A stretch of DNA of 64,000 nt from positions 1,364,001-1,428,000 of the forward strand of contig NZ_CP036246.2 in the NCBI RefSeq assembly GCF_004299785.2, read 5' to 3'. This stretch comes from Arcobacter porcinus (GTDB taxonomy: Bacteria > Campylobacterota > Campylobacteria > Campylobacterales > Arcobacteraceae). Both the position numbers and the translations under genes were made by a program. Below, piece by piece: positions 1-64,000 of the stretch. Position 1 is the stretch's first letter. Each line of letters starts with the position of its first letter. Under the pieces are notes generated by a model. The model was not told where the DNA came from and searched no databases. It worked only from the letters and a program-made list of their open reading frames with translations.

Positions 1-375
1 TTTTTTATAATCACCTAGTTCAATTTTTGGAGTTGTTGCAACTGAAATTTCAATTTCAATATCACCATTATCTTTTTTATCAAATTTAGTAATACTTGGT
101 TCTCCAACTAAATCACTATTTTTAACATCTAGCTCTTTTAATCCACCATTTAAAACTTCTCTAATAGCTTCACCCTGTGCATCTTCTTGTAACTTATCTG
201 CATATCTTTGTTTTACAACATTTACAGGAACTTTCCCTTTTCTAAAACCTTGAATATTCATTGTTTTTGCAGCTTCTTTTGCTACTTTATCAAGATTTTT
301 ATCTATTTGTTCTTTTTTTAATGTTGCAGTTATTTCGATATTTGCTTCATCTAATCTGTTTGTCTTAAATTCCAT
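1..375 (-). CDS. tig: Trigger factor, N-terminal part (runs off the window)
   Basis: The reverse strand from the ATG at 373-375 encodes about 125 residues before the window edge. They match the ribosome-binding N-terminal domain of trigger factor: the signature GFRKGKVP is readable near residue 45, followed by a typical alpha/beta domain. Trigger factor is the ribosome-bound chaperone and prolyl isomerase that receives nascent chains at the tunnel exit. A GGAG ribosome binding site lies 7 bases before the start. The PPIase and C-terminal domains are outside the window. Confidence 0.93.
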   Translation of the reverse strand, partial: MEFKTNRLDEANIEITATLKKEQIDKNLDKVAKEAAKTMNIQGFRKGKVPVNVVKQRYADKLQEDAQGEAIREVLNGGLKELDVKNSDLVGEPSITKFDKKDNGDIEIEISVATTPKIELGDYKK

Positions 376-474
376 TAAGTTTACTCCGAATTTCAAATTT
401 AGAGAATAGTTTATCTAAAAAACAATAAGTGTTTTATTAAAAGTTTTTATTTTATAAGTAATTGAGAAAGAAGA

Positions 475-1611
475 TTAATAATCTTTTGACTTTCTCATTT
501 GTAGCAGCTCTTTTTGTACAGAGATATTCACATTCTCATTTGCTTCAAAATTTAAAGCAAAATTTCTTCCATCATAATCAACAGAATTTAAAATAATTTT
601 TAAAGCTTCCAATCTTGATAGATGCTTATCATCACTCCTTACAATATGCCAAGGAGCACTTCTTGAACTAGTCCTTTTTAGCATCTCATATTTCTTCTCT
701 GAAAATTCATCCCATAAATCTTGAGCTTGCATATCAACTTCAGAGAATTTCCACTGTCTTAATGGGTCATTTACTCTTCTATCAAATCTTCTTTTTTGTT
801 CCTCTTTAGAAACAGAAAAATATAATTTAATTAGTATCATTCCTTGTCTTACTAAATCTTGTTCAAAATTTACAATATCTTCCATAAATATTTCATGTTC
901 TTCTTGTGTACAAAAACCAAAAACAGGTTCAACCATTGCTCTGTTGTACCAAGATCTATCAAATAATACTATCTCTCCACCTGTTGGAAAGTGTTCTACA
1001 TATCTTTGCATAAACCATTGATTTCTTTGTGTTTCTGTTGGTTTTCCAAGAGCCACTATCCTATAATGTTTATTATTCATATATCTAGTAATTCTTCTTA
1101 TTGCTCCACCTTTTCCAGAAGCATCTCTTCCTTCAAAGATAATAATCATTCTTTTATTTACTTTCTCAAGCCAATCTTGAAGTTTTATTAACTCAATTTG
1201 ATAAGGTTTTAAATCTTGAAGATCATATATTTTTTGAATACCATCAACTAAAATATCATGATTTAATTTCTTATAATCTTTTAAAATAGATTTTAAAAAA
1301 CTATTTTCATCTTTTAGTTTTTTTAATTCTTCATTAGAGCTCTTATTTGTAGTTTTTATTACAGGTTTTTTCTCTTCTTCTTTTGAATTTAAGTTATCAA
1401 CATTTTTCATAATACTAGTTCTAAAATTTTCTATTAAAACTATCGCATCTTTTAAAGTGATTTTATCTCTTTTTTCATATCCTAAAACTTTGACATATCT
1501 TTTTTTATCATATTGAAATCTTGCTATATATTTTTTTCCAAAAGTTGGATGTGGCTCTTTTGAAACATATAGTCCACTATGATTTGTTATATCAAAGTCA
1601 CTTAAAGTCAT
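475..1611 (-). CDS. ppk2: Polyphosphate kinase 2 family protein (long form)
   Basis: PPK2 enzymes transfer phosphate between polyphosphate and nucleotides, usually making GTP or ATP from polyP. The catalytic core is clear: Walker A GRDASGKGG around residues 161-169, FDRSWYNR around 217-224, and the VEPVFGFC lid segment after it. The first ~120 residues are an extra, charged N-terminal extension absent from the shorter paralogue next door. The start overlaps the stop of the upstream paralogue by 4 bases, so the two are translationally coupled and probably act together. Whether it favours ADP, GDP or AMP cannot be read from the sequence. Confidence 0.9.
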   Translation of the reverse strand: MTLSDFDITNHSGLYVSKEPHPTFGKKYIARFQYDKKRYVKVLGYEKRDKITLKDAIVLIENFRTSIMKNVDNLNSKEEEKKPVIKTTNKSSNEELKKLKDENSFLKSILKDYKKLNHDILVDGIQKIYDLQDLKPYQIELIKLQDWLEKVNKRMIIIFEGRDASGKGGAIRRITRYMNNKHYRIVALGKPTETQRNQWFMQRYVEHFPTGGEIVLFDRSWYNRAMVEPVFGFCTQEEHEIFMEDIVNFEQDLVRQGMILIKLYFSVSKEEQKRRFDRRVNDPLRQWKFSEVDMQAQDLWDEFSEKKYEMLKRTSSRSAPWHIVRSDDKHLSRLEALKIILNSVDYDGRNFALNFEANENVNISVQKELLQMRKSKDY

Positions 1612-2546
1612 CTATCTACCCTCGATATTTCATGACTTTGTTCCATATTTTCAATTTCAACTGCTCCACTTATGATAATATCTCTATCTATTTTGAAAAT
1701 ATCTTCTTTTGTCTTTTTATCATAATTAATTGTATTTAAAATATGTCTTATACAATTTATTCTAGCTCTTTTTTTATTATCACTTTTAACAATAGTCCAT
1801 GGAGAAACAGGAGTATGAGAAGCCATAAGCATAGAGTATTTTGCTACTGTATATTTATCCCAAACATTTTGTGCTTCTTTATCAATTGGTGATAACTTAT
1901 ACTGTTTTAAAGGGTCTTTTTCCCTTTTTTTAAATCTTTTCTCTTGCTCTTTTTTTGAAACTGAAAAATAAAATTTGAATAGAGTTATTCCAGATTCTAC
2001 AAGCATTTTTTCAAATAAAGGGACATCTTTTAAAAATTGTAAATGCTCCTCTTTTGTACAAAATCCCATAACTGGTTCAACTCCAGCTCTGTTATACCAA
2101 GATCTATCAAATAAAACCATCTCTCCTGCACTTGGAAGATGATTTGCATATCTTTGAAAATACCATTGAGTTCTTTCTTGATCATTTGGTTTCTCAAGAG
2201 CAACAACTCTAGCTCCCCTTGGATTCAAATGTTCTGTAACTCTTTTTATAGTTCCACCTTTTCCAGCTGCATCTCTTCCTTCAAAAATGATTAGAACTTT
2301 AAGCCCTTTCTCTTTTACAAAACTTTGGAGTTTTAATAACTCAATTTGTAATTTAGTAAGCTTTTTTTGATAATCTAATGTATCTTTTTTAACCCAAACC
2401 TGAACTTTAGTCTCTCCATCTTCAACTTTTTCTTTAAGATCTTTTTTTACTCTATTTTTGTTTTTACCATGTTCAATATCTTCTTCTGTATCTATTACAA
2501 TATCTTCTTCAAAAGTATGTTTTATAAGGCTTCTGTCATGTCCCAT
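1608..2546 (-). CDS. ppk2: Polyphosphate kinase 2 family protein (short form)
   Basis: This 312-residue PPK2 has Walker A GRDAAGKGG at about 90-98 and FDRSWYNRAGVEP from about 146, close to the family's usual length. It is a diverged paralogue of the gene that follows, with which it overlaps by 4 bases; the pair looks like one operon. The family uses polyphosphate as phosphate donor or acceptor for nucleotides. Two PPK2 copies in tandem may differ in direction or nucleotide preference, but that is inference. The acidic N-terminus (residues 1-45) has no recognised domain. Confidence 0.9.
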   Translation of the reverse strand: MGHDRSLIKHTFEEDIVIDTEEDIEHGKNKNRVKKDLKEKVEDGETKVQVWVKKDTLDYQKKLTKLQIELLKLQSFVKEKGLKVLIIFEGRDAAGKGGTIKRVTEHLNPRGARVVALEKPNDQERTQWYFQRYANHLPSAGEMVLFDRSWYNRAGVEPVMGFCTKEEHLQFLKDVPLFEKMLVESGITLFKFYFSVSKKEQEKRFKKREKDPLKQYKLSPIDKEAQNVWDKYTVAKYSMLMASHTPVSPWTIVKSDNKKRARINCIRHILNTINYDKKTKEDIFKIDRDIIISGAVEIENMEQSHEISRVDR

Positions 2547-2572
2547 CTTTGCTCCCTATATTTTTTTATTTC

Positions 2573-3721
2573 TTAAGATAATCTTGACGAATAATCATTA
2601 TATCCAAAGTTTTTTATTATTTTATAAAAATTTTCTTTAGTTTTTAAAACTATTGAAGGTAACTTTATTCCATTAAAAGTAGTTGTCTTAACCATCGTAT
2701 AATGTATCATATCTTCTAAAATAATTTTATCTCCAACTTCTAATGCTTTATCAAAAGAGTAATCACCAATGATATCTCCTGATAAACAAGTGTTTCCACC
2801 TAATCTATATGTATATTGTTTTTCATTTGCAACTCCACTATTTCTTATCATTGCACGATAAGGCATAGCCAAAGTGTCTGGCATATGTGCTTCTGCACTT
2901 GTATCAAGAATAGCTAAATTCATTCCATTTTCAAATACATCTAAAACTGTTGCAACTAAATATCCAGTTTGCCATCCAATAGCTTCTCCTGGTTCCATAT
3001 AAACTTCTAAATGTGGATATTTCGCTTTAAACTCTTTTAATAATCTAATCAATCCATCAACATCATAATCAGCTCTTGTAATATGATGTCCTCCACCAAA
3101 GTTTACCCATTTTAATTTTGAAAAATATTGTGAGAAATTCTCTTCAAATTTTTCTAATGCTCCTTTTAAAGCATCTACATTTTGTTCACAAAGAGCATGA
3201 AAATGTAATCCTTCTAAAACTTCAAGAACACTTTCATCAAAATTTGCTTTTGTAGTACCCATTCTTGAATATGGTGCACAAGGATTATATAAATCAACTT
3301 CTACACTCGAATATTCAGGATTTATTCTTAATCCCATTGATACTTTTCCAAAAGCTTTATCTTTAAATCTATTAATTTGATTTATTGAATTAAATACAAG
3401 ATGATTTGATAAAGAGATAATTTCGTCTATCTCTTCATCTTTAAAACCTGGACTATATGTATGAACTTCTAATCCAAATTCTTCTTTTGCCAATATTGCT
3501 TCATGAAGTCCTGATGCACAACAACCTTTTAAATACTTTTTACAAAGTTCAAAAGTTGAATGCATAGCAAAACCTTTTAATGCTAGAAGAATATTAACTC
3601 CTGTTTCATCTTGAACATATTTTAAAAGCTTTAAGTTTTTTTCTAAAAGTTCCTCTTCACAAACAAAAGCTGGGCTTGGTAACTCTTCAAAACTTTTAAC
3701 TATTTTATAATCTTTTTCCAT
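2573..3721 (-). CDS. nspC: Carboxynorspermidine decarboxylase
   Basis: A PLP-dependent alanine-racemase-fold decarboxylase of 382 residues. It removes CO2 from carboxy(nor)spermidine, the last step of the alternative polyamine pathway that Campylobacterota use to make spermidine or norspermidine. The probable PLP lysine is K49 in LALKGFAMHS. The glycine-rich GGGHH segment near 208-212 binds the phosphate, and a MEPGEAIGW motif follows near 243. It overlaps the upstream dehydrogenase gene by 1 base, the arrangement expected for the two consecutive enzymes. Confidence 0.92.
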   Translation of the reverse strand: MEKDYKIVKSFEELPSPAFVCEEELLEKNLKLLKYVQDETGVNILLALKGFAMHSTFELCKKYLKGCCASGLHEAILAKEEFGLEVHTYSPGFKDEEIDEIISLSNHLVFNSINQINRFKDKAFGKVSMGLRINPEYSSVEVDLYNPCAPYSRMGTTKANFDESVLEVLEGLHFHALCEQNVDALKGALEKFEENFSQYFSKLKWVNFGGGHHITRADYDVDGLIRLLKEFKAKYPHLEVYMEPGEAIGWQTGYLVATVLDVFENGMNLAILDTSAEAHMPDTLAMPYRAMIRNSGVANEKQYTYRLGGNTCLSGDIIGDYSFDKALEVGDKIILEDMIHYTMVKTTTFNGIKLPSIVLKTKENFYKIIKNFGYNDYSSRLS

Positions 3722-4923
3722 TATTTAGCATCTAACTCTAATATTTTCCAAGGTAATCCTTGAGTCATAAGTTCATCCATAAATGGTTGTGCATCAAACT
3801 CTTCTATATTAAATACACCTTTATCTTTCCATATCTCTTTATACAACATTTTTGAACCAATCATAGCTGGAACTCCTGTTGTATAACTTACAGCTTGAGC
3901 ACCTGTTTCTTTGTAACACTCTTGATGATCACAAATATTATAAATATAAACTTTTCTTGGTTTACCATCTTTAATACCTTCAATAATACAACCAATATTT
4001 GTTTTTCCAACTGTTCTTGGTCCAAGACTAGCTGGATCAGGAAGTAAAGTTTTCAAAAATTCAATTGGTATAATTTGTTGACCTTTGTGCTCTACTGGTT
4101 CAATTCCAAGCATTCCAACATTTTGAAGACAATTCATATGTTGAATATATGAATCACCAAATGTCATAAAGAATCTAATTCTTTTTAATCCTTTAATATT
4201 TTTTGATAATGATTCAAGCTCTTCGTGATATAGTAAATAAGAAGGTTTTACACCTATTTCTGGATAATGATGATCAACTCTTATTTCTAAAGGTTTTGTC
4301 TCTATCCATTTTCCATCTTCCCAATATCTTCCATTTGCAGAAACTTCTCTTAGATTAATCTCTGGATTAAAATTTGTAGCAAATGGGTATCCATGATCAC
4401 CAGCATTACAATCCATAATATCTATATAATGGATCTCATCAAAAAGTTTTTGTTGTGCATATGCACAAAATACTCCTGTAACTCCTGGATCAAAACCTGA
4501 ACCTAAAAGTGCCATAATTCCAGCATCTTTGAATTGTTTATCTCTTGCCCATTGCTCTTTATATTCAAATTTTGCTTCATCTGGATGTTCATAGTTTGCA
4601 GTATCTACATAATCAACTTTACATTTTGTACAAGCATCCATTATTGTAAGATCTTGATAAGGTAAAGCAACATTTAAAACTAGTTTTGGATTAACTTTTT
4701 CTATAAGTTTTACAAGTTCATCAACGCTATCTGCATCTACTTGTGCTGTTTCAATTTTTACACCTTGATTTTTTAAAATATATTCAGCTATTGCATCACA
4801 TTTGCTAAGAGTTCTAGAAGCCAATGTAATTTTTTCAAAAGTATCAATATTCATAGCACACTTAACAGTTGCAACTTGACTAACTCCACCAGCCCCAATT
4901 ATCAAAATCCCTTTTTTGCTCAT
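3721..4923 (-). CDS. Carboxynorspermidine synthase (saccharopine dehydrogenase-like)
   Basis: This 400-residue NAD(P)-dependent enzyme condenses a diamine with aspartate semialdehyde to give carboxy(nor)spermidine, the substrate of the decarboxylase encoded immediately downstream. The N-terminus is a Rossmann fold with the dinucleotide signature GAGGVSQVA at about 10-18, followed by the saccharopine-dehydrogenase-type catalytic domain (SGFDPGVTGVF around 142-152). The 1-base overlap with nspC makes a two-gene operon. The assignment rests on family resemblance plus this coupling; saccharopine dehydrogenase proper is less likely in this setting. Confidence 0.9.
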   Translation of the reverse strand: MSKKGILIIGAGGVSQVATVKCAMNIDTFEKITLASRTLSKCDAIAEYILKNQGVKIETAQVDADSVDELVKLIEKVNPKLVLNVALPYQDLTIMDACTKCKVDYVDTANYEHPDEAKFEYKEQWARDKQFKDAGIMALLGSGFDPGVTGVFCAYAQQKLFDEIHYIDIMDCNAGDHGYPFATNFNPEINLREVSANGRYWEDGKWIETKPLEIRVDHHYPEIGVKPSYLLYHEELESLSKNIKGLKRIRFFMTFGDSYIQHMNCLQNVGMLGIEPVEHKGQQIIPIEFLKTLLPDPASLGPRTVGKTNIGCIIEGIKDGKPRKVYIYNICDHQECYKETGAQAVSYTTGVPAMIGSKMLYKEIWKDKGVFNIEEFDAQPFMDELMTQGLPWKILELDAK

Positions 4924-5035
4924 TTTAATTCTCCAAAAAAATATAATATTGGCTATATTATATCTTAATTTTTATTTAATTATCTTTTTCTTTACTTTAT
5001 TGAATTTTTTAGATAAAATTCCAAACTCAATTCAT

Positions 5036-5436
5036 GGGGATGACTTGGTATCGATTAGAGTAGTGAGTTTTAGTTGCATGTCGGCCTGAACATGCCGTTA
5101 CGCGGTTCATTTTTTTTAGACGCAAACAATACAAATTACGCTCCAGCTTACGCAAAAGCTGCGTAAGTTTTAACAACTTATTGACTCGCCCAAAAGGCTT
5201 GAGTCTTCGGAGACTTGCACTATAGATGCTATCTATATAGATAAACGCAGGTTCACAACAGATAGCTTATTTTTTTGAAGATGATTTGGTCAAAAAAAGA
5301 AATTTTCAAATCTTAGCTTTATATTTGCTTTTGGAAGTTGAGTTGATATGAAGCGAAATTTTTCAACTTTGCTAAACATGTAGACGCTACTATGAACTAT
5401 TTTAAGACTGCGGTTCAATCCCGCACATCTCCACCA
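5036..5436 (+). ncRNA. ssrA: tmRNA (ssrA)
   Basis: The one-piece tmRNA starts GGGGATGACTTGG and ends in a tRNA-like T-arm (CGGTTCAATCCCG) and encoded CCACCA. The resume frame from 5122 reads ANNTNYAPAYAKAA followed by TAA, the family-typical tag ending in AA. It rescues stalled ribosomes and tags the nascent chain for proteolysis. A TAAAAT -10 box lies about 20 bp upstream. The 3' end is also the likely integration target of the adjacent integrase. Confidence 0.97.
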
Positions 5437-5601
5437 ATGCATATTATTAAGAATTCTAAAACCTTCTAAAAAGCCCGATAAAATCGAAACTTTATATTCT
5501 AAATCATTCTAACCAATTCTAATACTTTTTAATGACTTCTAAGATTTTTTACGGTATTCTTTACGGTATAGATAAATATATAAAAATGGATACCGTAAAA
5601 A
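5437..5601 (+). promoter_or_regulatory. Integrase arm-type repeats and promoter/operator behind tmRNA
   Basis: Between the tmRNA 3' end and the integrase are six copies of TTCTAA starting at 5454, 5464, 5497, 5507, 5517 and 5537, mostly spaced by multiples of 10 bp, that is one helical turn. They look like arm-type integrase binding sites of an att region. Closer to the gene, TTTACGGTAT occurs at 5548 and 5560 and its inverse ATACCGTAAA at 5590, covering the start region of int. That is consistent with autoregulation. The function of both sets is inferred from position and repetition only. Confidence 0.6.
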
Positions 5602-6909
5602 ATGCCAAAGATTGTAAAACCGTTAACTGACAAAGAAATTAAAAATGCAAAATATACTTCAAAAGAAGAATTTGCATTAAAAAAACAAGAATTTGAAAAA
5701 AATAAAAAATTAGAAAATTCTAATTCAACAGAAGAACCTAAACTTAATAATAAACTATCTGATGGTAAAGGGCTTTATTTACTCATAAAAGAAAATGGTA
5801 CAAAAGTTTTCCAATTTGACTTTACATATGAAAATAAAAGAAAAACAATGAGTTTTGGAACTTATCCAGATGTATCATTAGCAGAAGCTCGTTCTTTAAG
5901 AGAGAAGGCAAAGGAACTTTTAAAACAAAACATAAATCCTATTTTAGAAAAAAAATCTTCAATTAGCACTGATGATATTAATTCATTTAAAAACATATCT
6001 GAAAAATGGCTTCTAAGGATGAAAAATGAGTGGGTAGATAGTACTTATGTAAAAGTTATTAATGTACTTGAAAATCATGCCTACCCATATATAGGAAATA
6101 AATCTATAAAAGATATTACGAGAACAGATATTTTAAATATTATTGACAAGATGAATAAAAAAAATTTATTTGGAAGTGCAGAAAAGCTGATCTCTAATTT
6201 TAACAGAATTTATAAATTTGCAGTAACTTACAATTATGTTGAACATAATATTGTTGCGGATATAGATAAAAAGAATATTATTATATCTACTAGACACAAT
6301 CATTATCCAGCTATTATAAAAGAAGAAGATATAAAAGAATTAATAAGTGACATTAATTCTTTTGAAGATTTATTTAAAGCAGATTTTACAACTATAATAG
6401 CTTTAAAACTTGCTCCACTTGTAGCATTAAGACCTTACAATTTATGTTCACTGGAATGGAGTGAAATAAATTTTGAAAAAAGCTACTTAGATATATCTGG
6501 TAATAAAATGAAAACAAAAAAAGATTTTGTTTTACCATTATCGAAACAAGCTATTGATATTATAAAAGCTATTAAGCCATTTTCATATCACAAAAGTAAA
6601 TATGTATTCCCCTCGCCTACTTCTAATCTTAAAAATATTAATGATGCAACAATAAATCATGCATTGAAAAAACTTGGTTACAAAGATAGACACTGTACTC
6701 ATGGATTTAGAAGTACTTTTTCGACAATTTGCCACGAAAAAGTAAAAGAACATGGATTTAGTAGTGATATTATTGAATCTTGCTTAGCCCATGAAGAACA
6801 AAATCAAGTTAAAGCTTCATATAACAGAAGCTCTAAAATGAAATATTTTGAAGACAAACAAGAATTAATGCAGTGGTGGGCTGATTGGTTAGAGAATTTG
6901 ACAAAATAA
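5602..6909 (+). CDS. Tyrosine recombinase / integrase of P4 type
   Basis: A 435-residue integrase: N-terminal DUF4102-like arm-binding domain (KLSDGKGLYLLI from about 51, then FGTYPDVSLAEAR), a SAM-like core-binding domain, and a C-terminal catalytic domain with the first Arg in ALRPYNLCSLEW, the HGFR box, and a Tyr near the end in KASYNRSS. It lies directly behind ssrA in the same direction, the classic layout of islands that recombine into a tmRNA 3' end. Residues ~20-50 are a Lys/Glu-rich insertion between the usual first strand (LTDKEIKNAK) and KLSDG, longer than normal for the family. It converges on hsdR. Confidence 0.93.
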   Translation: MPKIVKPLTDKEIKNAKYTSKEEFALKKQEFEKNKKLENSNSTEEPKLNNKLSDGKGLYLLIKENGTKVFQFDFTYENKRKTMSFGTYPDVSLAEARSLREKAKELLKQNINPILEKKSSISTDDINSFKNISEKWLLRMKNEWVDSTYVKVINVLENHAYPYIGNKSIKDITRTDILNIIDKMNKKNLFGSAEKLISNFNRIYKFAVTYNYVEHNIVADIDKKNIIISTRHNHYPAIIKEEDIKELISDINSFEDLFKADFTTIIALKLAPLVALRPYNLCSLEWSEINFEKSYLDISGNKMKTKKDFVLPLSKQAIDIIKAIKPFSYHKSKYVFPSPTSNLKNINDATINHALKKLGYKDRHCTHGFRSTFSTICHEKVKEHGFSSDIIESCLAHEEQNQVKASYNRSSKMKYFEDKQELMQWWADWLENLTK

Positions 6910-6935
6910 TTTTGAATATTTTTTATAATATTTAA

Positions 6936-9764
6936 TCATTTCTCATAAAACTTATCAACAAACCCAACAATCTTATCCAATACTCTAGTTACTATCGTTT
7001 TTCTCTCTAGATATTTTGGAGTTACATTTAATGTTTTAGCAATATCACTTGGAAGTGGTTCTCTTTGTTCATAAATATAAGTATCAACTACTTTTTTTAG
7101 TTCATCTTTATTTAGATTTTCTTCATTTGCAATTTGTTCAAATGCTTTTATTTTTTCTTCATCCCAGAATTTTACAAACTCATCTTCAATATTTTCACTA
7201 TTATCTATTTTTACTAAATTTTCATTGATGAATTTTTCTATTAATTCTCTTTTACTTCTTAGTTGCGGATTATTATTTAGTAAGTTTGAAATCTCTTCTT
7301 TTTGTTTAGCTTTTTGCTCTTCATTTTCGCTTTCTTTAAATAAACCAAGAAGCTTTAAAATATATGTAACATTTATCTCATCTTTATGAATTAGCTCTAG
7401 TTCAAAGTCTACATCTTCTAAAATAGATACTTTTTCTTTATTTGGATTAACACTTGGTTTTAAATCAAGATATTTACTCATATAATCTTCAAACTCTTGC
7501 TCTAGTATCTTTAAATCATCCCATTTAAAATCACTAAAACCACCTAAAATATTCTTTACTCTTAATAACTCTCTAAATGCTTTTATAAATTCTAGTTTCT
7601 CTTCTTCGCTATACAAATCACTAACACTTGAAACTGTTGGAACAATTAGTTTTAAAGCATCATATTTCTCATTGAAAGTTTCTACATAACTCTCATATGG
7701 TTGCATTATAATTATCTCTTTTGCATCTTTGTTTGAGAAAAGTGCAATTGCATCATCAGTTGCTTGTTTTAAATTTCTAAAACAAACTATATTACCTTGA
7801 GATTTTAATTCATTTAATATTCTATTTGTTCTACTAAATGCTTGTATTAATCCATGATATTTTAAATTTTTATCAACATAAAGAGTATTTAGAGTTTTAC
7901 TATCAAATCCAGTTAAAAACATATTTACAACAAGTAAAATATCTATCTCTCTTTGTTTAACTCTTTTTGAAATATCGTTGTAGTAGTTATAAAAACTTTG
8001 AGAATCTTTTGTGGAGTATTTACATCCAAAGATTTTATTATAATCATCAATAAACTCATCTAGTTTTTCTCTAGAGTGTTTATTTATATGCTCTTCATCA
8101 ACATATGCACCATCAGCTTCTTCTAAATCAACTATTCCTGTTGCATCTTTATCATCTTCATTTGCACTATATGAAAAGATTGTTGCGATTTTTAAATTAT
8201 GGTTTTTGCTTTTAAATTGTTCATAATATTTTATAAGCATCTCAACTGAACTTACACACATCATAGCTGTAAACTCTTTTGAGTGAGTTTTTCTATCATG
8301 ATTAGCAATTATATAATCAACAATCTTTTCAATTCTATCACTACTTTCAAGAAGCTCTTTTTTATCAATATCTTCAACTGCAATATCAATATTTGTTACA
8401 CTATTCTCTTTTTGTTTATACTTTCCAATATACTCAACAGAGAATTTTAATACATTCTCATCACTAATAGCATCAGTAATTACATATTTATGTAAGCACT
8501 CATCAAATAGCTCTTTTGTGGTTCTTTTTCCAAGTGCATTTCCAGTTGCATTTTGTGCAAATATTGGAGTACCTGTAAATCCTATCATTTGGTTATTTGT
8601 AAAGAATTTTGTAATAGCTAAATGAGTTTCACCAAATTGGCTTCTATGACATTCATCAAAAATAAATACAATATTTTTATCTTTTACCATACTCATTTGC
8701 TCTAAATACTGTTTTTTTGAAATTGCAGTATTTAGTTTTTGAATAGTTGTAACAATTAGTTTTGTATCATCAGCAAACTGTTTTACAAGAGTTTTTGTAT
8801 TATCAGTTCCATCAACACTTCCATCACTAAAGCTATTAAACTCTTTTGTTGTTTGATAATCTAAATCTTTTCTATCTACAACAAATACTACTTTTTCAAC
8901 TTTTGGAAGTTTCATAAGTATTTGAGCTGTTTTAAAAGAAGTTAGAGTTTTTCCACTTCCAGTTGTATGCCAAATATATCCATTTTTATTTGTATCTCTA
9001 ACTCGCTCAATTATAGCTTCAACTGCCCAGAATTGATAAGGTCTTAGAACCATTAGGGATTTTGAAGCTTGTGCTAAAACGATATATTTACAAATCATTT
9101 TAGATAAGTGACATTTTTCTAGGAAATTTGTTGTAAATTCTTTTAAGCTATCAATTCTTTTATTGTTTTTATCACTCCAATAGAAAGTTTGTTTAAAATT
9201 CATAGATTCTAGTTTATTATTAGAGTAGTATTTTGTATTAACATTATTTGATATAACAAATAGTTGAATATAATTAAATAAAGCATTATTAGAGCTATAT
9301 GAGTGTCTTTTATATCTAAGTGTTTGATTAAATGCTTCTTTTAGTTCTAAGCCACTTCTTTTTAGCTCTATTTGGCATAAAGGAAGACCATTTATTAAAA
9401 TAGTTACATCATATCTATTTTTATACTTACCCTCAACACTTACTTGAGAAGTTACTTGAAATAGATTTTGGCACCAATGTTCAGAATCTAAAAATTCAAT
9501 ATATTTACTTGTTCCATCATCACAAAGTAAAACAAATTTATCTCGCAATATCTTTGCTTTTTCAAAAACATTTCCTTTATTTAAATGATTTAGAACTCTT
9601 TTAAATTCACTATCACTAATAGTTGTTTTATTATGCTTTTCAAGTTGAATTTTTAGATTATCTTCTAACTCTTTATCATCTTTAATAACAACTCTTTCAT
9701 ACCCTAAACTTTGGAGTTGTTTTAATAAGTTTTCTTCTAATAATGCTTCGCTTTGTGTGTTCAT
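6936..9764 (-). CDS. hsdR: Type I restriction enzyme R subunit
   Basis: HsdR translocates and cuts DNA within the HsdR2M2S1 complex. This 942-residue protein has an N-terminal PD-(D/E)XK nuclease (D119, E133, K135 in LPLCQIELKRSG). It is followed by an SF2 helicase with Walker A TTGSGKT around 267-273, DECH at 370-373, and later helicase motifs including SRTNR. The C-terminal helical region completes the family architecture, so the gene looks intact. It is the last gene of the hsd operon, separated from hsdS by three accessory genes, an arrangement known from Campylobacter hsd loci. Confidence 0.95.
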   Translation of the reverse strand: MNTQSEALLEENLLKQLQSLGYERVVIKDDKELEDNLKIQLEKHNKTTISDSEFKRVLNHLNKGNVFEKAKILRDKFVLLCDDGTSKYIEFLDSEHWCQNLFQVTSQVSVEGKYKNRYDVTILINGLPLCQIELKRSGLELKEAFNQTLRYKRHSYSSNNALFNYIQLFVISNNVNTKYYSNNKLESMNFKQTFYWSDKNNKRIDSLKEFTTNFLEKCHLSKMICKYIVLAQASKSLMVLRPYQFWAVEAIIERVRDTNKNGYIWHTTGSGKTLTSFKTAQILMKLPKVEKVVFVVDRKDLDYQTTKEFNSFSDGSVDGTDNTKTLVKQFADDTKLIVTTIQKLNTAISKKQYLEQMSMVKDKNIVFIFDECHRSQFGETHLAITKFFTNNQMIGFTGTPIFAQNATGNALGKRTTKELFDECLHKYVITDAISDENVLKFSVEYIGKYKQKENSVTNIDIAVEDIDKKELLESSDRIEKIVDYIIANHDRKTHSKEFTAMMCVSSVEMLIKYYEQFKSKNHNLKIATIFSYSANEDDKDATGIVDLEEADGAYVDEEHINKHSREKLDEFIDDYNKIFGCKYSTKDSQSFYNYYNDISKRVKQREIDILLVVNMFLTGFDSKTLNTLYVDKNLKYHGLIQAFSRTNRILNELKSQGNIVCFRNLKQATDDAIALFSNKDAKEIIIMQPYESYVETFNEKYDALKLIVPTVSSVSDLYSEEEKLEFIKAFRELLRVKNILGGFSDFKWDDLKILEQEFEDYMSKYLDLKPSVNPNKEKVSILEDVDFELELIHKDEINVTYILKLLGLFKESENEEQKAKQKEEISNLLNNNPQLRSKRELIEKFINENLVKIDNSENIEDEFVKFWDEEKIKAFEQIANEENLNKDELKKVVDTYIYEQREPLPSDIAKTLNVTPKYLERKTIVTRVLDKIVGFVDKFYEK

Positions 9765-9913
9765 TTTATTTCCTAAAAATTTATTTTTACCTAGTATTCA
9801 TCAATTTTATGTTACAATCAAATATTAAAAATTCCAAATTTGCTTAATATATAGCCTAAAGTTATTTTCTTTATACATAAGCTTAATTGGTGAAAATTAC
9901 TAAGGATTTTGTT

Positions 9914-10069
9914 ATGAAAAAAACTATTGCAAATACTAACAAACATTTTTCTAGTGCTTCTAAAAAAAAGAATATGATTGTAAATTCTGTTCATAGTTCC
10001 GCAAAAGTTGAGGGTTCTACAATCACAAAAAAAGAACTTAAAGAACACTATAAGCTTATTCATTCGTAA
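9914..10069 (+). CDS. Candidate Fic inhibitor (antitoxin) with SxxxEG motif
   Basis: A 51-residue ORF starting at ATG 9914 with AAGGA 7 bases upstream. Residues around 31-37 read HSSAKVEG, which fits the inhibitory helix (S/T)xxxE(G/N) of Fic antitoxins; in known cases the Glu blocks ATP gamma-phosphate placement in the Fic active site. It ends inside the 3' end of the Fic gene on the opposite strand, overlapping 14 bp tail-to-tail. Known class I antitoxins lie upstream of fic on the same strand, so this geometry is unusual. The remaining sequence is a basic short helical protein. Function is inferred from motif plus neighbour. Confidence 0.65.
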   Translation: MKKTIANTNKHFSSASKKKNMIVNSVHSSAKVEGSTITKKELKEHYKLIHS

Positions 10070-10871
10070 GCTCCTCTTCTATTTTTGCTTTAAGTAACTC
10101 TTTCATTGGGTCATAATCACACTCATATCCTTTATGAACTCTTTGAATATAATTATCACTTCTTTTTAATTTTAGTCCAATCATAGGAAAACCATTTTTA
10201 GCTAAAATTATATCGCAGATTAAACGACTTAATCTTCCATTGCCTTCTCTAAATGGATGAATAAACAAAAAATCACTAATTAATTTTGATAAATCTTCGG
10301 CTATGATATCTACATCTTCATATTGTTTTTTACTAACTTTTTGTAAAAATTTATCAAAATCATCTAAACCATTTAAAAAATCAAGTCTCCATTCCCAAGC
10401 TTCACTTCCTGTTCCTTTGCTCATAGTAACAGTTCTTAATTCACCTGCAAAGGGATAAATAGTATAAAATATCATTTTATGCCATTGCTTAATAGTTTTA
10501 AATTCAATTTTTTTCGATATATCAAAATTTTCTACAAGATAACTATATACTTCAAGAAGTTTAAAATCTTCTTGTTTTGTGATATAAATATCATTAGTAG
10601 ATTTTAGATAGTTGATACATATTCCATTTTTAGTGATAATTCTTTGAATATCATTTGAATCCCACTCTAACCAAGGATTTTTAATAATCTTATTTTCTTC
10701 TAAAATATCTGTTTCTAAATTTATATTGTCGAGTATATGTTTTGGTGGTTTTTTTTCATTAAAGTATTTATTATCAGTTTCATACCAATATGTATATTTA
10801 CCATTGGTATTTAGTTTTAAAGTATATAATAAATATTTTGTTTTTGTCATGTTATTTCTATTTGGCTTCAT
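10056..10871 (-). CDS. Fic domain protein (probable AMP transferase)
   Basis: Fic enzymes usually transfer AMP to a target hydroxyl. The complete active-site motif HPFREGNGRLSR is present (catalytic His about residue 205), preceded by the YPFAGELRT flap region. No inhibitory (S/T)xxxE(G/N) helix is visible inside the protein, which points to an external inhibitor; the convergent 51-residue ORF carries it. The start is uncertain: ATGs exist at 10892, 10871 and 10850. I chose 10871 because GGA precedes it by 6 bases; it overlaps the HEPN-like gene. It belongs to the hsd operon, read between hsdS and hsdR. Confidence 0.85.
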   Translation of the reverse strand: MKPNRNNMTKTKYLLYTLKLNTNGKYTYWYETDNKYFNEKKPPKHILDNINLETDILEENKIIKNPWLEWDSNDIQRIITKNGICINYLKSTNDIYITKQEDFKLLEVYSYLVENFDISKKIEFKTIKQWHKMIFYTIYPFAGELRTVTMSKGTGSEAWEWRLDFLNGLDDFDKFLQKVSKKQYEDVDIIAEDLSKLISDFLFIHPFREGNGRLSRLICDIILAKNGFPMIGLKLKRSDNYIQRVHKGYECDYDPMKELLKAKIEEELTNE

Positions 10872-11826
10872 TTTTATTCCAAGCATTATCATCTACATAA
10901 GTATGTAGTTGTTTTAATGTTTCATTAAATTCACTTCGTACATAAATATTATAATTTGGCAATATATCATTGGGAAGTTGTATAATTGAACTTATAGTCA
11001 TAGCATATTCTTCTAAAGCATTTATAGTATTTAATGTAATATAAGCTATCAGTGCCTTTACTGACCCTAAATCATTTTTTAATGTGTTATGCTCATCCCA
11101 AAAATGTAAACTTTCTAAATTGTAATCTTTTAAAGATATAGAAAATCCTTCATCTCCTAAAAAAAGCTTAAAACTTTTTCTACTATGAAAAATATCATTT
11201 CTCATATCTAAAACAAAAAAGAAAAACTCTTGAACTTTTACATAAAACCTTGCTAATACTTCAGGAATTTTATATTTTTCTATATATTGCTTTAAAGTGA
11301 AATTTTTTTCGTACTGAATTTTATTGATACTAAAAAAATTATCATCATTTGCCGATATGATCATTGTCATCAAATTATTTTGAATTATCTGTAAGTTTTC
11401 AAATATTGCTCTACTATTTTGAAAAATAGCTTCAAGCTCAACTGAAGCATATTTAGACAATCTAAAATGTTCTTCTCTTTTATAAATCTCACTAAAAAAG
11501 TTTATTTTTTCTATACTTGCTGATAAGTTATAAAGATCATCATATATGTGATTTAAAGGTATTATATTTTCTTTATAATTAATTCTTTTATACATTAAAT
11601 CAAAAAAAACTAATTTTAAATCTGTATCTTTAACTATTTCTTTAGCAATATAAAATCCATCTGCTCTATCTACCATCTTTAAAGGAATAAACCCTTTTTC
11701 AGTATTTATATACATTTCCCAACCATCATTATAAATGGGGAATAAAGGAACAAATCTATCAATTAAATCTTCTTCTTTAAAATTAAAGTATCCCAATTCT
11801 TTTAAATTCTTATAAGTAACTCTCAT
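10858..11826 (-). CDS. HEPN-like protein in hsd operon
   Basis: A 322-residue protein of unknown function. A largely helical central region contains RNDIFH at 209-214, the Rx4H pattern of HEPN-domain RNases, placed after a hydrophobic helix as in that superfamily. The first ~100 residues look like a separate beta-rich domain. It follows the PIN-domain gene by 9 bp with a GGTGAAG ribosome binding site, and the Fic gene follows it. HEPN proteins often act as RNA-cleaving toxins in defence loci; whether this one is active is not known. Family assignment is from the motif alone. Confidence 0.5.
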   Translation of the reverse strand: MRVTYKNLKELGYFNFKEEDLIDRFVPLFPIYNDGWEMYINTEKGFIPLKMVDRADGFYIAKEIVKDTDLKLVFFDLMYKRINYKENIIPLNHIYDDLYNLSASIEKINFFSEIYKREEHFRLSKYASVELEAIFQNSRAIFENLQIIQNNLMTMIISANDDNFFSINKIQYEKNFTLKQYIEKYKIPEVLARFYVKVQEFFFFVLDMRNDIFHSRKSFKLFLGDEGFSISLKDYNLESLHFWDEHNTLKNDLGSVKALIAYITLNTINALEEYAMTISSIIQLPNDILPNYNIYVRSEFNETLKQLHTYVDDNAWNKNEAK

Positions 11827-11830
11827 TTCT

Positions 11831-11876
11831 TCACCTCACACAAACATCTGTTGCAAAAGTGCTTTTTTAAACTCTT
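11831..11876. repeat. 46-bp direct repeat, copy A
   Basis: Differs at one position from 12321-12366. It encodes the terminal KKALLQQMFV-stop and following ribosome binding site of the PIN gene. The matching copy does the same for hsdS, so the repeat brackets a 490-bp PIN cassette. Confidence 0.95.
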
Positions 11877-12318
11877 CTCTTGTCCAATCTATTTGAAAAT
11901 ATAATGAATTTATATTATTACTAACATCCGCATAAGCTTTTTTATCATTAGTGATGAATATAGCATTATTTAGGTTTGATAAAGTTGCAATATATCTATC
12001 ATTTTGATGTTTTTTACTAGTTGATTTTATAAACTCATCGTATTCTTTACTATAAAAGATAGGTTTTTCTTTAGTTTCTTGCGTTTTATCGCCAAAACCT
12101 AAAGAGTTAGGATTATCTGAAAATCCAAAAAAACCAGTTTTTGTGTAATCTAAGTCTTCTAAAGTCTTAATTAATTCTGTTTTTTTAGAATTTTCAACTT
12201 CATTTTTTACAAAAGTTGGTATCCATATTTCAAACCCTAGATCATTAAAAAAACTTTTTGTTATATTTAATTCATAACATTTATCAATTATATTAGTATC
12301 TAATATTAACTTTTTCAT
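11836..12318 (-). CDS. PIN-domain protein in hsd operon
   Basis: PIN domains are Mg-dependent RNases, common as VapC-type toxins. The N-terminus MKKLILDTNII carries the first catalytic Asp (D7). Then come a conserved Glu region (VKNEVE) and, near the C-terminus, NDRYIATLSN and ITNDKKAYADV with the later acidic residues. I start at the ATG at 12318, which has GGTGA just upstream, rather than at 12333 inside hsdS. The last ten residues, KKALLQQMFV, are identical to the end of HsdS and are encoded by a duplicated 46-bp segment, so the PIN tail is borrowed from hsdS. No antitoxin gene is obvious beside it. Confidence 0.75.
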   Translation of the reverse strand: MKKLILDTNIIDKCYELNITKSFFNDLGFEIWIPTFVKNEVENSKKTELIKTLEDLDYTKTGFFGFSDNPNSLGFGDKTQETKEKPIFYSKEYDEFIKSTSKKHQNDRYIATLSNLNNAIFITNDKKAYADVSNNINSLYFQIDWTREEFKKALLQQMFV

Positions 12319-12320
12319 TT

Positions 12321-12366
12321 TCACCTCACACAAACATCTGTTGCAAGAGTGCTTTTTTAAACTCTT
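12321..12366. repeat. 46-bp direct repeat, copy B
   Basis: Partner of 11831-11876, with 45 of 46 bases identical. It covers the native 3' end of hsdS and the ribosome binding site of the next gene. Confidence 0.95.
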
Positions 12367-13468
12367 TTGATGATTCTAATTGTTTTTGAGTTTGTTGTAT
12401 TTTTGTATCAATTGAAGATAAAAAATTTGCTATTTTATTTTGTTCTTCTAGACAAGGGAGAAAAACTTTATATAGAGAAATTTGCGGGATTGTTAACTGA
12501 GGGACACCCGTGCTTTCAATAGAAAAATTTATTCTATTAATTGCTTCTTTCAGAAAATTACCGCAAATATTGCTTTTGGGTTCAATAACAATCAGCCTAA
12601 CTATAGCATTAAAATTTTCTTTTCTTAAATTTGCATGTCCCAAAGTACCTCTTCCACTAACGGTTACACAATTTGATTTGTATTGAAAAGTTGTTGCATA
12701 TCCATATAATCCTTCTCCCGAGCCATTAGCATATATAGGATAAACATATTCATTAGATTTCTCTTTTGAATAGTTCAATTTAGTTAAATCTCCGCCTGCA
12801 TAAAATTTACCAATTTGACCCAATTTCTTCTCTTCCCACTCACAAAATTCACTACCATCATCAGCTTTAAATCTAATCTCTTGTGAAAAGATTTTTTGCA
12901 TTACACCTTTTTTATATTGTTGTAAAAGTTCCTCTTTTCTTGACAGCTGTTCTATTTTTGTATCAACTGAAGTTAGAAATGAAGCTATCTTATCTTGTTC
13001 TTGTTTTGATGGTAAAATTAAAGGAATATTTCTTAGATTTTCATTGTAAAGTCTAGCAATAGTAGTATTTTCAGTGTTCCATCGTGTATTCTCATAACAA
13101 TATAAAAGAAACTTATTTAATGCTAGCTTTTCATTATTGGCAATCCAAACAATGTTAGAGTCCTGAAAATAAGATGGAGAGCCATCATAGATAACCGTTC
13201 TTCCTATAGTCCCTGAAGCTGATATAAGTATCTCACCTTCTTTAGGAAATGAATATTTTGCTTTAAACTCTTCAAATATTACTTTACTTATAAAAGCATC
13301 AGGCTCTTTACCAAATGTTCCAATCTTGTAAAATGGAATATCTCCATCTGAAGTAGTTTGGTCTTTAAGTATCCTTTTACACATCGATACTTTACCAACA
13401 TCACCAACTGTTTTCTTTTCCCACTTTCCACTAAACTCTTTAAATCTCAACTTAGGTACATTACTCAT
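12326..13468 (-). CDS. hsdS: Type I restriction-modification specificity subunit
   Basis: HsdS recognises the bipartite DNA target. Two target-recognition domains are visible, each followed by a conserved helix: the first ends with PLILPSKQEQDKIASFLTSVDTKI, the second with VFLPCLEEQNKIANFLSSIDTKI. That is the expected two-repeat layout, and its length is normal for the family. I place the start at ATG 13468 (GGA 7 bases upstream) instead of 13480, which would abut hsdM without a ribosome binding site. The last residues KKALLQQMFV recur at the end of the downstream PIN protein. Confidence 0.94.
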   Translation of the reverse strand: MSNVPKLRFKEFSGKWEKKTVGDVGKVSMCKRILKDQTTSDGDIPFYKIGTFGKEPDAFISKVIFEEFKAKYSFPKEGEILISASGTIGRTVIYDGSPSYFQDSNIVWIANNEKLALNKFLLYCYENTRWNTENTTIARLYNENLRNIPLILPSKQEQDKIASFLTSVDTKIEQLSRKEELLQQYKKGVMQKIFSQEIRFKADDGSEFCEWEEKKLGQIGKFYAGGDLTKLNYSKEKSNEYVYPIYANGSGEGLYGYATTFQYKSNCVTVSGRGTLGHANLRKENFNAIVRLIVIEPKSNICGNFLKEAINRINFSIESTGVPQLTIPQISLYKVFLPCLEEQNKIANFLSSIDTKIQQTQKQLESSKEFKKALLQQMFV

Positions 13469-13479
13469 CACATATTCCA

Positions 13480-15042
13480 TTAAAACGGTTTAGCAATACC
13501 AAGCTCATCACAAAACTTAGCTATTGTTTCATCTGTTGTTTTCATATCAATTTCTAAAGCTTTTAACTCACTAGAAACTTTGTCTAAATCAATAACTTCT
13601 TCCTCTTCAAAAGTATCAACATATCTTGGAATATTCAGGTTGTAGTCATTCTCTTTTATCTCTTTCATAGAAGCAAGATGAGAGTATTTTTCTATCTCTT
13701 TTCTATTTGCATAAGTATCAATGATTTTTTCAATATTTTCATTTGTTAGATAGTTTTGATTTTTTGCTTTTTCATATTCGTTTGATGCATCAATGAATAA
13801 TATATTATCACTATGCTCTCTACATTTTTTAAATACTAAAATACATGTAGGTATTGAAGTACCATAGAATATATTTGAAGGTAATCCTATAACTGCATCT
13901 AAGTAGTTTCTATCTTCTATTAAATATTGTCTAATGTGACCTTCTGCACCACCTCTAAATAAAACTCCATGAGGTAAAACAATAGCCATAGTTCCATTAT
14001 CATCAAGATGATAAATCATATGTTGAATAAATGCAAAATCAGCTTTTGAAGAAGGTGCTAGTTTTCCATATTGACTAAATCTATCATCATTTAGGTGAAG
14101 TGGATTTGCACTCCAGTTTGCAGAAAATGGAGGATTAGCAACTATTGCTTCAAATCTATGTTCTAAATGTTGAGGATGTTCTAGAGTATCTTCTTGTTTT
14201 ATATCAAATTTTCTATAGTGAACATCATGCATAATCATATTCATTCGAGCTAAGTTATATGTAGTTCTATTTAACTCTTGCCCATAGAAGTTTGACACAT
14301 CTTCAACTTCTTTTGCTACACGAAGAAGTAGTGAACCAGAACCACATGTTGCATCATATACAGATTTTAATCTAGTTTTTCCAACAGTTACAAGTTTTGC
14401 TAAGATTTTTGAAACTTCTTGAGGAGTATAAAATTCACCTGCTTTTTTACCTGCTCCTGCTGCAAATTGCCCTATTAGATACTCATATGCATCACCTAAA
14501 ACATCTCTATCATGATTTTTTAGTTCAAAGTTAATATTATCAAGATGATATAAAACTTTTGCTATTAGTTTATTTTTTGCTTCTTCAGTACGACCAAGTT
14601 TTGTGCTAGTTAAATCTAAATCTTCAAATAAATGTTCAAAATCATCTTCACTCTCTGTTCCCATAGTTGAAGACTCAATATGTCTTAATACTTGTGTTAA
14701 ATCATCAAGGATAAAATTATTGTTATCACTATTTCCTTTTTTTGCCATTGCTGAAAATAGCTCATTTGGTTTTAAAAAGTATCCTAGTTGTTGAAGACAA
14801 TCATCTTTTAGACTATTTAATATTTCATTATGTTCAAGATTATTTGAATCAAGGCTTGTAAATGTAATACCATCTTCTTTTAGAAGTTCATTTGTAAAGT
14901 TTTCAATTTTTTCAGATAGATATTTATAAAAGATAAAACCTAGAATATAATCTCTAAACTCATCAGCATCCATCTTACCTCTAAGCTCATTTGCAATATT
15001 CCATAATTGTTGTTCAAGTGCTTTTTTATTCTCTTCACCCAT
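13480..15042 (-). CDS. hsdM: Type I restriction-modification methyltransferase subunit
   Basis: HsdM methylates adenine at N6 in the recognised sequence. Visible are the N-terminal helical HsdM_N domain (residues 1-160), GEFYTPQEVSKIL at about 202-214, the SAM-binding motif ATCGSGSLLLRV (231-242) and the catalytic NPPF (303-306). Length 520 is normal. First gene of the operon hsdM-hsdS-PIN-HEPN-fic-hsdR, read leftward from a promoter in the AT-rich region at 15050-15270. Confidence 0.96.
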   Translation of the reverse strand: MGEENKKALEQQLWNIANELRGKMDADEFRDYILGFIFYKYLSEKIENFTNELLKEDGITFTSLDSNNLEHNEILNSLKDDCLQQLGYFLKPNELFSAMAKKGNSDNNNFILDDLTQVLRHIESSTMGTESEDDFEHLFEDLDLTSTKLGRTEEAKNKLIAKVLYHLDNINFELKNHDRDVLGDAYEYLIGQFAAGAGKKAGEFYTPQEVSKILAKLVTVGKTRLKSVYDATCGSGSLLLRVAKEVEDVSNFYGQELNRTTYNLARMNMIMHDVHYRKFDIKQEDTLEHPQHLEHRFEAIVANPPFSANWSANPLHLNDDRFSQYGKLAPSSKADFAFIQHMIYHLDDNGTMAIVLPHGVLFRGGAEGHIRQYLIEDRNYLDAVIGLPSNIFYGTSIPTCILVFKKCREHSDNILFIDASNEYEKAKNQNYLTNENIEKIIDTYANRKEIEKYSHLASMKEIKENDYNLNIPRYVDTFEEEEVIDLDKVSSELKALEIDMKTTDETIAKFCDELGIAKPF

Positions 15043-15192
15043 AGATAATGACCCCTAAATATTATTACATAGTTTAATTTTCAATTGATTTGATTATACT
15101 TTTTTGTAACTTCTAAGGGGGTTAAATATTGTTGAAATTATTTGCATAATTTTGCTCCATAGAATTTATCTAAAATATTAATATTTTATTAT

Positions 15193-15216
15193 AAATAAAT
15201 AATTAGATATTTATTT
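15193..15216. promoter_or_regulatory. Palindrome upstream of parA (candidate partition site/operator)
   Basis: AAATAAATA and TATTTATTT form perfect 9-bp arms around a 6-bp spacer, about 60 bp before the ParA start and within a very AT-rich tract rich in ATTAAT repeats. TATTTATTT recurs upstream of the RHH gene at about 15942, so it may be bound by the RHH partner. Position-based inference. Confidence 0.45.
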
Positions 15217-15274
15217 AATAGTAAATTAATATCATTTTAATTATAATTTAATATTAAAATATTAAGGAATTAAA

Positions 15275-15937
15275 ATGATAATTTCAGTTTGTAATGAAAA
15301 AGGTGGTAGTGGAAAAACTACAATTGCTTTAAATATTGCAGTTAAGCTAGGACTCTTAAAAGAAGATACTTTACTGATTGATGCAGACCCTCAAAGAAGT
15401 ATTGAAGTATTTACAAACATTAGAGCTAATGAAAATATTGATCTTATTTTTAATACTGTTTCTAAATTTGGAAGTAGTTTAGGTAAAGAAGTTAAAAGCT
15501 TACAAAATAAATACTCTTCTATTGTAATTGATACAGGTGGAAGAGATAGTGAAGAGATGCGACAAGCTTTAGCTATTAGTGATTTAGTAATTATTCCAAC
15601 ACTTCCAAGTGATTTAGATATTGCTGTTTTAAATAAAATGATAAATTTGTTTAATCAAGCTAAAGCTTTTAATCCAAATGTTAAAGCATTAATTACTATT
15701 TCAAAAGCTAGTCCTAATCCATTTTTAACTAAAAAAATAGAAGATTTAAAACAATATATAAAAGATAAGAATCTTGAAGATATAAAACTATGTGAAAGTG
15801 TAATTTATGAGAGAGAAGCATATAAAAACTCTTTTTCAAATGGTTTGGGTATTTTAGAATTCCTTGACGAAAAATCAAAAGCTTATCAAGATTTTAATAG
15901 TTTCTTTGATGAACTAGTTGAATATGTAAATAGTTAA
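15275..15937 (+). CDS. ParA-family ATPase
   Basis: A 220-residue small ParA with deviant Walker A NEKGGSGKTT at residues 7-16, Walker A' Asp in LLIDADPQRS, and Walker B in IVIDTGGRDS. Such ATPases segregate plasmids and some islands by patterning on the nucleoid. It lacks an N-terminal DNA-binding domain. The next gene is a short RHH-like protein, the usual type Ib partner. This suggests that the island once was, or can be, an independent replicon or an excised circle needing partition. Confidence 0.9.
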   Translation: MIISVCNEKGGSGKTTIALNIAVKLGLLKEDTLLIDADPQRSIEVFTNIRANENIDLIFNTVSKFGSSLGKEVKSLQNKYSSIVIDTGGRDSEEMRQALAISDLVIIPTLPSDLDIAVLNKMINLFNQAKAFNPNVKALITISKASPNPFLTKKIEDLKQYIKDKNLEDIKLCESVIYEREAYKNSFSNGLGILEFLDEKSKAYQDFNSFFDELVEYVNS

Positions 15938-16006
15938 TTGGTATTTATTTACTAATAAATTAATATTAATATAATTATATAATATAAATAAAATAAAGGT
16001 TATAAA

Positions 16007-16300
16007 ATGAAAGAATCAATATTTAAGAAAAATGAAAAAAAATCATTCGCATTTGTTGAAGATAAAAATACTCAAAATAGTGTAAATGAGTTAGATGAAT
16101 TTGTAAACTCTGGAAGAGGGCAGACTAAAAAAGTTTTAAATCCAAAAGGTAGACCAAAACTTGAAGCTTACGAATTAAAACAAGAACAAATAGTAATTTA
16201 CCTTACTAAAGAACAAAAAGATGAAATTACTAAAAAAGCAAAACAATCATCACTTAGTGTTTCAAAGTATGTTATGCTTAAAGTATTTGGTATAAATTAA
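16007..16300 (+). CDS. Ribbon-helix-helix partition partner (ParG/ParB-like)
   Basis: A 97-residue protein with a flexible polar N-terminus (residues 1-60, containing NPKGRPKLEAYE) and a C-terminal RHH-type segment: EQIVIYLTKEQKDEITKKAKQSSLSVSKYVMLKV. This is the build of centromere-binding partners of small ParA proteins, where the disordered N-terminus stimulates the ATPase. It follows parA by 69 bp, in which TATTTATTT occurs again as a possible operator. The next feature is an IS inserted 14 bp after its stop. Confidence 0.7.
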   Translation: MKESIFKKNEKKSFAFVEDKNTQNSVNELDEFVNSGRGQTKKVLNPKGRPKLEAYELKQEQIVIYLTKEQKDEITKKAKQSSLSVSKYVMLKVFGIN

Positions 16301-16314
16301 CATTAAAATAAATA

Positions 16315-17797
16315 ACTCAACTTTCGCACATAAAAAATCATTAATTTCTTATATGTAAAAGCTACAATAAAGCCCATAAATAGGCACTTTTTGATATAAT
16401 TTCATCACGACAATCAACTATATAAAGGGCTTTTTTATGAGACTTGATAATTTTATCCAAACTGCTATGAACAACGTATTAAAAAATCCAGTATTATCTG
16501 TTTTAAGAGATATAAATTTTAGTTCAATTTTAAAACAGAGTAATTTTATAAAAAGAGATATTGGAAAATCACCATACTTAATAATTTTACATTTTTTATA
16601 TATGTTTATCATTAATAAAAGAATCTCTACATTTATGAAACAAAGCTCTGATAGCTATAAAAAGGATGTATATTATAGACTTTTGAAAAACAGTAAATAT
16701 AATTGGAGAAAACTATTACTATTAAGTTCTGTAAAATTAATCTCAAAACTTCATATACTTCAAAAGGCTGCTGATACTAGAGTATTAATTATTGATGACA
16801 CAGTTGAAATTAAAAGAGGAAAATTTATAGAAGGAAGCTGTAGAAATCTTTGGAATAATAAGGAACATAGAACTGTAAAAGGTTTGAATATTGTATCACT
16901 AAATTATAGTGATTGTTATACTGATATGATGTTAGATTTTTCTATTAACTACAACAAAAATCAAATTGTAAATGTTAATGAAAACTATTTTCATCATAAA
17001 AGTAATGCTTATAAACGAAGAGTTGAAGGTAATAATAGTAAAAATAATTTAGCTCTTCAAATGGTAAATAGAGTATTAAAATCTGGAATATATGCAGATT
17101 ATTTACTTGTTGATAGTTGGTATGCCAAACCAAATTTTATTTATGAAATAAAAGAAAAAGGTCTTGATGTAATTGCAAGATTATCAAAATCAAATAGAAT
17201 TTGGCAATTTACAGGAAAATATAAAACACTTGAAAGACTGTACACTCGAGTAAAAAGTCATAAATCTTCTAAACTAGGTAACTACAATTCTATAAAATAC
17301 AGCTATGTATCAACTACAACTACACATAAAACACTTGGTAGAATTAAAATAGTTTTTATAAAAACAAAAGATAATCTTATTCCAATTGTTTCAACAAATA
17401 TAAATTTGAGTGAGCTTGAAATTATTAATACCTATAAAAAACGATGGAATATTGAACAAGGATATAAAGATTTGCGAGAGTATTTCCAATTTGGTAAAGA
17501 AGATAATAGAATTTACGAAGCACTCATTGCTAGGATTACTCTATCTTTCCTTGCTTATAACCTTACAAGCTATATCAATCGTATCAATAATGAACCACAA
17601 ACATTAGGAGAACTTTTCAGAAATTTAGAGTGTCAGCTTGAAACCCTTGCAATTTCGATGGAACTATTTATAAAAATATTAGAACAACTAGTTCAAGCCC
17701 AAGAAATTGTCAAGAGAAATAAAGATTTGGAACAGATTATCCTAATGCTCAGGGTTTACACTAAAAAACAGTTAGGTTTTATCTGCGAAAGTTGAGT
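16315..17797 (+). mobile_element. IS4-like insertion sequence, intact copy
   Basis: 1,483 bp bounded by imperfect terminal inverted repeats, ACTCAACTTTCGCACATAA on the left and the inverse of ACTCAACTTTCGCAGATAA on the right (one mismatch). It contains one full transposase gene. I could not find a convincing target duplication. A second, inverted copy lies at 18872-20353. Confidence 0.9.
16437..17795 (+). CDS. IS4-like DDE transposase
   Basis: A 452-residue RNase H-fold transposase. The catalytic acids are readable: first Asp in LIIDDTVEIKRG, second in YLLVDSWYAKP, and Glu in YKKRWNIEQGYKDLREYF, which resembles the YREK signature although the final position is Arg rather than Lys. It ends two bases before the IS right tip, so the inverted repeat encodes its C-terminus. 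Full length and intact, it could act on both copies here. Confidence 0.92.
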   Translation: MRLDNFIQTAMNNVLKNPVLSVLRDINFSSILKQSNFIKRDIGKSPYLIILHFLYMFIINKRISTFMKQSSDSYKKDVYYRLLKNSKYNWRKLLLLSSVKLISKLHILQKAADTRVLIIDDTVEIKRGKFIEGSCRNLWNNKEHRTVKGLNIVSLNYSDCYTDMMLDFSINYNKNQIVNVNENYFHHKSNAYKRRVEGNNSKNNLALQMVNRVLKSGIYADYLLVDSWYAKPNFIYEIKEKGLDVIARLSKSNRIWQFTGKYKTLERLYTRVKSHKSSKLGNYNSIKYSYVSTTTTHKTLGRIKIVFIKTKDNLIPIVSTNINLSELEIINTYKKRWNIEQGYKDLREYFQFGKEDNRIYEALIARITLSFLAYNLTSYINRINNEPQTLGELFRNLECQLETLAISMELFIKILEQLVQAQEIVKRNKDLEQIILMLRVYTKKQLGFICES

Positions 17798-17909
17798 AAT
17801 TAAATTTTATTTTTATAAAAGAGTCCTAAATTTATAATAAAATATTCTATTTTTAAACTATTTGTAGTAATATCTATCATAAGGTTAAATTATACAAAAG
17901 GAAATTTTT

Positions 17910-18791
17910 ATGGATACTTCATTTGATAAAAAAAATCTCAAAAAAGCTTTACTACAACAACAAAATGAAATAAATGATTATACTATTTATAAAGCTTTAG
18001 CACTTTTTCAAAAAGATGAAAATAATAAAAAAATATTTGAAAAAATTGCGAAAGAAGAAAAAAGTCATTATGATTTTTGGGTGAAAATAACAAAAAAACA
18101 ACTTCATGCACAAAATCTGATCGTTTGGTGGTATGTTATTCTTGTAAAAATTTTTGGAACATCTTTTACCTTGAAATCTTTAGAAAAAAGAGAATCAGGA
18201 GCAGAAGAGTTTTATAAAGAACTTTTTGAAATTTATCCAGAATCAAAAAAAATATATGAACAAGAAACTCAACACGAACTAGAACTTATTGATATGTTAA
18301 ATGATAAAAAACTTTTATACGCAGGTGCAATAGTTTTAGGAATGAATGATGCTTTAGTTGAATTAACAGGAACTTTAAGTGGTATAGCTTTTGCTTTTGA
18401 TAAAAGTTTGGTTGTTGGACTTACTGGTCTTATTATGGGAATTGCAGCATCTTTATCAATGGCAGGGTCTGCATATTTTGAAGCAAAAGAGAATCCAAGT
18501 GAAGAGATAAATCCTTTGGTATATTCTTTGTATACGGGAGTTTCATATATCTTAACAACTGCAATTTTAGTTGTACCATTTTTTATATTTGATTCTATTA
18601 TTGAAGCTTTGATTTTGATGTTTGTTTGTGCATTTTTGGCAATAGTTTCTTATAACTTTTATATAAGTGTTGCAAAAGATTTGAGCTTTACAAAAAGAGT
18701 TTTACAAATGTCAGCTATCACTTTTGGAGTTGCAATAATCTCTTTTTTGATTGGATATTTAGTAAAATATTATTTTGGGATAGAAATATAA
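17910..18791 (+). CDS. Ferritin-like/VIT1 membrane protein (MbfA-like)
   Basis: A fusion of a ferritin-like (rubrerythrin) diiron domain (residues 1-130) with a CCC1/VIT1-type membrane transporter (about 135-293). The N-domain shows spaced Glu/His residues of a diiron bundle (KEEKSHYDFW, QETQHELE). The C-domain has the VIT1 signature GMNDALVELTGTLSG and about five membrane helices. Related MbfA proteins export iron and protect from peroxide. It lies alone between two inverted IS copies, so it may travel with them. It has its own ribosome binding site (AAAGGAAAT). Confidence 0.85.
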   Translation: MDTSFDKKNLKKALLQQQNEINDYTIYKALALFQKDENNKKIFEKIAKEEKSHYDFWVKITKKQLHAQNLIVWWYVILVKIFGTSFTLKSLEKRESGAEEFYKELFEIYPESKKIYEQETQHELELIDMLNDKKLLYAGAIVLGMNDALVELTGTLSGIAFAFDKSLVVGLTGLIMGIAASLSMAGSAYFEAKENPSEEINPLVYSLYTGVSYILTTAILVVPFFIFDSIIEALILMFVCAFLAIVSYNFYISVAKDLSFTKRVLQMSAITFGVAIISFLIGYLVKYYFGIEI

Positions 18792-18871
18792 ATAACTAAA
18801 AATAATGATTAAATAATAAAAATAAGTTAAATATTAATAAAAAAATAATCTTTAGATAGATAAAATAAATT

Positions 18872-20353
18872 ACTCAACTTTCGCACATAAGCCCAAACTG
18901 TTTTTTAGTGTAAACCCTGAGCATGTAAATAATCTGTTCTAAATCTTTATTTCTCTTGACAAGCTGTTGTGATTGGAGCAAATTTTCAAGGATTTTGAGA
19001 AATATCTCCATTGATATTGCTAAGGTTTCAAGTTGGCACTCTAGGTCTCTAAATAGATTGCCCAATGTTTGTGGTTCGTTGTTGATTCTGTTGATATAAC
19101 TTGTAAGATTGTATGCTAAAAATGATAAAGTAATTCTAGCTATAAGTGCTTCAAAGATTCTATTTTCTTCTTTGCCAAATTGGAAGTATTCTCTAAGGTC
19201 TTTATATCCTTGCTCAATATTCCACCGTTTTTTATAGGTATTGATGATTTCTATGTCAGAAAGTATAGTATTCGTTGAGAGGATTGGAATCAAATTTTCT
19301 TTGGTTTTAATAAATACGATTTTTACTCTACCAACAGTTTTATGTGTAGCAGTGGTTGACACATAAGAGTATTTGATAGAGTTGTAGTTTCCAAGTTTTG
19401 AAGCTTTAGTTTTATTGGCTTGAACATACAAGCTTTCAAGAGTTTTACATTTATCTGTAAACTGCCAAATTTTATTTGAATTAGCAACTCTTGTAATCAC
19501 ATCAATACCCTTTTGTTTCACTTCATTTATAAAGTTTGGTTTTGCATACCAACTATCAACAAGCAAGTAATCAGCATATATCCCTGAATCTAAAGCTCTA
19601 CTCAACATATTTATTGCTTGAATGTTTTTACCACTGTTTCCCTCAATTCTTCGCTTGTAAGCGTTGCTTAGATGATGAACATTGATATCTTGAAAATCAA
19701 CAATTTGGTTTTTGTTGTAATTCACAGAAAATCCAACATCATATCAGTATGGGAATCACTATAATTCAAAGATACAATATTCAATCCATTTACGGCTCTA
19801 TGTTCTTTGTTACTCCAAAGATTTTTACAACTGCCTTGAATATATTTTCCTCGTTTAATCTCTACGGTATCATCTATAATCAGTACTTTGGTATCTGTTA
19901 AATTTTGTAAAGGTGAAAGTTTATTTATCAATTTTACAGATGCAAACAATAATAGTTTTCTCCAGTTGTATCGTTTATCTTTTAAAAGCCTATAATAAAC
20001 ATCTTTTTTGAAGCTATCGGAACTTTGTTTCATAAATGTTGAGATTTTTTTGTTGATGATAAACATATACAAAAATTGCAAAATGATTATATATGGTTTT
20101 ACACCAACTTCACGCTTGATGAAGTTACTTTGCTTTAAAATAGAACTGAAATTTATCTCTTTTAAAACGGATACTATAGGATTTTTTAACACACTCTTCA
20201 TAGCAGTTTCGATAAAATTGTCAAGTCCCATAAAAAAGCCCTTTATATAGTTGATTGTGGTAATGATATTATATCTAAAAGTGCCTATTTATGGGATTTA
20301 ATAAAGCTTTTGAAGATAGGAAATTTATGATTTTCTATGTGCGAAAGTTGAGT
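18872..20353 (-). mobile_element. IS4-like insertion sequence, inverted frameshifted copy
   Basis: 1,482 bp with the same tips (ACTCAACTTTCGCACATA) as the copy at 16315 but in the opposite orientation. The inner DNA is diverged at many silent and some coding positions, so it is not a recent duplicate. With the other copy it brackets the ferritin-like/VIT1 gene. Confidence 0.9.
18874..20231 (-). pseudogene. IS4-like transposase, frameshifted
   Basis: Two reading frames, 20231-19722 (169 residues) and 19725-18874 (283 residues), align with consecutive parts of the intact transposase. At the junction the intact copy has GATTTTTC and this copy GATTTTC: one T of a five-T run is missing, so the frame ends at TGA and resumes with the equivalent of FSVNYNKNQ. 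The second piece contains the second Asp and the Glu; the first contains the first Asp. Probably inactive, although slippage on the T-run or a sequencing error cannot be excluded. Confidence 0.88.
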
Positions 20354-20385
20354 AAATAAACTTATGAAATTAAAAGGTATAAATA

Positions 20386-20487
20386 ATGATAATGCAAAAT
20401 TTACAAAATGAATTAATTAGTTTTATTGTAATAGCTTTAGTTGTTATACTTTTTGCTTATTATGAATTTAAAATACGAAACAAATAA
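20386..20487 (+). CDS. 33-residue single-membrane-span peptide
   Basis: ATG at 20386 after AAAAGG. The product has a polar start (MIMQNLQNE), one hydrophobic span (LISFIVIALVVILFAYY) and a basic end (EFKIRNK). It resembles the small membrane peptides at 25418, 54728 and 55463. Its 3' half is part of the 126-bp inverted repeat, so the same C-terminus occurs at 59.9 kb without a start. Function unknown; a type I toxin or phage-type membrane peptide are possibilities. Confidence 0.5.
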   Translation: MIMQNLQNELISFIVIALVVILFAYYEFKIRNK

Positions 20488-20558
20488 AAATGTTACAAAT
20501 GAATTTTTCATAATAAGAAATTGATAAAATTTAAATACATTATAAAATCTAAATATTT
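20433..20558. repeat. 126-bp perfect inverted repeat, left copy
   Basis: Identical over 126 bases to the reverse complement of 59851-59976. It begins in the coding part of the small peptide (AGCTTTAG) and ends in the non-coding DNA after it. Together the two copies bracket about 39.3 kb. Confidence 0.97.
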
Positions 20559-20780
20559 CAAAATTACTTCAATTTTAACTTAATGAATATTTTATAATTA
20601 GTGATAAATGTTATTTTCAAAATAATATAAAAGGGACATTTTAAAATAAATCGTAAAACACTTGTTTTCCGACACCTTTTTAAAATTATCAAAAATATTC
20701 AAAGAAATTGCTAATTTTTATACGATAAATACTATCGGATTGTGATATAATACGAAAACTATATAAAAGAGGTTTTTCGT

Positions 20781-21341
20781 ATGCTTGTAGGTTATATTAG
20801 AGTTTCAACTGATGATCAAAATTTATCTTTACAAAAAGATGCACTTTTAAAATATGGTGTAGATGAAAGAAATATATTTTCTGATAAAACATCTGGTTCA
20901 AAAGATAAAAGAGTTGGTTTAGATAAAGCTTTAGAATTTTTAAAAGATGGTGATACTTTAGTTGTATGGAAATTAGATAGACTTGGAAGAAGTTTAGCTC
21001 ACTTAATATCTGTAATAACAGATTTAAAAAGTAAAAATATTTCTTTTGTATCTATTACTGAAGGTATGGATACAACAACAGCATCTGGTGAACTATTTTT
21101 TCATATATTTGGAGCTTTAGCTCAATTTGAAAGAAGTTTAATTCAAGAAAGAGTAAAAGCTGGACTTGAAGCTGCAAAAAATAGAGGTATTAGAGGTGGA
21201 AGACCAAGAGCCATTGATAATGAAAAAATGATAGCTATTAAAAAAGCTCTAAATGATGGAATGAGTAAAGCTGCAATATGCAGAACATTTGGAGTTAAAA
21301 GAAGTACACTTATTGATAGTTTGAATAGAGAGAATATTTAA
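20781..21341 (+). CDS. Serine recombinase (resolvase/invertase family)
   Basis: A 186-residue small serine recombinase. Catalytic Ser in MLVGYIRVSTDDQNL (S9), the RLGRS motif near residue 70, the ASGELFFHIFGALAQFERSLIQER helix region, and a C-terminal helix-turn-helix (GMSKAAICRTFGVKRSTLIDSL). This family resolves cointegrates or inverts segments. It lies just inside the left copy of the 126-bp inverted repeat. The upstream 20700-20780 region contains TACGATAAATACTATCGG and other short inverted elements that could form a recombination site. Invertase versus resolvase cannot be told from sequence alone. Confidence 0.92.
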   Translation: MLVGYIRVSTDDQNLSLQKDALLKYGVDERNIFSDKTSGSKDKRVGLDKALEFLKDGDTLVVWKLDRLGRSLAHLISVITDLKSKNISFVSITEGMDTTTASGELFFHIFGALAQFERSLIQERVKAGLEAAKNRGIRGGRPRAIDNEKMIAIKKALNDGMSKAAICRTFGVKRSTLIDSLNRENI

Positions 21342-21454
21342 ACTAACTACATAAATATATAAGTCACTCTTTTTTCAAATACAATACATAAAATTTGACA
21401 ATACTTTAATTCTATATTAAAATTTATAACTTACTTATTTTTTATGGGGCAGAA

Positions 21455-22201
21455 ATGACAACAAAAAGTTTATTACAAAAAGTTTTTCAACATTATGACA
21501 TTCAAAACCTGGAACAATTATCAAAACAACTTGATATTCAGAGTGATACTCTGAAAAATGTAATAGAAAGCGATAATCTTTCAGAATTTATATCTATTCT
21601 AAACGATAAAGATGCTGATATGGCGAAAGAAATTTTAAATTCTTTTAATTTACTACAATCTATAAATAGTGTAAGTGATGCAAATGTTGTTCAAACAAAT
21701 TCTGGAATAATGTATTTCAATAAGTATATTATTATAAATAAGAATCTTTCACAAAAAATCAAAAGTTCTAGTACAGATATAATGCTTGTTGGATTGTTAA
21801 ATTATTCTAAAAAATTCAAAAATTTAACAACTTTTATATACTACATTATAATTCCTTTTCTTGTTATTCTACTCTTTTACTTTGAAAATATTCTTTATCA
21901 ACAAATTTCATTCTCAGCATTAATTTTAATTGTTTTATATTTCTATATTTATTATAATCACAATAGAAAAGCAACTGTCACTGACAATTATATTAAAATA
22001 AAAAACGAAACTATGAATTTTTCTGAAATAAGAAAAATGGAATTTAATGAAGCAAAACATATAAATACAGTTAGAATTTACGGAGAAAATGATATTTATC
22101 CAAGTAAAATTTTATACTCCGATAAAGATACTATTTCTGTAATAAGTGAATATTATAGCGACTACGTAAATAAAAATTCTAAAAAAATTTATCAGGAATA
22201 A
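21455..22201 (+). CDS. Membrane protein of unknown function
   Basis: A 248-residue protein I do not recognise. Residues 1-70 look like a soluble helical domain beginning KSLLQKVFQHYDIQNLEQLSKQL, suggestive of a repressor-like HTH (weak). Two adjacent membrane spans (about 130-146 and 152-170) are followed by a PH-like beta segment (VTDNYIKIKNETMNFSEIRKMEF). This resembles small membrane proteins with a cytosolic PH-like domain. It stands alone behind the serine recombinase, with ATGGGGC before the start. Confidence 0.55.
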   Translation: MTTKSLLQKVFQHYDIQNLEQLSKQLDIQSDTLKNVIESDNLSEFISILNDKDADMAKEILNSFNLLQSINSVSDANVVQTNSGIMYFNKYIIINKNLSQKIKSSSTDIMLVGLLNYSKKFKNLTTFIYYIIIPFLVILLFYFENILYQQISFSALILIVLYFYIYYNHNRKATVTDNYIKIKNETMNFSEIRKMEFNEAKHINTVRIYGENDIYPSKILYSDKDTISVISEYYSDYVNKNSKKIYQE

Positions 22202-22262
22202 TATAATAAAAGTTTTCACAAATTGGAAGAGTGTTTGGCTCTTCCCTCTTTTATGCCTAAAA

Positions 22263-23189
22263 TCACCCCAAATAATGTTCAGTAATACTAGCTCTAAAGT
22301 GTTTCATCTCCCAACTAACACCTTGTAGTGCTTGTTCATAGCTATAGTTATGTTTTTGATACTCTCTTACTCTATTTTGAGCAAATGTCCATCTAAAACC
22401 ATGTGTTCCTTGATGAGTTTGATTTAGTTTTATACAAGTAGATTTTATATCATTTACATAATCTTGGTATTTGATTTTAAATACTTTTGTATGATTATCT
22501 ATGAAGTAGTTTTCTAGTTCTTGATAAGTTTTTATAGATATTAGTACATCCCCTACTTTTCCACCTTTCTCTTTTGTTTCAATTACACCAACACTATTAT
22601 TTGTAATATTATCAATTTTCATACCTCTTAGTTGTTCTTCTTTAATTAGTGTTACACCTTCAGCTCTAGCACCACCTTCTAGTTGAATTGAAGCTGCAAG
22701 TTTATGTTTAGGGTTTTGTAGATTATTAATAATTAGTTGTGGGTTTAAGTAAACTCTATTGTTATAATTATTTGCAACTAGGTTTAAATCTTTTGCATTA
22801 GATAGAAGATATTGTCTAATATTAAAATCATAAGATATAGGATTAGTTTCATATTTTAGTTTTGAGTAACGATTTAGTGTAAATTCAAGTTTTCCTAAAG
22901 CAGAAGTAATTTTTTCTAAGTATTGTTTTGAGGGATAATATTCTATTTTATATTCAATATATGCTTTTATATGATCTTCATTAATAAGTTCAAAGTTTTT
23001 TAGTTTAAAGTGTTCAAGTAAGTAGTTAAAGAGGTTATTCCATATATTTCTATAACTTTTCATAGTGTTAAACGAGCTAACGCAGTTATAGTGAATATGG
23101 TTAGGATCAATTCTATTATGTTTTTTTGCACCTTCAAAGAAGATTGTTTTTGTTAGTTCTGCACTTTGGTAATATACACTTCCTCTCAT
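22263..23189 (-). CDS. Tyrosine recombinase-like integrase
   Basis: A 308-residue protein with a phage-integrase fold: N-terminal SAM-like helices (NTMKSYRNIWNNLFNYLLEHF), then a catalytic half with QLEGGARAEGVTLI (first Arg), GTHGFRWTFAQNR (HxxR) and MKHFRASITEHYLG at the end with the likely Tyr. A 3' fragment of a paralogue is at 55153-55284 on the other strand. The family is widespread in Campylobacterota accessory regions. It is not near a tRNA here. Whether it is still active is unknown. Confidence 0.8.
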   Translation of the reverse strand: MRGSVYYQSAELTKTIFFEGAKKHNRIDPNHIHYNCVSSFNTMKSYRNIWNNLFNYLLEHFKLKNFELINEDHIKAYIEYKIEYYPSKQYLEKITSALGKLEFTLNRYSKLKYETNPISYDFNIRQYLLSNAKDLNLVANNYNNRVYLNPQLIINNLQNPKHKLAASIQLEGGARAEGVTLIKEEQLRGMKIDNITNNSVGVIETKEKGGKVGDVLISIKTYQELENYFIDNHTKVFKIKYQDYVNDIKSTCIKLNQTHQGTHGFRWTFAQNRVREYQKHNYSYEQALQGVSWEMKHFRASITEHYLG

Positions 23190-23600
23190 ATTTATTTATC
23201 CTTTTAAAAGGTATTCATAATTTCTGTTTTTGTTTGTTTTCCTATCTCTAAATCATAGGTTTGTGTTAAGTCCATCTATTTTTATTTTTACTTGTAAAAA
23301 CATCAAATCAAGATTAGCATTTGCAATGTAGCTGCTAATATCACTTCCAAAGAGCTTTTCTCTCTTACTACTTAAACAAATAAGTAGCTAAACAGTTTTA
23401 TAAAGACTGTGAACTTTACATATAACAAAATATGCTTCATAGTTTTTAGATAGTCTAGTTATAAAAGATTCTAGAGCCACTTGCAGATTATAAAAAACAA
23501 CCCGTAATTTAAGCTGATTTAAATTTTGAAAAGTTGAATCAAACTTCAGATAAGTTATAATTTTTTACTACAAAAATTTAACAGAAGAGCGATTCAACTT
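23190..23600. other. Intergenic, no gene seen
   Basis: No credible coding frame. It lies between two recombination genes that are transcribed away from each other. It includes the short inverted element CTTACTACTTAAACAAATAAGTAG around 23367 (arms CTACTT/AAGTAG) and the leader of the transposase gene. Confidence 0.5.
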
Positions 23601-24776
23601 ATGGAAATTATTCTACCAAAAATATCTTCAAGTCTATCTAAAATGTGGACTAAGGTTTTAAATCTTGAAAATTCACTTTTTCCTTCTTTGAAAAGAGAGC
23701 TTCAATTAGAAGATTTGTCAAATAAAGAGCAAAAGCTTATTAAGATATTAGACTTTGCTGCGATTGAAAAAAATATCACTGTCGTATCTATTACAAACAC
23801 TCCAAAGCATAGAGAAGAGATTGCACGAGCATTTATTGCAAAGAGTGTTTACAATATCCAAACAACCAGAGACCTTATCGATAGACTTCATAGTGATAGA
23901 ACGCTGAGGATCTTGTGTGGGTGGAGATATAAAAACGATATTCCAAGTGAGTCTAAATTTAGTAGAGTATTTAAAGAGTTAAGTGCTCTTAAAATTGCAC
24001 AAAAGACGCATGAGCAGTTTGTGAAGGAGTATCTAAGGGATACACTCTTTTTTTATAATGCAAGTGATGCAACAAAAATACCACTGAGAGAAAAACCTGT
24101 AAAAGTTGAAAAAGAAAAGTTTAAACCAAAAAGAAGAGGACGACCTAAAAAAGGTGAAACAAGAGAGCCTAAAACACCCAGTATCTTGCAGCAACAAGAA
24201 GATATGAAAACCACAAAGCAGATGCTATCTTTGGTATCAACGCAGTGTGGAGTTGGAAGAAAACAGAATTCCAAAGGCAACTTTGAAACATGGATAGGAG
24301 GGAAACTCCATATCAGTGTAGTAGATGGAGATATCCCTATTACTGCTATTTATTCAGGGGCAAATGTTCATGATAGCTCAGTAGCACTTCCTCTTATAAA
24401 CGAGACAAGCAAAAAAGTATCATATCTTTATGACTTACAAGATGCAGGATACGACAGCAATATTATCAGAGATTTTTCCAAAAAACTAAATCATAGACCG
24501 CTTATTGATATCAATCCGAAGAACTCCAAAGAGTTAAAAGGAAAAATTCAACTTATAAAAGATGAAAAAAAGAAATTTGAAATTCTAAACCTTACTCAAA
24601 GTTTAGATACCCATCACTATAACCAAAGAAGTATGGTTGAGCGTGTAAATAAATACCTCAAAGAAGACTTTGGATGCAGTAATATTTATTATAAAGGAGC
24701 TACAAAAGTAGCTTCTGTTTTAGCATTTGGTATTTTATCAGTTTGTATTCATCAGAGTTTGAAAATGGTAACATAA
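23601..24776 (+). CDS. DDE transposase (IS5/IS1182-like)
   Basis: A 391-residue transposase with an N-terminal DUF772-type helical domain (SDRTLRILCGWRYKNDIPSESKFSRVFKEL), a basic linker (KPKRRGRPKKGE) and a DDE catalytic part: ASDATKIPL, VVDGDIPITAIYSGANVHDSS, YDLQDAGYDS and the late Glu in RSMVERVNKYLKEDFG. Length and order fit an intact gene. I could not define terminal inverted repeats with confidence, so the element borders are left open. Confidence 0.85.
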   Translation: MEIILPKISSSLSKMWTKVLNLENSLFPSLKRELQLEDLSNKEQKLIKILDFAAIEKNITVVSITNTPKHREEIARAFIAKSVYNIQTTRDLIDRLHSDRTLRILCGWRYKNDIPSESKFSRVFKELSALKIAQKTHEQFVKEYLRDTLFFYNASDATKIPLREKPVKVEKEKFKPKRRGRPKKGETREPKTPSILQQQEDMKTTKQMLSLVSTQCGVGRKQNSKGNFETWIGGKLHISVVDGDIPITAIYSGANVHDSSVALPLINETSKKVSYLYDLQDAGYDSNIIRDFSKKLNHRPLIDINPKNSKELKGKIQLIKDEKKKFEILNLTQSLDTHHYNQRSMVERVNKYLKEDFGCSNIYYKGATKVASVLAFGILSVCIHQSLKMVT

Positions 24777-25417
24777 CTTTTAGCTAAAAACACTAAAAAT
24801 TAGCCATTTTTAAAACTCAACCATCAAGCACGCACCCAATAATAGTTTTTTATCTAAAATTGACCCATAAAGCGGTAAAATGATTAAAAGTTTAAAAGAT
24901 CTGCTTGATAAGTTTAGTAGGTTTACAAATTCACTAGTTTATGATGGTGGAATTTGCAAGCGGCTCTCTAGTAAACTTTAAATATCTAGCTTGGCTTTAG
25001 ATCATTGTTCCAACTCAATGCTTGTAAGAATACAAGTTAATTTTTAATAAGAAAATTATGATGAAATTATAGTTGATATTTTGTAAAGTGTAGTTGCTAT
25101 TAGTTTATATTTTATAGATGAAAATTTATTTGCTACTGTTTCCTTATTTTTATAAAACTATCTCAAAGCATTACTATTTAAAGTTTTCAAAGAAATAATT
25201 TACAATATAAAAGAGGGATGATTTTACAATCAAATTTACAAGATTTTACAGTTGAGTTTACAGAGATTTTTAATTAGTTTATAGAAATTTAATTGTTTTT
25301 AGATGATAGTTTAGATTATTTGAATGAAGATTTATAGAATTGTCAATATTGTTTTGCAAAGACTAGCTGGAAACTAATTTTAACAATATTTTATTGTTTT
25401 AGGTTGGTTTGCTAGAT
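24777..25417. other. Intergenic, probably decayed mobile DNA
   Basis: No gene I can support. A 33-codon ORF at 24879-24980 (MIKSLKDLLDKFSRF...) has no clear ribosome binding site. The stretch has mixed composition including GACCCATAAAGCGG, unlike its neighbours, which suggests remnants of insertion sequences. The rest is AT-rich with in-frame stops in all frames. Confidence 0.4.
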
Positions 25418-25537
25418 TTAGCAAGATTTTTTGTTTTTTTTGTTTTTTGGAGTTAGTGTAGATATAAAATAAGGTATCAAATTAACTACGATAGCAATAG
25501 TGCTTAAGACTATTAATCCTAATGTTACTCTATCCAT
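25418..25537 (-). CDS. 39-residue single-span membrane peptide
   Basis: ATG at 25537 with AAAAGGAGAAAAA just upstream. Product: short N-terminus, hydrophobic span LGLIVLSTIAIVVNLIPYFI, then a Lys/Asn-rich tail (PKNKKNKKSC). It resembles the 38-residue peptide at 52749-52865 in both span (GLIxLxT...LIP) and tail, so they may be paralogues. An open frame upstream (25530-25700, a single-span ORF ending ISKRRKNG) overlaps its start but has only a TTG start and no ribosome binding site; it looks like a truncated gene. Confidence 0.45.
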   Translation of the reverse strand: MDRVTLGLIVLSTIAIVVNLIPYFISTLTPKNKKNKKSC

Positions 25538-25893
25538 TTTTTCTCCTTTTTGAGATTTCAAGTAATCCTTGAATTCCACTAATTAAAATAATTATACCAA
25601 AAAGTATAGATAACCACAAGCTTTTGATTTTAGGAAAATCCCAGTAGATTATAAAATCTACTTTATTTGCTAGAATACTTATTCCTAAGCTTCCAAACAA
25701 TTCTGCTATGTAGTTTTTAGGAATATATAAGTAATTTAATTAAATTATTAATCTTAATTATTGCTAAAAATATTATAAATAACAATATTAAGCACTTGAG
25801 TTAGACTTGTTGCTATTTTGTCTATTATTAGGGGTAATAGAAAATAAACTAACTCAAGTAAAATTATTATAATATTTTAATCTTAATCTATTT

Positions 25894-26589
25894 TTATTTT
25901 ATATATGGATTTGAGTTACCTTGAATTTTAGCGACCCTTTTATTTTTAATTCTTTCCCACTCATCAACTGGATCTTGTTTATTCCAAGCTTCCATTAGTT
26001 TTCTTTCTTGGTTTGAAAGATTTATATTATATTTATCGCTCATATAAAGATAAATCCTAGCAATATCACCTCTTATCTCTTTTTTTGGATATGCTCTTCT
26101 ATCTTTAAAGTTTACTTCAAACTCACAGTTACCATACATTCCTTTTTTAGGTAAATCTGCACCAAATCTAAAATTACTTCTATCTGCATTTACTTCACCA
26201 ATAGCAGGAACTAAATTATGCATATCTGCTTCCATTAAATTAAACAGTTTATCTTTACTACAAGCTTTTCTTCCTCCTTCTCTCCAACAAGAAAGATGTT
26301 TACCAAAGTTATGTGCTGGTATTACATGCTCCCACTCTATTCTTTTTGCTCTAACATTTTCATTACCTTTTTTTGTAAAAACATTTCTAGGAGTATAATA
26401 TTTATCATCTTGAATAATTAAAGTAACTTCTTTATTTTTAACTCTAGTTATCTCATATGGATTAGAGCAGTAAAAGCTTATTTTATTATCATGGTATATT
26501 TGTTTTAAAAGTATTTTCTTTGATTTACTAAAATTATTAGCAAATAGTGATATTGTAAGTGTTAGAAGTAATATTATAATTTTATTCAT
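25894..26589 (-). CDS. Endonuclease I family secreted nuclease
   Basis: A 231-residue EndA/NucM-type nuclease. The signal peptide (MNKIIILLLTLTISLFA, cleavage likely before NNF) sends it to the periplasm or outside. The beta-beta-alpha-metal active site is clear: RIEWEHVIPAHNFG with the catalytic His, and DMHNLVPAIGEVNADRSN with metal ligands. Such enzymes degrade DNA non-specifically; in some bacteria they recycle nucleotides or reduce transformation. It is transcribed divergently from the lipoprotein gene at 26676. Confidence 0.92.
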   Translation of the reverse strand: MNKIIILLLTLTISLFANNFSKSKKILLKQIYHDNKISFYCSNPYEITRVKNKEVTLIIQDDKYYTPRNVFTKKGNENVRAKRIEWEHVIPAHNFGKHLSCWREGGRKACSKDKLFNLMEADMHNLVPAIGEVNADRSNFRFGADLPKKGMYGNCEFEVNFKDRRAYPKKEIRGDIARIYLYMSDKYNINLSNQERKLMEAWNKQDPVDEWERIKNKRVAKIQGNSNPYIK

Positions 26590-26675
26590 ATTTGATTTTA
26601 CCTTGTGAAATATAGTTTAATTTATTTAATATTTTGTATAGTGTACTAAATTAATTTTAAACTAAAAGGATATTG

Positions 26676-27101
26676 ATGAAAAAAGTAATTCAAATTCTAA
26701 TAATTTGTGTATCAATTATACTTTTAGGTTGTACAAATAAAAATCAATCAGTTAAAAATAGTAATGTAAATAGTAGTAAAATAAATACTGAGTTATACTA
26801 TTTTGGAAATAAAAGTGATTATATTAAAAAACTTACATTTTTTTATGGTTTAAATAAACAAATTGTTTTTTACATAGATAAATTTCCATATAAACAAGAG
26901 TTTGATTTATGTGAAAATAGTAATAGTTCATGTCAAAGCTACTTCTATTTAAAAGAAGAAAAATCAAGTACAACAATATATCTTCCAAAAGTTAGTATTA
27001 CTTTTCCAGATAGAACTAAATTTCATTCATATGGCACATTTTTAACAAATGGAATGAATATTATTGAAAGTATAAAACCTATTAAAATTTTAATAGAATA
27101 A
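26676..27101 (+). CDS. Lipoprotein of unknown function
   Basis: MKKVIQILIICVSIILLGCTN ends in the lipobox LLGC, so the mature protein is lipid-anchored from Cys20. The remaining ~120 residues include a small domain with two Cys (DLCENSNSSCQSY) that may form a disulfide. No family recognised. The start is the ATG at 26676, 5 bases after AAAAGGA; an in-frame TTG precedes it directly. Confidence 0.7.
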   Translation: MKKVIQILIICVSIILLGCTNKNQSVKNSNVNSSKINTELYYFGNKSDYIKKLTFFYGLNKQIVFYIDKFPYKQEFDLCENSNSSCQSYFYLKEEKSSTTIYLPKVSITFPDRTKFHSYGTFLTNGMNIIESIKPIKILIE

Positions 27102-27156
27102 AAATTATAGATTTTTCTGATAAAATGGAAAACCATATTTTACAGGGAGAATTTAA

Positions 27157-27438
27157 ATGAACAAAAATGAATTTATTGATGCAGTTGCAGCAAAAGCTGG
27201 ATTATCTAAAAAAGATGCAAAAAGTGCAGTTGATGCAGTATTAGAAACTATAACAGAAGCTTTAGTTAAGAAAGATTCAGTTGCATTTGTTGGATTTGGA
27301 ACATTCTCAACTGCTGCAAGAGCTGCAAGAAGTGGTATAGTGCCTTCTACTGGAAAAGCAATTAATATACCTGCAACAACTGTTGCTAAATTTAAAGTTG
27401 GTAAAGCTTTAAAAGAAGCTGTTGCTATTTCTAAATAA
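27157..27438 (+). CDS. HU-family DNA-binding protein
   Basis: 93 residues with the full HU/IHF fold: MNKNEFIDAVAAKAGLSKKDAKSAV helices, then GFGTFSTAARAARSG and a shortened arm ending VGKALKEAV. HU dimers bend and compact DNA. The arm region SGIVPSTGKAINIPATTVAKFK keeps the Pro and basic residues that intercalate. It is monocistronic with its own terminator. An HU gene in an accessory region may be an island-borne paralogue. Confidence 0.95.
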   Translation: MNKNEFIDAVAAKAGLSKKDAKSAVDAVLETITEALVKKDSVAFVGFGTFSTAARAARSGIVPSTGKAINIPATTVAKFKVGKALKEAVAISK

Positions 27439-27460
27439 TTAGATAATTAAATCTATTTAG

Positions 27461-27484
27461 CCACTTCAGGAATGAAGTGGTTTT
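27461..27484 (+). terminator. Rho-independent terminator after HU gene
   Basis: CCACTTC / GAAGTGG form a 7-bp stem with a 6-base loop followed by TTTT, 22 bp after the HU stop codon. Confidence 0.85.
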
Positions 27485-27528
27485 ATAAAATCTCAAATAA
27501 ACCTTTTAATTCTATTTATAAACTGTGA

Positions 27529-27909
27529 TTAATCCCAAATTTCTATTTGTTGTTCATAATCTATTACATCTTTGTAGTTATTTTCATTTTTTAAATATAT
27601 TATTGCTTTTAATCTTTTGTTGTTTACAATTACTTCAATCTCTTTTTTTATATATAATTCAGGATAATTTTCAAGAGTATCTAGTATTTGCATAGTATAT
27701 TCATCAACTTTATAAACTTCACCTAAAAGATGTGTTAATTTTTCACTATCTATTGCAAAAGGAAAATCACCATGTTTTACTTTGTATAAACCAAATTTAT
27801 CAACAGTTTCAGCTGCTCCGATAAACTTTGAATTATCCAATAAGTAATTATTCCTAAATCCACTCATTAATGTACCATAAACAAAAACTAGCATATTTGT
27901 ATCATTCAT
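27529..27909 (-). CDS. Gamma-glutamylcyclotransferase-like (AIG2) protein
   Basis: A 126-residue GGCT-fold protein. The substrate-binding YGTL motif is at about residues 10-13 (FVYGTLMSG) and the presumed catalytic Glu lies in ILDTLENYPELY. Members cyclise gamma-glutamyl amines or dipeptides to 5-oxoproline; the true substrate here is unknown. It is a single gene converging on the HU gene terminator. Confidence 0.85.
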   Translation of the reverse strand: MNDTNMLVFVYGTLMSGFRNNYLLDNSKFIGAAETVDKFGLYKVKHGDFPFAIDSEKLTHLLGEVYKVDEYTMQILDTLENYPELYIKKEIEVIVNNKRLKAIIYLKNENNYKDVIDYEQQIEIWD

Positions 27910-28001
27910 TTTAATTTAATTCCTCCAAAATATCAATATATTTTTATATATTTTTCTAGCATAATTAATTACAAAATTTTATCAATTAATATAAATGACA
28001 A

Positions 28002-28670
28002 TTAAATAAGCCCAACTTTACCAACAACTTTACCTAAGATTTGAATAGTATCAAGTTCACTTTTTTGGATTATTTCACTATTATAGTTTTTGTTATCACT
28101 TATTAACTCTATTGAACCATCAATTTTTAAAGATACTCTTTTAACAAACAATCCTACTGTTGTTGATACTATAAATATTCCACCTTTAGATATATCACTA
28201 TTATCTTTATCAAATAAAATTATCTCTTTATTTATTAGTGTTGGCTCCATTGAATCACCAGTTACATTTAAAGCAATAATAGATTCAGTTTTACTAGAGT
28301 TTGATTTATATAATGAATCCAATATTTTTTTATCAATACTTATAAGTTCATAATCATCATCATAATTAAATCCCCCTCCTCCAGCACTTGCATTAATTTG
28401 ATTAAAGTATTTTATCTTTGTATATTTTTCTGTTTCTTCTTCGAGTGATTTTGGTAATTGATCAAATAAAACCCAATTAATAGAAATTTTTCTTTTTGCA
28501 CAAAACTTTGCAATTTGTTCATAAGGAATAGAATTTTTCTTTTTCATAATAGATAATGACTCTTTAGATATATTTAAAGAAGCTGCTACATCTTTATCAA
28601 ATACTCTTTTATTATCTAATTCATTTGATAATATATCTTTTAATTTATCAATAATCTCATTAATATGCAT
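28002..28670 (-). CDS. S24-peptidase transcriptional repressor (LexA/CI-like)
   Basis: A 222-residue regulator: N-terminal helix-turn-helix (KRVFDKDVAASLNISKESLSIMKKKNSIPY), a linker with the likely self-cleavage pair Ala96-Gly97 (NASAGGGG), and a C-terminal S24 domain with nucleophile S140 in TGDSMEPTL and K177 in LFVKRVSL. Such repressors cut themselves upon RecA/ssDNA signalling. It is divergent from a Y-family polymerase; the shared 83-bp region carries a perfect 19-bp palindrome, so it likely controls both genes as a local SOS switch. Campylobacterota generally lack LexA, which makes such local repressors notable. Confidence 0.9.
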   Translation of the reverse strand: MHINEIIDKLKDILSNELDNKRVFDKDVAASLNISKESLSIMKKKNSIPYEQIAKFCAKRKISINWVLFDQLPKSLEEETEKYTKIKYFNQINASAGGGGFNYDDDYELISIDKKILDSLYKSNSSKTESIIALNVTGDSMEPTLINKEIILFDKDNSDISKGGIFIVSTTVGLFVKRVSLKIDGSIELISDNKNYNSEIIQKSELDTIQILGKVVGKVGLI

Positions 28671-28683
28671 ATCTTACCTTTTT

Positions 28684-28702
28684 AGTTAAATATTATTTAA
28701 CT
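28684..28702. promoter_or_regulatory. Operator between S24 repressor and Y-family polymerase
   Basis: A perfect palindrome, AGTTAAATATTATTTAACT, starts 13 bp before the repressor ATG. It is the best candidate for the repressor's binding site. Further AT-rich dyads (ATAATTATAATTAT) follow toward the polymerase gene. Confidence 0.7.
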
Positions 28703-28765
28703 TTTTAATTCATCTGTGCAATTATAATTATAATTTCTTTAATTAATATTATTATGGAATTAAAT

Positions 28766-30064
28766 ATGAAGATACATTTAGATTTAGATTGTTACTTTGT
28801 AAGTGCAGAAAGAACAAGATACCCTTTTCTAAAAGGGAAGAATGTTGTTGTTGCAAAAAGTAGTGATAAAAGAATATTTTCAAATGAGAAAAAGCAAAGT
28901 GTTTTATTAGGTGATACTGGAGCATTTAATAGTGTTTTAGAGTTTAAAAATTTTTATGATTCAAACAATATTTTAAAAGCATGGAGAGATGAGTTTTTAG
29001 ATGAAAATGGTGAAATTCATGGAATAGTAATTGCAAAAAGTTATGAATGTAAACCTTATGGCATAAAAACAGGCACACCTTTAAGAGAAGCTATACACAT
29101 GTGTCCTAATTTAATTATTATTCCAAGTGATCATCTATTTTATCAAGAACTATCTCAAAAGCTAAAAGCATATCTTGAATTTAAAATACCTGTACTTGAA
29201 CAATACTCAATTGATGAGTTTTTTGGAGATTTAAATGGTTGGATTAAAGATAGTGATACATTAGATTTTATTAAAGATTTAAGAGATGATATTAAAGAAA
29301 AGTTTGATTTACCAATTACTATAGGAGCTAGTAAAAGTAAATGGATAGCAAAACTTTTAACTGATTGCGTAAAACCTTTTGGAGTAATAGCACTAGAGCA
29401 AGAAAAAGTTTTTGATTACACAAAAGATATTAGTGTAGATGATTTTCCAGGTGTTGGAAGTGCAATAGGTAAAAAATTAAGTGATTATAGAATTAAAACT
29501 CTAGGTGAATTAAGAGAAAGACCTAATTTACTATATGCTTATGGAAAAACTGGAAGAGATTTATATAATAGAATTTGTGGAACTGATAACGACAAAGTAA
29601 TACCATATAATGATAGAAGAGGTATTGGAATTAGTAGAAACTTTAAAGCAATTATTGATAGAGATGAAATTTATAGAAGAGTAATTATACTTGCCAGATA
29701 TCTAAGTTATACAATTACAAAATTAAAATTAAATCCAACTACTTTTTACTTTAAAATTAGATATGAGTATGGATTAAAAAACTCTCAATCAATTACTGAA
29801 AATAGACTATTTAATGAAAAATTTCTAATAGATTTATCAAAATCAATGATAAAAAAATTAGATAATAGATTAAACTATAAAATCCATTATATAGCAATTA
29901 GTGCATCTAACTTTGCAAATTCATATAGTAACTTAAAAACATTTTCAGTAATAGATTATAAAAAAGATCTAAAATATAAAGCATTAAATGAAAACCTATT
30001 AAAAGTAAGAGACAAATATGGTGTTGATATCATTAGATATGCTAGTGAAGAATTGAATGGTTAA
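28766..30064 (+). CDS. Y-family DNA polymerase (UmuC/DinB-like)
   Basis: A translesion polymerase with the palm motifs MKIHLDLDCYFVSAERT (metal-binding Asp) and YSIDEFFGDL (catalytic DE), fingers TIGASKSKWIAKL, a helix-hairpin-helix thumb FPGVGSAIGKKL, and a little-finger domain. It bypasses damaged bases. I start at ATG 28766 (GGA 7 bases upstream); the ATG at 28754 has no ribosome binding site. Divergent from the S24 repressor. Its last 134-bp coding block before the terminal residues is repeated exactly at 52011, which suggests that the true 3' end was exchanged when the 22-kb cassette arrived. Confidence 0.93.
   Translation: MKIHLDLDCYFVSAERTRYPFLKGKNVVVAKSSDKRIFSNEKKQSVLLGDTGAFNSVLEFKNFYDSNNILKAWRDEFLDENGEIHGIVIAKSYECKPYGIKTGTPLREAIHMCPNLIIIPSDHLFYQELSQKLKAYLEFKIPVLEQYSIDEFFGDLNGWIKDSDTLDFIKDLRDDIKEKFDLPITIGASKSKWIAKLLTDCVKPFGVIALEQEKVFDYTKDISVDDFPGVGSAIGKKLSDYRIKTLGELRERPNLLYAYGKTGRDLYNRICGTDNDKVIPYNDRRGIGISRNFKAIIDRDEIYRRVIILARYLSYTITKLKLNPTTFYFKIRYEYGLKNSQSITENRLFNEKFLIDLSKSMIKKLDNRLNYKIHYIAISASNFANSYSNLKTFSVIDYKKDLKYKALNENLLKVRDKYGVDIIRYASEELNG
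29888..30021 (+). repeat. 134-bp direct repeat, left border of 22-kb cassette
   Basis: Exact copy at 52011-52144 in the same orientation (offset 22,123). It lies in the little-finger-encoding 3' part of the polymerase gene. After it the two copies diverge: the left ends DIIRYASEELNG, the right DIIKYANEIHTQ. Confidence 0.97.
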
Positions 30065-30365
30065 ATGATATAAATATTATTTTATTCAAAAATTTAAAAA
30101 TTCAGTAAAAAAAGTAACATTGATTTATATTCAAAAAAATATTTAAATTTCCAATTATAAAATAGCTAAATCTATAAGTGTAATTATAACTGGTTTATAG
30201 CAAGTTATTAAAGTTGTATTTACCAACTTATTCAAAAATTACACAAAAAAGAGATTTTTTGTGTGATAGTCCATATTATCGAAGAGGATTGATAATAAAA
30301 TCAGTATGTTTTCTATAAAAAAGTGTGTATTTTATATAATAAGATGTTTAACTTCTATTAATTTA
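30065..30365. other. Intergenic with hairpin terminator
   Basis: No gene seen. ACACAAAAAA / TTTTTTGTGT at 30241-30264 form a 10-bp stem with a GAGA loop. It lies between the converging polymerase and sirtuin genes and may end both transcripts. Confidence 0.65.
30241..30264. terminator. Bidirectional terminator-like hairpin
   Basis: A 10-bp perfect stem, T-rich on both strands, located between convergent genes. Confidence 0.65.
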
Positions 30366-31073
30366 TTATCTATTTTTATTTAAATACTCTTCAATATCTT
30401 TTGCAATCTCATCAATAGCCAAACTAGCTTTTTTATACAAAACTTTTGAGTAAAGTGTATCATTTAAAAATACACTTTTTTCTAAGTTATTTAAGATAGA
30501 AAATTTAATTTTTGAAGTTAAAAGTCTATCAGTATTTATAACTGCACCTCTAGTTCCTATTACAACTAAAACTTCACAATCATAAAATTCATTATACATA
30601 TTTATATATTTTGGAGCATCTTCAGCAAAAAAGACAATATTTGGTCTTAAAAAGCCACTACATTTTGGGCAAGTTTCATGCTTTTTAAACTGCTCTTCAT
30701 ATCCTATATTTACAATATTATTACAGTTTACACATCTTAGTTCTTGTAAAAATCCATGTAAATAAAGTACATCTTTACAGTTTGCTTTTTCAAACATATT
30801 ATCAACATTTTGAGTGATAACTACAATATCATCTGGATATTTATTTTTTAATTTTGCTACAACTTCATGAGCATAATTTGGTTTTTTATCTTTTAGGTTT
30901 ACTCTTAACATATCATAAAATTTTATTGTATTATCTTTATTAAAATCTAAACAACCACTTACACAAATATCTTCTATTTTATGGTTTTCCCAAAGTCCAT
31001 CTTCATCTCTAAAAGTTGATATTCCACTCTCAGCACTAATTCCTGCACCACTTAAAATTATTACTTTTGCCAA
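30366..31073 (-). CDS. Sirtuin (SIR2-family NAD-dependent deacylase)
   Basis: A 235-residue class III-like sirtuin. NAD-binding GAGISAESGISTFR at 9-22, TQNVDNM around 87-93, catalytic His106 in LYLHGFL, and a zinc ribbon with Cys114, Cys117, Cys135 and Cys138. This is the architecture of protein deacylases, not of the zinc-free SIR2 NADases seen in ThsA or prokaryotic Argonaute systems, so NAD depletion is less likely. It is the second gene of a two-gene operon (2 bp after its partner), driven by the palindrome promoter at 31593-31624. Confidence 0.92.
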   Translation of the reverse strand: MAKVIILSGAGISAESGISTFRDEDGLWENHKIEDICVSGCLDFNKDNTIKFYDMLRVNLKDKKPNYAHEVVAKLKNKYPDDIVVITQNVDNMFEKANCKDVLYLHGFLQELRCVNCNNIVNIGYEEQFKKHETCPKCSGFLRPNIVFFAEDAPKYINMYNEFYDCEVLVVIGTRGAVINTDRLLTSKIKFSILNNLEKSVFLNDTLYSKVLYKKASLAIDEIAKDIEEYLNKNR

Positions 31074-31075
31074 TT

Positions 31076-31564
31076 TTAATCCTTTTTCTTTATCTCATCA
31101 AAATCTATTTCGCCTAAATCTATTATATTTGGTTTTAAAAACTCTAAATCTTTAAAATAATCATCTATTTTTTTCATATTTTTATCTGAAATTTTTTTAA
31201 CTTTAGTTTTTATTTTTGGTAATTTTTTATCTATTTTTCTTTTTTTATTAAAAAATTTATCAATCTCATTTTTATATGGATATTTTTTATATAACAAAGC
31301 TTCAAACTCAAAATAACCATCATCTAAAATATGAACTATAATATATCCTTTATTTGTATTAAAGATATTTATTCCTGTGGACTCTTCTTTAAAAGGTTTT
31401 TTAGATTTTAAATACACTGTTGCACAATCTTTTTGTCCACAGTTACATTTTGAGTGTAAAAATAGTCTATTTTGAATAATTTCATCTTTAAAAACATATC
31501 CAGCTTTGTTCATAAATCTTTTTAGAAACTCAAGAAATATTGGAGTTTTATTTAATAGATACAA
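31076..31564 (-). CDS. Unknown 162-residue protein coupled to sirtuin
   Basis: No family recognised. Residues ~40-47 read CNCGQKDC, a compact cysteine cluster that could hold a metal. The C-terminal third is very Lys-rich and helical. It is first in the operon with the sirtuin and under the cassette-wide palindrome promoter. It could be a substrate or partner of the sirtuin; that is inference from coupling alone. Confidence 0.6.
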   Translation of the reverse strand: MYLLNKTPIFLEFLKRFMNKAGYVFKDEIIQNRLFLHSKCNCGQKDCATVYLKSKKPFKEESTGINIFNTNKGYIIVHILDDGYFEFEALLYKKYPYKNEIDKFFNKKRKIDKKLPKIKTKVKKISDKNMKKIDDYFKDLEFLKPNIIDLGEIDFDEIKKKD

Positions 31565-31592
31565 ATCTTATCCTTCTTATTTTATTTAAATA

Positions 31593-31624
31593 ATTATAAT
31601 AAACTATTTGGACATATTTTTGTC
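31593..31624 (-). promoter_or_regulatory. Cassette promoter-operator 1 (GACA-N6-TGTC, TATAAT)
   Basis: GACATATTTTTGTC at 31611-31624; reading leftward, 12 bp later comes TATAAT (31598-31593), then the start at 31564. Member of the shared promoter-operator set. Confidence 0.88.
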
Positions 31625-31699
31625 GATTTAATTAATTTTCTAGTAATCTTAAAATTAAAATATGATTTCATAAATTTTCCTTTAATTTAAGCTAAAAAA

Positions 31700-32137
31700 C
31701 TAATAAATGCACTCTGGCATCTCTTTTTTTCTTAAATTTATGTACTCTTTTACTAAATCTGTTTTACCCAATATTAAAGCTTTTTCAATAAAAAAATTTA
31801 TAGAACAATCTATATCTTTATGTTGTTCAAAAGTTATCCCATTTTTTAATAAAGTTCTCTTATTTTCTAATAACCTATCTACCCTAATTTTTTCATTTTC
31901 TAAATATTTATTGTAATATGATAATCTCTCGTTAATATATTCATTTACACTTTCATCTTTTATTTTTATATTTTCACTTTTTAATAAAATATATGTATTT
32001 TCGTTATTAAGTCCAAGAGCTTTATCGTTTCCCATATATGGTGCAATAAAAAAATATGCAATTATAAAAGATAGAATTGATGCAAAAATAAAATATAAAA
32101 TATAATATTTAAAAATACTTTTAACTGTTTCAATCAT
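31700..32137 (-). CDS. Small membrane-anchored protein, third gene of unknown operon
   Basis: From ATG 32137 (GGAG 9 bases upstream, overlapping the preceding stop as ATGA) the protein has an N-terminal span (YYILYFIFASILSFIIAYFF). A hydrophilic, helical region of about 110 residues follows, ending in a Cys-containing helix (KKEMPECIY). The longer ORF start at 32173 would lie inside the previous gene and has no ribosome binding site. Probably a bitopic protein. Function unknown. Confidence 0.6.
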   Translation of the reverse strand: MIETVKSIFKYYILYFIFASILSFIIAYFFIAPYMGNDKALGLNNENTYILLKSENIKIKDESVNEYINERLSYYNKYLENEKIRVDRLLENKRTLLKNGITFEQHKDIDCSINFFIEKALILGKTDLVKEYINLRKKEMPECIY

Positions 32138-32379
32138 TTTATTTCTCCATTTTTTATCATTCTTCTTGTCCAATCTTCATAACTCTCTTTTAGTTTAGGA
32201 CTTTTAAACATATATTTCTCTTCATATGCTTGTGCAAATACTATATTTTTAATCTCTATATCTTTTTTTATAGCCAAGAAAGAATATATTAAAAGAGCTA
32301 AACTTCCACCAAATATTATTGGATACATTAATAATTTTAACGCTACACCTATAATTGTTCTTAAAAAATCTATTATCAT
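32134..32379 (-). CDS. Small membrane protein, second gene of unknown operon
   Basis: 81 residues with an N-terminal amphipathic/hydrophobic stretch and one span (LLMYPIIFGGSLALLIYSFLAI), then a charged tail (EEKYMFKSPKLKESYEDWTRRM). It overlaps the downstream membrane gene by 4 bases and follows the upstream soluble gene by 15 bp. No family recognised. Confidence 0.6.
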   Translation of the reverse strand: MIIDFLRTIIGVALKLLMYPIIFGGSLALLIYSFLAIKKDIEIKNIVFAQAYEEKYMFKSPKLKESYEDWTRRMIKNGEIK

Positions 32380-32394
32380 TTGTAACCCCTTTTT

Positions 32395-33006
32395 TTATAA
32401 TAAATCATCTAAAGTATATCTATCTTTAATATACTTCTTTAAATTTTTTAGTTCAGTTTCTAAATCATTTTTTATAATATTTAAATGATCTTTTAAATTT
32501 ACTCTAGCTTCAAATGTTGATAAATCTATTTTTTTATGCTCTGAAATATAAAATGATTCTATTTTATTTTGTTCAATTTTTAAAATATTCATATGTAAAG
32601 AACTACACTTTGGTTCAACAAAACCAACACTGTATCTATCTCTTACAAAAGCATAATAAGTTTTTGCACTATAAATATTGTTTACATATGTTTCAAATCC
32701 AAAATCACCATGTCCTAAATGTGAAAGATTATGTAAATATTTTTTAACAGATTCATTTAATTGTTCCAAATCTTCATTAAAAAACTTTCTCCATTTATCA
32801 ATAGGTTCTCCCCAAGATGAACCTTGCAAATAAGGCTCACTAAAATCTAAAGCTAAATAGTGATTTGCAACTAAATTTAAATCACTTATAACATCTTTTA
32901 GATTTCTATAAACATCATAAACTTTTTTTGGATTTGGTAAATTTTCTTCTTTTATCAAAGCTTCATCAAAAACTTTTTTTGTAAGAAATAGTATGTCTTT
33001 TAGCAT
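32395..33006 (-). CDS. Unknown 203-residue soluble protein, first gene of operon
   Basis: A helical, soluble protein with a conserved-looking aromatic region (HYLALDFSEPYLQGSSWGEPIDKWRKFF) and a histidine-rich turn (NLSHLGHGDFG). Not recognised. It leads a three-gene unit with two small membrane proteins, transcribed from promoter-operator 2. One soluble protein plus two membrane proteins is a pattern seen in several anti-phage systems, but nothing here identifies an enzyme. Confidence 0.6.
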   Translation of the reverse strand: MLKDILFLTKKVFDEALIKEENLPNPKKVYDVYRNLKDVISDLNLVANHYLALDFSEPYLQGSSWGEPIDKWRKFFNEDLEQLNESVKKYLHNLSHLGHGDFGFETYVNNIYSAKTYYAFVRDRYSVGFVEPKCSSLHMNILKIEQNKIESFYISEHKKIDLSTFEARVNLKDHLNIIKNDLETELKNLKKYIKDRYTLDDLL

Positions 33007-33036
33007 TTTTTGTCCTTGTAGATTTATTTATAAAGG

Positions 33037-33068
33037 ATTATAAATAAACTACGGGACATATTTTTGTC
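33037..33068 (-). promoter_or_regulatory. Cassette promoter-operator 2
   Basis: GACATATTTTTGTC at 33055-33068, 12 bp from TATAAT (reverse strand, 33042-33037); it drives the three-gene unit starting at 33006. Confidence 0.88.
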
Positions 33069-33071
33069 TAA

Positions 33072-33383
33072 TTAAAAGAAATCATGACAAATAATTTCAA
33101 ACAATTTATCTAATACATAAGTTGCTATCTCTTCACTATGTTTAGATTTATAACGATTATAAGCTACAAATTGCAATAACTTAATAAAATCAGTTAATTT
33201 ATCATCATCAAATGTAGCATTTGTTGTTACTACTCTATTTATTTCATTTTCAACTATTTTTTTTATAGTTTCTAAATCTATTTCTTTCATAACTGATTCA
33301 GAAATGAGAAGATTAACTCTATCTTCCATAGAACCAGCCATAATCTGAAATATGTCTTTTTCACTCAACTCTAGCTTTATCAT
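33072..33383 (-). CDS. Unknown 103-residue helical protein
   Basis: A small acidic helical protein (MIKLELSEKDIFQIMAGSMEDRVNLLISESVMKEID...) that I do not recognise. It has its own copy of the palindrome promoter and stands alone between two other promoter units. The ribosome binding site is AAAGGTAGAAT. Confidence 0.55.
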   Translation of the reverse strand: MIKLELSEKDIFQIMAGSMEDRVNLLISESVMKEIDLETIKKIVENEINRVVTTNATFDDDKLTDFIKLLQFVAYNRYKSKHSEEIATYVLDKLFEIICHDFF

Positions 33384-33422
33384 AAATTCTACCTTTTATT
33401 TAAAATTTATAACGGGGATACT

Positions 33423-33454
33423 ATTATAAACATGAAATAAGACATATTTGTGTC
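33423..33454 (-). promoter_or_regulatory. Cassette promoter-operator 3
   Basis: GACATATTTGTGTC at 33441-33454, 12 bp from TATAAT (reverse strand, 33428-33423), upstream of the gene starting at 33383. Confidence 0.86.
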
Positions 33455-34320
33455 TAATTAAAAAAGTCCTTATTTTTTGTCATTTCTTTAATACTTTCTA
33501 CTACTAAATTCACTACACATTGCATTTTATTTACATCTAGTGTTTCTAATGTATCATTTGCTGTGTGATAGTTTGGATTTCTAAAATGTGCAGTATCTGT
33601 TACCATAATGGCTTTATATCCAAACTTCCAAAAGTTTAGATGGTCAGATGCTGTTATTTGATTTATTGGAGTTGGAATCATAGCTTCTACATATTCGATA
33701 TTTTTGTCTATATTTTCAAAATCAAATTCACTCATAAAATTTTGTGATTGTTCATTGCAAACCATAGCTATAAAATTTCCTTTTGAAATATCAGCTTGTT
33801 TTTTTGTAATAAACATTGATAATTTTGATAAATCTACATTTTCATTTGTAAAGTAACCTATCATTTCATAATTTATCATACCTGTTACATCTATTTTATT
33901 ATCAAATAAATATTTAGCATAAACATAACTTCCCATATTTTCAGTTCCATAATAAGGTGGTTCTTCTAGGGTAAAACATACAAAATCAATTCTAATAGGT
34001 AATATATCTTTTATAGCATATAGTTGTTTTGCTGTTTGTATAAGTCCTGCAACTGCACTTGCATTATCATCTGCTCCTTGAAAATCTCCACATACATCAT
34101 AATGAGCACCAATAATTAATCTTTTTTCATACTGAGGATTTAAAGTTGCTATTACATTTTTATATTCATTATTATCAACTACATAGTTTTGAAAAGAAGT
34201 TTCTAAACCTATATCTTTAAATCTATCTTCAAGATACAAAGCTACATTATTTAGTGAATCAATATTTCTATAATTTCTTGGTGGTTGTATTTGTGTTAAG
34301 TATTTTAGTGTTTTTACCAT
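33454..34320 (-). CDS. M28-family zinc metallopeptidase
   Basis: A 288-residue M28 aminopeptidase-like enzyme. The metal ligands are recognisable: GAHYDV with His73, GADDNASAVAG with Asp84, catalytic Glu in FTLEEPPYYGTEN (119-120), and late His residues in TASDHLNFW and NYHTANDTLE. No signal peptide, so it is cytoplasmic, whereas many M28 enzymes are exported. It is under promoter-operator 4. Its role inside a defence-like cassette is unclear; peptide trimming or small-molecule deacylation are possible. Confidence 0.85.
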   Translation of the reverse strand: MVKTLKYLTQIQPPRNYRNIDSLNNVALYLEDRFKDIGLETSFQNYVVDNNEYKNVIATLNPQYEKRLIIGAHYDVCGDFQGADDNASAVAGLIQTAKQLYAIKDILPIRIDFVCFTLEEPPYYGTENMGSYVYAKYLFDNKIDVTGMINYEMIGYFTNENVDLSKLSMFITKKQADISKGNFIAMVCNEQSQNFMSEFDFENIDKNIEYVEAMIPTPINQITASDHLNFWKFGYKAIMVTDTAHFRNPNYHTANDTLETLDVNKMQCVVNLVVESIKEMTKNKDFFN

Positions 34321-34344
34321 AACTATCCTTGTTAAATTTGTAAA

Positions 34345-34376
34345 ATTTTACAAGAAAAAAAGGACAAGATTATGTC
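34345..34376 (-). promoter_or_regulatory. Cassette promoter-operator 4
   Basis: GACAAGATTATGTC at 34363-34376, 12 bp from TAAAAT (reverse strand, 34350-34345). It lies 3 bp beyond the stop codon of the nucleotidase gene and drives the M28 gene. Confidence 0.83.
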
Positions 34377-34379
34377 TAA

Positions 34380-35303
34380 TTATTTATTTTTTTCACTTAA
34401 CATAATATTTTTATTTAATACCTTTGCACTAGGAACTACATTTGAAGAAAGATTTAAATGCACATCTTGATCATCAAAAAATATATCAGCACCAAAGGCT
34501 TGAAGTATCTCATATTTATCTGTTCCTCCAAGAAAAAATGCTTCATCAACTCTTACTCCCCAAAGATTAAAAGTTTTAATTACTCTTTCATGAGTTGGTG
34601 CGGATCTTGCTGTTACTAAAGCTGTTCTAATTGGAGATTTATCAGTAGGAAATTTTGCTTGTATTTTTGCAATTGTAAGAAGAAGTTTCGCAAAAGGTCC
34701 CATTTCAAGTGGATTATTTCTATTCTCTTTTTCATGTTCTATAAAAGCTTCTAATCCATGATTTTTATATACAAGTTCTGATTCTTCACTAAATAAAACA
34801 GCATCACCATCAAATGCTATTCTTACTTGCTCATTTGAAATATTATGTATATTTTCATTTGAATGTAATATTTTGGCAGCTGCAACACCATTTTCAATTG
34901 CATTTAAAACATCATTATCATCAGCACTCAAAAATAGATCTACTTTAAAAGCTTTTAAATAGTTTGAAATATTTGTTCCACTTGTCCAAGCAGATCTTAT
35001 AATATCTAGTTTTAAATCATTTATAGCATTTGTTATTCTAAGGCTTGTAGCTGCATTATTTTTTGATAGAATAATCACCTCTACTTGCCTTTCATCACTA
35101 GAAAAGAAACTATTTATTTTTAAGATATTTTCAACAAGTCTATAACCTGTACCTTTTTTCAAAGATTTATCTTCATTTTCTAATTGGTATTTATAATAAG
35201 CATCTAATCCATCTTTTTCAAATATTTGATTCTCTTCTTCTAAATCAAACAATGCTCTTGAGCTTATTGCAATTACAAGTTTGTTGTTTAGGTTATATGC
35301 CAT
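34380..35303 (-). CDS. Cytosolic 5'-nucleotidase (cN-I family)
   Basis: A 307-residue member of the cN-I like family, which dephosphorylates nucleoside monophosphates. Characteristic blocks: LVIAISSRALFDLEEEN, the DxxAVLFSEESE-like stretch RIAFDGDAVLFSEESE, ALVTARSAPTHERVIKT and FFLGGTDKYEIL, FFDDQDVH near the end. It follows the AAA/DUF4143 gene by 23 bp and has no palindrome promoter of its own. Nucleotidases can deplete nucleotide pools in defence, but this could equally be metabolic. Confidence 0.88.
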   Translation of the reverse strand: MAYNLNNKLVIAISSRALFDLEEENQIFEKDGLDAYYKYQLENEDKSLKKGTGYRLVENILKINSFFSSDERQVEVIILSKNNAATSLRITNAINDLKLDIIRSAWTSGTNISNYLKAFKVDLFLSADDNDVLNAIENGVAAAKILHSNENIHNISNEQVRIAFDGDAVLFSEESELVYKNHGLEAFIEHEKENRNNPLEMGPFAKLLLTIAKIQAKFPTDKSPIRTALVTARSAPTHERVIKTFNLWGVRVDEAFFLGGTDKYEILQAFGADIFFDDQDVHLNLSSNVVPSAKVLNKNIMLSEKNK

Positions 35304-35326
35304 TTTTTGATTCCTTATATTTTTGT

Positions 35327-36613
35327 TTAATTCATTCTTTTTATATCTTCAAATTCAAATACAAAATCTTCATATTTTATTACCTCAATATCTTCTCTAA
35401 GTGATGTTTCATCATAGGTAATTAACTTATATTTATATTTTTTTTCACTATCAAAATTTTCAAATGCTCTAAATTCTCTTTGTCTTGTTTTCTCATCTTC
35501 TATATTATATGATACTTGATAAAGTGAATTTTCACATCTAAAATCTATCTCATAGTTCTCTTTTATATATGTAAGCTCTTCACAAAATTTATTTAGTACA
35601 ACAAATACTTCATTTTCCAACATAACTCCATTATTTATAGTTCTATTTATACCTAAATTTAAAAAACCATTATCACTAAGATATAGTTTTTTAGCAGATT
35701 TTATTTGCTCTGTCATCTTAGTATGATACGACGAAATTGTATGGATTAAAAAATTATCTTCAAAATAGTTTATATACTCTTTTATAGTTTTTGCATCTAT
35801 ATTTATTTTTTTTGCTAAACCTAAATAATTAAGTGATGAAGTTGCATTTGATACTATATAGTAAAACAGATCTTTTAGTTGTGATGAGTTTTTTATATTG
35901 TATCTTGGAACAATATCCTTAAAAATGATATCTTCTGCAATATTTTTTAGTATATCTTTTTTTATTATCACATCATCTGTACTTATTACATCAAAATATC
36001 CACCCCATTTTAGATACTCATCTTTTGCTCTAGATATTTCTATTTTATTTGATATTTGCTCTATTCTAGTTCCATAAGAGATATTTTTAAATTTTAAAAA
36101 CTCTGTAAAGCTAAAACTATGAACAGATATTTTAAGCACTCTTCCAGTTAAAACAGTTGCAAAATCACTTGTAAGTAGTGATGAATTTGAGCCTGTGATA
36201 ATAAATTTGATATTGCTATTTTCATATTTTGATTTTACAAATACTTCCCAATTTTTAAATATTTGTATCTCATCTATAAAAAAATAGATTTTTTCTGATA
36301 AGTTTGGATTAGCTAATTTTAGATAATTATCAAATATTTCTGCTAAATAACTTGCATCTTGTTTATAAGGAATAAACTCTGGTTTTTCAAGATTTATGAA
36401 AAATATATTTTTTGCTTCAACAGTTTTTAAAAGTTCTTTTATCATAAGCTTTGCTAGAGTACTTTTACCAACTCTTCTTGCACCAATAAGTGCTATGATT
36501 TGTTTTGTAGTTAAGTATGAAACTGCTTTTGGCAATAATTCACGACTTATAAAATTATCATAAGCACTTAAATTATTCCAGTGTGGGTTGTCTTCTAAAA
36601 GAATTGATTCCAT
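35327..36613 (-). CDS. AAA-14 / DUF4143 ATPase
   Basis: A 428-residue ATP-binding protein of the widespread AAA_14 plus DUF4143 type: Walker A in IALIGARRVGKSTLAK (about 42-53), Walker B-like IYFFIDEIQIFKNWE, sensor FIITGSNSSLL, and a C-terminal DUF4143 domain related to restriction-endonuclease folds (EVFVVLNKFCEELTYIKENYEIDF). Function is unknown across the family; it is frequent in accessory DNA. No palindrome promoter upstream. Confidence 0.9.
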   Translation of the reverse strand: MESILLEDNPHWNNLSAYDNFISRELLPKAVSYLTTKQIIALIGARRVGKSTLAKLMIKELLKTVEAKNIFFINLEKPEFIPYKQDASYLAEIFDNYLKLANPNLSEKIYFFIDEIQIFKNWEVFVKSKYENSNIKFIITGSNSSLLTSDFATVLTGRVLKISVHSFSFTEFLKFKNISYGTRIEQISNKIEISRAKDEYLKWGGYFDVISTDDVIIKKDILKNIAEDIIFKDIVPRYNIKNSSQLKDLFYYIVSNATSSLNYLGLAKKINIDAKTIKEYINYFEDNFLIHTISSYHTKMTEQIKSAKKLYLSDNGFLNLGINRTINNGVMLENEVFVVLNKFCEELTYIKENYEIDFRCENSLYQVSYNIEDEKTRQREFRAFENFDSEKKYKYKLITYDETSLREDIEVIKYEDFVFEFEDIKRMN

Positions 36614-36659
36614 ATATTTTATCCTTTTTAGGAATGTATTCTGTATATTAGCATATTAT

Positions 36660-38081
36660 TTATAAATATTTTAACAATTTTTTAATTCCTTCTATAAATT
36701 TTTGCTCTCTTTTTACTATTGAAGCAAATTTATTTTCATTATCTTCTTTTAAATCTGATAAATCTATACCATCAACTATGAATTTACTATTTAAATTTCC
36801 AAACCAAGTTTGACTATGGCAAATATCTTTATTTTCTTTAAATGATTTTTCTATGGGATATAAAAGTCCACCAATTTTTACATTATAATTTTGATTTTGA
36901 TAGTAACTCATATAAGTATTTATTTGAAAAAAGTCATTTCTATCAACATCAACACCATTACCTTTTACATAGTTAAAGTTCATTTTTTTATATTTTGTAT
37001 CAAATACTATTACATCTTTATTCTTAGTCATAACAATATCAGGAATAATTTTTCTACTGTATAAATATGTTTTACCAAATCTTTCATCTAGTCTCAAATG
37101 AGGGCTTTCAACATACCAATTACTAAACTCTTTTTGAAGAAGTTTTGTAATATATATTTCAAATAACTCAGCAACATTTATAATAAATCCAAAAGTTTCT
37201 TGTTTCCCATCATTTTTTTCTTCTATATTATTTCCATTTATAATAAATCTTGCATATTCAAGCACTTTTTTATATGGTGCAAAGATTGGATTTTGTAAAG
37301 CTTTTGATTTTAGAGCTTTATTTATAGTTTCATTAGAAACATAGTTATTACTTTTATATTGTTTTAGATGAGTTTTTATATGTGGAATATTTTTTAAAAA
37401 AGCTTTATTATTTTTATCTATGATTTTAACAGCTTTATAAAGTACATCTATAATTTCTTGAATCTCTTTTTGCTCTCTACTTACACTTGAGATTTTTCCA
37501 GCAAATGGAATATCATATTTGATAAATTTATTAATATCAATTTTTCCTTTGAGTTTCATCTCATGATGAGATATGCTTTTATAAGCTTTTGGAAGTCCAA
37601 GCAAAAAAGCTTTTTCAAGATTTTGAACAAACATATAATAAATTATGTATTTTGAAATATCAAAATCTTCTTTCACTTGATTACCCGTAATCGAAACATC
37701 ATCAAGAAAAATATCATTTGCAAAATTTAGCATTCGCTCTAAAAAAGTATTTGAAAATCTTGATTTTATATCAATTTCTAAACCTTTCCAAACAAACTTT
37801 CCTACATAATTTCCCGTTTGGGCAAGATAGTTTTCACCATCTTTTTTAATAGAGATAATTAAATCATCTTCATTTTTAGATTTAATTTTTTCTTCATCTT
37901 TAAAAAATGAAAAGAAAGTGTTATTTAGTGATTTGGTTTGATAATCATTTAGATTTATTTCAAGTTTTTCACCAATAACTTTTTTATCATTATTAATTTG
38001 AGTTTTATTACCTTCAAATCTAAAATAATATCTATTAGTATCTATTTCTATTTTTTGATAATTATCAACTGTTTCTATCAT
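36660..38081 (-). CDS. mcrC: McrC-family subunit of methyl-directed restriction
   Basis: McrC supplies the nuclease of the McrBC type IV system. The 473-residue protein has an N-terminal beta-rich domain, a helical middle and a C-terminal PD-(D/E)XK nuclease: PDIV at 347-350 and VFDTKYKK with D361 and K363. It overlaps mcrB by 1 base. McrBC complexes cut DNA carrying modified cytosine after GTP-driven translocation. Confidence 0.9.
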   Translation of the reverse strand: MIETVDNYQKIEIDTNRYYFRFEGNKTQINNDKKVIGEKLEINLNDYQTKSLNNTFFSFFKDEEKIKSKNEDDLIISIKKDGENYLAQTGNYVGKFVWKGLEIDIKSRFSNTFLERMLNFANDIFLDDVSITGNQVKEDFDISKYIIYYMFVQNLEKAFLLGLPKAYKSISHHEMKLKGKIDINKFIKYDIPFAGKISSVSREQKEIQEIIDVLYKAVKIIDKNNKAFLKNIPHIKTHLKQYKSNNYVSNETINKALKSKALQNPIFAPYKKVLEYARFIINGNNIEEKNDGKQETFGFIINVAELFEIYITKLLQKEFSNWYVESPHLRLDERFGKTYLYSRKIIPDIVMTKNKDVIVFDTKYKKMNFNYVKGNGVDVDRNDFFQINTYMSYYQNQNYNVKIGGLLYPIEKSFKENKDICHSQTWFGNLNSKFIVDGIDLSDLKEDNENKFASIVKREQKFIEGIKKLLKYL

Positions 38082-39730
38082 TATTTTAACTTAAATATCA
38101 TTTGAGCTTTATCTAATTCTTTTTCTATATCTGCTTGAGAGTATTCCCCTCTTAAATACTCCTCAATCAAAGGTTTTAGTTTTTTAGTAAAAAGCATTTC
38201 AACATTATTTGGAGTAATTTTGTTTGCATTTTGTCCTTTAGTCGGTATTTGAATATTCATAAAATAAGAATGTCCTATCTCATAAGACTTGCCAAGCCCC
38301 AATGTATTGGCAATAAAATCATTCAAATTTTCGCATACTGTGATATATCTTTTTAAATCTTCTTCATTAGCATCTTTAAACTTTTCATCATTTAAAATTG
38401 CATCATAGTTACAATCCATTCTTTCCCAAATAAATCTTCGTCTAAGTGCTAAATCAAAGCTATCAATACTTCTATCTATATCATTCATAGTACCAAGAAA
38501 ATATAAATTAGAAGGTACTCCAAATTTATACTCTCCATTATGAACTATAACTGCATCATTTTCATTTTGATACAAGTAACTATATTGAGTCCCTATAAGC
38601 ATTGAACCATCTAAGATATTTCCATTTTCATCAAAATCAACTCTTTTACTCTCTTCAATACATAATAAAAGTTCCCCAAATACAGAAGATAATTCAGCTC
38701 TATTTATCTCATCTGCTAAAAAATAATAGTTGATCGGCTCTCGTTTTTCTTCTCTTGCCATTTTTAATTCTTCCATTGCGTCTTTACAAAACTTTTTAAA
38801 TATTCCATCTGTAAGTACTAACTCTGTAGCCCCATTTTTTATAGCAGGTTTCAGTCCTTCAATAAAATCTTCATATCCAAAAGATGGATGAAATTGAGTA
38901 AAAAAAGATTTCGCATTTTCAAGTAGCATTTTTTGTTTTACAGCATTTTGTACTGTGTACGTTTTTCCAGTTCCTGGTGCTCCATAATAGATGATATTTT
39001 TACTTTCAAAACTCACAGATGTACCAAATTTTTCCCATAAAAAACTTGCTAATTTCTGACTCGATTGAATATCGATTTTATCTTTAATTTCAAACTCTTC
39101 TTTTATTTTTGTTAAAATGGGTTCAGTTGCTTTATATGATGAGAAATCTACTTCCTCTTTAATGCCAAAAAACTCAGCAATTGACTCTATAACCTCTTTT
39201 TTAAAAATAGGTATTAATTTATCTACATTATACATGTATGCAATTTTTCTTGCATAGTTTATATCAAGAGGTCTTATTGTTTTGACCATGTCATGGTTGT
39301 CGCCAACATCTGCATAGTTTGCTAAAGCTACTATAATTGGTCTAACAGTTTCTTCAAAATATTTTTTTGCTTTATTTTCATCTAAATAATCTTTAGATTT
39401 TTTCATATTCTCATCGTATGCTTTATATTTATTTTCTGCATTTTTCTTTTCAGCTTCATCTTGAATGTTATTTGGATTAACTTTATAAATTCCATAGGCA
39501 TAAGAACTAGCAGTTCTAAACTTGCCACAATTTTCAGTTTTTCGTTCTAGCCAAAGAGTAAAATATTCATCATTATCATTTATTTTTATATTAGTGTATT
39601 CCTCCAAAGTTAATTTTTTTAATAAATTAACTGGGTATTTTTCTATAAATGCATTATATTGCTCTATACTATTCCATGATTTACTCAACTTATCCCATTC
39701 TTTTTTTAATTGGTTTATTTTATTATTCAT
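38081..39730 (-). CDS. mcrB: McrB-family GTPase/AAA+ protein
   Basis: A 549-residue protein: a variable N-terminal region (1-240) expected to read the modified base or other target, then the AAA+ domain with Walker A YYGAPGTGKT (248-257), Walker B FLADEINRA (337-345) and the McrB signature MNDID (415-419), DLALRRRFIW. It is coupled to mcrC (1-base overlap) and to the upstream DUF2779 nuclease (4-base overlap). The N-terminal domain is not one of the familiar methylcytosine readers, so target specificity is open. Confidence 0.92.
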   Translation of the reverse strand: MNNKINQLKKEWDKLSKSWNSIEQYNAFIEKYPVNLLKKLTLEEYTNIKINDNDEYFTLWLERKTENCGKFRTASSYAYGIYKVNPNNIQDEAEKKNAENKYKAYDENMKKSKDYLDENKAKKYFEETVRPIIVALANYADVGDNHDMVKTIRPLDINYARKIAYMYNVDKLIPIFKKEVIESIAEFFGIKEEVDFSSYKATEPILTKIKEEFEIKDKIDIQSSQKLASFLWEKFGTSVSFESKNIIYYGAPGTGKTYTVQNAVKQKMLLENAKSFFTQFHPSFGYEDFIEGLKPAIKNGATELVLTDGIFKKFCKDAMEELKMAREEKREPINYYFLADEINRAELSSVFGELLLCIEESKRVDFDENGNILDGSMLIGTQYSYLYQNENDAVIVHNGEYKFGVPSNLYFLGTMNDIDRSIDSFDLALRRRFIWERMDCNYDAILNDEKFKDANEEDLKRYITVCENLNDFIANTLGLGKSYEIGHSYFMNIQIPTKGQNANKITPNNVEMLFTKKLKPLIEEYLRGEYSQADIEKELDKAQMIFKLK

Positions 39731-41202
39731 CTCACACTCTCCTTTAATTTATTTAATATTTTAACCATCGCCAAAGTATCAAGTTTACAATACTCTAAAA
39801 GCGAATCTCTATATCTTTGTTTCAACTTTTCATCATCTATTTTTGAAAGATTTGCAAAAGCTTCCATAGCTTCACCACCATTGTGGATTAAATCTAACTC
39901 TTTATATGCATTTTCAAACTCTGGAACAAGTGATGGAAGTACATATTTGATAGAGTAGCTTCCTTTCATATTTGGATGATAGTAATCTTTATTTTGAAAA
40001 GGAATCATCAAATCTTTACAGTTATCATGAATAGCCATCAAACCATAAGAATATTGCTCAAACAAATTTGCCAATTTTCGTATTACACCTTTTTCAAATC
40101 CCATATTATATGCAACTACTGTTACATTTGAAGGAATATCTTCAACTAATCTTTTTGCAATTTCTTCTCTTGGATCAACTCCATCTTTGGCTAAAAACTC
40201 TTTGTGTTCAAGTCTTCCATCTTCATATTCAATATGAAGTGAGTATTGAAAAGGAATTTGAGAATATGGACTTACTCCTTTAAACTCTGGAATTGCTTGT
40301 TGGAATGTTTCAAAATCAAGATGATATATTGGGTAAGTAAGAGTATTTACAAACTCTTTTATGGCTTCTTTATTTATTATAATTCTATTTTCTAGTTCTG
40401 ATTCTATTTGTATTTGTTGAGATATTGAAAAAGAGTTTATATCTTTTATTTGAGAGAACTCTAAAATACCATTTTTATATAGTTCAAATTTTTTTGTACT
40501 TTGTAGCCGTGAGATATCAAATATTGAGTAGTTAGGAATATGCGACCAGCAATAATTTTTGGCATCACACTCATATGGGTCATTACAATGAGTTCCTATA
40601 TCAATATTTGGTTCAACATCTTTGGCTAATGTTTTTCTAAATATTTCAAGATTGTTTTTTATATTTGCTTGTAGCTCTTTTACTTCATAAGTTACATCAA
40701 CTATACTAAATAGTTGATTTATATCCAACTCTTCATCTCTTACATACTCATTATTTATATGAATTATATTTACCTTTTTTACATCATATCCTAAGCCATT
40801 TAAAACATAGTATTGAATACTGGCATCATGTAAGTATATATCTTTTACTTGTGTTGAGCTTTTAACTTCATTTATTATTACACTATTATCTTTGATATTT
40901 AAAATATCAATCATGATAAGTATTCCATCAAACTCAAATGTAGCTTCATAGATATTTTCATAGCCTTGTTTTATATACTCTTGTGTAAGATCGATTTTAT
41001 CTTGAAAAGTTGTATTAAGATAAGGTATTTCAACACCATTTGGAAAGAGTTTACAAGCCAAATCTCCTACTTCATTTCCATTTTGAAAAATAGCTTGTGC
41101 GGCTGCATTTGGTGGTGTTAAAACATCTTTATTGTGTTTTTTTAGCCAAAGAGATTTTTGGCATTGTATTGCTCTTGTATAGAGTGATTTTGATAGTTTC
41201 AT
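39727..41202 (-). CDS. DUF2779 protein: Cas4-like nuclease fused to DEDD exonuclease
   Basis: A 491-residue fusion. The N-terminal half looks like a RecB/Cas4-type nuclease: ILIMIDI (Asp99), INEVKSS (E112, K114), with Cys14 and a Cys206/Cys212/Cys218 set that could hold a 4Fe-4S cluster as in Cas4. The C-terminal half is a DnaQ-like 3'-5' exonuclease starting at HLDFETF (296-299) with later VAYNMGFEKGVI and a final Asp near LEYCKLDTLAMV. It is first in an operon with mcrB and mcrC (4-base overlap). A nuclease of this type coupled to McrBC is not part of the classical system. Confidence 0.85.
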   Translation of the reverse strand: MKLSKSLYTRAIQCQKSLWLKKHNKDVLTPPNAAAQAIFQNGNEVGDLACKLFPNGVEIPYLNTTFQDKIDLTQEYIKQGYENIYEATFEFDGILIMIDILNIKDNSVIINEVKSSTQVKDIYLHDASIQYYVLNGLGYDVKKVNIIHINNEYVRDEELDINQLFSIVDVTYEVKELQANIKNNLEIFRKTLAKDVEPNIDIGTHCNDPYECDAKNYCWSHIPNYSIFDISRLQSTKKFELYKNGILEFSQIKDINSFSISQQIQIESELENRIIINKEAIKEFVNTLTYPIYHLDFETFQQAIPEFKGVSPYSQIPFQYSLHIEYEDGRLEHKEFLAKDGVDPREEIAKRLVEDIPSNVTVVAYNMGFEKGVIRKLANLFEQYSYGLMAIHDNCKDLMIPFQNKDYYHPNMKGSYSIKYVLPSLVPEFENAYKELDLIHNGGEAMEAFANLSKIDDEKLKQRYRDSLLEYCKLDTLAMVKILNKLKESVR

Positions 41203-41306
41203 CTGTATATTTCCCCCATAAAAATTGGATTTTATTCTATCTATTATGATATTTATATTTTATTAATTTTTCTTATTTTTTTTGCCAAGATTCAATGCTT
41301 TTTATC

Positions 41307-41909
41307 TTATATAATTAGTGTTGCAAAGTTTTCTAAGACTTCATTGCTACTTGCAAAAATCTCGCCATTTGTGTCAAAGTAGTAGATTTTATCTTCTAAA
41401 TATACTTTATATGATTTAATCTTTCCCCAAATAAAAAGCTCATCTATATTCTCTTTATAGTGATTTTTTATAATATTTGAAACAATTTTTAGCTGTTCAT
41501 CTATGGTTTTAAAGTATAAATCTTTCTCTTTATTTAGTGATATTCTTCTTTTATTTTCTAATATTGCTAAAATATGTACTGCTTGGGTTGTTCTTTTGAA
41601 ATCTGTATTTACAAAGATATAGCTATTTTTAAATCTATCTTGCTCTTTTTTATATAAATTAATTTTTTCAAGTTCATTTGAAATTATCTTATCATCTATA
41701 TTTAATATTTTTAAAAGCTTAACAAAGAACTCTAAAGAGGAATTAACCAAATCATAGTAAGCACTTTCGCACCACTTTTGAATAGTTGAAGATTTTAGAA
41801 AATTATTTAGTGTTTTTTCAAAGTTTTTTTGGTTGTTATATCCTAACTCTTTTGCAAGGATTGTTTTATCTTTTGTGGCTAGTTGCTCTTTTATAGTTGC
41901 TAGTATCAT
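41307..41909 (-). CDS. Unknown 200-residue protein
   Basis: The N-terminal ~70 residues (TIKEQLATKDKTILAKELGYNNQKNFEKTLNNFLKSSTIQKW) read like an HTH-type helical domain, followed by a helical middle and a small beta-rich end (SYKVYLEDKIYYFDTNGEIFASSNEV). No family recognised. It is monocistronic, under promoter-operator 5. As a possible DNA-binding protein it is a second, weaker candidate regulator of the cassette. Confidence 0.55.
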   Translation of the reverse strand: MILATIKEQLATKDKTILAKELGYNNQKNFEKTLNNFLKSSTIQKWCESAYYDLVNSSLEFFVKLLKILNIDDKIISNELEKINLYKKEQDRFKNSYIFVNTDFKRTTQAVHILAILENKRRISLNKEKDLYFKTIDEQLKIVSNIIKNHYKENIDELFIWGKIKSYKVYLEDKIYYFDTNGEIFASSNEVLENFATLII

Positions 41910-41942
41910 CTTTTGCCCTTTATCATTTGAAATATTAAGGCA

Positions 41943-41974
41943 ATATTATCAAATGATTAGGACAGATTTTTGTC
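41943..41974 (-). promoter_or_regulatory. Cassette promoter-operator 5
   Basis: GACAGATTTTTGTC at 41961-41974, 12 bp from TAATAT (reverse strand, 41948-41943), upstream of the gene starting at 41909. It lies close to the end of the HNH gene. Confidence 0.83.
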
Positions 41975-41979
41975 TTGTT

Positions 41980-42576
41980 TTAATCAATTTTGTTTTCTAT
42001 TTTTCCACTATCTAAATCTTTTAAAAAATTTGTCATAGCTTCTGCAAAATATTTTTCATAATTTTTTTGTGAGATTAAATCGCTTTTTGCATTGTTACAC
42101 AAACTACAAGCCAATTTAGTATTCTCTGGACTATAAGGTTCTTTAGGTTTCAATCGTTCTATATGAAGTGTTGCATTAAACTTTGTAGAAGACAGCTTTT
42201 TGGATTTAAAAAGAGACTGTAAAGTTTCAGCAGTTACTCCACAATAGAAACATTTTTTATCCTGTTTTTTATACCAAATATAGAAATTTTCAAAATTTCC
42301 TCCAAAACCTTCTTTTCTTTCGTTCGTAGAATTAAATTTTTCCCTAATACTTTGAATATCTGTTCTATATTCTTTACACTCTTCATTTAACCTTTGCACA
42401 TCTTCGTATTTTTTCTCTGGAAAACGGCTTTTTAACACCTCTTCTATCTCTTTGAATTTTATTTGTTTAAACGAATAGCAATATAAAAAAATCATTTGCT
42501 CTTCTGTTAAGTCTTTATAATACTTAAACAGTATCTTTTTACTCTCAATTTCCTGTAATATCTCTTTTTCACTCAT
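41980..42576 (-). CDS. HNH endonuclease
   Basis: A 198-residue protein whose C-terminal half is a zinc-stapled HNH nuclease: CFYCGV and CSLCNNAK give the four Cys, HIERLKP the HNH histidine region, and SPENTKLAC the Asn. The N-terminal 90 residues are helical and charged. It has no nearby palindrome; its upstream region is the 44-bp repeat array, behind which a degenerate cassette promoter (43042-43073) points toward it. Confidence 0.85.
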   Translation of the reverse strand: MSEKEILQEIESKKILFKYYKDLTEEQMIFLYCYSFKQIKFKEIEEVLKSRFPEKKYEDVQRLNEECKEYRTDIQSIREKFNSTNERKEGFGGNFENFYIWYKKQDKKCFYCGVTAETLQSLFKSKKLSSTKFNATLHIERLKPKEPYSPENTKLACSLCNNAKSDLISQKNYEKYFAEAMTNFLKDLDSGKIENKID

Positions 42577-42669
42577 TTTTCAATCCTTTATGTAAATTTG
42601 TGTTAAATTCTAGCTATCAAGTTTTAAAATTTTCTGAAGGATATTTAAACTCTATTTCATTAAACATTA

Positions 42670-43010
42670 CTTAAATTAAGCCTGTATTTATTTTTGATAA
42701 GTTTTACTTCTTGCTTAAATTAAGTCTATATTTATTTTTTATAAGTATTAGCTTTTGCTTAAATTAAGTTGATATTTATCTTTCTATAAGCATAAAATAT
42801 TACTTAAATTAAGCCTATGTTTATTTTTTATAAGTTTTAGTTTTTGCTTAAATTAAGTCTATTTTTATTTTCTATAAGTATTAAATATCACTTAAATTAA
42901 GCTAGTATTTATATCTTTGAGCAATACATTTGTTAAGTAATTCTGCCTTAAATACGAGCTTTAATAAATTATATAGAAAAATATAATTATTAAATTTTAC
43001 TTAAATTAAG
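42670..43010. repeat. 44-bp degenerate tandem repeat array
   Basis: The palindromic core CTTAAATTAAG occurs at 42670, 42714, 42758, 42803, 42847, 42891 and 43000. The spacing is 44, 44, 45, 44 and 44 bp, then 109 bp. Between the cores lies a conserved AT-rich stretch resembling CTATATTTATTTTTTATAAG. Units differ by a few bases and alternate in the bases flanking the core. No coding frame runs through it. It occupies the space upstream of the HNH gene. Confidence 0.93.
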
Positions 43011-43041
43011 CCTATATTCATTTTTTATGAGTATTAGTTTT

Positions 43042-43073
43042 TAATTAAAAAATGTTTATAACAGGTTTTTGTC
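43042..43073 (-). promoter_or_regulatory. Degenerate cassette promoter-operator 6 in front of repeat array
   Basis: AACAGGTTTTTGTC at 43060-43073 keeps one perfect half-site; 12 bp later on the reverse strand is TAATTA. Correct geometry, weaker sequence. It would transcribe leftward through the 44-bp repeats toward the HNH gene. Confidence 0.5.
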
Positions 43074-43118
43074 TGGTTTATTTGTAAGTAATAGAAATTT
43101 TATATATTTAAGAGTGGT

Positions 43119-43442
43119 TTATTTATTGAGATAGTTTTTTAAAATATCATCTATTTCTTTATCACTAATATTAGCTTTTTCAGTTTTTGAGTAAATAGAG
43201 ATTAATACAATATTTTCTTCTATTTGATGAAATATAATTACTCTAAAACCACCACTTCTACCAGTCGGTATACTAGAGTTTTTTACTCTCTTTTTATATA
43301 TATTAGATCCGAGATTAACTCCAAGATTCCCATTTATTGTTATATCTTGGATAGAGTCCTTTAGGTCTTGTTTTAATAGTTTAAACTTTTTAGATAACTG
43401 CTTTGCTTCTCTTAAAAAATTGTCTGTATATAAAATATTCAA
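43119..43442 (-). CDS. RelE/HigB-like toxin
   Basis: A 107-residue RelE-fold protein: MNILYTDNFLREAKQLSKKFKLLKQDL, then a beta-sheet core with GRSGGFRVIIFHQIEENIVLISIYSKTEKANIS. Such toxins cleave mRNA on the ribosome or free. It overlaps the antitoxin gene by 4 bases. It does not carry the cassette palindrome and is instead controlled from the pair's own operator. Confidence 0.83.
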   Translation of the reverse strand: MNILYTDNFLREAKQLSKKFKLLKQDLKDSIQDITINGNLGVNLGSNIYKKRVKNSSIPTGRSGGFRVIIFHQIEENIVLISIYSKTEKANISDKEIDDILKNYLNK

Positions 43443-43720
43443 AGTTCATCCCATAATTTATCTATATGTTTAGTTTTTCCACTTTTCATATCGTCTAAAC
43501 CACTTTGAATAGATTGTAAAATCTTTTTTGTTTCAACTTCTTTTAAAACTTCTTTCATAGCTTCATATTCATCTTTAGAAATAAGTACTGCTTCTACTTT
43601 ATTATTTTTTAAAATTGCAAGTTTATCTACAGTTTTATCTTTTATTTGTGCTAAATAAGTACCAAATTTTTTAGCAAACTCTGATGAAGAGATAAGTTCA
43701 TTTGTAGAATATGTTACCAC
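43439..43720 (-). CDS. Antitoxin (Phd/YefM-like)
   Basis: A 93-residue antitoxin: N-terminal DNA-binding part (TYSTNELISSSEFAKKFGTYLAQIKDKTVDKLAILKNNKVEAVLISKDEYEAM) and a helical C-terminus that should wrap the toxin. It precedes the toxin with a 4-base overlap. A perfect palindrome 20 bp upstream of its start is the expected autoregulatory operator. Confidence 0.83.
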   Translation of the reverse strand: MVTYSTNELISSSEFAKKFGTYLAQIKDKTVDKLAILKNNKVEAVLISKDEYEAMKEVLKEVETKKILQSIQSGLDDMKSGKTKHIDKLWDEL

Positions 43721-43740
43721 AATATGCTCCTTTATATTAT

Positions 43741-43756
43741 CCGTAATATTTTACGG
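43741..43756. promoter_or_regulatory. Toxin-antitoxin operator
   Basis: CCGTAATATTTTACGG, perfect 6-bp arms around TATT, 20 bp upstream of the antitoxin start. It differs from the cassette palindrome. Confidence 0.75.
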
Positions 43757-43825
43757 CTATTGTAACATAATTTTATTGTATTAATTTATAAAAATATATT
43801 TAGCAAATTTATAGCTATCTTTTTA

Positions 43826-44755
43826 TCAACTACTTATATCTTCCAAATACTGCTTCACTCTCTCTTTTACTTCATTTGCCAAACTTTGTGGCTCTAACAC
43901 TTTTATATATGGAAGATAGTATAAAATCAGAGGAATAATTTCCATATTATTTGATATTTTTAGCTCTATTTCTATTGAGCCATCTTTATCTTCTCCAATT
44001 ATACTTTGACCTCTAAGAGGTTTTCTTTCAAAATATTTTCTAATTTGTTTATCTATAAACAATCTTACTCTAAATTGTTCTTCAAGATTAAACCAAACAC
44101 TATTTGCATATTTTAATCTATCTTCTACTAAAGAAGGAATCTCAAATTTTGTATTTAAAATTTCGATTTTATTTATAGATTTTAGGTGGTATTTTTTAAA
44201 TATCTCTTTATCTTTTTGTATATGAAATGCAAGTAAATACCAAAAGCCATCAAAGAATGCAAGTTTTAGTGGTTTTACATGAAAATTATATTTTTCATAA
44301 TCAAACTTTATCTCTTTTTTTTCTTTAATAGCAATTTCAATTTGCTCAAACAAAGCAACTGTTGTATCTGTAAGATATTCACCATTTATATTTGCAAATA
44401 TTGGATGATCTAATTGTTGAGTTATTTGAGATAAAAGCGAGTGAGCTTTTGAGTAAAATATACTCCCTGCACTTTTTGCCATCTCATCTAAAATACCAAG
44501 TATAAGCCTTTCATTTGTGTTTAAATCATCTTGTGCTAATTTTGGATCTATTTTCCAAGTCCTTCCCTCTTTTATAGCACCTAAATCACTTAATACTTCA
44601 TATAGATCTCTTTGAATTGTTTTTGTGCTAACATCTAGCTCTTTTGCTAATTCAGTAATTGTAAATCCGTGAACATTGTTTTTCAACATGGAGTAAATTT
44701 GATTTATTCTGTTGTATTTTGTATTATCGTTTTGTTTTTGAATAATTTTTGACAC
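43826..44755 (-). CDS. WYL-domain transcriptional regulator
   Basis: A 309-residue DeoR-type HTH plus WYL regulator. The N-terminus (KYNRINQIYSMLKNNVHGFTITELAKELDVSTKTIQRDLYEVLSDLG) is a winged helix-turn-helix. Residues ~140-210 form the WYL domain (FDGFWYLLAFHIQKDKEIFKKYHLKSI), followed by a C-terminal extension. WYL proteins sense nucleic acid or nucleotide ligands and repress phage-defence loci (BrxR and CapW are studied examples). It is the only obvious dedicated regulator in the cassette, so it is the leading candidate to bind the recurring GACA-N6-TGTC palindrome, which also occurs 65 bp upstream of its own start. Confidence 0.9.
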   Translation of the reverse strand: MSKIIQKQNDNTKYNRINQIYSMLKNNVHGFTITELAKELDVSTKTIQRDLYEVLSDLGAIKEGRTWKIDPKLAQDDLNTNERLILGILDEMAKSAGSIFYSKAHSLLSQITQQLDHPIFANINGEYLTDTTVALFEQIEIAIKEKKEIKFDYEKYNFHVKPLKLAFFDGFWYLLAFHIQKDKEIFKKYHLKSINKIEILNTKFEIPSLVEDRLKYANSVWFNLEEQFRVRLFIDKQIRKYFERKPLRGQSIIGEDKDGSIEIELKISNNMEIIPLILYYLPYIKVLEPQSLANEVKERVKQYLEDISS

Positions 44756-44767
44756 TATATTCCTTTG

Positions 44768-44790
44768 TGTAAAATAGTTTTTATTTTACA
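44768..44790. promoter_or_regulatory. Palindrome immediately upstream of the WYL gene
   Basis: Perfect 9-bp arms, TGTAAAATA and TATTTTACA, around GTTTT, 13 bp before the WYL start codon, where the ribosome binding site and 5' leader should lie. It could be an autoregulatory operator or an RNA hairpin limiting translation. Confidence 0.6.
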
Positions 44791-44816
44791 TAACATTTAT
44801 TAAATCCTTATATAAT

Positions 44817-45341
44817 TTAGACATTGATTTGTCCTAATTTTAAAATCTTTCTAATATAAATTTTAAAAGATAACCAAAAACTACTCTGTAACTCATTTTC
44901 GACAGATACATAAATATCAAAACTATTCTCCGAATAATATTTATAATAGTCTGTTGTACAAAGTATTTGAATACATCTAGCAAAAAAATAACTATCTTTT
45001 ATTACCTCTTTATCTTCTTTTTTTAATTTTGAGTAATCTTTACAATTCTCAACTATTTGAGATAATTGAGTAATTTTTTCATTTAATTCATCATTTAAAA
45101 AAGCTAAAGTACCAAGTACTAAAGATATATTATCTTGAAATGAATGATTATTTATATTTTTATCTATAATAACTGTTGAAAAATCAATATTTTCATATTT
45201 TATATTTATATAGAAATTTATATTTTTTATCTGTTTAAATATGCAAATATACTTTTTAAATGTTTTATTGTAAACTCTATTTTTAAGTCTAAAGAGATTT
45301 ACTATATTTTCCTCTTCTATTGAATCTAAAATATCTTCCAT
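44817..45341 (-). CDS. Unknown 174-residue protein
   Basis: Not recognised. Predominantly helical with several aromatic and Cys residues in the middle (SYFFARCIQILCTTDYYKYY), and a hydrophobic-basic end (FWLSFKIYIRKILKLGQINV). Its last codons contain the GACA-N6-TGTC palindrome (44820-44833) that precedes the WYL gene, so the coding end and an operator overlap. It is driven by promoter-operator 8. Confidence 0.6.
   Translation of the reverse strand: MEDILDSIEEENIVNLFRLKNRVYNKTFKKYICIFKQIKNINFYINIKYENIDFSTVIIDKNINNHSFQDNISLVLGTLAFLNDELNEKITQLSQIVENCKDYSKLKKEDKEVIKDSYFFARCIQILCTTDYYKYYSENSFDIYVSVENELQSSFWLSFKIYIRKILKLGQINV
44820..44833. promoter_or_regulatory. Palindrome 7 upstream of WYL gene, within a coding end
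   Basis: GACATTGATTTGTC has the same half-sites, but no -10 box lies at 12 bp in either direction. It overlaps the last codons (LGQINV-stop) of the gene at 44817. The altered phasing suggests a different mode of control, such as autoregulation. Confidence 0.6.
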
Positions 45342-45370
45342 AAAAAACTCTCCATATTTTTGTATAGAGA

Positions 45371-45402
45371 AGTTTATATTTTTATATGGACATATTATTG
45401 TC
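45371..45402 (-). promoter_or_regulatory. Cassette promoter-operator 8
   Basis: GACATATTATTGTC at 45389-45402, 12 bp from TAAACT (reverse strand, 45376-45371), upstream of the gene starting at 45341. Confidence 0.78.
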
Positions 45403-45416
45403 TATTTTAATTAATT

Positions 45417-45887
45417 CTAATCCGCAAGTTCATCATCCCACATCTGTTTTACTTCATTATAGTTTTTTAATGCAATTTCATAACTAATAGACCAAAAAAC
45501 TGCATCTTTTGAAAGTGGATTACCTAATTTATCTTCATACTTTTTACAAATTGCATTATAAACTTCATCATCTTTTTCACAATCAATTGCAATAGTTCCC
45601 AAATATGGATAAATCAAATAACCAGGACTCACCATATCAAAGACCTCATGAATCTGCGTATTAGGAAATTTATCTTTCATAAAATTTATAAACTCATCTC
45701 TAGCTATATTGTTTACACACTTTTCATTTAAATATCCAAATATTCCATATTCTGCATTTTCTTCAGAATTTGGTTCATTTTTAAAAGCATATAAGTCATT
45801 ATAAACTGTGTTAAAAACCATAAAATAAGTTTCTCTTTTCCTTATAGTTGCTACATATTCAGTTAATGTTTTTAATAATCTTGGCAT
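45417..45887 (-). CDS. Unknown 156-residue protein, partner of SLOG protein
   Basis: A soluble protein with no family I can name. The centre contains NTQIHEVFDMVSPGYLIYPYLGTIAIDCEKDDEVYNAICKKYED, beta-alpha in character, and the end is helical and acidic. It follows the SLOG gene by 28 bp in the same direction and has no promoter palindrome of its own, so the two are probably one operon. Confidence 0.6.
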   Translation of the reverse strand: MPRLLKTLTEYVATIRKRETYFMVFNTVYNDLYAFKNEPNSEENAEYGIFGYLNEKCVNNIARDEFINFMKDKFPNTQIHEVFDMVSPGYLIYPYLGTIAIDCEKDDEVYNAICKKYEDKLGNPLSKDAVFWSISYEIALKNYNEVKQMWDDELAD

Positions 45888-45915
45888 TTTTTGTTCCTTT
45901 TATTTTTTTTAATTG

Positions 45916-46263
45916 TTAATATTTAACTACTATTACTTCTTTTTCTAAAGTTTTTGCAAAAGTTATTGTATATTTTGTTCCTGTTGAATAACCATTCCAA
46001 AAGGCAACTATTAAATCTGATTGTATAACAATTTGTCTATTTCTAAAATGATAAGCTCTTTTGTGCTTTTTAAAATCAGGATAAAATACTAATGTTTCTA
46101 TATTGTTTTTATTCGACAATTGAACTCCCATGGTATCATCACCTTTTGCTCCACCACTTATGATTTTTGTAATAGTATTTTGTTCTTGAATTTTTTTCAT
46201 AGTAGTATCAAGAAGCTCTTTATTTTTGAAATCTCTACTTCCTATTATTGCTACATTTGACAT
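45916..46263 (-). CDS. SLOG-family (YspA/DUF2493-like) nucleotide-binding protein
   Basis: 115 residues with a Rossmann-like SLOG fold: VAIIGSRDFKN at the N-terminus, IISGGAKGDDTMG (glycine-rich nucleotide-binding loop), PDFKKHKRAYHFRNRQIVIQSDLIVAFWNGYSTGTKYTI, the standard series for DUF2493/YspA proteins. SLOG domains bind or hydrolyse nucleotide-derived ligands and act as sensors in several defence systems. It shares a divergent promoter with the gene at 46362. Confidence 0.85.
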   Translation of the reverse strand: MSNVAIIGSRDFKNKELLDTTMKKIQEQNTITKIISGGAKGDDTMGVQLSNKNNIETLVFYPDFKKHKRAYHFRNRQIVIQSDLIVAFWNGYSTGTKYTITFAKTLEKEVIVVKY

Positions 46264-46287
46264 TTTTCTCCTTTGAAAGATTTAACA

Positions 46288-46337
46288 ATTATATTTATTT
46301 ATAAAGACATATTTTTGTCTATATTTATCTTTATAAT
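46288..46337. promoter_or_regulatory. Divergent cassette promoter-operator 9
   Basis: One palindrome, GACATATTTTTGTC (46306-46319), has TATAAT 12 bp away on both sides (46288-46293 reverse strand and 46332-46337 forward). The two start codons, 46263 and 46362, are each 43 bp from its edges. This symmetry shows that the palindrome, not a -35 box, fixes the promoter geometry. Confidence 0.92.
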
Positions 46338-46361
46338 TAAAGAAAAACAGTAAGGCAAGCT

Positions 46362-47048
46362 ATGCAAAAAAGATATTCAATTACATTGAAAAACTTTTTA
46401 GAAAACAAGAAATTTAACAATAAATCTTTTTTTATAAATGCAAATGATGAATTGGTACTTGAAAATGATAATAAAAAAGTAGATTTAGGTATATTTTTTA
46501 AACTAATTCTTTCAAAGAAATCAAATGATTTAAAAGTAGAGATATCTTTATACTCATGGTCAAATATAAAACAATCTTTAGTTCCTATAGATAAATCAAT
46601 CTGGAAAGATTTTGAGTTTGGAGCTGGAAAACATATACCAAAGATAGAGAAACATTACAAAAGCATAATTGACAACTTTTTAAATATATTTAAAGAGTTA
46701 AAATATTATTGGCATCTAAAAGAACTTATTCATAAAATGGAACACCCTATTTTTAGTTTTCATTATAAACTACTAAACAGTTTTTCAAAACAATCTTTAG
46801 AAAATATCTGCTTGAAATATTTTGATAACTATCCTGTTTTAAATATATCACTTCTTAAAACAAAAGCTCAAAAAGATGATATTTGTTATCTGTTTTTACC
46901 AAATTATATTAATGGATTTTACATAAATGGAATTGAAGTGAGTGTTGATTTAGATGAAACTGATTATGCAATAATTGAAAATGATTCAAATGAAATTTCA
47001 GCTCAAGATTGCTTAAAGATACTTGGAGTTATTGATGAAAAAAACTAA
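46362..47048 (+). CDS. Unknown 228-residue protein
   Basis: No family recognised. It begins with a strongly basic helix (KRYSITLKNFLENKKFNNKSFF), then beta-rich blocks (KVDLGIFFKLILSKKSNDLKVEISLYSW), a helical middle and an acidic C-terminus (VSVDLDETDYAIIENDSNEISAQD). Right-facing member of the divergent pair controlled by promoter-operator 9. It overlaps the following gene by 14 bp. Confidence 0.6.
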   Translation: MQKRYSITLKNFLENKKFNNKSFFINANDELVLENDNKKVDLGIFFKLILSKKSNDLKVEISLYSWSNIKQSLVPIDKSIWKDFEFGAGKHIPKIEKHYKSIIDNFLNIFKELKYYWHLKELIHKMEHPIFSFHYKLLNSFSKQSLENICLKYFDNYPVLNISLLKTKAQKDDICYLFLPNYINGFYINGIEVSVDLDETDYAIIENDSNEISAQDCLKILGVIDEKN

Positions 47049-47529
47049 TGATTTTATAAAATTTATAAGAAGCTGGTTAATTTCACACTACGATGAATTT
47101 AACTGTAAACCCTATTTAGTAAGAGATTTAAAATTGCGTGAAAATTACATTTTAAAATTTAGTTCAATTCCTAATGTTGAAATTGATATTAGTGCAAATA
47201 CAGATTATAAATTTGATCTGTATATTGTATTAACACATGAAAATCAATTTTATTTTTCAAATCCTTTAGATTTAACAACTGTTATAAAAAAAGATAAAAA
47301 GGGATTTTTTTGTAATTTATGTATAGAAAAAATATATTTTAAAACCAAAGAAGAAATTTGGAAAAATCATCTGAAAGAGCTTATTCTTTGGGTTAATGAA
47401 AATCTAAACCCTAAAAATGAAATAGTTTTAACATTTTATGCTGGTTCGTATGATATTGAGATTTTGGCAAAAGATTCAAAAAATAATAGAGAAAATAGCA
47501 GATGTTTTCCGCTATTTTCTTATCAATAA
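47035..47529 (+). CDS. Unknown 164-residue protein
   Basis: The start is the ATG at 47035 (GGAG 6 bases upstream, inside the preceding gene) rather than the TTG at 47023. A soluble alpha/beta protein (FIKFIRSWLISHYDEFNCKPYL; VEIDISANTDYKFDLYIVLTHENQFYFSNPLDLTTV). Its overall build resembles the preceding gene's (KVEISLYSW versus KFDLYIVLTH in the middle), so the two may be distant relatives or subunits of one complex. Confidence 0.6.
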   Translation: MKKTNDFIKFIRSWLISHYDEFNCKPYLVRDLKLRENYILKFSSIPNVEIDISANTDYKFDLYIVLTHENQFYFSNPLDLTTVIKKDKKGFFCNLCIEKIYFKTKEEIWKNHLKELILWVNENLNPKNEIVLTFYAGSYDIEILAKDSKNNRENSRCFPLFSYQ

Positions 47530-47538
47530 TTCTATAAA

Positions 47539-49230
47539 TTATTTATCAAAATTCCATGTTTCTACACCAAAATTAACTATTTTTTGGTGTCTTTCATCAA
47601 TAGATTCTTTTTTCCAAACAGGTAAGCCATTTTCAATTTTTGAAAAATTTTTTATTTCTGCTTGTTGATTTAATAATGGATTTTTATTATATGATTCCAA
47701 TTTGTCTGTAAATGGTTTATTTCCAATCGAAGCATTATGTGAACCAGAAATTAACATTAAATTTCCAATACAATGTAAATATTCTGATTCAAACTCATCA
47801 TCATATTTTTTATTTTCATCAATATCATATCCATTTTCAATAATCCCATTATCAGGCTTTTTCGGTGAAATATGCTCAATTTGTTCATTTTCAATTGAAA
47901 AATTTTGAATACTATATCCCTTGTTTTGTAAGAAATTTTCATATCTCCAAAGTATATAATTGACTACCCTAAAATTATACATGTTTGTATCATCAAGATA
48001 ATTTTTTGTATTTTCATCGCCCCAATACCAAGATTCATTGAGTTTCTTTTTTATATCTTCTTTTAAAATATCTATATCTCCTTCAAAATCCAGAAGGATT
48101 TTGTTCAATCTTTCTTGAATATTTGCCCTACTATTTATTAATTTAGCTCTAAATAAAACTATTTCTAATATTTTGAATAATTCATTAAGTTTGGGACTAT
48201 CGTCTCCAAAATATTTAAATCCTTTCATAATAAAAGGATAAATAAATGCCGAGATTCCTAAATTTTCTAAATAATCTTTATATTCATTTCTAAAAAGTTC
48301 AAACTTCTTGATATTAGAAAAACTTGTATGTAGTTCCGAAATATACTCTTTTATCCAATCAATTTTATTAATAGATTTTTTGAATTCATCTTTTAAATCT
48401 TCTAATGTTCTGTATGGATAACCTTTTATATATGCTTGATTATGATAAATTAATATACTATCTTCATCAAGTTTTATATCATTAATAAGTTTATAGATAT
48501 CCTTAAAAATATTTGATATATTTTCAATATTTGTATTCGTTTCATCTTCTTGACTATATACATACATTTGATACATAAAATAAGATTTTAATTTTTCCAT
48601 ATTTGTTAAATCTTTTCCACGATTATTTTGAAGTTCAAACATCAATGCAGCATCTTTTTTGCTTTTAAGTTCAATAGTTGTAAGCTCTGTATATTCAATC
48701 TTTTCAAAAATTTTCAAAATTTTATCTGTTGTAAATTCTGATAATTTTTTTGTAAAAAATTCTTTTGCTTCGAGAATTTTCTTTTGTGATGGTGTATTTA
48801 TTTCAAACTTATTTTTGTTGTCAACAATAATGGCATCAAAACAAGCTCTATCATATTCAACAGGCCTAAGTTTAATATTACCTCCATTTTTTATATAAAT
48901 TTTTACTTTTTCATCAAAATCAAAATCTTTTAAAATTTCATCATCATGTCTTTGATTTAATACATTTAACAATGCTCTCATAAAAATAGTTAATGTTGTT
49001 AATCTTTGTTGTCCATCTATAATTTCATAATTTCTATCTTTTTTAATGGTTTCAATAAGAATATTTCCATAAAAATAATTATTATCCCCATTTAATTGTT
49101 CAACAATATCTTCTAAAAACATATCCCAATTCTTTTTATCCCATGCATAAGCTCTTTGATAAACTGGTATTTCATAATTTTTCTGAGAGCTATCAAAAAA
49201 TCCTAAAATAGTTGTTGGCCTAAATTCCAT
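47539..49230 (-). CDS. DUF262/DUF1524 protein (GmrSD-like)
   Basis: A 563-residue fusion. The N-terminal DUF262 (ParB/sulfiredoxin-like NTPase) has IPVYQRAYAWDKKNWDMFLEDI, FYGNILI and IIDGQQRLTTL (71-81), plus QNNRGKDLTNMEKLKSYFMY. The C-terminal DUF1524 HNH-type nuclease has IEHISPKKP and YLHCIGNLMLISGSHNASIGNKPF. This is the GmrSD/BrxU type of modified-DNA restriction enzyme. It converges on the pair at 46362-47529 and has no cassette palindrome upstream. Confidence 0.88.
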   Translation of the reverse strand: MEFRPTTILGFFDSSQKNYEIPVYQRAYAWDKKNWDMFLEDIVEQLNGDNNYFYGNILIETIKKDRNYEIIDGQQRLTTLTIFMRALLNVLNQRHDDEILKDFDFDEKVKIYIKNGGNIKLRPVEYDRACFDAIIVDNKNKFEINTPSQKKILEAKEFFTKKLSEFTTDKILKIFEKIEYTELTTIELKSKKDAALMFELQNNRGKDLTNMEKLKSYFMYQMYVYSQEDETNTNIENISNIFKDIYKLINDIKLDEDSILIYHNQAYIKGYPYRTLEDLKDEFKKSINKIDWIKEYISELHTSFSNIKKFELFRNEYKDYLENLGISAFIYPFIMKGFKYFGDDSPKLNELFKILEIVLFRAKLINSRANIQERLNKILLDFEGDIDILKEDIKKKLNESWYWGDENTKNYLDDTNMYNFRVVNYILWRYENFLQNKGYSIQNFSIENEQIEHISPKKPDNGIIENGYDIDENKKYDDEFESEYLHCIGNLMLISGSHNASIGNKPFTDKLESYNKNPLLNQQAEIKNFSKIENGLPVWKKESIDERHQKIVNFGVETWNFDK

Positions 49231-49294
49231 ATATTTCCCCTTTAAATTAAATTATTAAACTTTACTGTAAAAGTAATTAACAAAATCTGAACAA

Positions 49295-49612
49295 TCAAAC
49301 AATCTCCCACAATATCGATTTTGAAAGTTTATGAGTTGGGATTTCTTTTTCCCAAAATTCATTTTTTATCCAATCCCTTTTTATTCTTCTATTTCTTGAA
49401 CTAACAATTTTCTTATAAATCTTTTTTCTAAGATTATTAGGGCATTTTGATTGTTTGAGTTTATAATCTTCCAAAAAATCAACTGATAGTTCTTTTTTAA
49501 ATTTTATTGAATTTAAATATTTAATAGTTTTAACTATTTGATCAAACTTATCTTTTTGAATAGCTTTTTTCTTTGTTTTCCAAGTTCCTTGCAAATTATG
49601 CTCCTTAATCAA
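49295..49612 (-). CDS. Unknown 105-residue basic protein upstream of DUF262 gene
   Basis: A small, very basic, helical protein (KKIYKKIVSSRNRRIKRDWIKNEFWEKEIPTHKLSKSILWEIV) that I do not recognise. It lies 64 bp upstream of the DUF262 gene in the same direction and may form an operon with it. About 65 bp before its start is one half-site (GGACA, reverse strand, at 49687-49691), but the second half is lost. Confidence 0.5.
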   Translation of the reverse strand: MIKEHNLQGTWKTKKKAIQKDKFDQIVKTIKYLNSIKFKKELSVDFLEDYKLKQSKCPNNLRKKIYKKIVSSRNRRIKRDWIKNEFWEKEIPTHKLSKSILWEIV

Positions 49613-49744
49613 AATATTGATAATAAACTTTTAAATCACTCCAAAATTCCTGAATTCTTAACATATCTTTCAATGATAAATGATTATGTCCATAAAGAAA
49701 ATGAAACTATAAACAATTTTTTGTGCCTTAGATAAATTTTGCAT

Positions 49745-50140
49745 CTACTTATGCCCTTCTTCGTTCATCTCATCACTGTCATCTTCATAAGCTGGTGCAA
49801 ATTCTATATCTGAAAACTCTTTTAATAATTTTTCATAATCAAAAATCGTACCTAGTCTATGTAATTTTCTATTTACATAAGCAAAAGATATTTTATTATC
49901 TTGTAGCCTTATTGCTTCTTCTTCAAACTTTTTTGTAGTTAATCTATGTGCTTTTGAATAAAATACTTCAGCTGCACTTTTTTCTTTTGATTCCATAGAG
50001 TATATCCACCAGTAATACTTATATAGTTTTGGATTTGGATTAATATTTGAACCTGAAACAAAAATAGCCATAAAATCTTTGCCTCTTTGCTCTAAGCGTT
50101 TTTTTGCATTCTCTTTTGTAATTAATTTTGAAGGTATCAT
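49745..50140 (-). CDS. Unknown 131-residue protein
   Basis: Basic first half, acidic tail (FAPAYEDDSDEMNEEGHK). A WWIYSMESKEKSAAEVFYSKAHRL stretch in the middle. Not recognised. It has its own promoter-operator (10) and lies next to the AAA ATPase gene, which has a separate copy. The strongly acidic end is reminiscent of DNA-mimic or chaperone-type partners, but this is only composition. Confidence 0.5.
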   Translation of the reverse strand: MIPSKLITKENAKKRLEQRGKDFMAIFVSGSNINPNPKLYKYYWWIYSMESKEKSAAEVFYSKAHRLTTKKFEEEAIRLQDNKISFAYVNRKLHRLGTIFDYEKLLKEFSDIEFAPAYEDDSDEMNEEGHK

Positions 50141-50168
50141 ATATAATTCTCCTATTTTTAATAGAAAA

Positions 50169-50200
50169 ATTATATTGATTTAGATGGACAATAAATTGTC
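50169..50200 (-). promoter_or_regulatory. Cassette promoter-operator 10
   Basis: GACAATAAATTGTC at 50187-50200, 12 bp from TATAAT (reverse strand, 50174-50169), upstream of the gene starting at 50140. Confidence 0.87.
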
Positions 50201-50260
50201 TTATTTATACAATTCTAAAAATTTCTAATTACTCTGTGTTTATTAATTCTTCCTCATTTT

Positions 50261-51904
50261 TCATTTTAAAAACCCTACTTTCAAACTATTATCATCATTA
50301 TTTTTAAACTCAATCTCTTCTTTTATATACTCTAGTATTTCATCAAAATCAAACTCTTTTTGATTTAAAATTTTATTTATTAGATATTTTCTTGTTGCAT
50401 TCTCTATTTGTCCACCACTTAAATCATAAATTGATAGTTTTTCATAGATTTTATCTTCAAGTTCTGGTAATTTTGATTTCCAAATATGCTCTCTTGTTTT
50501 AGCTGTTGGTCTATCAAATTTTATTTTATTTAAAAATCTTCTTGAAAAGGCATCATCCATATTATCTATTAGATTTGTTGTAGCCATAAAAATACCATCA
50601 AAGTTCTCTAACTCTTCAAGTAAAATATTTTGCATAGTATTATTCATTTGAGAAACTGCATCATTTACATCTAATCTTTTAGAAATGATTGCATCAGCTT
50701 CATTAAATAGCAATATTGGTTTTGATTTTAATATTTCACAAGCTCTATAATATTCTTGAAATATTGCTTTAGTATTTTTTTCACTCTCCCCTACCCACTT
50801 TGATTGAATAGAGCTAATATCTACTTGCAACACATCTCTTTTAGTAAGTTTTGCTATCTCATAAACAGATGCTGTTTTACCTGTTCCAGCAAATCCATAA
50901 AAAATAGAGACAATACCAGATGGCAGATTTGCTTTTTTTAAATCTTTTACAATTTTATTAAAATTCTTTGAGCTACAAACATCTTTTAATTGATTAATAT
51001 CACGAGCAACTCTTTCATCCAAAAATATCTCTTTTTTCAAACTATTAAATTTTATATGTTTTGTAAACTGTGCTTTAAACTCTTGTTTTTTCTTTTTATC
51101 TTTTGATTGAAGAAGCAAAGCAATTGCTTTTGGTGTTAATTGTATATCAGTTGATGAATCAAAAAGACCACTTCTCTCTTCAAGTTGTACTAATTTATCT
51201 TTAAAAATATCCAACTCTTCTTTTAATATACTCTCTAAATATCTTGCTCTATATGACAAATCATCAAAAAATATTTCACAAATTCTACTTGCTATTTCAC
51301 CACTATTTCCATCAATATACTCATAAATAAGATACATTAAAAGTAATTTCTCTTTTATAGAGTATTTTAAAATAGCTTTTGTAAATTCCTCTTTTATATC
51401 AAGTTTATCAAAAACTCTATTTGCTTCAGAAACTAATCTAAATTCTGTTAATTTTTTATATTTTTTTTTAGAAATCAGTTCAGCAATAATATTTACAACA
51501 CTATATATATCACTAAAATCAACATCATCTAAATAGTCATATCCCAAAATTAATTTATTAAAAATCATATCATCAACATTAAATTCAGGACTTATTCTTG
51601 AGCTTCTTCCTCTTCTTCTCTCTTCAGCCAATGCAATAAAACCCTTTTTTTCAAGTTTATATGCAATATTTAAATACTTTAAGTACTCATCACTTTGTAA
51701 TTTAAAATCTTTTTTTAGACTATCAAAACTTGTAGAGTATGTATCTTGAATTTGATATGACATAATTATTGATAAAATCATAGCTTCATCAATAGTTATA
51801 TTTAACTCTTTTTGAATCTCTTTTATTGTTTTATTTGTTCTACTATTTAAGAAAAAATCTTCATCATCTTTTAATACTGATAGTTTTGAATATAAGCTTG
51901 ACAT
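50261..51904 (-). CDS. AAA-family ATPase with N-terminal helical/wHTH region
   Basis: A 547-residue ATPase. Residues 1-120 suggest a winged-helix region (LSIIMSYQIQDTYSTSFDSLKKDF; YKLEKKGFIALAEERRRGRSSRISPEF). The middle is helical. A classical AAA module begins at about 325: Walker A FYGFAGTGKTAS (335-346), the pore-like SKWVGESEKN, Walker B LLLFNEADAI (398-406) with Asn in place of the usual Asp, sensor MATTNLIDNMDDAFSRRF. The Asn variant is known in some AAA groups and need not mean inactivity. The partner is probably the neighbour at 49745. It carries the most perfect palindrome promoter of the cassette. Confidence 0.85.
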   Translation of the reverse strand: MSSLYSKLSVLKDDEDFFLNSRTNKTIKEIQKELNITIDEAMILSIIMSYQIQDTYSTSFDSLKKDFKLQSDEYLKYLNIAYKLEKKGFIALAEERRRGRSSRISPEFNVDDMIFNKLILGYDYLDDVDFSDIYSVVNIIAELISKKKYKKLTEFRLVSEANRVFDKLDIKEEFTKAILKYSIKEKLLLMYLIYEYIDGNSGEIASRICEIFFDDLSYRARYLESILKEELDIFKDKLVQLEERSGLFDSSTDIQLTPKAIALLLQSKDKKKKQEFKAQFTKHIKFNSLKKEIFLDERVARDINQLKDVCSSKNFNKIVKDLKKANLPSGIVSIFYGFAGTGKTASVYEIAKLTKRDVLQVDISSIQSKWVGESEKNTKAIFQEYYRACEILKSKPILLFNEADAIISKRLDVNDAVSQMNNTMQNILLEELENFDGIFMATTNLIDNMDDAFSRRFLNKIKFDRPTAKTREHIWKSKLPELEDKIYEKLSIYDLSGGQIENATRKYLINKILNQKEFDFDEILEYIKEEIEFKNNDDNSLKVGFLK

Positions 51905-51933
51905 TTGTTAAACTCCTAATTTTTTATATTAGA

Positions 51934-51965
51934 AGTTTAAACTTTTATATGGACAATTAATTGTC
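51934..51965 (-). promoter_or_regulatory. Cassette promoter-operator 11 (most symmetrical copy)
   Basis: GACAATTAATTGTC at 51952-51965 within a fully symmetrical 24-bp palindrome spanning 51947-51970 (core GGACAATTAATTGTCC). 12 bp to TAAACT (reverse strand, 51939-51934). It drives the AAA gene and is the last element before the right border repeat at 52011. Confidence 0.83.
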
Positions 51966-52010
51966 CATATTTATTATTCATTTTAATAAATAATTAATTT
52001 TGATAATGAA

Positions 52011-52144
52011 TATATAGCAATTAGTGCATCTAACTTTGCAAATTCATATAGTAACTTAAAAACATTTTCAGTAATAGATTATAAAAAAGATCTAAAATAT
52101 AAAGCATTAAATGAAAACCTATTAAAAGTAAGAGACAAATATGG
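52011..52144 (+). repeat. 134-bp direct repeat, right border of 22-kb cassette
   Basis: Exact copy of 29888-30021. Non-homologous DNA stands directly to its left (cassette), while to its right the polymerase-like frame continues with a different ending. Confidence 0.97.
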
Positions 52145-52187
52145 CATTGATATTATTAAGTATGCTAATGAAATTCACACACAATAA
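52011..52187 (+). pseudogene. 3' fragment of a Y-family polymerase gene
   Basis: In frame with the polymerase at 28766, it encodes the last 58 residues only, starting YIAISASNFANS and ending DIIKYANEIHTQ-stop. There is no start or upstream part. It is best explained as the displaced original 3' end of the polymerase gene, pushed 22 kb away when the cassette integrated by recombination in the shared 134 bp. Confidence 0.93.
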
Positions 52188-52390
52188 AATATATTACAAT
52201 TTTAAAATGGAATGATCCAAAGTTAGTAGACACTTTTTTATCAGTTAACACCTTGTGTTGAGTAGCACTATCATTGTATCTTTTATTAAGTCAAATCTAG
52301 AGCAACAGTTTTTTAGAAAACTAAAACTCTTGCTAAAATTCAATATCTGCTATATAATTTTATATCAAGAATTAACACAAAGGATAAACT

Positions 52391-52576
52391 ATGAAAATTG
52401 ATTTTTTAAGAATCTTAGCATTTATAAATATTACTCTAATTTTTATTATAGCTATATATTTTGAAGGATTTAAAAATACTCTTTTTGCTCTATTAATTGT
52501 TGGAACTGTAGTTGCATTTTTAAACTGGAAAAAAGAGGATTATAGAGTTAAGAAATTTATAAATAATTTCTTTTAA
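52391..52576 (+). CDS. Small two-span membrane protein
   Basis: 61 residues: two hydrophobic segments (ILAFINITLIFIIAIYF and LFALLIVGTVVAFLNW) separated by a short loop, and a basic end (KKEDYRVKKFINNFF). AAAGGA precedes the ATG by 8 bases. No family recognised. Convergent with the small membrane operon that follows. Confidence 0.55.
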   Translation: MKIDFLRILAFINITLIFIIAIYFEGFKNTLFALLIVGTVVAFLNWKKEDYRVKKFINNFF

Positions 52577-52635
52577 TTTTTAATCTACAGATATAAAATA
52601 TATTATATCTGTAGCTATATTTTTTTCATTACCAT

Positions 52636-52752
52636 TTAAAGTTTTGTATTTTTACTTTTTTTGTTTTTTTTATTTTCTTTTATTGTTAGGTAAATGATAC
52701 CTACCAAAGCTAAGACAACTGGTAAAAATAATCCAATAGCAGAGCTTATTAT
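52636..52752 (-). CDS. 38-residue membrane peptide with a possible ATA start
   Basis: A single-span frame (AIGLFLPVVLALVGIIYLTI, then KENKKNKKSKNTKL) has no ATG, GTG or TTG back to the previous stop. AAGGAG lies 5 bases before an ATA that overlaps the upstream stop as ATAA. The span-plus-basic-tail form and tight coupling to the upstream peptide gene make translation plausible, but the start codon would be rare. Confidence 0.35.
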   Translation of the reverse strand: MISSAIGLFLPVVLALVGIIYLTIKENKKNKKSKNTKL

Positions 52753-52865
52753 TTTTTCTCCTTTTTCTTTGGAGCTTTCATAAAGATATTCATTAATATT
52801 GGAATTAAAGCTACAATTGTAGTAAATGTTCCTAATGCTATTAGTCCTTGAGTTTCGTTAACCAT
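52749..52865 (-). CDS. 38-residue single-span membrane peptide
   Basis: ATG at 52865 preceded by AAGGAAG. MVNETQGLIALGTFTTIVALIPILMNIF followed by a basic tail (MKAPKKKEKK). It resembles the peptide at 25418-25537. It begins 1 bp after the stop of the 90-residue membrane gene, within a run of five or six coupled small membrane genes. The size and form are those of filamentous-phage coat or accessory membrane peptides. Confidence 0.55.
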   Translation of the reverse strand: MVNETQGLIALGTFTTIVALIPILMNIFMKAPKKKEKK

Positions 52866-52866
52866 T

Positions 52867-53139
52867 TTATCTTCCTTTATATGATCTTATTCTTTTTAAT
52901 TTTAGATATTGTTTATATCTTTTAAATTCTCGTTTAAATTTATCATTTATGTCTATTGCTAGAAGTATTAACATAATCAACCACAATACAAATGCTATAG
53001 CTATTTGTCCATCATTTACTCCAAAATATATACTTATTGCAATATAGATAGCTAAAATATAAATATGTAATTTACCTATATTTGCAAAGTTGTATAGAAA
53101 AATAAACAAACATTTATCTAAACTATTTATTGGTAACAT
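52867..53139 (-). CDS. Small membrane protein (90 residues)
   Basis: Two or three hydrophobic segments (IYILAIYIAISIYFG; IAIAFVLWLIMLILLAIDI) and a strongly basic C-terminus (DKFKREFKRYKQYLKLKRIRSYKGR). Part of the tightly packed leftward operon 53986 to 52636. No family recognised. Confidence 0.6.
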   Translation of the reverse strand: MLPINSLDKCLFIFLYNFANIGKLHIYILAIYIAISIYFGVNDGQIAIAFVLWLIMLILLAIDINDKFKREFKRYKQYLKLKRIRSYKGR

Positions 53140-53141
53140 TT

Positions 53142-53426
53142 TTAATCCTTTATTTCACATTTTGTAACTGGAATATTAGTTGAACCTTTAAAAAAACTAT
53201 TTTTATCTACACTCCAGTTATCAGCTTTTGAGACATCAATTTTTAAAGAACCTATATTACAAATAAGCTCTTTATTGTTATTAAAGTCATCTATTAAATT
53301 AGCTCTTTCATTTAGATGAAAATATAAAACTATAAATGGTAATGAAAATACAACTAATATTATAAAAAATTGTGTTCTTATTTTACTTGATAGATATTCA
53401 TATTTTTTTAATCTCTTTTCATTCAT
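53142..53426 (-). CDS. Single-span membrane protein, paralogue of 53720 gene
   Basis: 94 residues: basic N-terminus, one span (FFIILVVFSLPFIVLYF), then a likely periplasmic part with NNNKELICNIGSLKI and a terminal CEIKD. The same scheme, span, NNxELIC and final C(D/E)IK, occurs in the gene at 53720, so the two arose by duplication. The paired cysteines could form a disulfide outside. Function unknown. Confidence 0.6.
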   Translation of the reverse strand: MNEKRLKKYEYLSSKIRTQFFIILVVFSLPFIVLYFHLNERANLIDDFNNNKELICNIGSLKIDVSKADNWSVDKNSFFKGSTNIPVTKCEIKD

Positions 53427-53428
53427 AA

Positions 53429-53707
53429 CTATTCTTCTTTCTTAGATTTAGTTTCTTTACTATCTGATTTTAAAAAGCTATTAGGGCTTTTATCAATTAT
53501 TTTTACTCCAATAGCTAATAATACAACCCAAAATGCTATATATAAGAGTCCATTATTAAAATCAAAATATTCATATTCATTATTAAAGAAAAGTGCATAA
53601 ACCATAACAAATAAAAGTGAACCTAATAAAACTAAAATAGATATTACAAAAAGAAATTCTCCAAGTCTACAAATAATTTTATTACCTATATTATAAAAAT
53701 TACACAT
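53429..53707 (-). CDS. Small two-span membrane protein
   Basis: 92 residues with two spans (FLFVISILVLLGSLLFVMVYALFF; LLYIAFWVVLLAIGVKII) and a charged tail (DSKETKSKKEE). It lies between the two paralogous single-span genes, 2 and 12 bp from its neighbours. Not recognised. Alternation of one-span and two-span proteins suggests a duplicated pair of pairs with the gene at 52867. Confidence 0.6.
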   Translation of the reverse strand: MCNFYNIGNKIICRLGEFLFVISILVLLGSLLFVMVYALFFNNEYEYFDFNNGLLYIAFWVVLLAIGVKIIDKSPNSFLKSDSKETKSKKEE

Positions 53708-53719
53708 GCTATCTCTCCT

Positions 53720-53986
53720 TTATTTAATATCACAATTATAGATTGTAAATATATTTACACCATTAGTTATTTGATAAGTTCTTTTTTTATCAAATTCATA
53801 ACCTAGTTCTTTCGAAACAATATTGTTCTTGCATATTAATTCTTGATTATTTTTAAATGCGTCTTCAATCTTTTTTTTATCAGATTTATTATCATAGTAT
53901 AACCACCATATAAATAGTAGGAATATTGCACCAACAGCAAAAATCCACATATGAGAAAAACAGTTCTTTCTCTTTTTTACAATCAA
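53720..53986 (-). CDS. Single-span membrane protein, first gene of small membrane operon
   Basis: 88 residues: basic start (MIVKKRKNCFSH), one span (MWIFAVGAIFLLFIWWLYY), and a periplasmic-type domain with FKNNQELICKNNIV and terminal YNCDIK. Paralogue of 53142. It is first in the leftward operon and divergent from the HTH gene at 54140; the region between holds dyads likely to regulate it. Confidence 0.6.
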   Translation of the reverse strand: MIVKKRKNCFSHMWIFAVGAIFLLFIWWLYYDNKSDKKKIEDAFKNNQELICKNNIVSKELGYEFDKKRTYQITNGVNIFTIYNCDIK

Positions 53987-54014
53987 TTTCTGTTTCCATT
54001 TTGTCTCCTTATAT

Positions 54015-54029
54015 TATCTAAAATAGATA
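54015..54029. promoter_or_regulatory. Operator in divergent region of small membrane operon
   Basis: TATCTA-AAA-TAGATA is a perfect dyad 29 bp before the first membrane gene. Related sequences (AATAGATAAAT near 54090, ATTAGATAATA near 54117) occur before the HTH gene, suggesting that one regulator binds several sites. Confidence 0.55.
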
Positions 54030-54139
54030 TTATTTTACATATTATATTCTATTAAGGATAATATGTCAAGAAATATAACCTATAATAGATAAATTTATGA
54101 TACAATTAAAACTATATTAGATAATAAATAGGATAATTT

Positions 54140-54358
54140 ATGACAAAAGAAGATTTTTGTAAAAGATTAAAGGATATTAATTTAACACAAAAAGAGTTTT
54201 CAGAGATAACTCATGTACCCTACTCTACACTAAACAATTGGGGATTTCATGATATTCAAGTTCCAAAATGGGTAGGACCATTTATAGAACATTATGAGAA
54301 AGCTAAAAAGTATGATGCAATTAAGAAGATGATATTAGATTCGAAGGAAGTTTTATAA
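54140..54358 (+). CDS. Small HTH regulator
   Basis: 72 residues: KRLKDINLTQKEFSEITHVPYSTLNNWG is a recognisable helix-turn-helix of the Cro/CI-like type with a WGF wing, followed by a short helix. Divergent from the small membrane operon and convergent with the Xre-type gene. Probable local regulator acting at the TAGATA dyads. Confidence 0.7.
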   Translation: MTKEDFCKRLKDINLTQKEFSEITHVPYSTLNNWGFHDIQVPKWVGPFIEHYEKAKKYDAIKKMILDSKEVL

Positions 54359-54378
54359 AGTTTAGTATATTTATATTA

Positions 54379-54624
54379 CTAAGCTTTAAAGAACTCACAA
54401 ATATCAATATTTAGTATTTTTGCAATTTTATGTAGTTGAGCTATATTAAACTTTCTTTTATTGGCATAAAGTTCAGCAGCAGACACTAAACTAGAAGATT
54501 TATTACCCATCTCTAAAGATAACTCTAATTGGCTCATATTAGCTTTAGTTCTATATTTAGCAACATTTTTACCAATTAATCTATAAAGTTCATCAGTACT
54601 TAATTTATTTATATCTTTACTCAT
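54379..54624 (-). CDS. Xre-family HTH regulator
   Basis: 81 residues with a full Xre helix-turn-helix: LIGKNVAKYRTKANMSQLELSLEMGNKSSSLVSAAELYANKRKFNIAQLHKIAKILNIDICEFF. Immediately upstream are two inverted 12-bp elements, ACACTACATTTG (54631-54642) and CAAATGTAGTGT (54685-54696), its likely operators. They flank the promoter region shared with the small peptide gene at 54728. Confidence 0.88.
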   Translation of the reverse strand: MSKDINKLSTDELYRLIGKNVAKYRTKANMSQLELSLEMGNKSSSLVSAAELYANKRKFNIAQLHKIAKILNIDICEFFKA

Positions 54625-54630
54625 TTACCT

Positions 54631-54696
54631 ACACTACATTTGAAGTGTTTAAGTATAGTTGTGTAATAATTCTTTATCAAGCTACAAATGTAGTGT
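54631..54696. promoter_or_regulatory. Paired inverted operators between Xre gene and small peptide
   Basis: ACACTACATTTG and its exact inverse CAAATGTAGTGT, with 42 bp between them, in the divergent promoter region. Each is followed by a further AAGTGTTT/AAACAC extension. Confidence 0.7.
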
Positions 54697-54727
54697 AAAC
54701 ACAAGTTAATTTATTAGGAGGACTATT

Positions 54728-54829
54728 ATGGGAACTATTTTAACTAGCTTGATGTTGGGCGGCATTATTTGGGTTGTCATGTGGATTTTTTATAGTGCCA
54801 TCAACATTGTTAGAAGAATCTTTAAGTAA
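54728..54829 (+). CDS. 33-residue single-span membrane peptide
   Basis: ATG at 54728 preceded by an excellent AGGAGG. MGTILTSLMLGGIIWVVMWIFYSAINIVRRIFK: one span and a basic end. Base use differs from its surroundings (GGCGGC, GTTGTC). It is divergent from the Xre gene and shares the operators. A strong ribosome binding site and controlled expression fit a toxic or phage-related membrane peptide. Confidence 0.55.
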   Translation: MGTILTSLMLGGIIWVVMWIFYSAINIVRRIFK

Positions 54830-55152
54830 AGCTTTATCTTTAGAATTACCAAACATTTTATTATAAGCTAAGTACCATTAGCATAATAATAATTATTCAT
54901 TAGATAATTTGACAAATGTGTACAGGTATAAATAAAGAAACTCCCATTTTTAAGTGTTGAAATTTTTTTTGACTTGACAAATGTGTACAGGTGAATAGTT
55001 TTGTCAATTTGACTCCTTATGTTTAATCATATTTCTCTCCAATTTTTGTATTTTTGTTCATTATCATCAAATTTTATTATCTCATATCCAGCATTTGCTA
55101 AATAGTTTGGTAAATATAAAATTGAATAAATATCATAGAAAATAGTCATCTG
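54830..55152. other. Intergenic with a 19-bp direct repeat; possible small ORF
   Basis: TTGACAAATGTGTACAGGT occurs at 54909-54927 and 54974-54992 (65 bp apart), followed by TTTTGTCAA, the inverse of its first bases. This looks like a binding site or the end of an old mobile element. A 40-residue reverse ORF (55027-55149, MTIFYDIYSILYLPNYL...NWREI) ends at the integrase remnant and may be a truncated gene. Confidence 0.45.
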
Positions 55153-55284
55153 CAGAACTTTGCAAAAAGAAGAATGTTTGAGTATGGAAAAGCTGACTAC
55201 TCTTATTCTGATTCACTTCAGCAAGTTAGCTATGAGATGAAGCATAATAGAGCTAGTATTACTGAGCATTATCTTGGAGGATGA
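55153..55284 (+). pseudogene. 3' remnant of a tyrosine recombinase
   Basis: The frame reads QNFAKRRMFEYGKADYSYSD then SLQQVSYEMKHNRASITEHY and LGG-stop, clearly homologous to the end of the recombinase at 22263-23189 (QALQGVSWEMKHFRASITEH). The N-terminal 85% is missing and non-homologous DNA precedes it. It lies on the opposite strand to the full-length relative, 33 kb away. Confidence 0.9.
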
Positions 55285-55462
55285 TTTTATTTTATTTAAA
55301 AAATTTCTTATTTTGTAAAAATATTAATCTATTATTTTAAAAACAAAATTTACAATTTGTTTTAAAGATATTTTTGTTTGATGATATAAAGATTTTGTAA
55401 TATTTGATTGCTTTGCTATAATTAATACAGAAAATTTATTGATAAATAAACTAGGAGAAAAT

Positions 55463-55564
55463 TTGGAAGAGTTAAGATTTTCATTAGTCGCACTGTTTGC
55501 ATTTTTTGTACTTTATCTATCTTTTAAAGTAAAAAAGAAAAACGAAAATAAAAGCACTAAGTAA
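55463..55564 (+). CDS. 33-residue single-span membrane peptide (TTG start)
   Basis: TTG at 55463 with AGGAG 8 bases upstream; EELRFSLVALFAFFVLYLSF then a basic tail (KVKKKNENKSTK). A terminator follows 23 bp after the stop, supporting a real short transcript. Same class as the peptides at 20386 and 54728. Function unknown. Confidence 0.5.
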   Translation: MEELRFSLVALFAFFVLYLSFKVKKKNENKSTK

Positions 55565-55587
55565 TTTTTTTAATCTCTAAAAATAAT

Positions 55588-55620
55588 AAATCCCTGTTAC
55601 TTATAAATAAACAGGGATTT
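55588..55620 (+). terminator. Terminator after small membrane peptide
   Basis: AAATCCCTGTT and AACAGGGATTT form an 11-bp stem around an ACTTATAAAT loop, followed by T-rich DNA. Confidence 0.85.
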
Positions 55621-55795
55621 TATAAAATATTAAAATTACTTTTATTTTAAATTTTTATCTTTTTCATAATCAAATTTGCCAACTGCTAAAATTATTCCGA
55701 TTACCAACATATAATTTAAAATTTCTAAACAATATATTGAATATTTAATTTCAAAATTATTGTCTAGAAATTTATAGATTCATTAATATAAATAT

Positions 55796-56119
55796 TTATC
55801 TTGACTTTGACATAGCAGATACAATCGTAATATGTGCAATTTGTTTATACAACTTTTTTATTGAGTCTGGTGCATTTGAATTATTTAAAATCTTTTTTGC
55901 TTTTCTAAAACTTAAAAAATTTATAATAAATTTAGGATATTTTGATAGTAAAAATAAACAATAATTATATAGTTCTGTCGATGAATTTACATAATTAATC
56001 GGTTCACTAAATTTCAACAAATATTCTAACTCTTCCTTATTTAACTCTTCTCCATTTTGTTCAATAATCATGTTCTCATATATATTAAATGGAAACTTAT
56101 TTTTATATTTTCTATTCAT
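55796..56119 (-). CDS. Unknown 107-residue protein, end of replication-module operon
   Basis: A small helical protein with a Tyr/Phe-rich central region (SEPINYVNSSTELYNYCLFLLSKYPKFIINFLSFRKAKKIL). Not recognised. It overlaps the preceding coiled-coil gene by 8 bp, so it is the last gene of the leftward operon that begins at 59009. Confidence 0.55.
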   Translation of the reverse strand: MNRKYKNKFPFNIYENMIIEQNGEELNKEELEYLLKFSEPINYVNSSTELYNYCLFLLSKYPKFIINFLSFRKAKKILNNSNAPDSIKKLYKQIAHITIVSAMSKSR

Positions 56120-56540
56120 GATATTTATCCTTTTTTTGTAATCTATTGATGATGTTTTTTAGCTTAACAATCTCAAATTCAAGCTCTTTTTTGGCATTTG
56201 AACTACTTTTTACTTCTATGTTTAAACTATTCAAAGTAGAGCTAAAACTATCAACTTTTTGATTCAAATATTTTTGTAAAGTTTCAGTGTTTTGCATTAG
56301 TATAGAAATTTCATCAAATTTTTTATTGTATTCATCTTGAATTTTCTTTAATTTTAAAAAAACACTAATTTGAGATTGCTCAAGTGCTTTTTCAAAGTTT
56401 TTTACATTTCTATTTATATATGATTTTAAACCTATTAAAAATATATTTTGAATAAAATAATATATTATCCCACCAAGCAAACCACCAATAAATAGCGAAC
56501 TTAACATAAGAAAAATATTTAGTTTATCTATATCTATCAT
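56112..56540 (-). CDS. Membrane-anchored coiled-coil protein
   Basis: 142 residues: an N-terminal span (IFLMLSSLFIGGLLGGIIYYFIQNIFLIGL) and then a long coiled coil (about 45-140; repeated Ile/Leu/Phe heptads such as LEQSQISVFLKLKKIQDEYNKKFDEISILMQN). It resembles membrane-tethered accessory proteins of plasmids and phages. Coupled to both neighbours by overlaps. Confidence 0.6.
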   Translation of the reverse strand: MIDIDKLNIFLMLSSLFIGGLLGGIIYYFIQNIFLIGLKSYINRNVKNFEKALEQSQISVFLKLKKIQDEYNKKFDEISILMQNTETLQKYLNQKVDSFSSTLNSLNIEVKSSSNAKKELEFEIVKLKNIINRLQKKDKYHE

Positions 56541-57069
56541 TTTTTTCTCCTATCTGATTATTTGAATTTAGAATATATGTATTAATATATTTTGAAATCG
56601 AGGTATGGGAAATAGATTTTTTATGTCTAATCAATAAAAAATGTTGAATTTTTCTGGAACTAAAACCTTCAACATATAATGATTCAACGACAGAATGTAA
56701 ATTCAAAAGAGTTTGTAATTTTGGTTGTAATTTTTCTTTTCGTAGTCTAATCTTTTCAAGTTTTGATAAATTTCCTAATTTATCCAAGCTTTGACTCTTA
56801 TTTTTAGATTTTAAAATTTGTTCTTGTTGATACAATTCTTGAAGGGCTAAAATAAAGGATGAGAATGAGAGTATCTTTTTATCAATACCTTCGTTTTTTA
56901 GCTTAAAATAATGATTACTTTGCTTTTCAAATACAAGACATTGGAAGTCTAAGTTTTGACATGCAAACCATCTAATAATTTGTTTTCGCCGTTCTATAGA
57001 AATTTTTGTAATCAATTCAAATGATGCTGCTCTAATTTCATCCATTTTTAAATCTTTCATTTGATACAT
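56524..57069 (-). CDS. Helical protein with C-terminal HTH-like segment
   Basis: 181 residues, not recognised as a family. The C-terminal part (VVESLYVEGFSSRKIQHFLLIRHKKSISHTSISKYINTYI) has the form of a helix-turn-helix that reads DNA, as in small mobile-element regulators. AGGAG lies 6 bases before the start at 57069, supporting this start over the later Met residues. It overlaps the coiled-coil gene by 17 bp. Confidence 0.55.
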   Translation of the reverse strand: MYQMKDLKMDEIRAASFELITKISIERRKQIIRWFACQNLDFQCLVFEKQSNHYFKLKNEGIDKKILSFSSFILALQELYQQEQILKSKNKSQSLDKLGNLSKLEKIRLRKEKLQPKLQTLLNLHSVVESLYVEGFSSRKIQHFLLIRHKKSISHTSISKYINTYILNSNNQIGEKNDRYR

Positions 57070-57127
57070 ATTTGCTCCTATGATGATAAAAAATAATTTA
57101 TTTTTTGTTTGTTAAACAACAAATAAA

Positions 57128-57691
57128 TTAAATTAGTACTTGATTTTCTTTAGTTTGAAGGGACAGTTCAATGGACCTTTTTTTTTGTTTATCTTTAATT
57201 ACTGTATGATTCAAAAGTTTTTCATTTAGCTCATCCCATTTTTCTTTATCTATCTCTATATCTTGTCGGACATGTCTTGTTTTTGTCATGAAAATGTCAG
57301 GACAATCAGAGGACAATGTCTTTTTTCTATTTCGATATTCTCTCTTTTTTTCAGCCCATGAAGTTTCAGCACCTACCATATTTTGGACTTCTAGCATATA
57401 TAGAGTGCCATCTTCCCACTTTTCCATAAGTCCAAGTGATATAAACGTGTTGATTGCTGTGTTTACAGTGTCTATATTGCAGTTTGTAATAGTAGCGAGC
57501 ATTTCAAGATTGAAAGGTATTGCATCCCTAAATCTCAACGTTCCTTCCGTTTTGAGACTTTTGAGTAATAATTTCAAATAAAAATTAATGTAATCTTTAC
57601 CGTTTTTTTGCGATTCGATTATTTTAATCTCATCCCGTTCGAAAAAATCATCTTTGAGTTTTAGCCAATAGTATTTTTTATTTTGAGACAT
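57128..57691 (-). CDS. Phage replisome organiser-like protein
   Basis: A 187-residue protein whose first ~120 residues match the phage replisome organiser N-terminal type: KKYYWLKLKDDFFERDEIKIIESQKNGKDYINFYLKLLLKSLKTEGTLRF...NTFISLGLMEKWEDGTLYM, a winged-helix pattern. Such proteins open a phage or plasmid origin and help load the replicative helicase. The basic C-terminus after position 120 (KKREYRNRKKT) may bind DNA. It overlaps the upstream excisionase-like gene by 14 bp. It suggests that this module once replicated on its own. Confidence 0.8.
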   Translation of the reverse strand: MSQNKKYYWLKLKDDFFERDEIKIIESQKNGKDYINFYLKLLLKSLKTEGTLRFRDAIPFNLEMLATITNCNIDTVNTAINTFISLGLMEKWEDGTLYMLEVQNMVGAETSWAEKKREYRNRKKTLSSDCPDIFMTKTRHVRQDIEIDKEKWDELNEKLLNHTVIKDKQKKRSIELSLQTKENQVLI

Positions 57692-57893
57692 TTATTTTTT
57701 CCTTGATTTTTTTGCTATACTCTTCTTCACCGATTTTTATATATTCTTGCACCTCACTCAATTTCCAGCATGCAGTACCTCCATATTTATGTTGTGAAGG
57801 GAATCTCAATTGTTTCATTTTTGCATAAATTGTGCTTCCAGCAATACCAGTAATTTCGATTACTTGTGGTTTTCTTAGAAGTTTTTCACCCAT
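57678..57893 (-). CDS. AlpA-like/excisionase HTH protein
   Basis: 71 residues: KLLRKPQVIEITGIAGSTIYAKMKQLRFPSQHKYGGTACWKLSEVQEYIK is the AlpA/MerR-type winged helix used by prophage and satellite regulators to induce excision. It lies in one operon with a second HTH_17-type gene and the replisome organiser. Confidence 0.87.
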   Translation of the reverse strand: MGEKLLRKPQVIEITGIAGSTIYAKMKQLRFPSQHKYGGTACWKLSEVQEYIKIGEEEYSKKIKEKINVSK

Positions 57894-57910
57894 TTTATTT
57901 CTCCTTCTTT

Positions 57911-58132
57911 TTAGTTTTGAGCTAAAAATTCAGCTATATCTCTTTTTGTAAAAATGTAAGATTTACCTATTTTTTTACACTTTGGTCCAATGTTATCCTT
58001 AGCCCAATTTACGATTGTTCTTGTTTGAACTTTTAATATTTTTGCAACATCATGACTATCAAGAGTCAAAGTTTTTTCAAACCCTAACTCATTAATATCT
58101 GATAGATATTTATCAATTAATTGTTCATTCAT
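57911..58132 (-). CDS. HTH_17-type excisionase-family protein
   Basis: 73 residues with the DNA-binding excisionase pattern: SHDVAKILKVQTRTIVNWAKDNIGPKCKKIGKSYIFTKRDIAEFLAQN. Second small wHTH of the operon; its stop is 17 bp before the AlpA-like start and its own start overlaps the upstream gene by 4 bp. A pair of such proteins can act as Xis and transcriptional activator. Confidence 0.87.
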   Translation of the reverse strand: MNEQLIDKYLSDINELGFEKTLTLDSHDVAKILKVQTRTIVNWAKDNIGPKCKKIGKSYIFTKRDIAEFLAQN

Positions 58133-58608
58133 TTTTGCTCCTTAATTTTTCTCCAATTTAGACAAAAATCAATAAATTCTTGAGCATCATTATCTATTCT
58201 TTGAGATTCATCAATTGCAAGTTTCATTACTTCTTTTAAAGCTTTAATAAATTCTATAAAATTAATTCTTACTATATTTTTATCTTCATCATCTATTGAA
58301 AAATAATCAATATATCGAGATTCTTTACTTTCATATCTTTCGCCATATTCATCTTTTTTTGTTCTTGTAAATAAATCTTTTATAGTTATTTTCCCATTTT
58401 TTATACATAATGAGAAATTATCATCTGAAAGAAGCCAACTGTCACAAATATAATCTTCTGCTTTAATATTTACTTCACAAGTTGTATCTGAAGTAGATAT
58501 ATCTTCATCAAGATTTTTTTCAAGTTTTGATACCAGTTTGAAAAGTTCTTCAAGGGCTTTTCCTGTTATTTTTTTTCTATTTTCTAATTTTTTAATTAAT
58601 GTTTTCAT
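58129..58608 (-). CDS. Unknown 159-residue protein of the mobile module
   Basis: Not recognised. It starts with a basic helix (MKTLIKKLENRKKITGKALEELFKLVSKLEKNL) and continues with an acidic alpha/beta part (EDYICDSWLLSDDNFSLCIKNGKITIKDLFTRTKKDEYGERYESKESRYIDYF). Coupled to the HTH_17 gene by a 4-base overlap. Acidic beta-rich bodies are common in phage accessory proteins, but no function can be stated. Confidence 0.55.
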   Translation of the reverse strand: MKTLIKKLENRKKITGKALEELFKLVSKLEKNLDEDISTSDTTCEVNIKAEDYICDSWLLSDDNFSLCIKNGKITIKDLFTRTKKDEYGERYESKESRYIDYFSIDDEDKNIVRINFIEFIKALKEVMKLAIDESQRIDNDAQEFIDFCLNWRKIKEQK

Positions 58609-58641
58609 TTTGTATTTCCTTTTTTTGAGATTAAATTTATT

Positions 58642-58661
58642 GAGGCTTAATTTTAAGCCTC
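58642..58661. terminator. Hairpin overlapping a stop codon
   Basis: GAGGCTTA / TAAGCCTC, an 8-bp stem with a 4-base loop. On the reverse strand it spans the final GAG-GCT-TAA codons of the gene at 58653; a possible attenuator within the operon. Confidence 0.5.
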
Positions 58662-59009
58662 ACCACTTTCTGATTTTAAAACAGTTGCGAATTCAACAAA
58701 TGTTTTTTGATATTCTTCATTTTCAAGCAGAAGTAACAAATAAGCTCTGCACATAGCACTTGTATTTGCATAATTAAGCTTGTGAGCAAGTTCTTCAAAC
58801 TTATCTGCAACTTCTTCTTTCACATTGCAGCCTATTTTTTTAAAATTTTTTTGAGCCTCACGTAGTTGTTCTTTTCTCATCTCATTCTTTTCTTCTACTT
58901 CATCTAATTGCTCTTGTAATTTTTTATTTTTTTCTTCAAGTTTTGAAGTATTTTTCTTAATAACTTCAGTATTTTCAAGCACTTTTTGTAAGATATCTTT
59001 ATCATTCAT
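58653..59009 (-). CDS. Coiled-coil protein, first gene of mobile-module operon
   Basis: 118 residues: a coiled coil (KNTSKLEEKNKKLQEQLDEVEEKNEMRKEQLREAQKNFKK) then a compact helical end (GCNVKEEVADKFEELAHKLNYANTSAMCRAYLLLLLENEEYQKTF) that resembles small RHH or MobC-type accessory proteins, a weak match. Leads the leftward operon; divergent from the HTH gene at 59301. Confidence 0.55.
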   Translation of the reverse strand: MNDKDILQKVLENTEVIKKNTSKLEEKNKKLQEQLDEVEEKNEMRKEQLREAQKNFKKIGCNVKEEVADKFEELAHKLNYANTSAMCRAYLLLLLENEEYQKTFVEFATVLKSESGEA

Positions 59010-59040
59010 ACTATTTTCCTTTTTTAGATTTAATTTTGAT

Positions 59041-59061
59041 TAGCCCTAATCTTTAGGGCTA
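59041..59061. other. Perfect hairpin in divergent promoter region
   Basis: TAGCCCTAA and TTAGGGCTA form a 9-bp stem with a TCT loop, 32 bp upstream of the first operon gene. It could be a leader hairpin, an operator, or the terminator of an unseen short RNA. Confidence 0.55.
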
Positions 59062-59300
59062 AAGCTTAAAGCTCTTTTAACTCGGTGGCTCACCTTTACC
59101 TTACACTCAGTAGGGATTACTCTTGGACATTTTGTTTTTAAAGAACTTAAAAGACAAAAATCGATATAATTTACTCACATATTACAATAATAGGCTAATT
59201 TGTCTTATTAATCAAATTATAGGCTATTAATTCTTATAAATTGCTTAATAATGTCTGATTATGTACGATTGCTATGAAAATGTTAAAAAAGGTTTTTTAC

Positions 59301-59693
59301 ATGAATATTAATGATATTTTTGAAAAATTATTCAATTATTTCCAAACATCAACAATAAGAGAATTAAGTGAAAAAATAAACATGAGTGAATCAACAGTTT
59401 CTAAATGGAGACAAAGAGAATCAGTTAATGCAATTAAAAAGAAGTGCCGTGAGTTAGGTATTTATAATGAAATTTTTGGAGATTCTCATTTAAATAGTAA
59501 TATTCAAAAAATAGATCAAATTTCGGGTGGAAACAACTCACAACTTAATTGCGGAAATCAAATAAATAATGTAAATAATAAAATTTCGGGTGTCGATAAG
59601 TTAACTTTAGATATACTAATAGAAGCTTATCAAAAAGCTATAAAAAATGATGATCTCAATGGCTTACGAATACATTTAATGGAATATTCATAA
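59301..59693 (+). CDS. CI-type repressor with HTH
   Basis: I start at ATG 59301 (AAAGG upstream); the ATG at 59274 has none. The 130-residue protein has a CI-repressor-like HTH (INDIFEKLFNYFQTSTIRELSEKINMSESTVSKWRQRESVNAIKKKCRELGI), an Asn/Gln-rich linker (SGGNNSQLNCGNQINNVNNKISG) and a short helical end. No S24 peptidase part is present, so control must be by another route. Divergent from the mobile-module operon, which it likely represses. Confidence 0.8.
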   Translation: MNINDIFEKLFNYFQTSTIRELSEKINMSESTVSKWRQRESVNAIKKKCRELGIYNEIFGDSHLNSNIQKIDQISGGNNSQLNCGNQINNVNNKISGVDKLTLDILIEAYQKAIKNDDLNGLRIHLMEYS

Positions 59694-59989
59694 AAATATT
59701 TTATGCATTGATATGCTTAAAATTTATGTACCACTATTATCAATACAAAACTTGGTTGTGGATTTAAACTATTGTAGGTAATTACCTTTTCTCCGCTTTC
59801 ACAAATTTCAACATAGTTATTTTCTATGTCCTATTTAGTGTAACCTGATTAAATATTTAGATTTTATAATGTATTTAAATTTTATCAATTTCTTATTATG
59901 AAAAATTCATTTGTAACATTTTTATTTGTTTCGTATTTTAAATTCATAATAAGCAAAAAGTATAACAACTAAAGCTTTCCAAATATATT
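59694..59989. other. Intergenic containing the right inverted repeat
   Basis: No gene seen. 59851-59976 is the right copy of the 126-bp inverted repeat, including the reverse-strand codons for the C-terminal half of the small membrane peptide but no start codon or ribosome binding site. Confidence 0.6.
59851..59976. repeat. 126-bp perfect inverted repeat, right copy
   Basis: Reverse complement identical to 20433-20558 over 126 bases. It ends 13 bp before the stop codon of the caspase gene. Confidence 0.97.
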
Positions 59990-62900
59990 TTAGTAAAGTT
60001 TGTTTAATTTTATATCATTACCAATATTTTGAATAACTGGAAATTGTTTTTCATTTGAATCTAAATTTCTAAGTTTATCAGATAATTCAATAACAGAAAT
60101 AAATCCATCTTTATTTTTATCTGTTTCTTTATTTTTCATACTATCCAATATATGATATGTAAAATTACTATGCTTATATTCATTGTTTTCGAAAGCATAT
60201 GTACCGCTTGTACTTGCAGAAAGTAAATGTATCCCTGAACTTCTTGCTAAAACAGAAGCTCTTGAATCATATACTGCAGATGCAATATCATTTGCACTTC
60301 CAGATTGGCATGCATCAATAATAAATATTTGATTTAATGATTTTAGTTCTGATGATTTTTTAAAAATATCATTAAACTCTATTAAATTTGTTAATTGAGC
60401 ATTATTTGATGGTAATAAATAAAACTTACTATTTGCACTTATTCCATGAGTAGAAATATAAAATAAAATTGTATCTTCAAGTGATGCTTTTTTACTTATA
60501 GTTTCAAATGCTGACTCAATATTGTCTTTAGTAACTTGATTATCTATTAAAGAAATGATTTCAATATCATCAAATATTTTTTCTCTTGATTTTGATGCAA
60601 TATCAGATATAGATTTTGCATCATTAACCGCATATTTAAGATTTTGTAAAGTATTACCATAGTTAGACTCAAAGTTATTTACTCCTGCAATTATTGCATA
60701 AAGTTTTGGTTTTCTTTCTGGAATATTAGCATTAATATTAACTGTAGATCTAAAACTTGTTATAGTATTTGTTCCATTAAATGCTTCAATACTTATTTGG
60801 TTAAGTCCATTTTTTAAAGGTACATTAATCTCATAATTCCCTGAACTATTAACAATTAAATCATTCTCAAATGAATTTGTAATTTGCTCATCTATCTTTA
60901 AAGCTTCACCATTAATAGCTTTCGACAATGCTACTTGTTGATATTCACTAAGTTTTTTTTCTTGTTCTTGTTCTTCTATTTTTGTATCAACATTAGCAAT
61001 TACTTTATTTATTTTAGAATCACCAATAGTTTTAATAAGTTTTCCTTCTTGATATACTCTAATAGTACCAATACCACCTCCTATATTATTTACAGTGAAA
61101 GAAACTTTAATATTTTTTTTATCAGTTCTTTTAAGTTCACTTTCATTATTTATAACAACTTCAGGAGGTGGATTTTGCAATGCATCATTTGCAGTTAACC
61201 CATTTGTGTAAGAGTTTATATCAATACCCTTTAATTTTAGTTTTACTAAATCAGGTCTAAAAAATACATCATAAAATTTTTCTACATTAAATAATTTTGC
61301 TTCTTGATTCATATTTTGATTCATATGCCAAGCTACATAGTCTAATGCTTGAATAGATGAAACAGTAAAATATCCTTCTTCTGTCCATAATACATAATTA
61401 TTATGATCAATTACCAATGAAACTATTAAACTATTTTTTTCAATATCAATCATTTTTATTAAATTATTAGTATCTATTGTAATTAGATATTTTCCATCAC
61501 TATACAATGACTTTATTTGTTGTGAATTAAAATTAAGAGTTTTAAGTTTTTTACCATTTAAATCATACAATTCTATTAATCCACTTTTTAAAGCCACTAA
61601 TATATTTCCATTTAAAAAACCATATTGTGAAAATTTTTCAGTAACAATTGAATTTTCTAATTTAAAATTATCATATATAAAAATTTCATTATCTGTTTCA
61701 ATATCACTATATATATTTCCTTTTGTAGCATTAGATAATAAAGCTTTTTTATATTTATCAATTATTTCATTATTAGTTTCATTACTAAGTAAATACCCAG
61801 GATTTAAACTATGTAATATTTCTATCGAATTATCTTGATTTGATAAAGGTTTAAGTTGAAGATTTAGGATTTTTTTTATTTGTTCAAGCATAAAATTATG
61901 AGAATTAACTAAATTGGGTTCATTGATTGAAAATATTTCATCATTTTGATTTTGTAAATAAATATTTTTTTGATTACCTCGAATATTTTTTATATAACTA
62001 TTATTATTTTTAACAACACTAAGTTTTTGTAAATCTGATTCTAAAAATAAAATATCTGAACCATTTACTATTAAATACAAATTTTCATCTATATTACTAA
62101 TATCATTTATCTGATACGATTTCTCAGATGAAGAAATTGCAACTGTAGTTGCCCAATTTTTTTTATATTTGAAAATATCACTTTTATCTGTTAATTTAAA
62201 GTGCTTATCTTTTTTTGTAATCAAATTATATGAATCTATTCTCATATCAAAATCAATAATAGTTAATGATGAATTAGGGAAATTACCTAAAACAAATATT
62301 TTATTATTAGATATTACTATTTTTTCTGGTCTATCAAAAATTTTAACTTGTTTTTCTATTTCTTGTGTATCCAAATTAATTAATACTATTTCAGACTCTG
62401 CAGTTGATAATACGCAAAACTGTTTATTTTCATTTTCAAATACTTGTGCAGAAAGTATGGATGTATCAAAAGATATTGTCTTTAAATTTTCAAATGATTG
62501 ATTTTTCCAAATAGAAACACTATTTTGAGTTGCTGAAACAAGATATAAATTATTTTTAGAAAACTGAACATAATTTACTGGATCAACTGAAGTTGAAATA
62601 GTATTTATTATTTTCTCAGTATTGTAATTATAAATTCTTATATTCCCTGATTTACCATTATGTGTACTAAAAATACCACTTGATACTAAATATTTTTTTT
62701 GAGTATCTAATGTTACATCAAAAACATTTCCTAAGACTCCTTCATTGATATAACCTGAAAATATTTTATAATTATTTGGATTTGAAACATTTTTTACAAT
62801 TATATTTTTTTTATCAGCACTAACTAATATTAAATTATCATTTACTACTTTATAATTACTTACTACATTATTCTGAATATTTGTAGGTTTTAAATAAAAA

Positions 62901-63004
62901 ATTTTATCCTTTTCAGATAAAGTCTCATTTTTCAATGTGCTAACATTAGAAACACATCCAACGAAAAATATACCTACAAATATGAATAATATAGTCTTAA
63001 TCAT
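59990..63004 (-). CDS. Lipoprotein caspase homologue with beta-propeller
   Basis: A 1004-residue C14 peptidase. The signal MIKTILFIFVGIFFVGCVSN ends in lipobox VGC, giving a lipid-anchored periplasmic protein. Residues ~30-560 hold WD40/beta-propeller-like repeats (many LVSADKKN, YLVSATQNSVSIWKN units). The caspase domain starts near 765 (YAIIAGVNNFE) with catalytic His853 (ISTHGIS) and Cys899 (IIDACQSG). DKNKDGFISVIE (962-973) fits the 12-residue EF-hand calcium loop. Periplasmic anchoring, propeller and calcium loop suggest a Ca-activated protease with a sensing platform; that is inference. It is coupled to the gene upstream by a 1-base overlap. Confidence 0.9.
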   Translation of the reverse strand: MIKTILFIFVGIFFVGCVSNVSTLKNETLSEKDKIFYLKPTNIQNNVVSNYKVVNDNLILVSADKKNIIVKNVSNPNNYKIFSGYINEGVLGNVFDVTLDTQKKYLVSSGIFSTHNGKSGNIRIYNYNTEKIINTISTSVDPVNYVQFSKNNLYLVSATQNSVSIWKNQSFENLKTISFDTSILSAQVFENENKQFCVLSTAESEIVLINLDTQEIEKQVKIFDRPEKIVISNNKIFVLGNFPNSSLTIIDFDMRIDSYNLITKKDKHFKLTDKSDIFKYKKNWATTVAISSSEKSYQINDISNIDENLYLIVNGSDILFLESDLQKLSVVKNNNSYIKNIRGNQKNIYLQNQNDEIFSINEPNLVNSHNFMLEQIKKILNLQLKPLSNQDNSIEILHSLNPGYLLSNETNNEIIDKYKKALLSNATKGNIYSDIETDNEIFIYDNFKLENSIVTEKFSQYGFLNGNILVALKSGLIELYDLNGKKLKTLNFNSQQIKSLYSDGKYLITIDTNNLIKMIDIEKNSLIVSLVIDHNNYVLWTEEGYFTVSSIQALDYVAWHMNQNMNQEAKLFNVEKFYDVFFRPDLVKLKLKGIDINSYTNGLTANDALQNPPPEVVINNESELKRTDKKNIKVSFTVNNIGGGIGTIRVYQEGKLIKTIGDSKINKVIANVDTKIEEQEQEKKLSEYQQVALSKAINGEALKIDEQITNSFENDLIVNSSGNYEINVPLKNGLNQISIEAFNGTNTITSFRSTVNINANIPERKPKLYAIIAGVNNFESNYGNTLQNLKYAVNDAKSISDIASKSREKIFDDIEIISLIDNQVTKDNIESAFETISKKASLEDTILFYISTHGISANSKFYLLPSNNAQLTNLIEFNDIFKKSSELKSLNQIFIIDACQSGSANDIASAVYDSRASVLARSSGIHLLSASTSGTYAFENNEYKHSNFTYHILDSMKNKETDKNKDGFISVIELSDKLRNLDSNEKQFPVIQNIGNDIKLNKLY

Positions 63005-64000
63005 TATTTTTCCATATCACTACATTCTTCAAATTTGAATCTTTTTGAAGTATCATCAATATTAATAAACTCTTTTGTAGGTTGCCAATCACTCCAACCA
63101 TTTTTCTTAGAAACTACAACTTTTTTTTCATCGCCATATTTTGAACAAAGTAAAGAGCCATTATTAAAATAAAAGTCTTGCATTCCTTTATCAGTTGGTC
63201 CTTTTTGAATATATTTACTTATCTCTTCAGAACACATATTAATAGGCAATATTAATTCATCAACTTTAGCTTCATCAAAATCTTTTTGATTGTATAAATC
63301 CATACAATCTCCATTATTAGAACCAAAAGTAAAATTACGAGTTATAACTGTCTGTGAATTCATCATTGATTTTAATGGTCCATTAATTCCATTATTTTTA
63401 TTTGTTGTTCTTGCAAGATTACTACAAATATTTTTATTCATTCGTTCAATAATTTTTTCATAATCTTTAGTATATTTTGCATCTTGTTTTTTACAATTTA
63501 TTACTTGCTTTGACACAGAATTTTCAATTGAACTTATTATTTCAGAATCAATAATTTTCCACTTTTCATTTTGTTTTTCTAAAATAACTTTTTTCTCTAA
63601 CTTCGTCCAACCATTATTCCAAGGAGCAAATAGATCAACAGCTATTGTTATTTCTTTTTTTACATTGCTAACTGATTTAGGTTTTATATCCATTTTAATA
63701 GCAGGAGGCAACAAATAATTTCTAAAAATTTCTGCTTTAATATATGATAATACTAAGTTGTCATTAGACATTTGTTTTATTTCATCTAAACTTTTATATT
63801 CATCAAATAAGTTATAACTCGTTTCAAAATATTTATATTTATAAACAACTTCCATAGAATTATACAACTCAACTGCCCATTTTTCTTTCAATTTATCATC
63901 TACATTTTCTAATATTCCGTCACTTTTTCGATAAATTGTATTAAAGACATGTTCATAAGCAATATATTCTGGAGTATTTATTTCATAATTAAATCTATAT
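63004..64000 (-). CDS. Unknown protein coupled to caspase (N-terminus beyond window)
   Basis: The frame stays open from the stop at 63004 through the window edge (reading ...NYEINTPEYIAYEHVFNTIY before the in-frame TTG at 63891), so the gene is longer than it appears and its start is outside. The visible ~330 residues include helical and beta parts, several Cys (MCSEEISKY, SNLARTTN region) and a C-terminal KNGWSDWQPTKEFINIDD. No family recognised. Probably the first gene of a unit with the caspase and a possible partner or substrate. Confidence 0.75.
   Translation of the reverse strand, partial: YRFNYEINTPEYIAYEHVFNTIYRKSDGILENVDDKLKEKWAVELYNSMEVVYKYKYFETSYNLFDEYKSLDEIKQMSNDNLVLSYIKAEIFRNYLLPPAIKMDIKPKSVSNVKKEITIAVDLFAPWNNGWTKLEKKVILEKQNEKWKIIDSEIISSIENSVSKQVINCKKQDAKYTKDYEKIIERMNKNICSNLARTTNKNNGINGPLKSMMNSQTVITRNFTFGSNNGDCMDLYNQKDFDEAKVDELILPINMCSEEISKYIQKGPTDKGMQDFYFNNGSLLCSKYGDEKKVVVSKKNGWSDWQPTKEFINIDDTSKRFKFEECSDMEK

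What the first reader, a model, noticed from the sequence alone, without database searches (positions are those of the whole stretch)
42576..43073. 44-bp repeat array between a cassette-type promoter and an HNH nuclease gene
Seven CTTAAATTAAG cores spaced 44-45 bp apart (one gap of 109) fill the space upstream of the HNH gene. Behind them, at the correct 12-bp spacing, is a half-degenerate copy of the shared promoter pointing through the array. Transcription would make a repeat RNA, or a roughly 460-nt leader, preceding the nuclease mRNA. Alternatively the palindromic cores are multiple binding sites that silence the gene. In every other unit the operator is within 60 bp of the start, so the array looks inserted or expanded.
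Basis: partly seen in the sequence, partly recalled or inferred. Interest (0 to 1): 0.8.

Follow-up and report, generated by a model that had tools for sequence, protein, structure and literature searches.

The report
Seven ribosomal-promoter elements before nuclease gene
In front of a DNA-cutting enzyme gene in a bacterial defence island lie seven evenly spaced copies of a short DNA element that related bacteria carry in the promoter of a ribosomal protein gene, so the nuclease may be wired to the cell's growth control.

Summary
The array is real: seven exact CTTAAATTAAG cores (steps 44, 44, 45, 44, 44, 109 bp) inside a diverged 44-bp tandem repeat. The 2.02-Mb genome has only three more copies, and 397 other order genomes searched have no paired cores. 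New here: the core is not private to the array. Read toward the HNH gene (CTTAATTTAAG) it is a conserved promoter element of rplM (ribosomal protein L13): exact in 30 of 30 genus genomes read; exact or one mismatch in 23 of 27 rplM promoters read outside the genus. There it usually sits 28 bp upstream of the -10, matching the published HsrA/HP1043 geometry (TTTAAG-N5-TTTAAG). In the array the second half-site (TAA at +13) is kept in 6 of 7 units, only in the HNH direction, against 1 of 114 elsewhere in the window. The genome encodes an HsrA/CosR ortholog. The HNH protein is PacI-like. Best reading: a homotypic cluster of DNA sites for the rplM-element factor, probably that ortholog, upstream of the nuclease promoter. 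Binding, sign of control and function are untested. A repeat RNA has little support. The WYL-type operator behind the array is degenerate. Main rival: sites of the PacI-like protein itself.

The parts
42659..42912 (-). 44-bp tandem repeat, about 5.8 copies by TRF, six of the seven cores
   Evidence: TRF
42670..42680 (-). core 1, nearest HNH: CTTAATTTAAG-TAATG-TTTAAT; starts 104 bp before the HNH start codon
42714..42724 (-). core 2: CTTAATTTAAG-CAAGA-AGTAAA
42758..42768 (-). core 3: CTTAATTTAAG-CAAAA-GCTAAT
42803..42813 (-). core 4: CTTAATTTAAG-TAATA-TTTTAT (the one unit without TAA at +13)
42847..42857 (-). core 5: CTTAATTTAAG-CAAAA-ACTAAA
42891..42901 (-). core 6: CTTAATTTAAG-TGATA-TTTAAT
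43000..43010 (-). core 7: CTTAATTTAAG-TAAAA-TTTAAT, with TATAAT at 42973-42968, 32 bp after TTTAAG
42607..42612 (-). TAGAAT, best -10-like hexamer close to HNH (by eye); a weaker TTAAAT lies at 42643-42648, 27 bp after core 1's TTTAAG. No consensus sigma-70 promoter toward HNH was found between 42577 and 43118 by the scan
43060..43074 (-). degenerate copy of the island's GACA-N6-TGTC operator
41980..42576 (-). PacI-like HNH nuclease, 198 aa, N-terminal helical part resembling HTH domains
43826..44755 (-). WYL-domain regulator with HTH, presumed owner of the GACA-N6-TGTC operators (inference)

Best explanation
The array is a homotypic cluster of seven DNA-binding sites for the factor that acts at the rplM promoter across the order; the best candidate is the HsrA/CosR (HP1043) ortholog. 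Each site is CTTAATTTAAG-N5-nnTAA (TAA in 6 of 7). All seven face the PacI-like HNH gene and five of the six steps are about four helical turns. I think the cluster grew by tandem duplication from one site upstream of the HNH promoter and makes transcription of the nuclease follow that regulator through cooperative loading. Shown by sequence: the array, identity of its core with the rplM element, orientation, second half-site, invariance of the cores, presence of the regulator gene. Inferred: that the ortholog binds here, that it controls HNH, and the sign of control; activation is a little likelier than silencing because HP1043 activates its model target.
For: Core exact upstream of rplM in 30 of 30 genus genomes read and exact in 14, one mismatch in 9 of 27 rplM promoters read outside the genus; first-order Markov resampling gives 0.13% exact and 2.5% at most one mismatch. 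-10 starts 28 bp after TTTAAG in 26 of 30 genus rplM promoters, close to published HP1043 sites. TAA at +13..15 after TTTAAG: array 6 of 7 toward HNH and 0 of 7 the other way, rplM 20 of 30, window background 1 of 114. 0 of 77 changes in cores against 48 of 238 elsewhere. HsrA/CosR ortholog with nearly identical DNA-binding domain, with TTTAAG-N5-TTTAAA in its own leader. ATTAAG at -59 to -64 in 17 of 17 cytochrome c553 promoters used, with a -10-like hexamer (4 or 5 of 6) 27-28 bp on in 15 of the 15 where the script scored that site; hp1227, whose promoter is the model HP1043 target, is a cytochrome c553 gene (recalled).
Against: No unit has a good -10 at 28 bp, and core 1 is 104 bp from the start codon against 68-70 bp at rplM, so the classical activator position is not kept; the promoter scan finds no sigma-70 promoter toward HNH between 42577 and 43118. 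Own-genome rplM has its best -10 at 26 bp and second half-site TATAAG. Strict TTTAA second half-sites occur in only 3 of 7 units. Perfect TTTAAG-N5-TTTAAG is not enriched in the genome (1; controls 1 and 3). Published C. jejuni CosR boxes look different. The array is known from one genome, so there is no between-species conservation of it. Units share descent, so the 6 of 7 are not independent.
Confidence: 0.55

Rival explanations
1. The cores are binding sites of the adjacent PacI-like HNH protein itself, through its HTH and HNH parts: an autoregulatory operator or a decoy that holds the nuclease.
For: HNH is PacI-like by sequence and predicted fold; PacI cuts TTAAT|TAA and the core holds TTAA-W-TTAA; adjacency.
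Against: None of 18 loci of HNH relatives has an array or an exact core in the upstream DNA read. The core stays exact at rplM in many genomes where no HNH relative was found, and in three others with one (G063, G079, G090). TTAATTAA is not avoided in the window (7 against 8.0 expected). TAA at +13 has no place in this reading.
Confidence: 0.15
2. Neutral minisatellite: a promoter-like stretch that expanded by slippage and has no function of its own.
For: Found in one genome only; tandem structure with 44, 89 and 133-bp periods.
Against: 0 of 77 changes in cores against 20% elsewhere in the units (P about 3e-8 if cells were independent; 2.9e-4 by shuffling columns); the second half-site is kept.
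Confidence: 0.12
3. Titration array: the sites bind the rplM-element factor to lower its free level, without controlling HNH.
For: Seven of the ten exact genome copies of the core are here; no promoter geometry in the units.
Against: Seven sites are few against an abundant global regulator (inference); orientation of all half-sites toward HNH is not needed for titration.
Confidence: 0.08
4. Repeat RNA or long leader transcribed from the degenerate operator promoter (43060-43074) or from TATAAT at 42968-42973.
For: Operator remnant with TTTAAT at 10 bp; perfect TATAAT; slight fold excess (z -2.27 and -2.00).
Against: No Rfam match in the array, very AT-rich weak hairpins, core shared with promoters; no terminator-like site found between 41900 and 43500.
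Confidence: 0.08

Closest known systems
HP1043/HsrA binding sites of Helicobacter pylori (PMC5253667, PMC8345958; passages read)
   Same: TTTAAG, 5-bp spacer, weaker second half; DNA-binding domain of the ortholog nearly identical; translation genes among targets; rpoD is a published target with two sites.
   Different: Seven tandem sites, an extra 5' CTTAA making a palindrome, sites far from the start and without a -10 at the usual distance; binding untested here.
rplM promoter element seen in this work (order-wide)
   Same: Exact core, same orientation, TAA at +13.
   Different: Single copy at rplM in nearly all promoters read (two in L038), with a -10 at 28 bp.
PacI (TTAAT|TAA) HNH restriction enzyme
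   Same: HNH domain by sequence and predicted fold.
   Different: N-terminal part differs; cores are TTAA-W-TTAA inside an 11-mer, not TTAATTAA.
WYL/BrxR-controlled defence islands (PMC9122601; passages read)
   Same: WYL regulator gene in a defence island with inverted-repeat operators.
   Different: Ten operators here against the two R-boxes described in the passages read; the array core itself is not like the operator.

Membership tests
HsrA/HP1043-type binding site | First half-site TTTAAG | tested here: met
   7 of 7 units
HsrA/HP1043-type binding site | Second half-site tTTAAg after 5 bp | tested here: inconclusive
   TTTAAT in 3 of 7; TAA part in 6 of 7; genus rplM promoters vary the same way
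HsrA/HP1043-type binding site | Overlaps a promoter, about 28-30 bp upstream of the -10 | tested here: not met
   No unit has a hexamer of 5 or 6 matches at 26-30 bp toward HNH; core 7 has TATAAT at 32. Hence 'works like', not 'is' such a promoter site
HsrA/HP1043-type binding site | Cognate regulator encoded | tested here: met
   Ortholog gene at about 1691.4-1692.1 kb
HsrA/HP1043-type binding site | Protein binds the DNA | not testable with these tools
   Needs EMSA or ChIP
CRISPR array | Identical repeats with unique spacers | tested here: not met
   The whole 44-bp unit is a diverged repeat; only 11 bp are invariant as a run
Structured RNA family | Match to a known family | tested here: not met
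   Nothing in the array up to E 5 in Rfam 15, 41000-45500
PacI recognition site | TTAATTAA | tested here: not met
   The cores are TTAAWTTAA; the one TTAATTAA in 42577-43118 is not in a core
Plasmid iteron or centromere | Adjacent replication or partition gene | tested here: inconclusive
   None among the 10 neighbours; the nearest seen is a phage replisome organiser at 57128, 14 kb away; not every window ORF was scanned

The most novel reading that the evidence does not exclude
The array is a sensor of the host's growth programme. The essential ribosomal-promoter regulator occupies seven phased sites in front of a PacI-like defence nuclease; when a phage blocks translation or takes over transcription, the change in that regulator's activity switches the nuclease on. 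HP1043 targets do rise on translational arrest in H. pylori (passages).
Probability: 0.12. Interest if true: 0.8.

Novelty: new variant of a known kind. Interest (0 to 1): 0.5.

Why it matters
It would tie an accessory defence nuclease to a core element that marks ribosomal protein transcription across a bacterial order, and it gives an easily tested candidate site for the HsrA/CosR ortholog of this genus. I found no report of this rplM element in the searches made (listings and passages only; the library is open-licence papers). If the array controls the nuclease, defence expression would be coupled to the growth regulator rather than only to a dedicated defence regulator such as the island's WYL protein.

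Tried and rejected
Relatives of the array in viruses: three viral contigs matched. L013 and L014 hold the match inside coding repeats, and L012 looks the same by eye (ORFs listed for L013 only). A scan of about 85,000 species gave 25 contigs with paired cores; I looked at all 25. They differ from our unit outside the core. Two are true tandem repeats of 44-45 bp with the same core and otherwise different units: L032, a Deltaproteobacteria MAG (5.5 copies, 94% alike), and L035, a Methanobrevibacter (4 copies, 90%); I take them as chance, but they show that a 44-bp repeat with this core can arise elsewhere. The one Campylobacterota contig by title, L038, is an rplM promoter; it was found by its cores, so it is left out of the rplM count. 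Plasmid DNA search with the intergenic region: no match.

Exact core at 404315 near cytochrome c553: first taken as support, dropped because it is not conserved in the genus. Exact core at 1843992: 3' end of a coding frame that I read as truD, taken as chance. CemR was confused with CosR in one note; it is the HP1021 relative and is not used. The control set of c553 promoters used 17 of the 30 loci returned (the 17 best orthologs); the other 13 were dropped before the count.

Array as seven tandem rplM-type promoters: rejected. HNH restricting TTAATTAA: no avoidance in the window. Most BLAST hits of the region in congeners are short AT-rich matches; the two checked at query 1005-1056 (G009, G029) are rplM promoters, and those in G008, G026, G028 and G030 fall at the rplM coordinates too. 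Fold matches of the HNH N-terminus (Fur-type and sigma region 4, Z 4-5.5) are only suggestive.

Full report
OBSERVATION. Tandem Repeats Finder sees the 44-bp unit as a diverged repeat. In an alignment of the seven units the 11 core columns have no change in 77 cells; the other columns together have 48 of 238. The 11-mer occurs 10 times in the 2,018,219-bp genome, 7 of them here. Pairs of CTTAAATTAAG were sought in 31 genus genomes and pairs of CTTAAWTTAAG, gap 24-54, in 398 order genomes drawn from a larger group: only the window's own genome has them.

WHAT THE CORE IS. A profile of the unit, run over the 31 genus genomes, gave single hits that were not random: 5 of the 9 hits outside the own genome at E < 0.01 lie just upstream of the gene for ribosomal protein L13, rplM. 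I then fetched rplM in the genus (31 of 31 genomes hit; loci returned for 30). CTTAATTTAAG is exact in 30 of 30, starting 68-70 bp before the start codon; the window's genome has it at 156651-156661. In a draw of 60 order genomes rplM was found in 59; the 30 best-scoring loci were returned, 27 of them outside the genus. In these 27 the best match to CTTAAWTTAAG within 150 bp is exact in 14, one mismatch in 9, two in 2, three in 2; Markov-resampled sequences give 0.13% exact and 2.5% with at most one. Both central bases occur. In 17 cytochrome c553 promoters as control: 1 exact (the own genome), 3 with two mismatches, 12 with three, 1 with four. The Helicobacteraceae contig L038, found by its paired cores and so not counted, is also rplM, with two cores 45 bp apart.

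WHICH FACTOR. In 26 of 30 genus rplM promoters the best -10 hexamer starts 28 bp after TTTAAG; it is 29 in two and 26 in two, one of them the own genome. Six of 30 carry exact TTTAAG-N5-TTTAAG. Published HP1043/HsrA sites are TTTAAG-5bp-TTTAAG with a weaker second half, at -42 to -26 in the model promoter; about 30% of genes tied to its promoter sites serve translation (passages). L13 itself is not named in the passages seen, and the word rplM does not occur in that paper. The own genome has 14 OmpR-type DNA-binding domains. One, at about 1691.4 kb, matches PDB 8uvx (2.5e-115) and 2hqr (5.5e-84) best, with a nearly identical DNA-binding domain; that these are CosR and HP1043 is recalled, the PDB names are generic. 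Its leader holds TTTAAG-N5-TTTAAA. Against this: perfect TTTAAG-N5-TTTAAG is not enriched in the genome (1; controls 1 and 3), the rplM element has an extra 5' CTTAA, and published C. jejuni CosR boxes look different. So the factor is a good candidate, not shown.

HOW THE ARRAY IS BUILT. Read toward HNH, TAA stands at +13..15 after TTTAAG, inside the second half-site, in 6 of 7 units; in 20 of 30 genus rplM promoters; in 1 of 114 [AT]TTAAG elsewhere in the window; and in 0 of 7 units read the other way. The units share descent, so the 6 are not independent events. Steps are about 4 turns (44-45 bp) and about 10 turns (109 bp). On the plus strand a weaker half-site lies 21 bp from the core's TTAAG: TATAAG in 3 of 7, GATAAG and TATGAG once each, once shifted by a base, absent in one. 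No unit has a good -10 at 26-30 bp toward HNH, so these are not seven rplM-type promoters. Near HNH the best -10-like hexamer is TAGAAT at 42607-42612; core 7 has TATAAT 32 bp on. The sigma-70 scan found no promoter toward HNH in the array region.

THE NUCLEASE. HNH is PacI-like by sequence (phmmer 4.5e-9; profile 9.9e-17) and predicted fold (pLDDT 87.4; Foldseek E 1.2e-3; Z 8.2, rmsd 3.2, 113 residues). Residues from about 8-15 to 75-80 align to Fur-type and sigma region 4 domains at Z 4-5.5, only suggestive. Relatives at E 1e-6 occur in 18 of 398 order genomes including the own. None of the 18 other loci has a tandem array or an exact core upstream; three have one core with one mismatch 390-890 bp away; one locus had only 55 bp to read. 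Since PacI cuts TTAAT|TAA, the cores could be sites of the HNH protein itself: the main rival. It is weakened because the core stays at rplM in genomes where no HNH relative was found and in three others with one.

THE ISLAND. Of 22 genes tested, 11 carry GACA-N6-TGTC at -57 to -79, the WYL regulator's own gene among them; there are ten operators, one shared by a divergent pair. The best -10 stands at 12 bp in 8 of the 11, with 5 or 6 matches in 7. WYL repressors that bind inverted repeats in defence islands are known (passages); that the WYL protein here owns these operators is inference. The copy at 43060-43074 is degenerate. The toxin-antitoxin module beside it has relatives in two congeners whose similarity ends at 43118, at the end of the toxin ORF, so the array is not part of that module.

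CONCLUSION. I commit to a homotypic cluster of sites for the rplM-element factor: about 0.75 that the cores are such sites, about 0.6 that the factor is the HsrA/CosR ortholog, about 0.5 that they control HNH. The sign of control is open. The checking round changed counts (27 instead of 28 promoters outside the genus, ten operators, 5 of 9 profile hits) but not these odds.

Noticed in passing
window 31076-51904: A WYL-regulator island: ten GACA-N6-TGTC operators in front of 11 of 22 genes tested, most with a -10 at 12 bp, including the WYL gene itself. Some HNH relatives elsewhere have the same kind of operator at about -60 (L022, L025, L029 by script, L030 by eye).
   Followed up: partly
L016, L017, L019, L020, L022, L024-L026, L029, L030; L190: HNH relatives sit beside agmatine-deiminase-like frames in 10 of 18 loci (short motifs, recalled) and on a Flammeovirga plasmid (annotated): a possible two-gene unit. 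No deiminase was seen next to the window's HNH; the array lies where such a gene would stand.
   Followed up: partly
L034, L039, L043, L044, L047, L049, L050, L052: Eight Clostridia-type contigs carry a pair of CTTAAATTAAG 52 bp apart in front of a frame that I read by eye as starting about MRNKNNKHLGIE: apparently an unrelated conserved operator.
   Followed up: no
L032 1-241 and L035 6325-6505: Unrelated 44-bp and 45-bp tandem repeats with the same 11-bp core in a Deltaproteobacteria MAG and a Methanobrevibacter.
   Followed up: partly
L103 2-751: A second WYL-like regulator frame lies just downstream of rplM-rpsI in the window's own genome (read by eye from the translation).
   Followed up: no
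window 59990-63004: A 1004-aa protein with a C-terminal caspase-like (Peptidase_C14) domain and WD40-type repeats.
   Followed up: no
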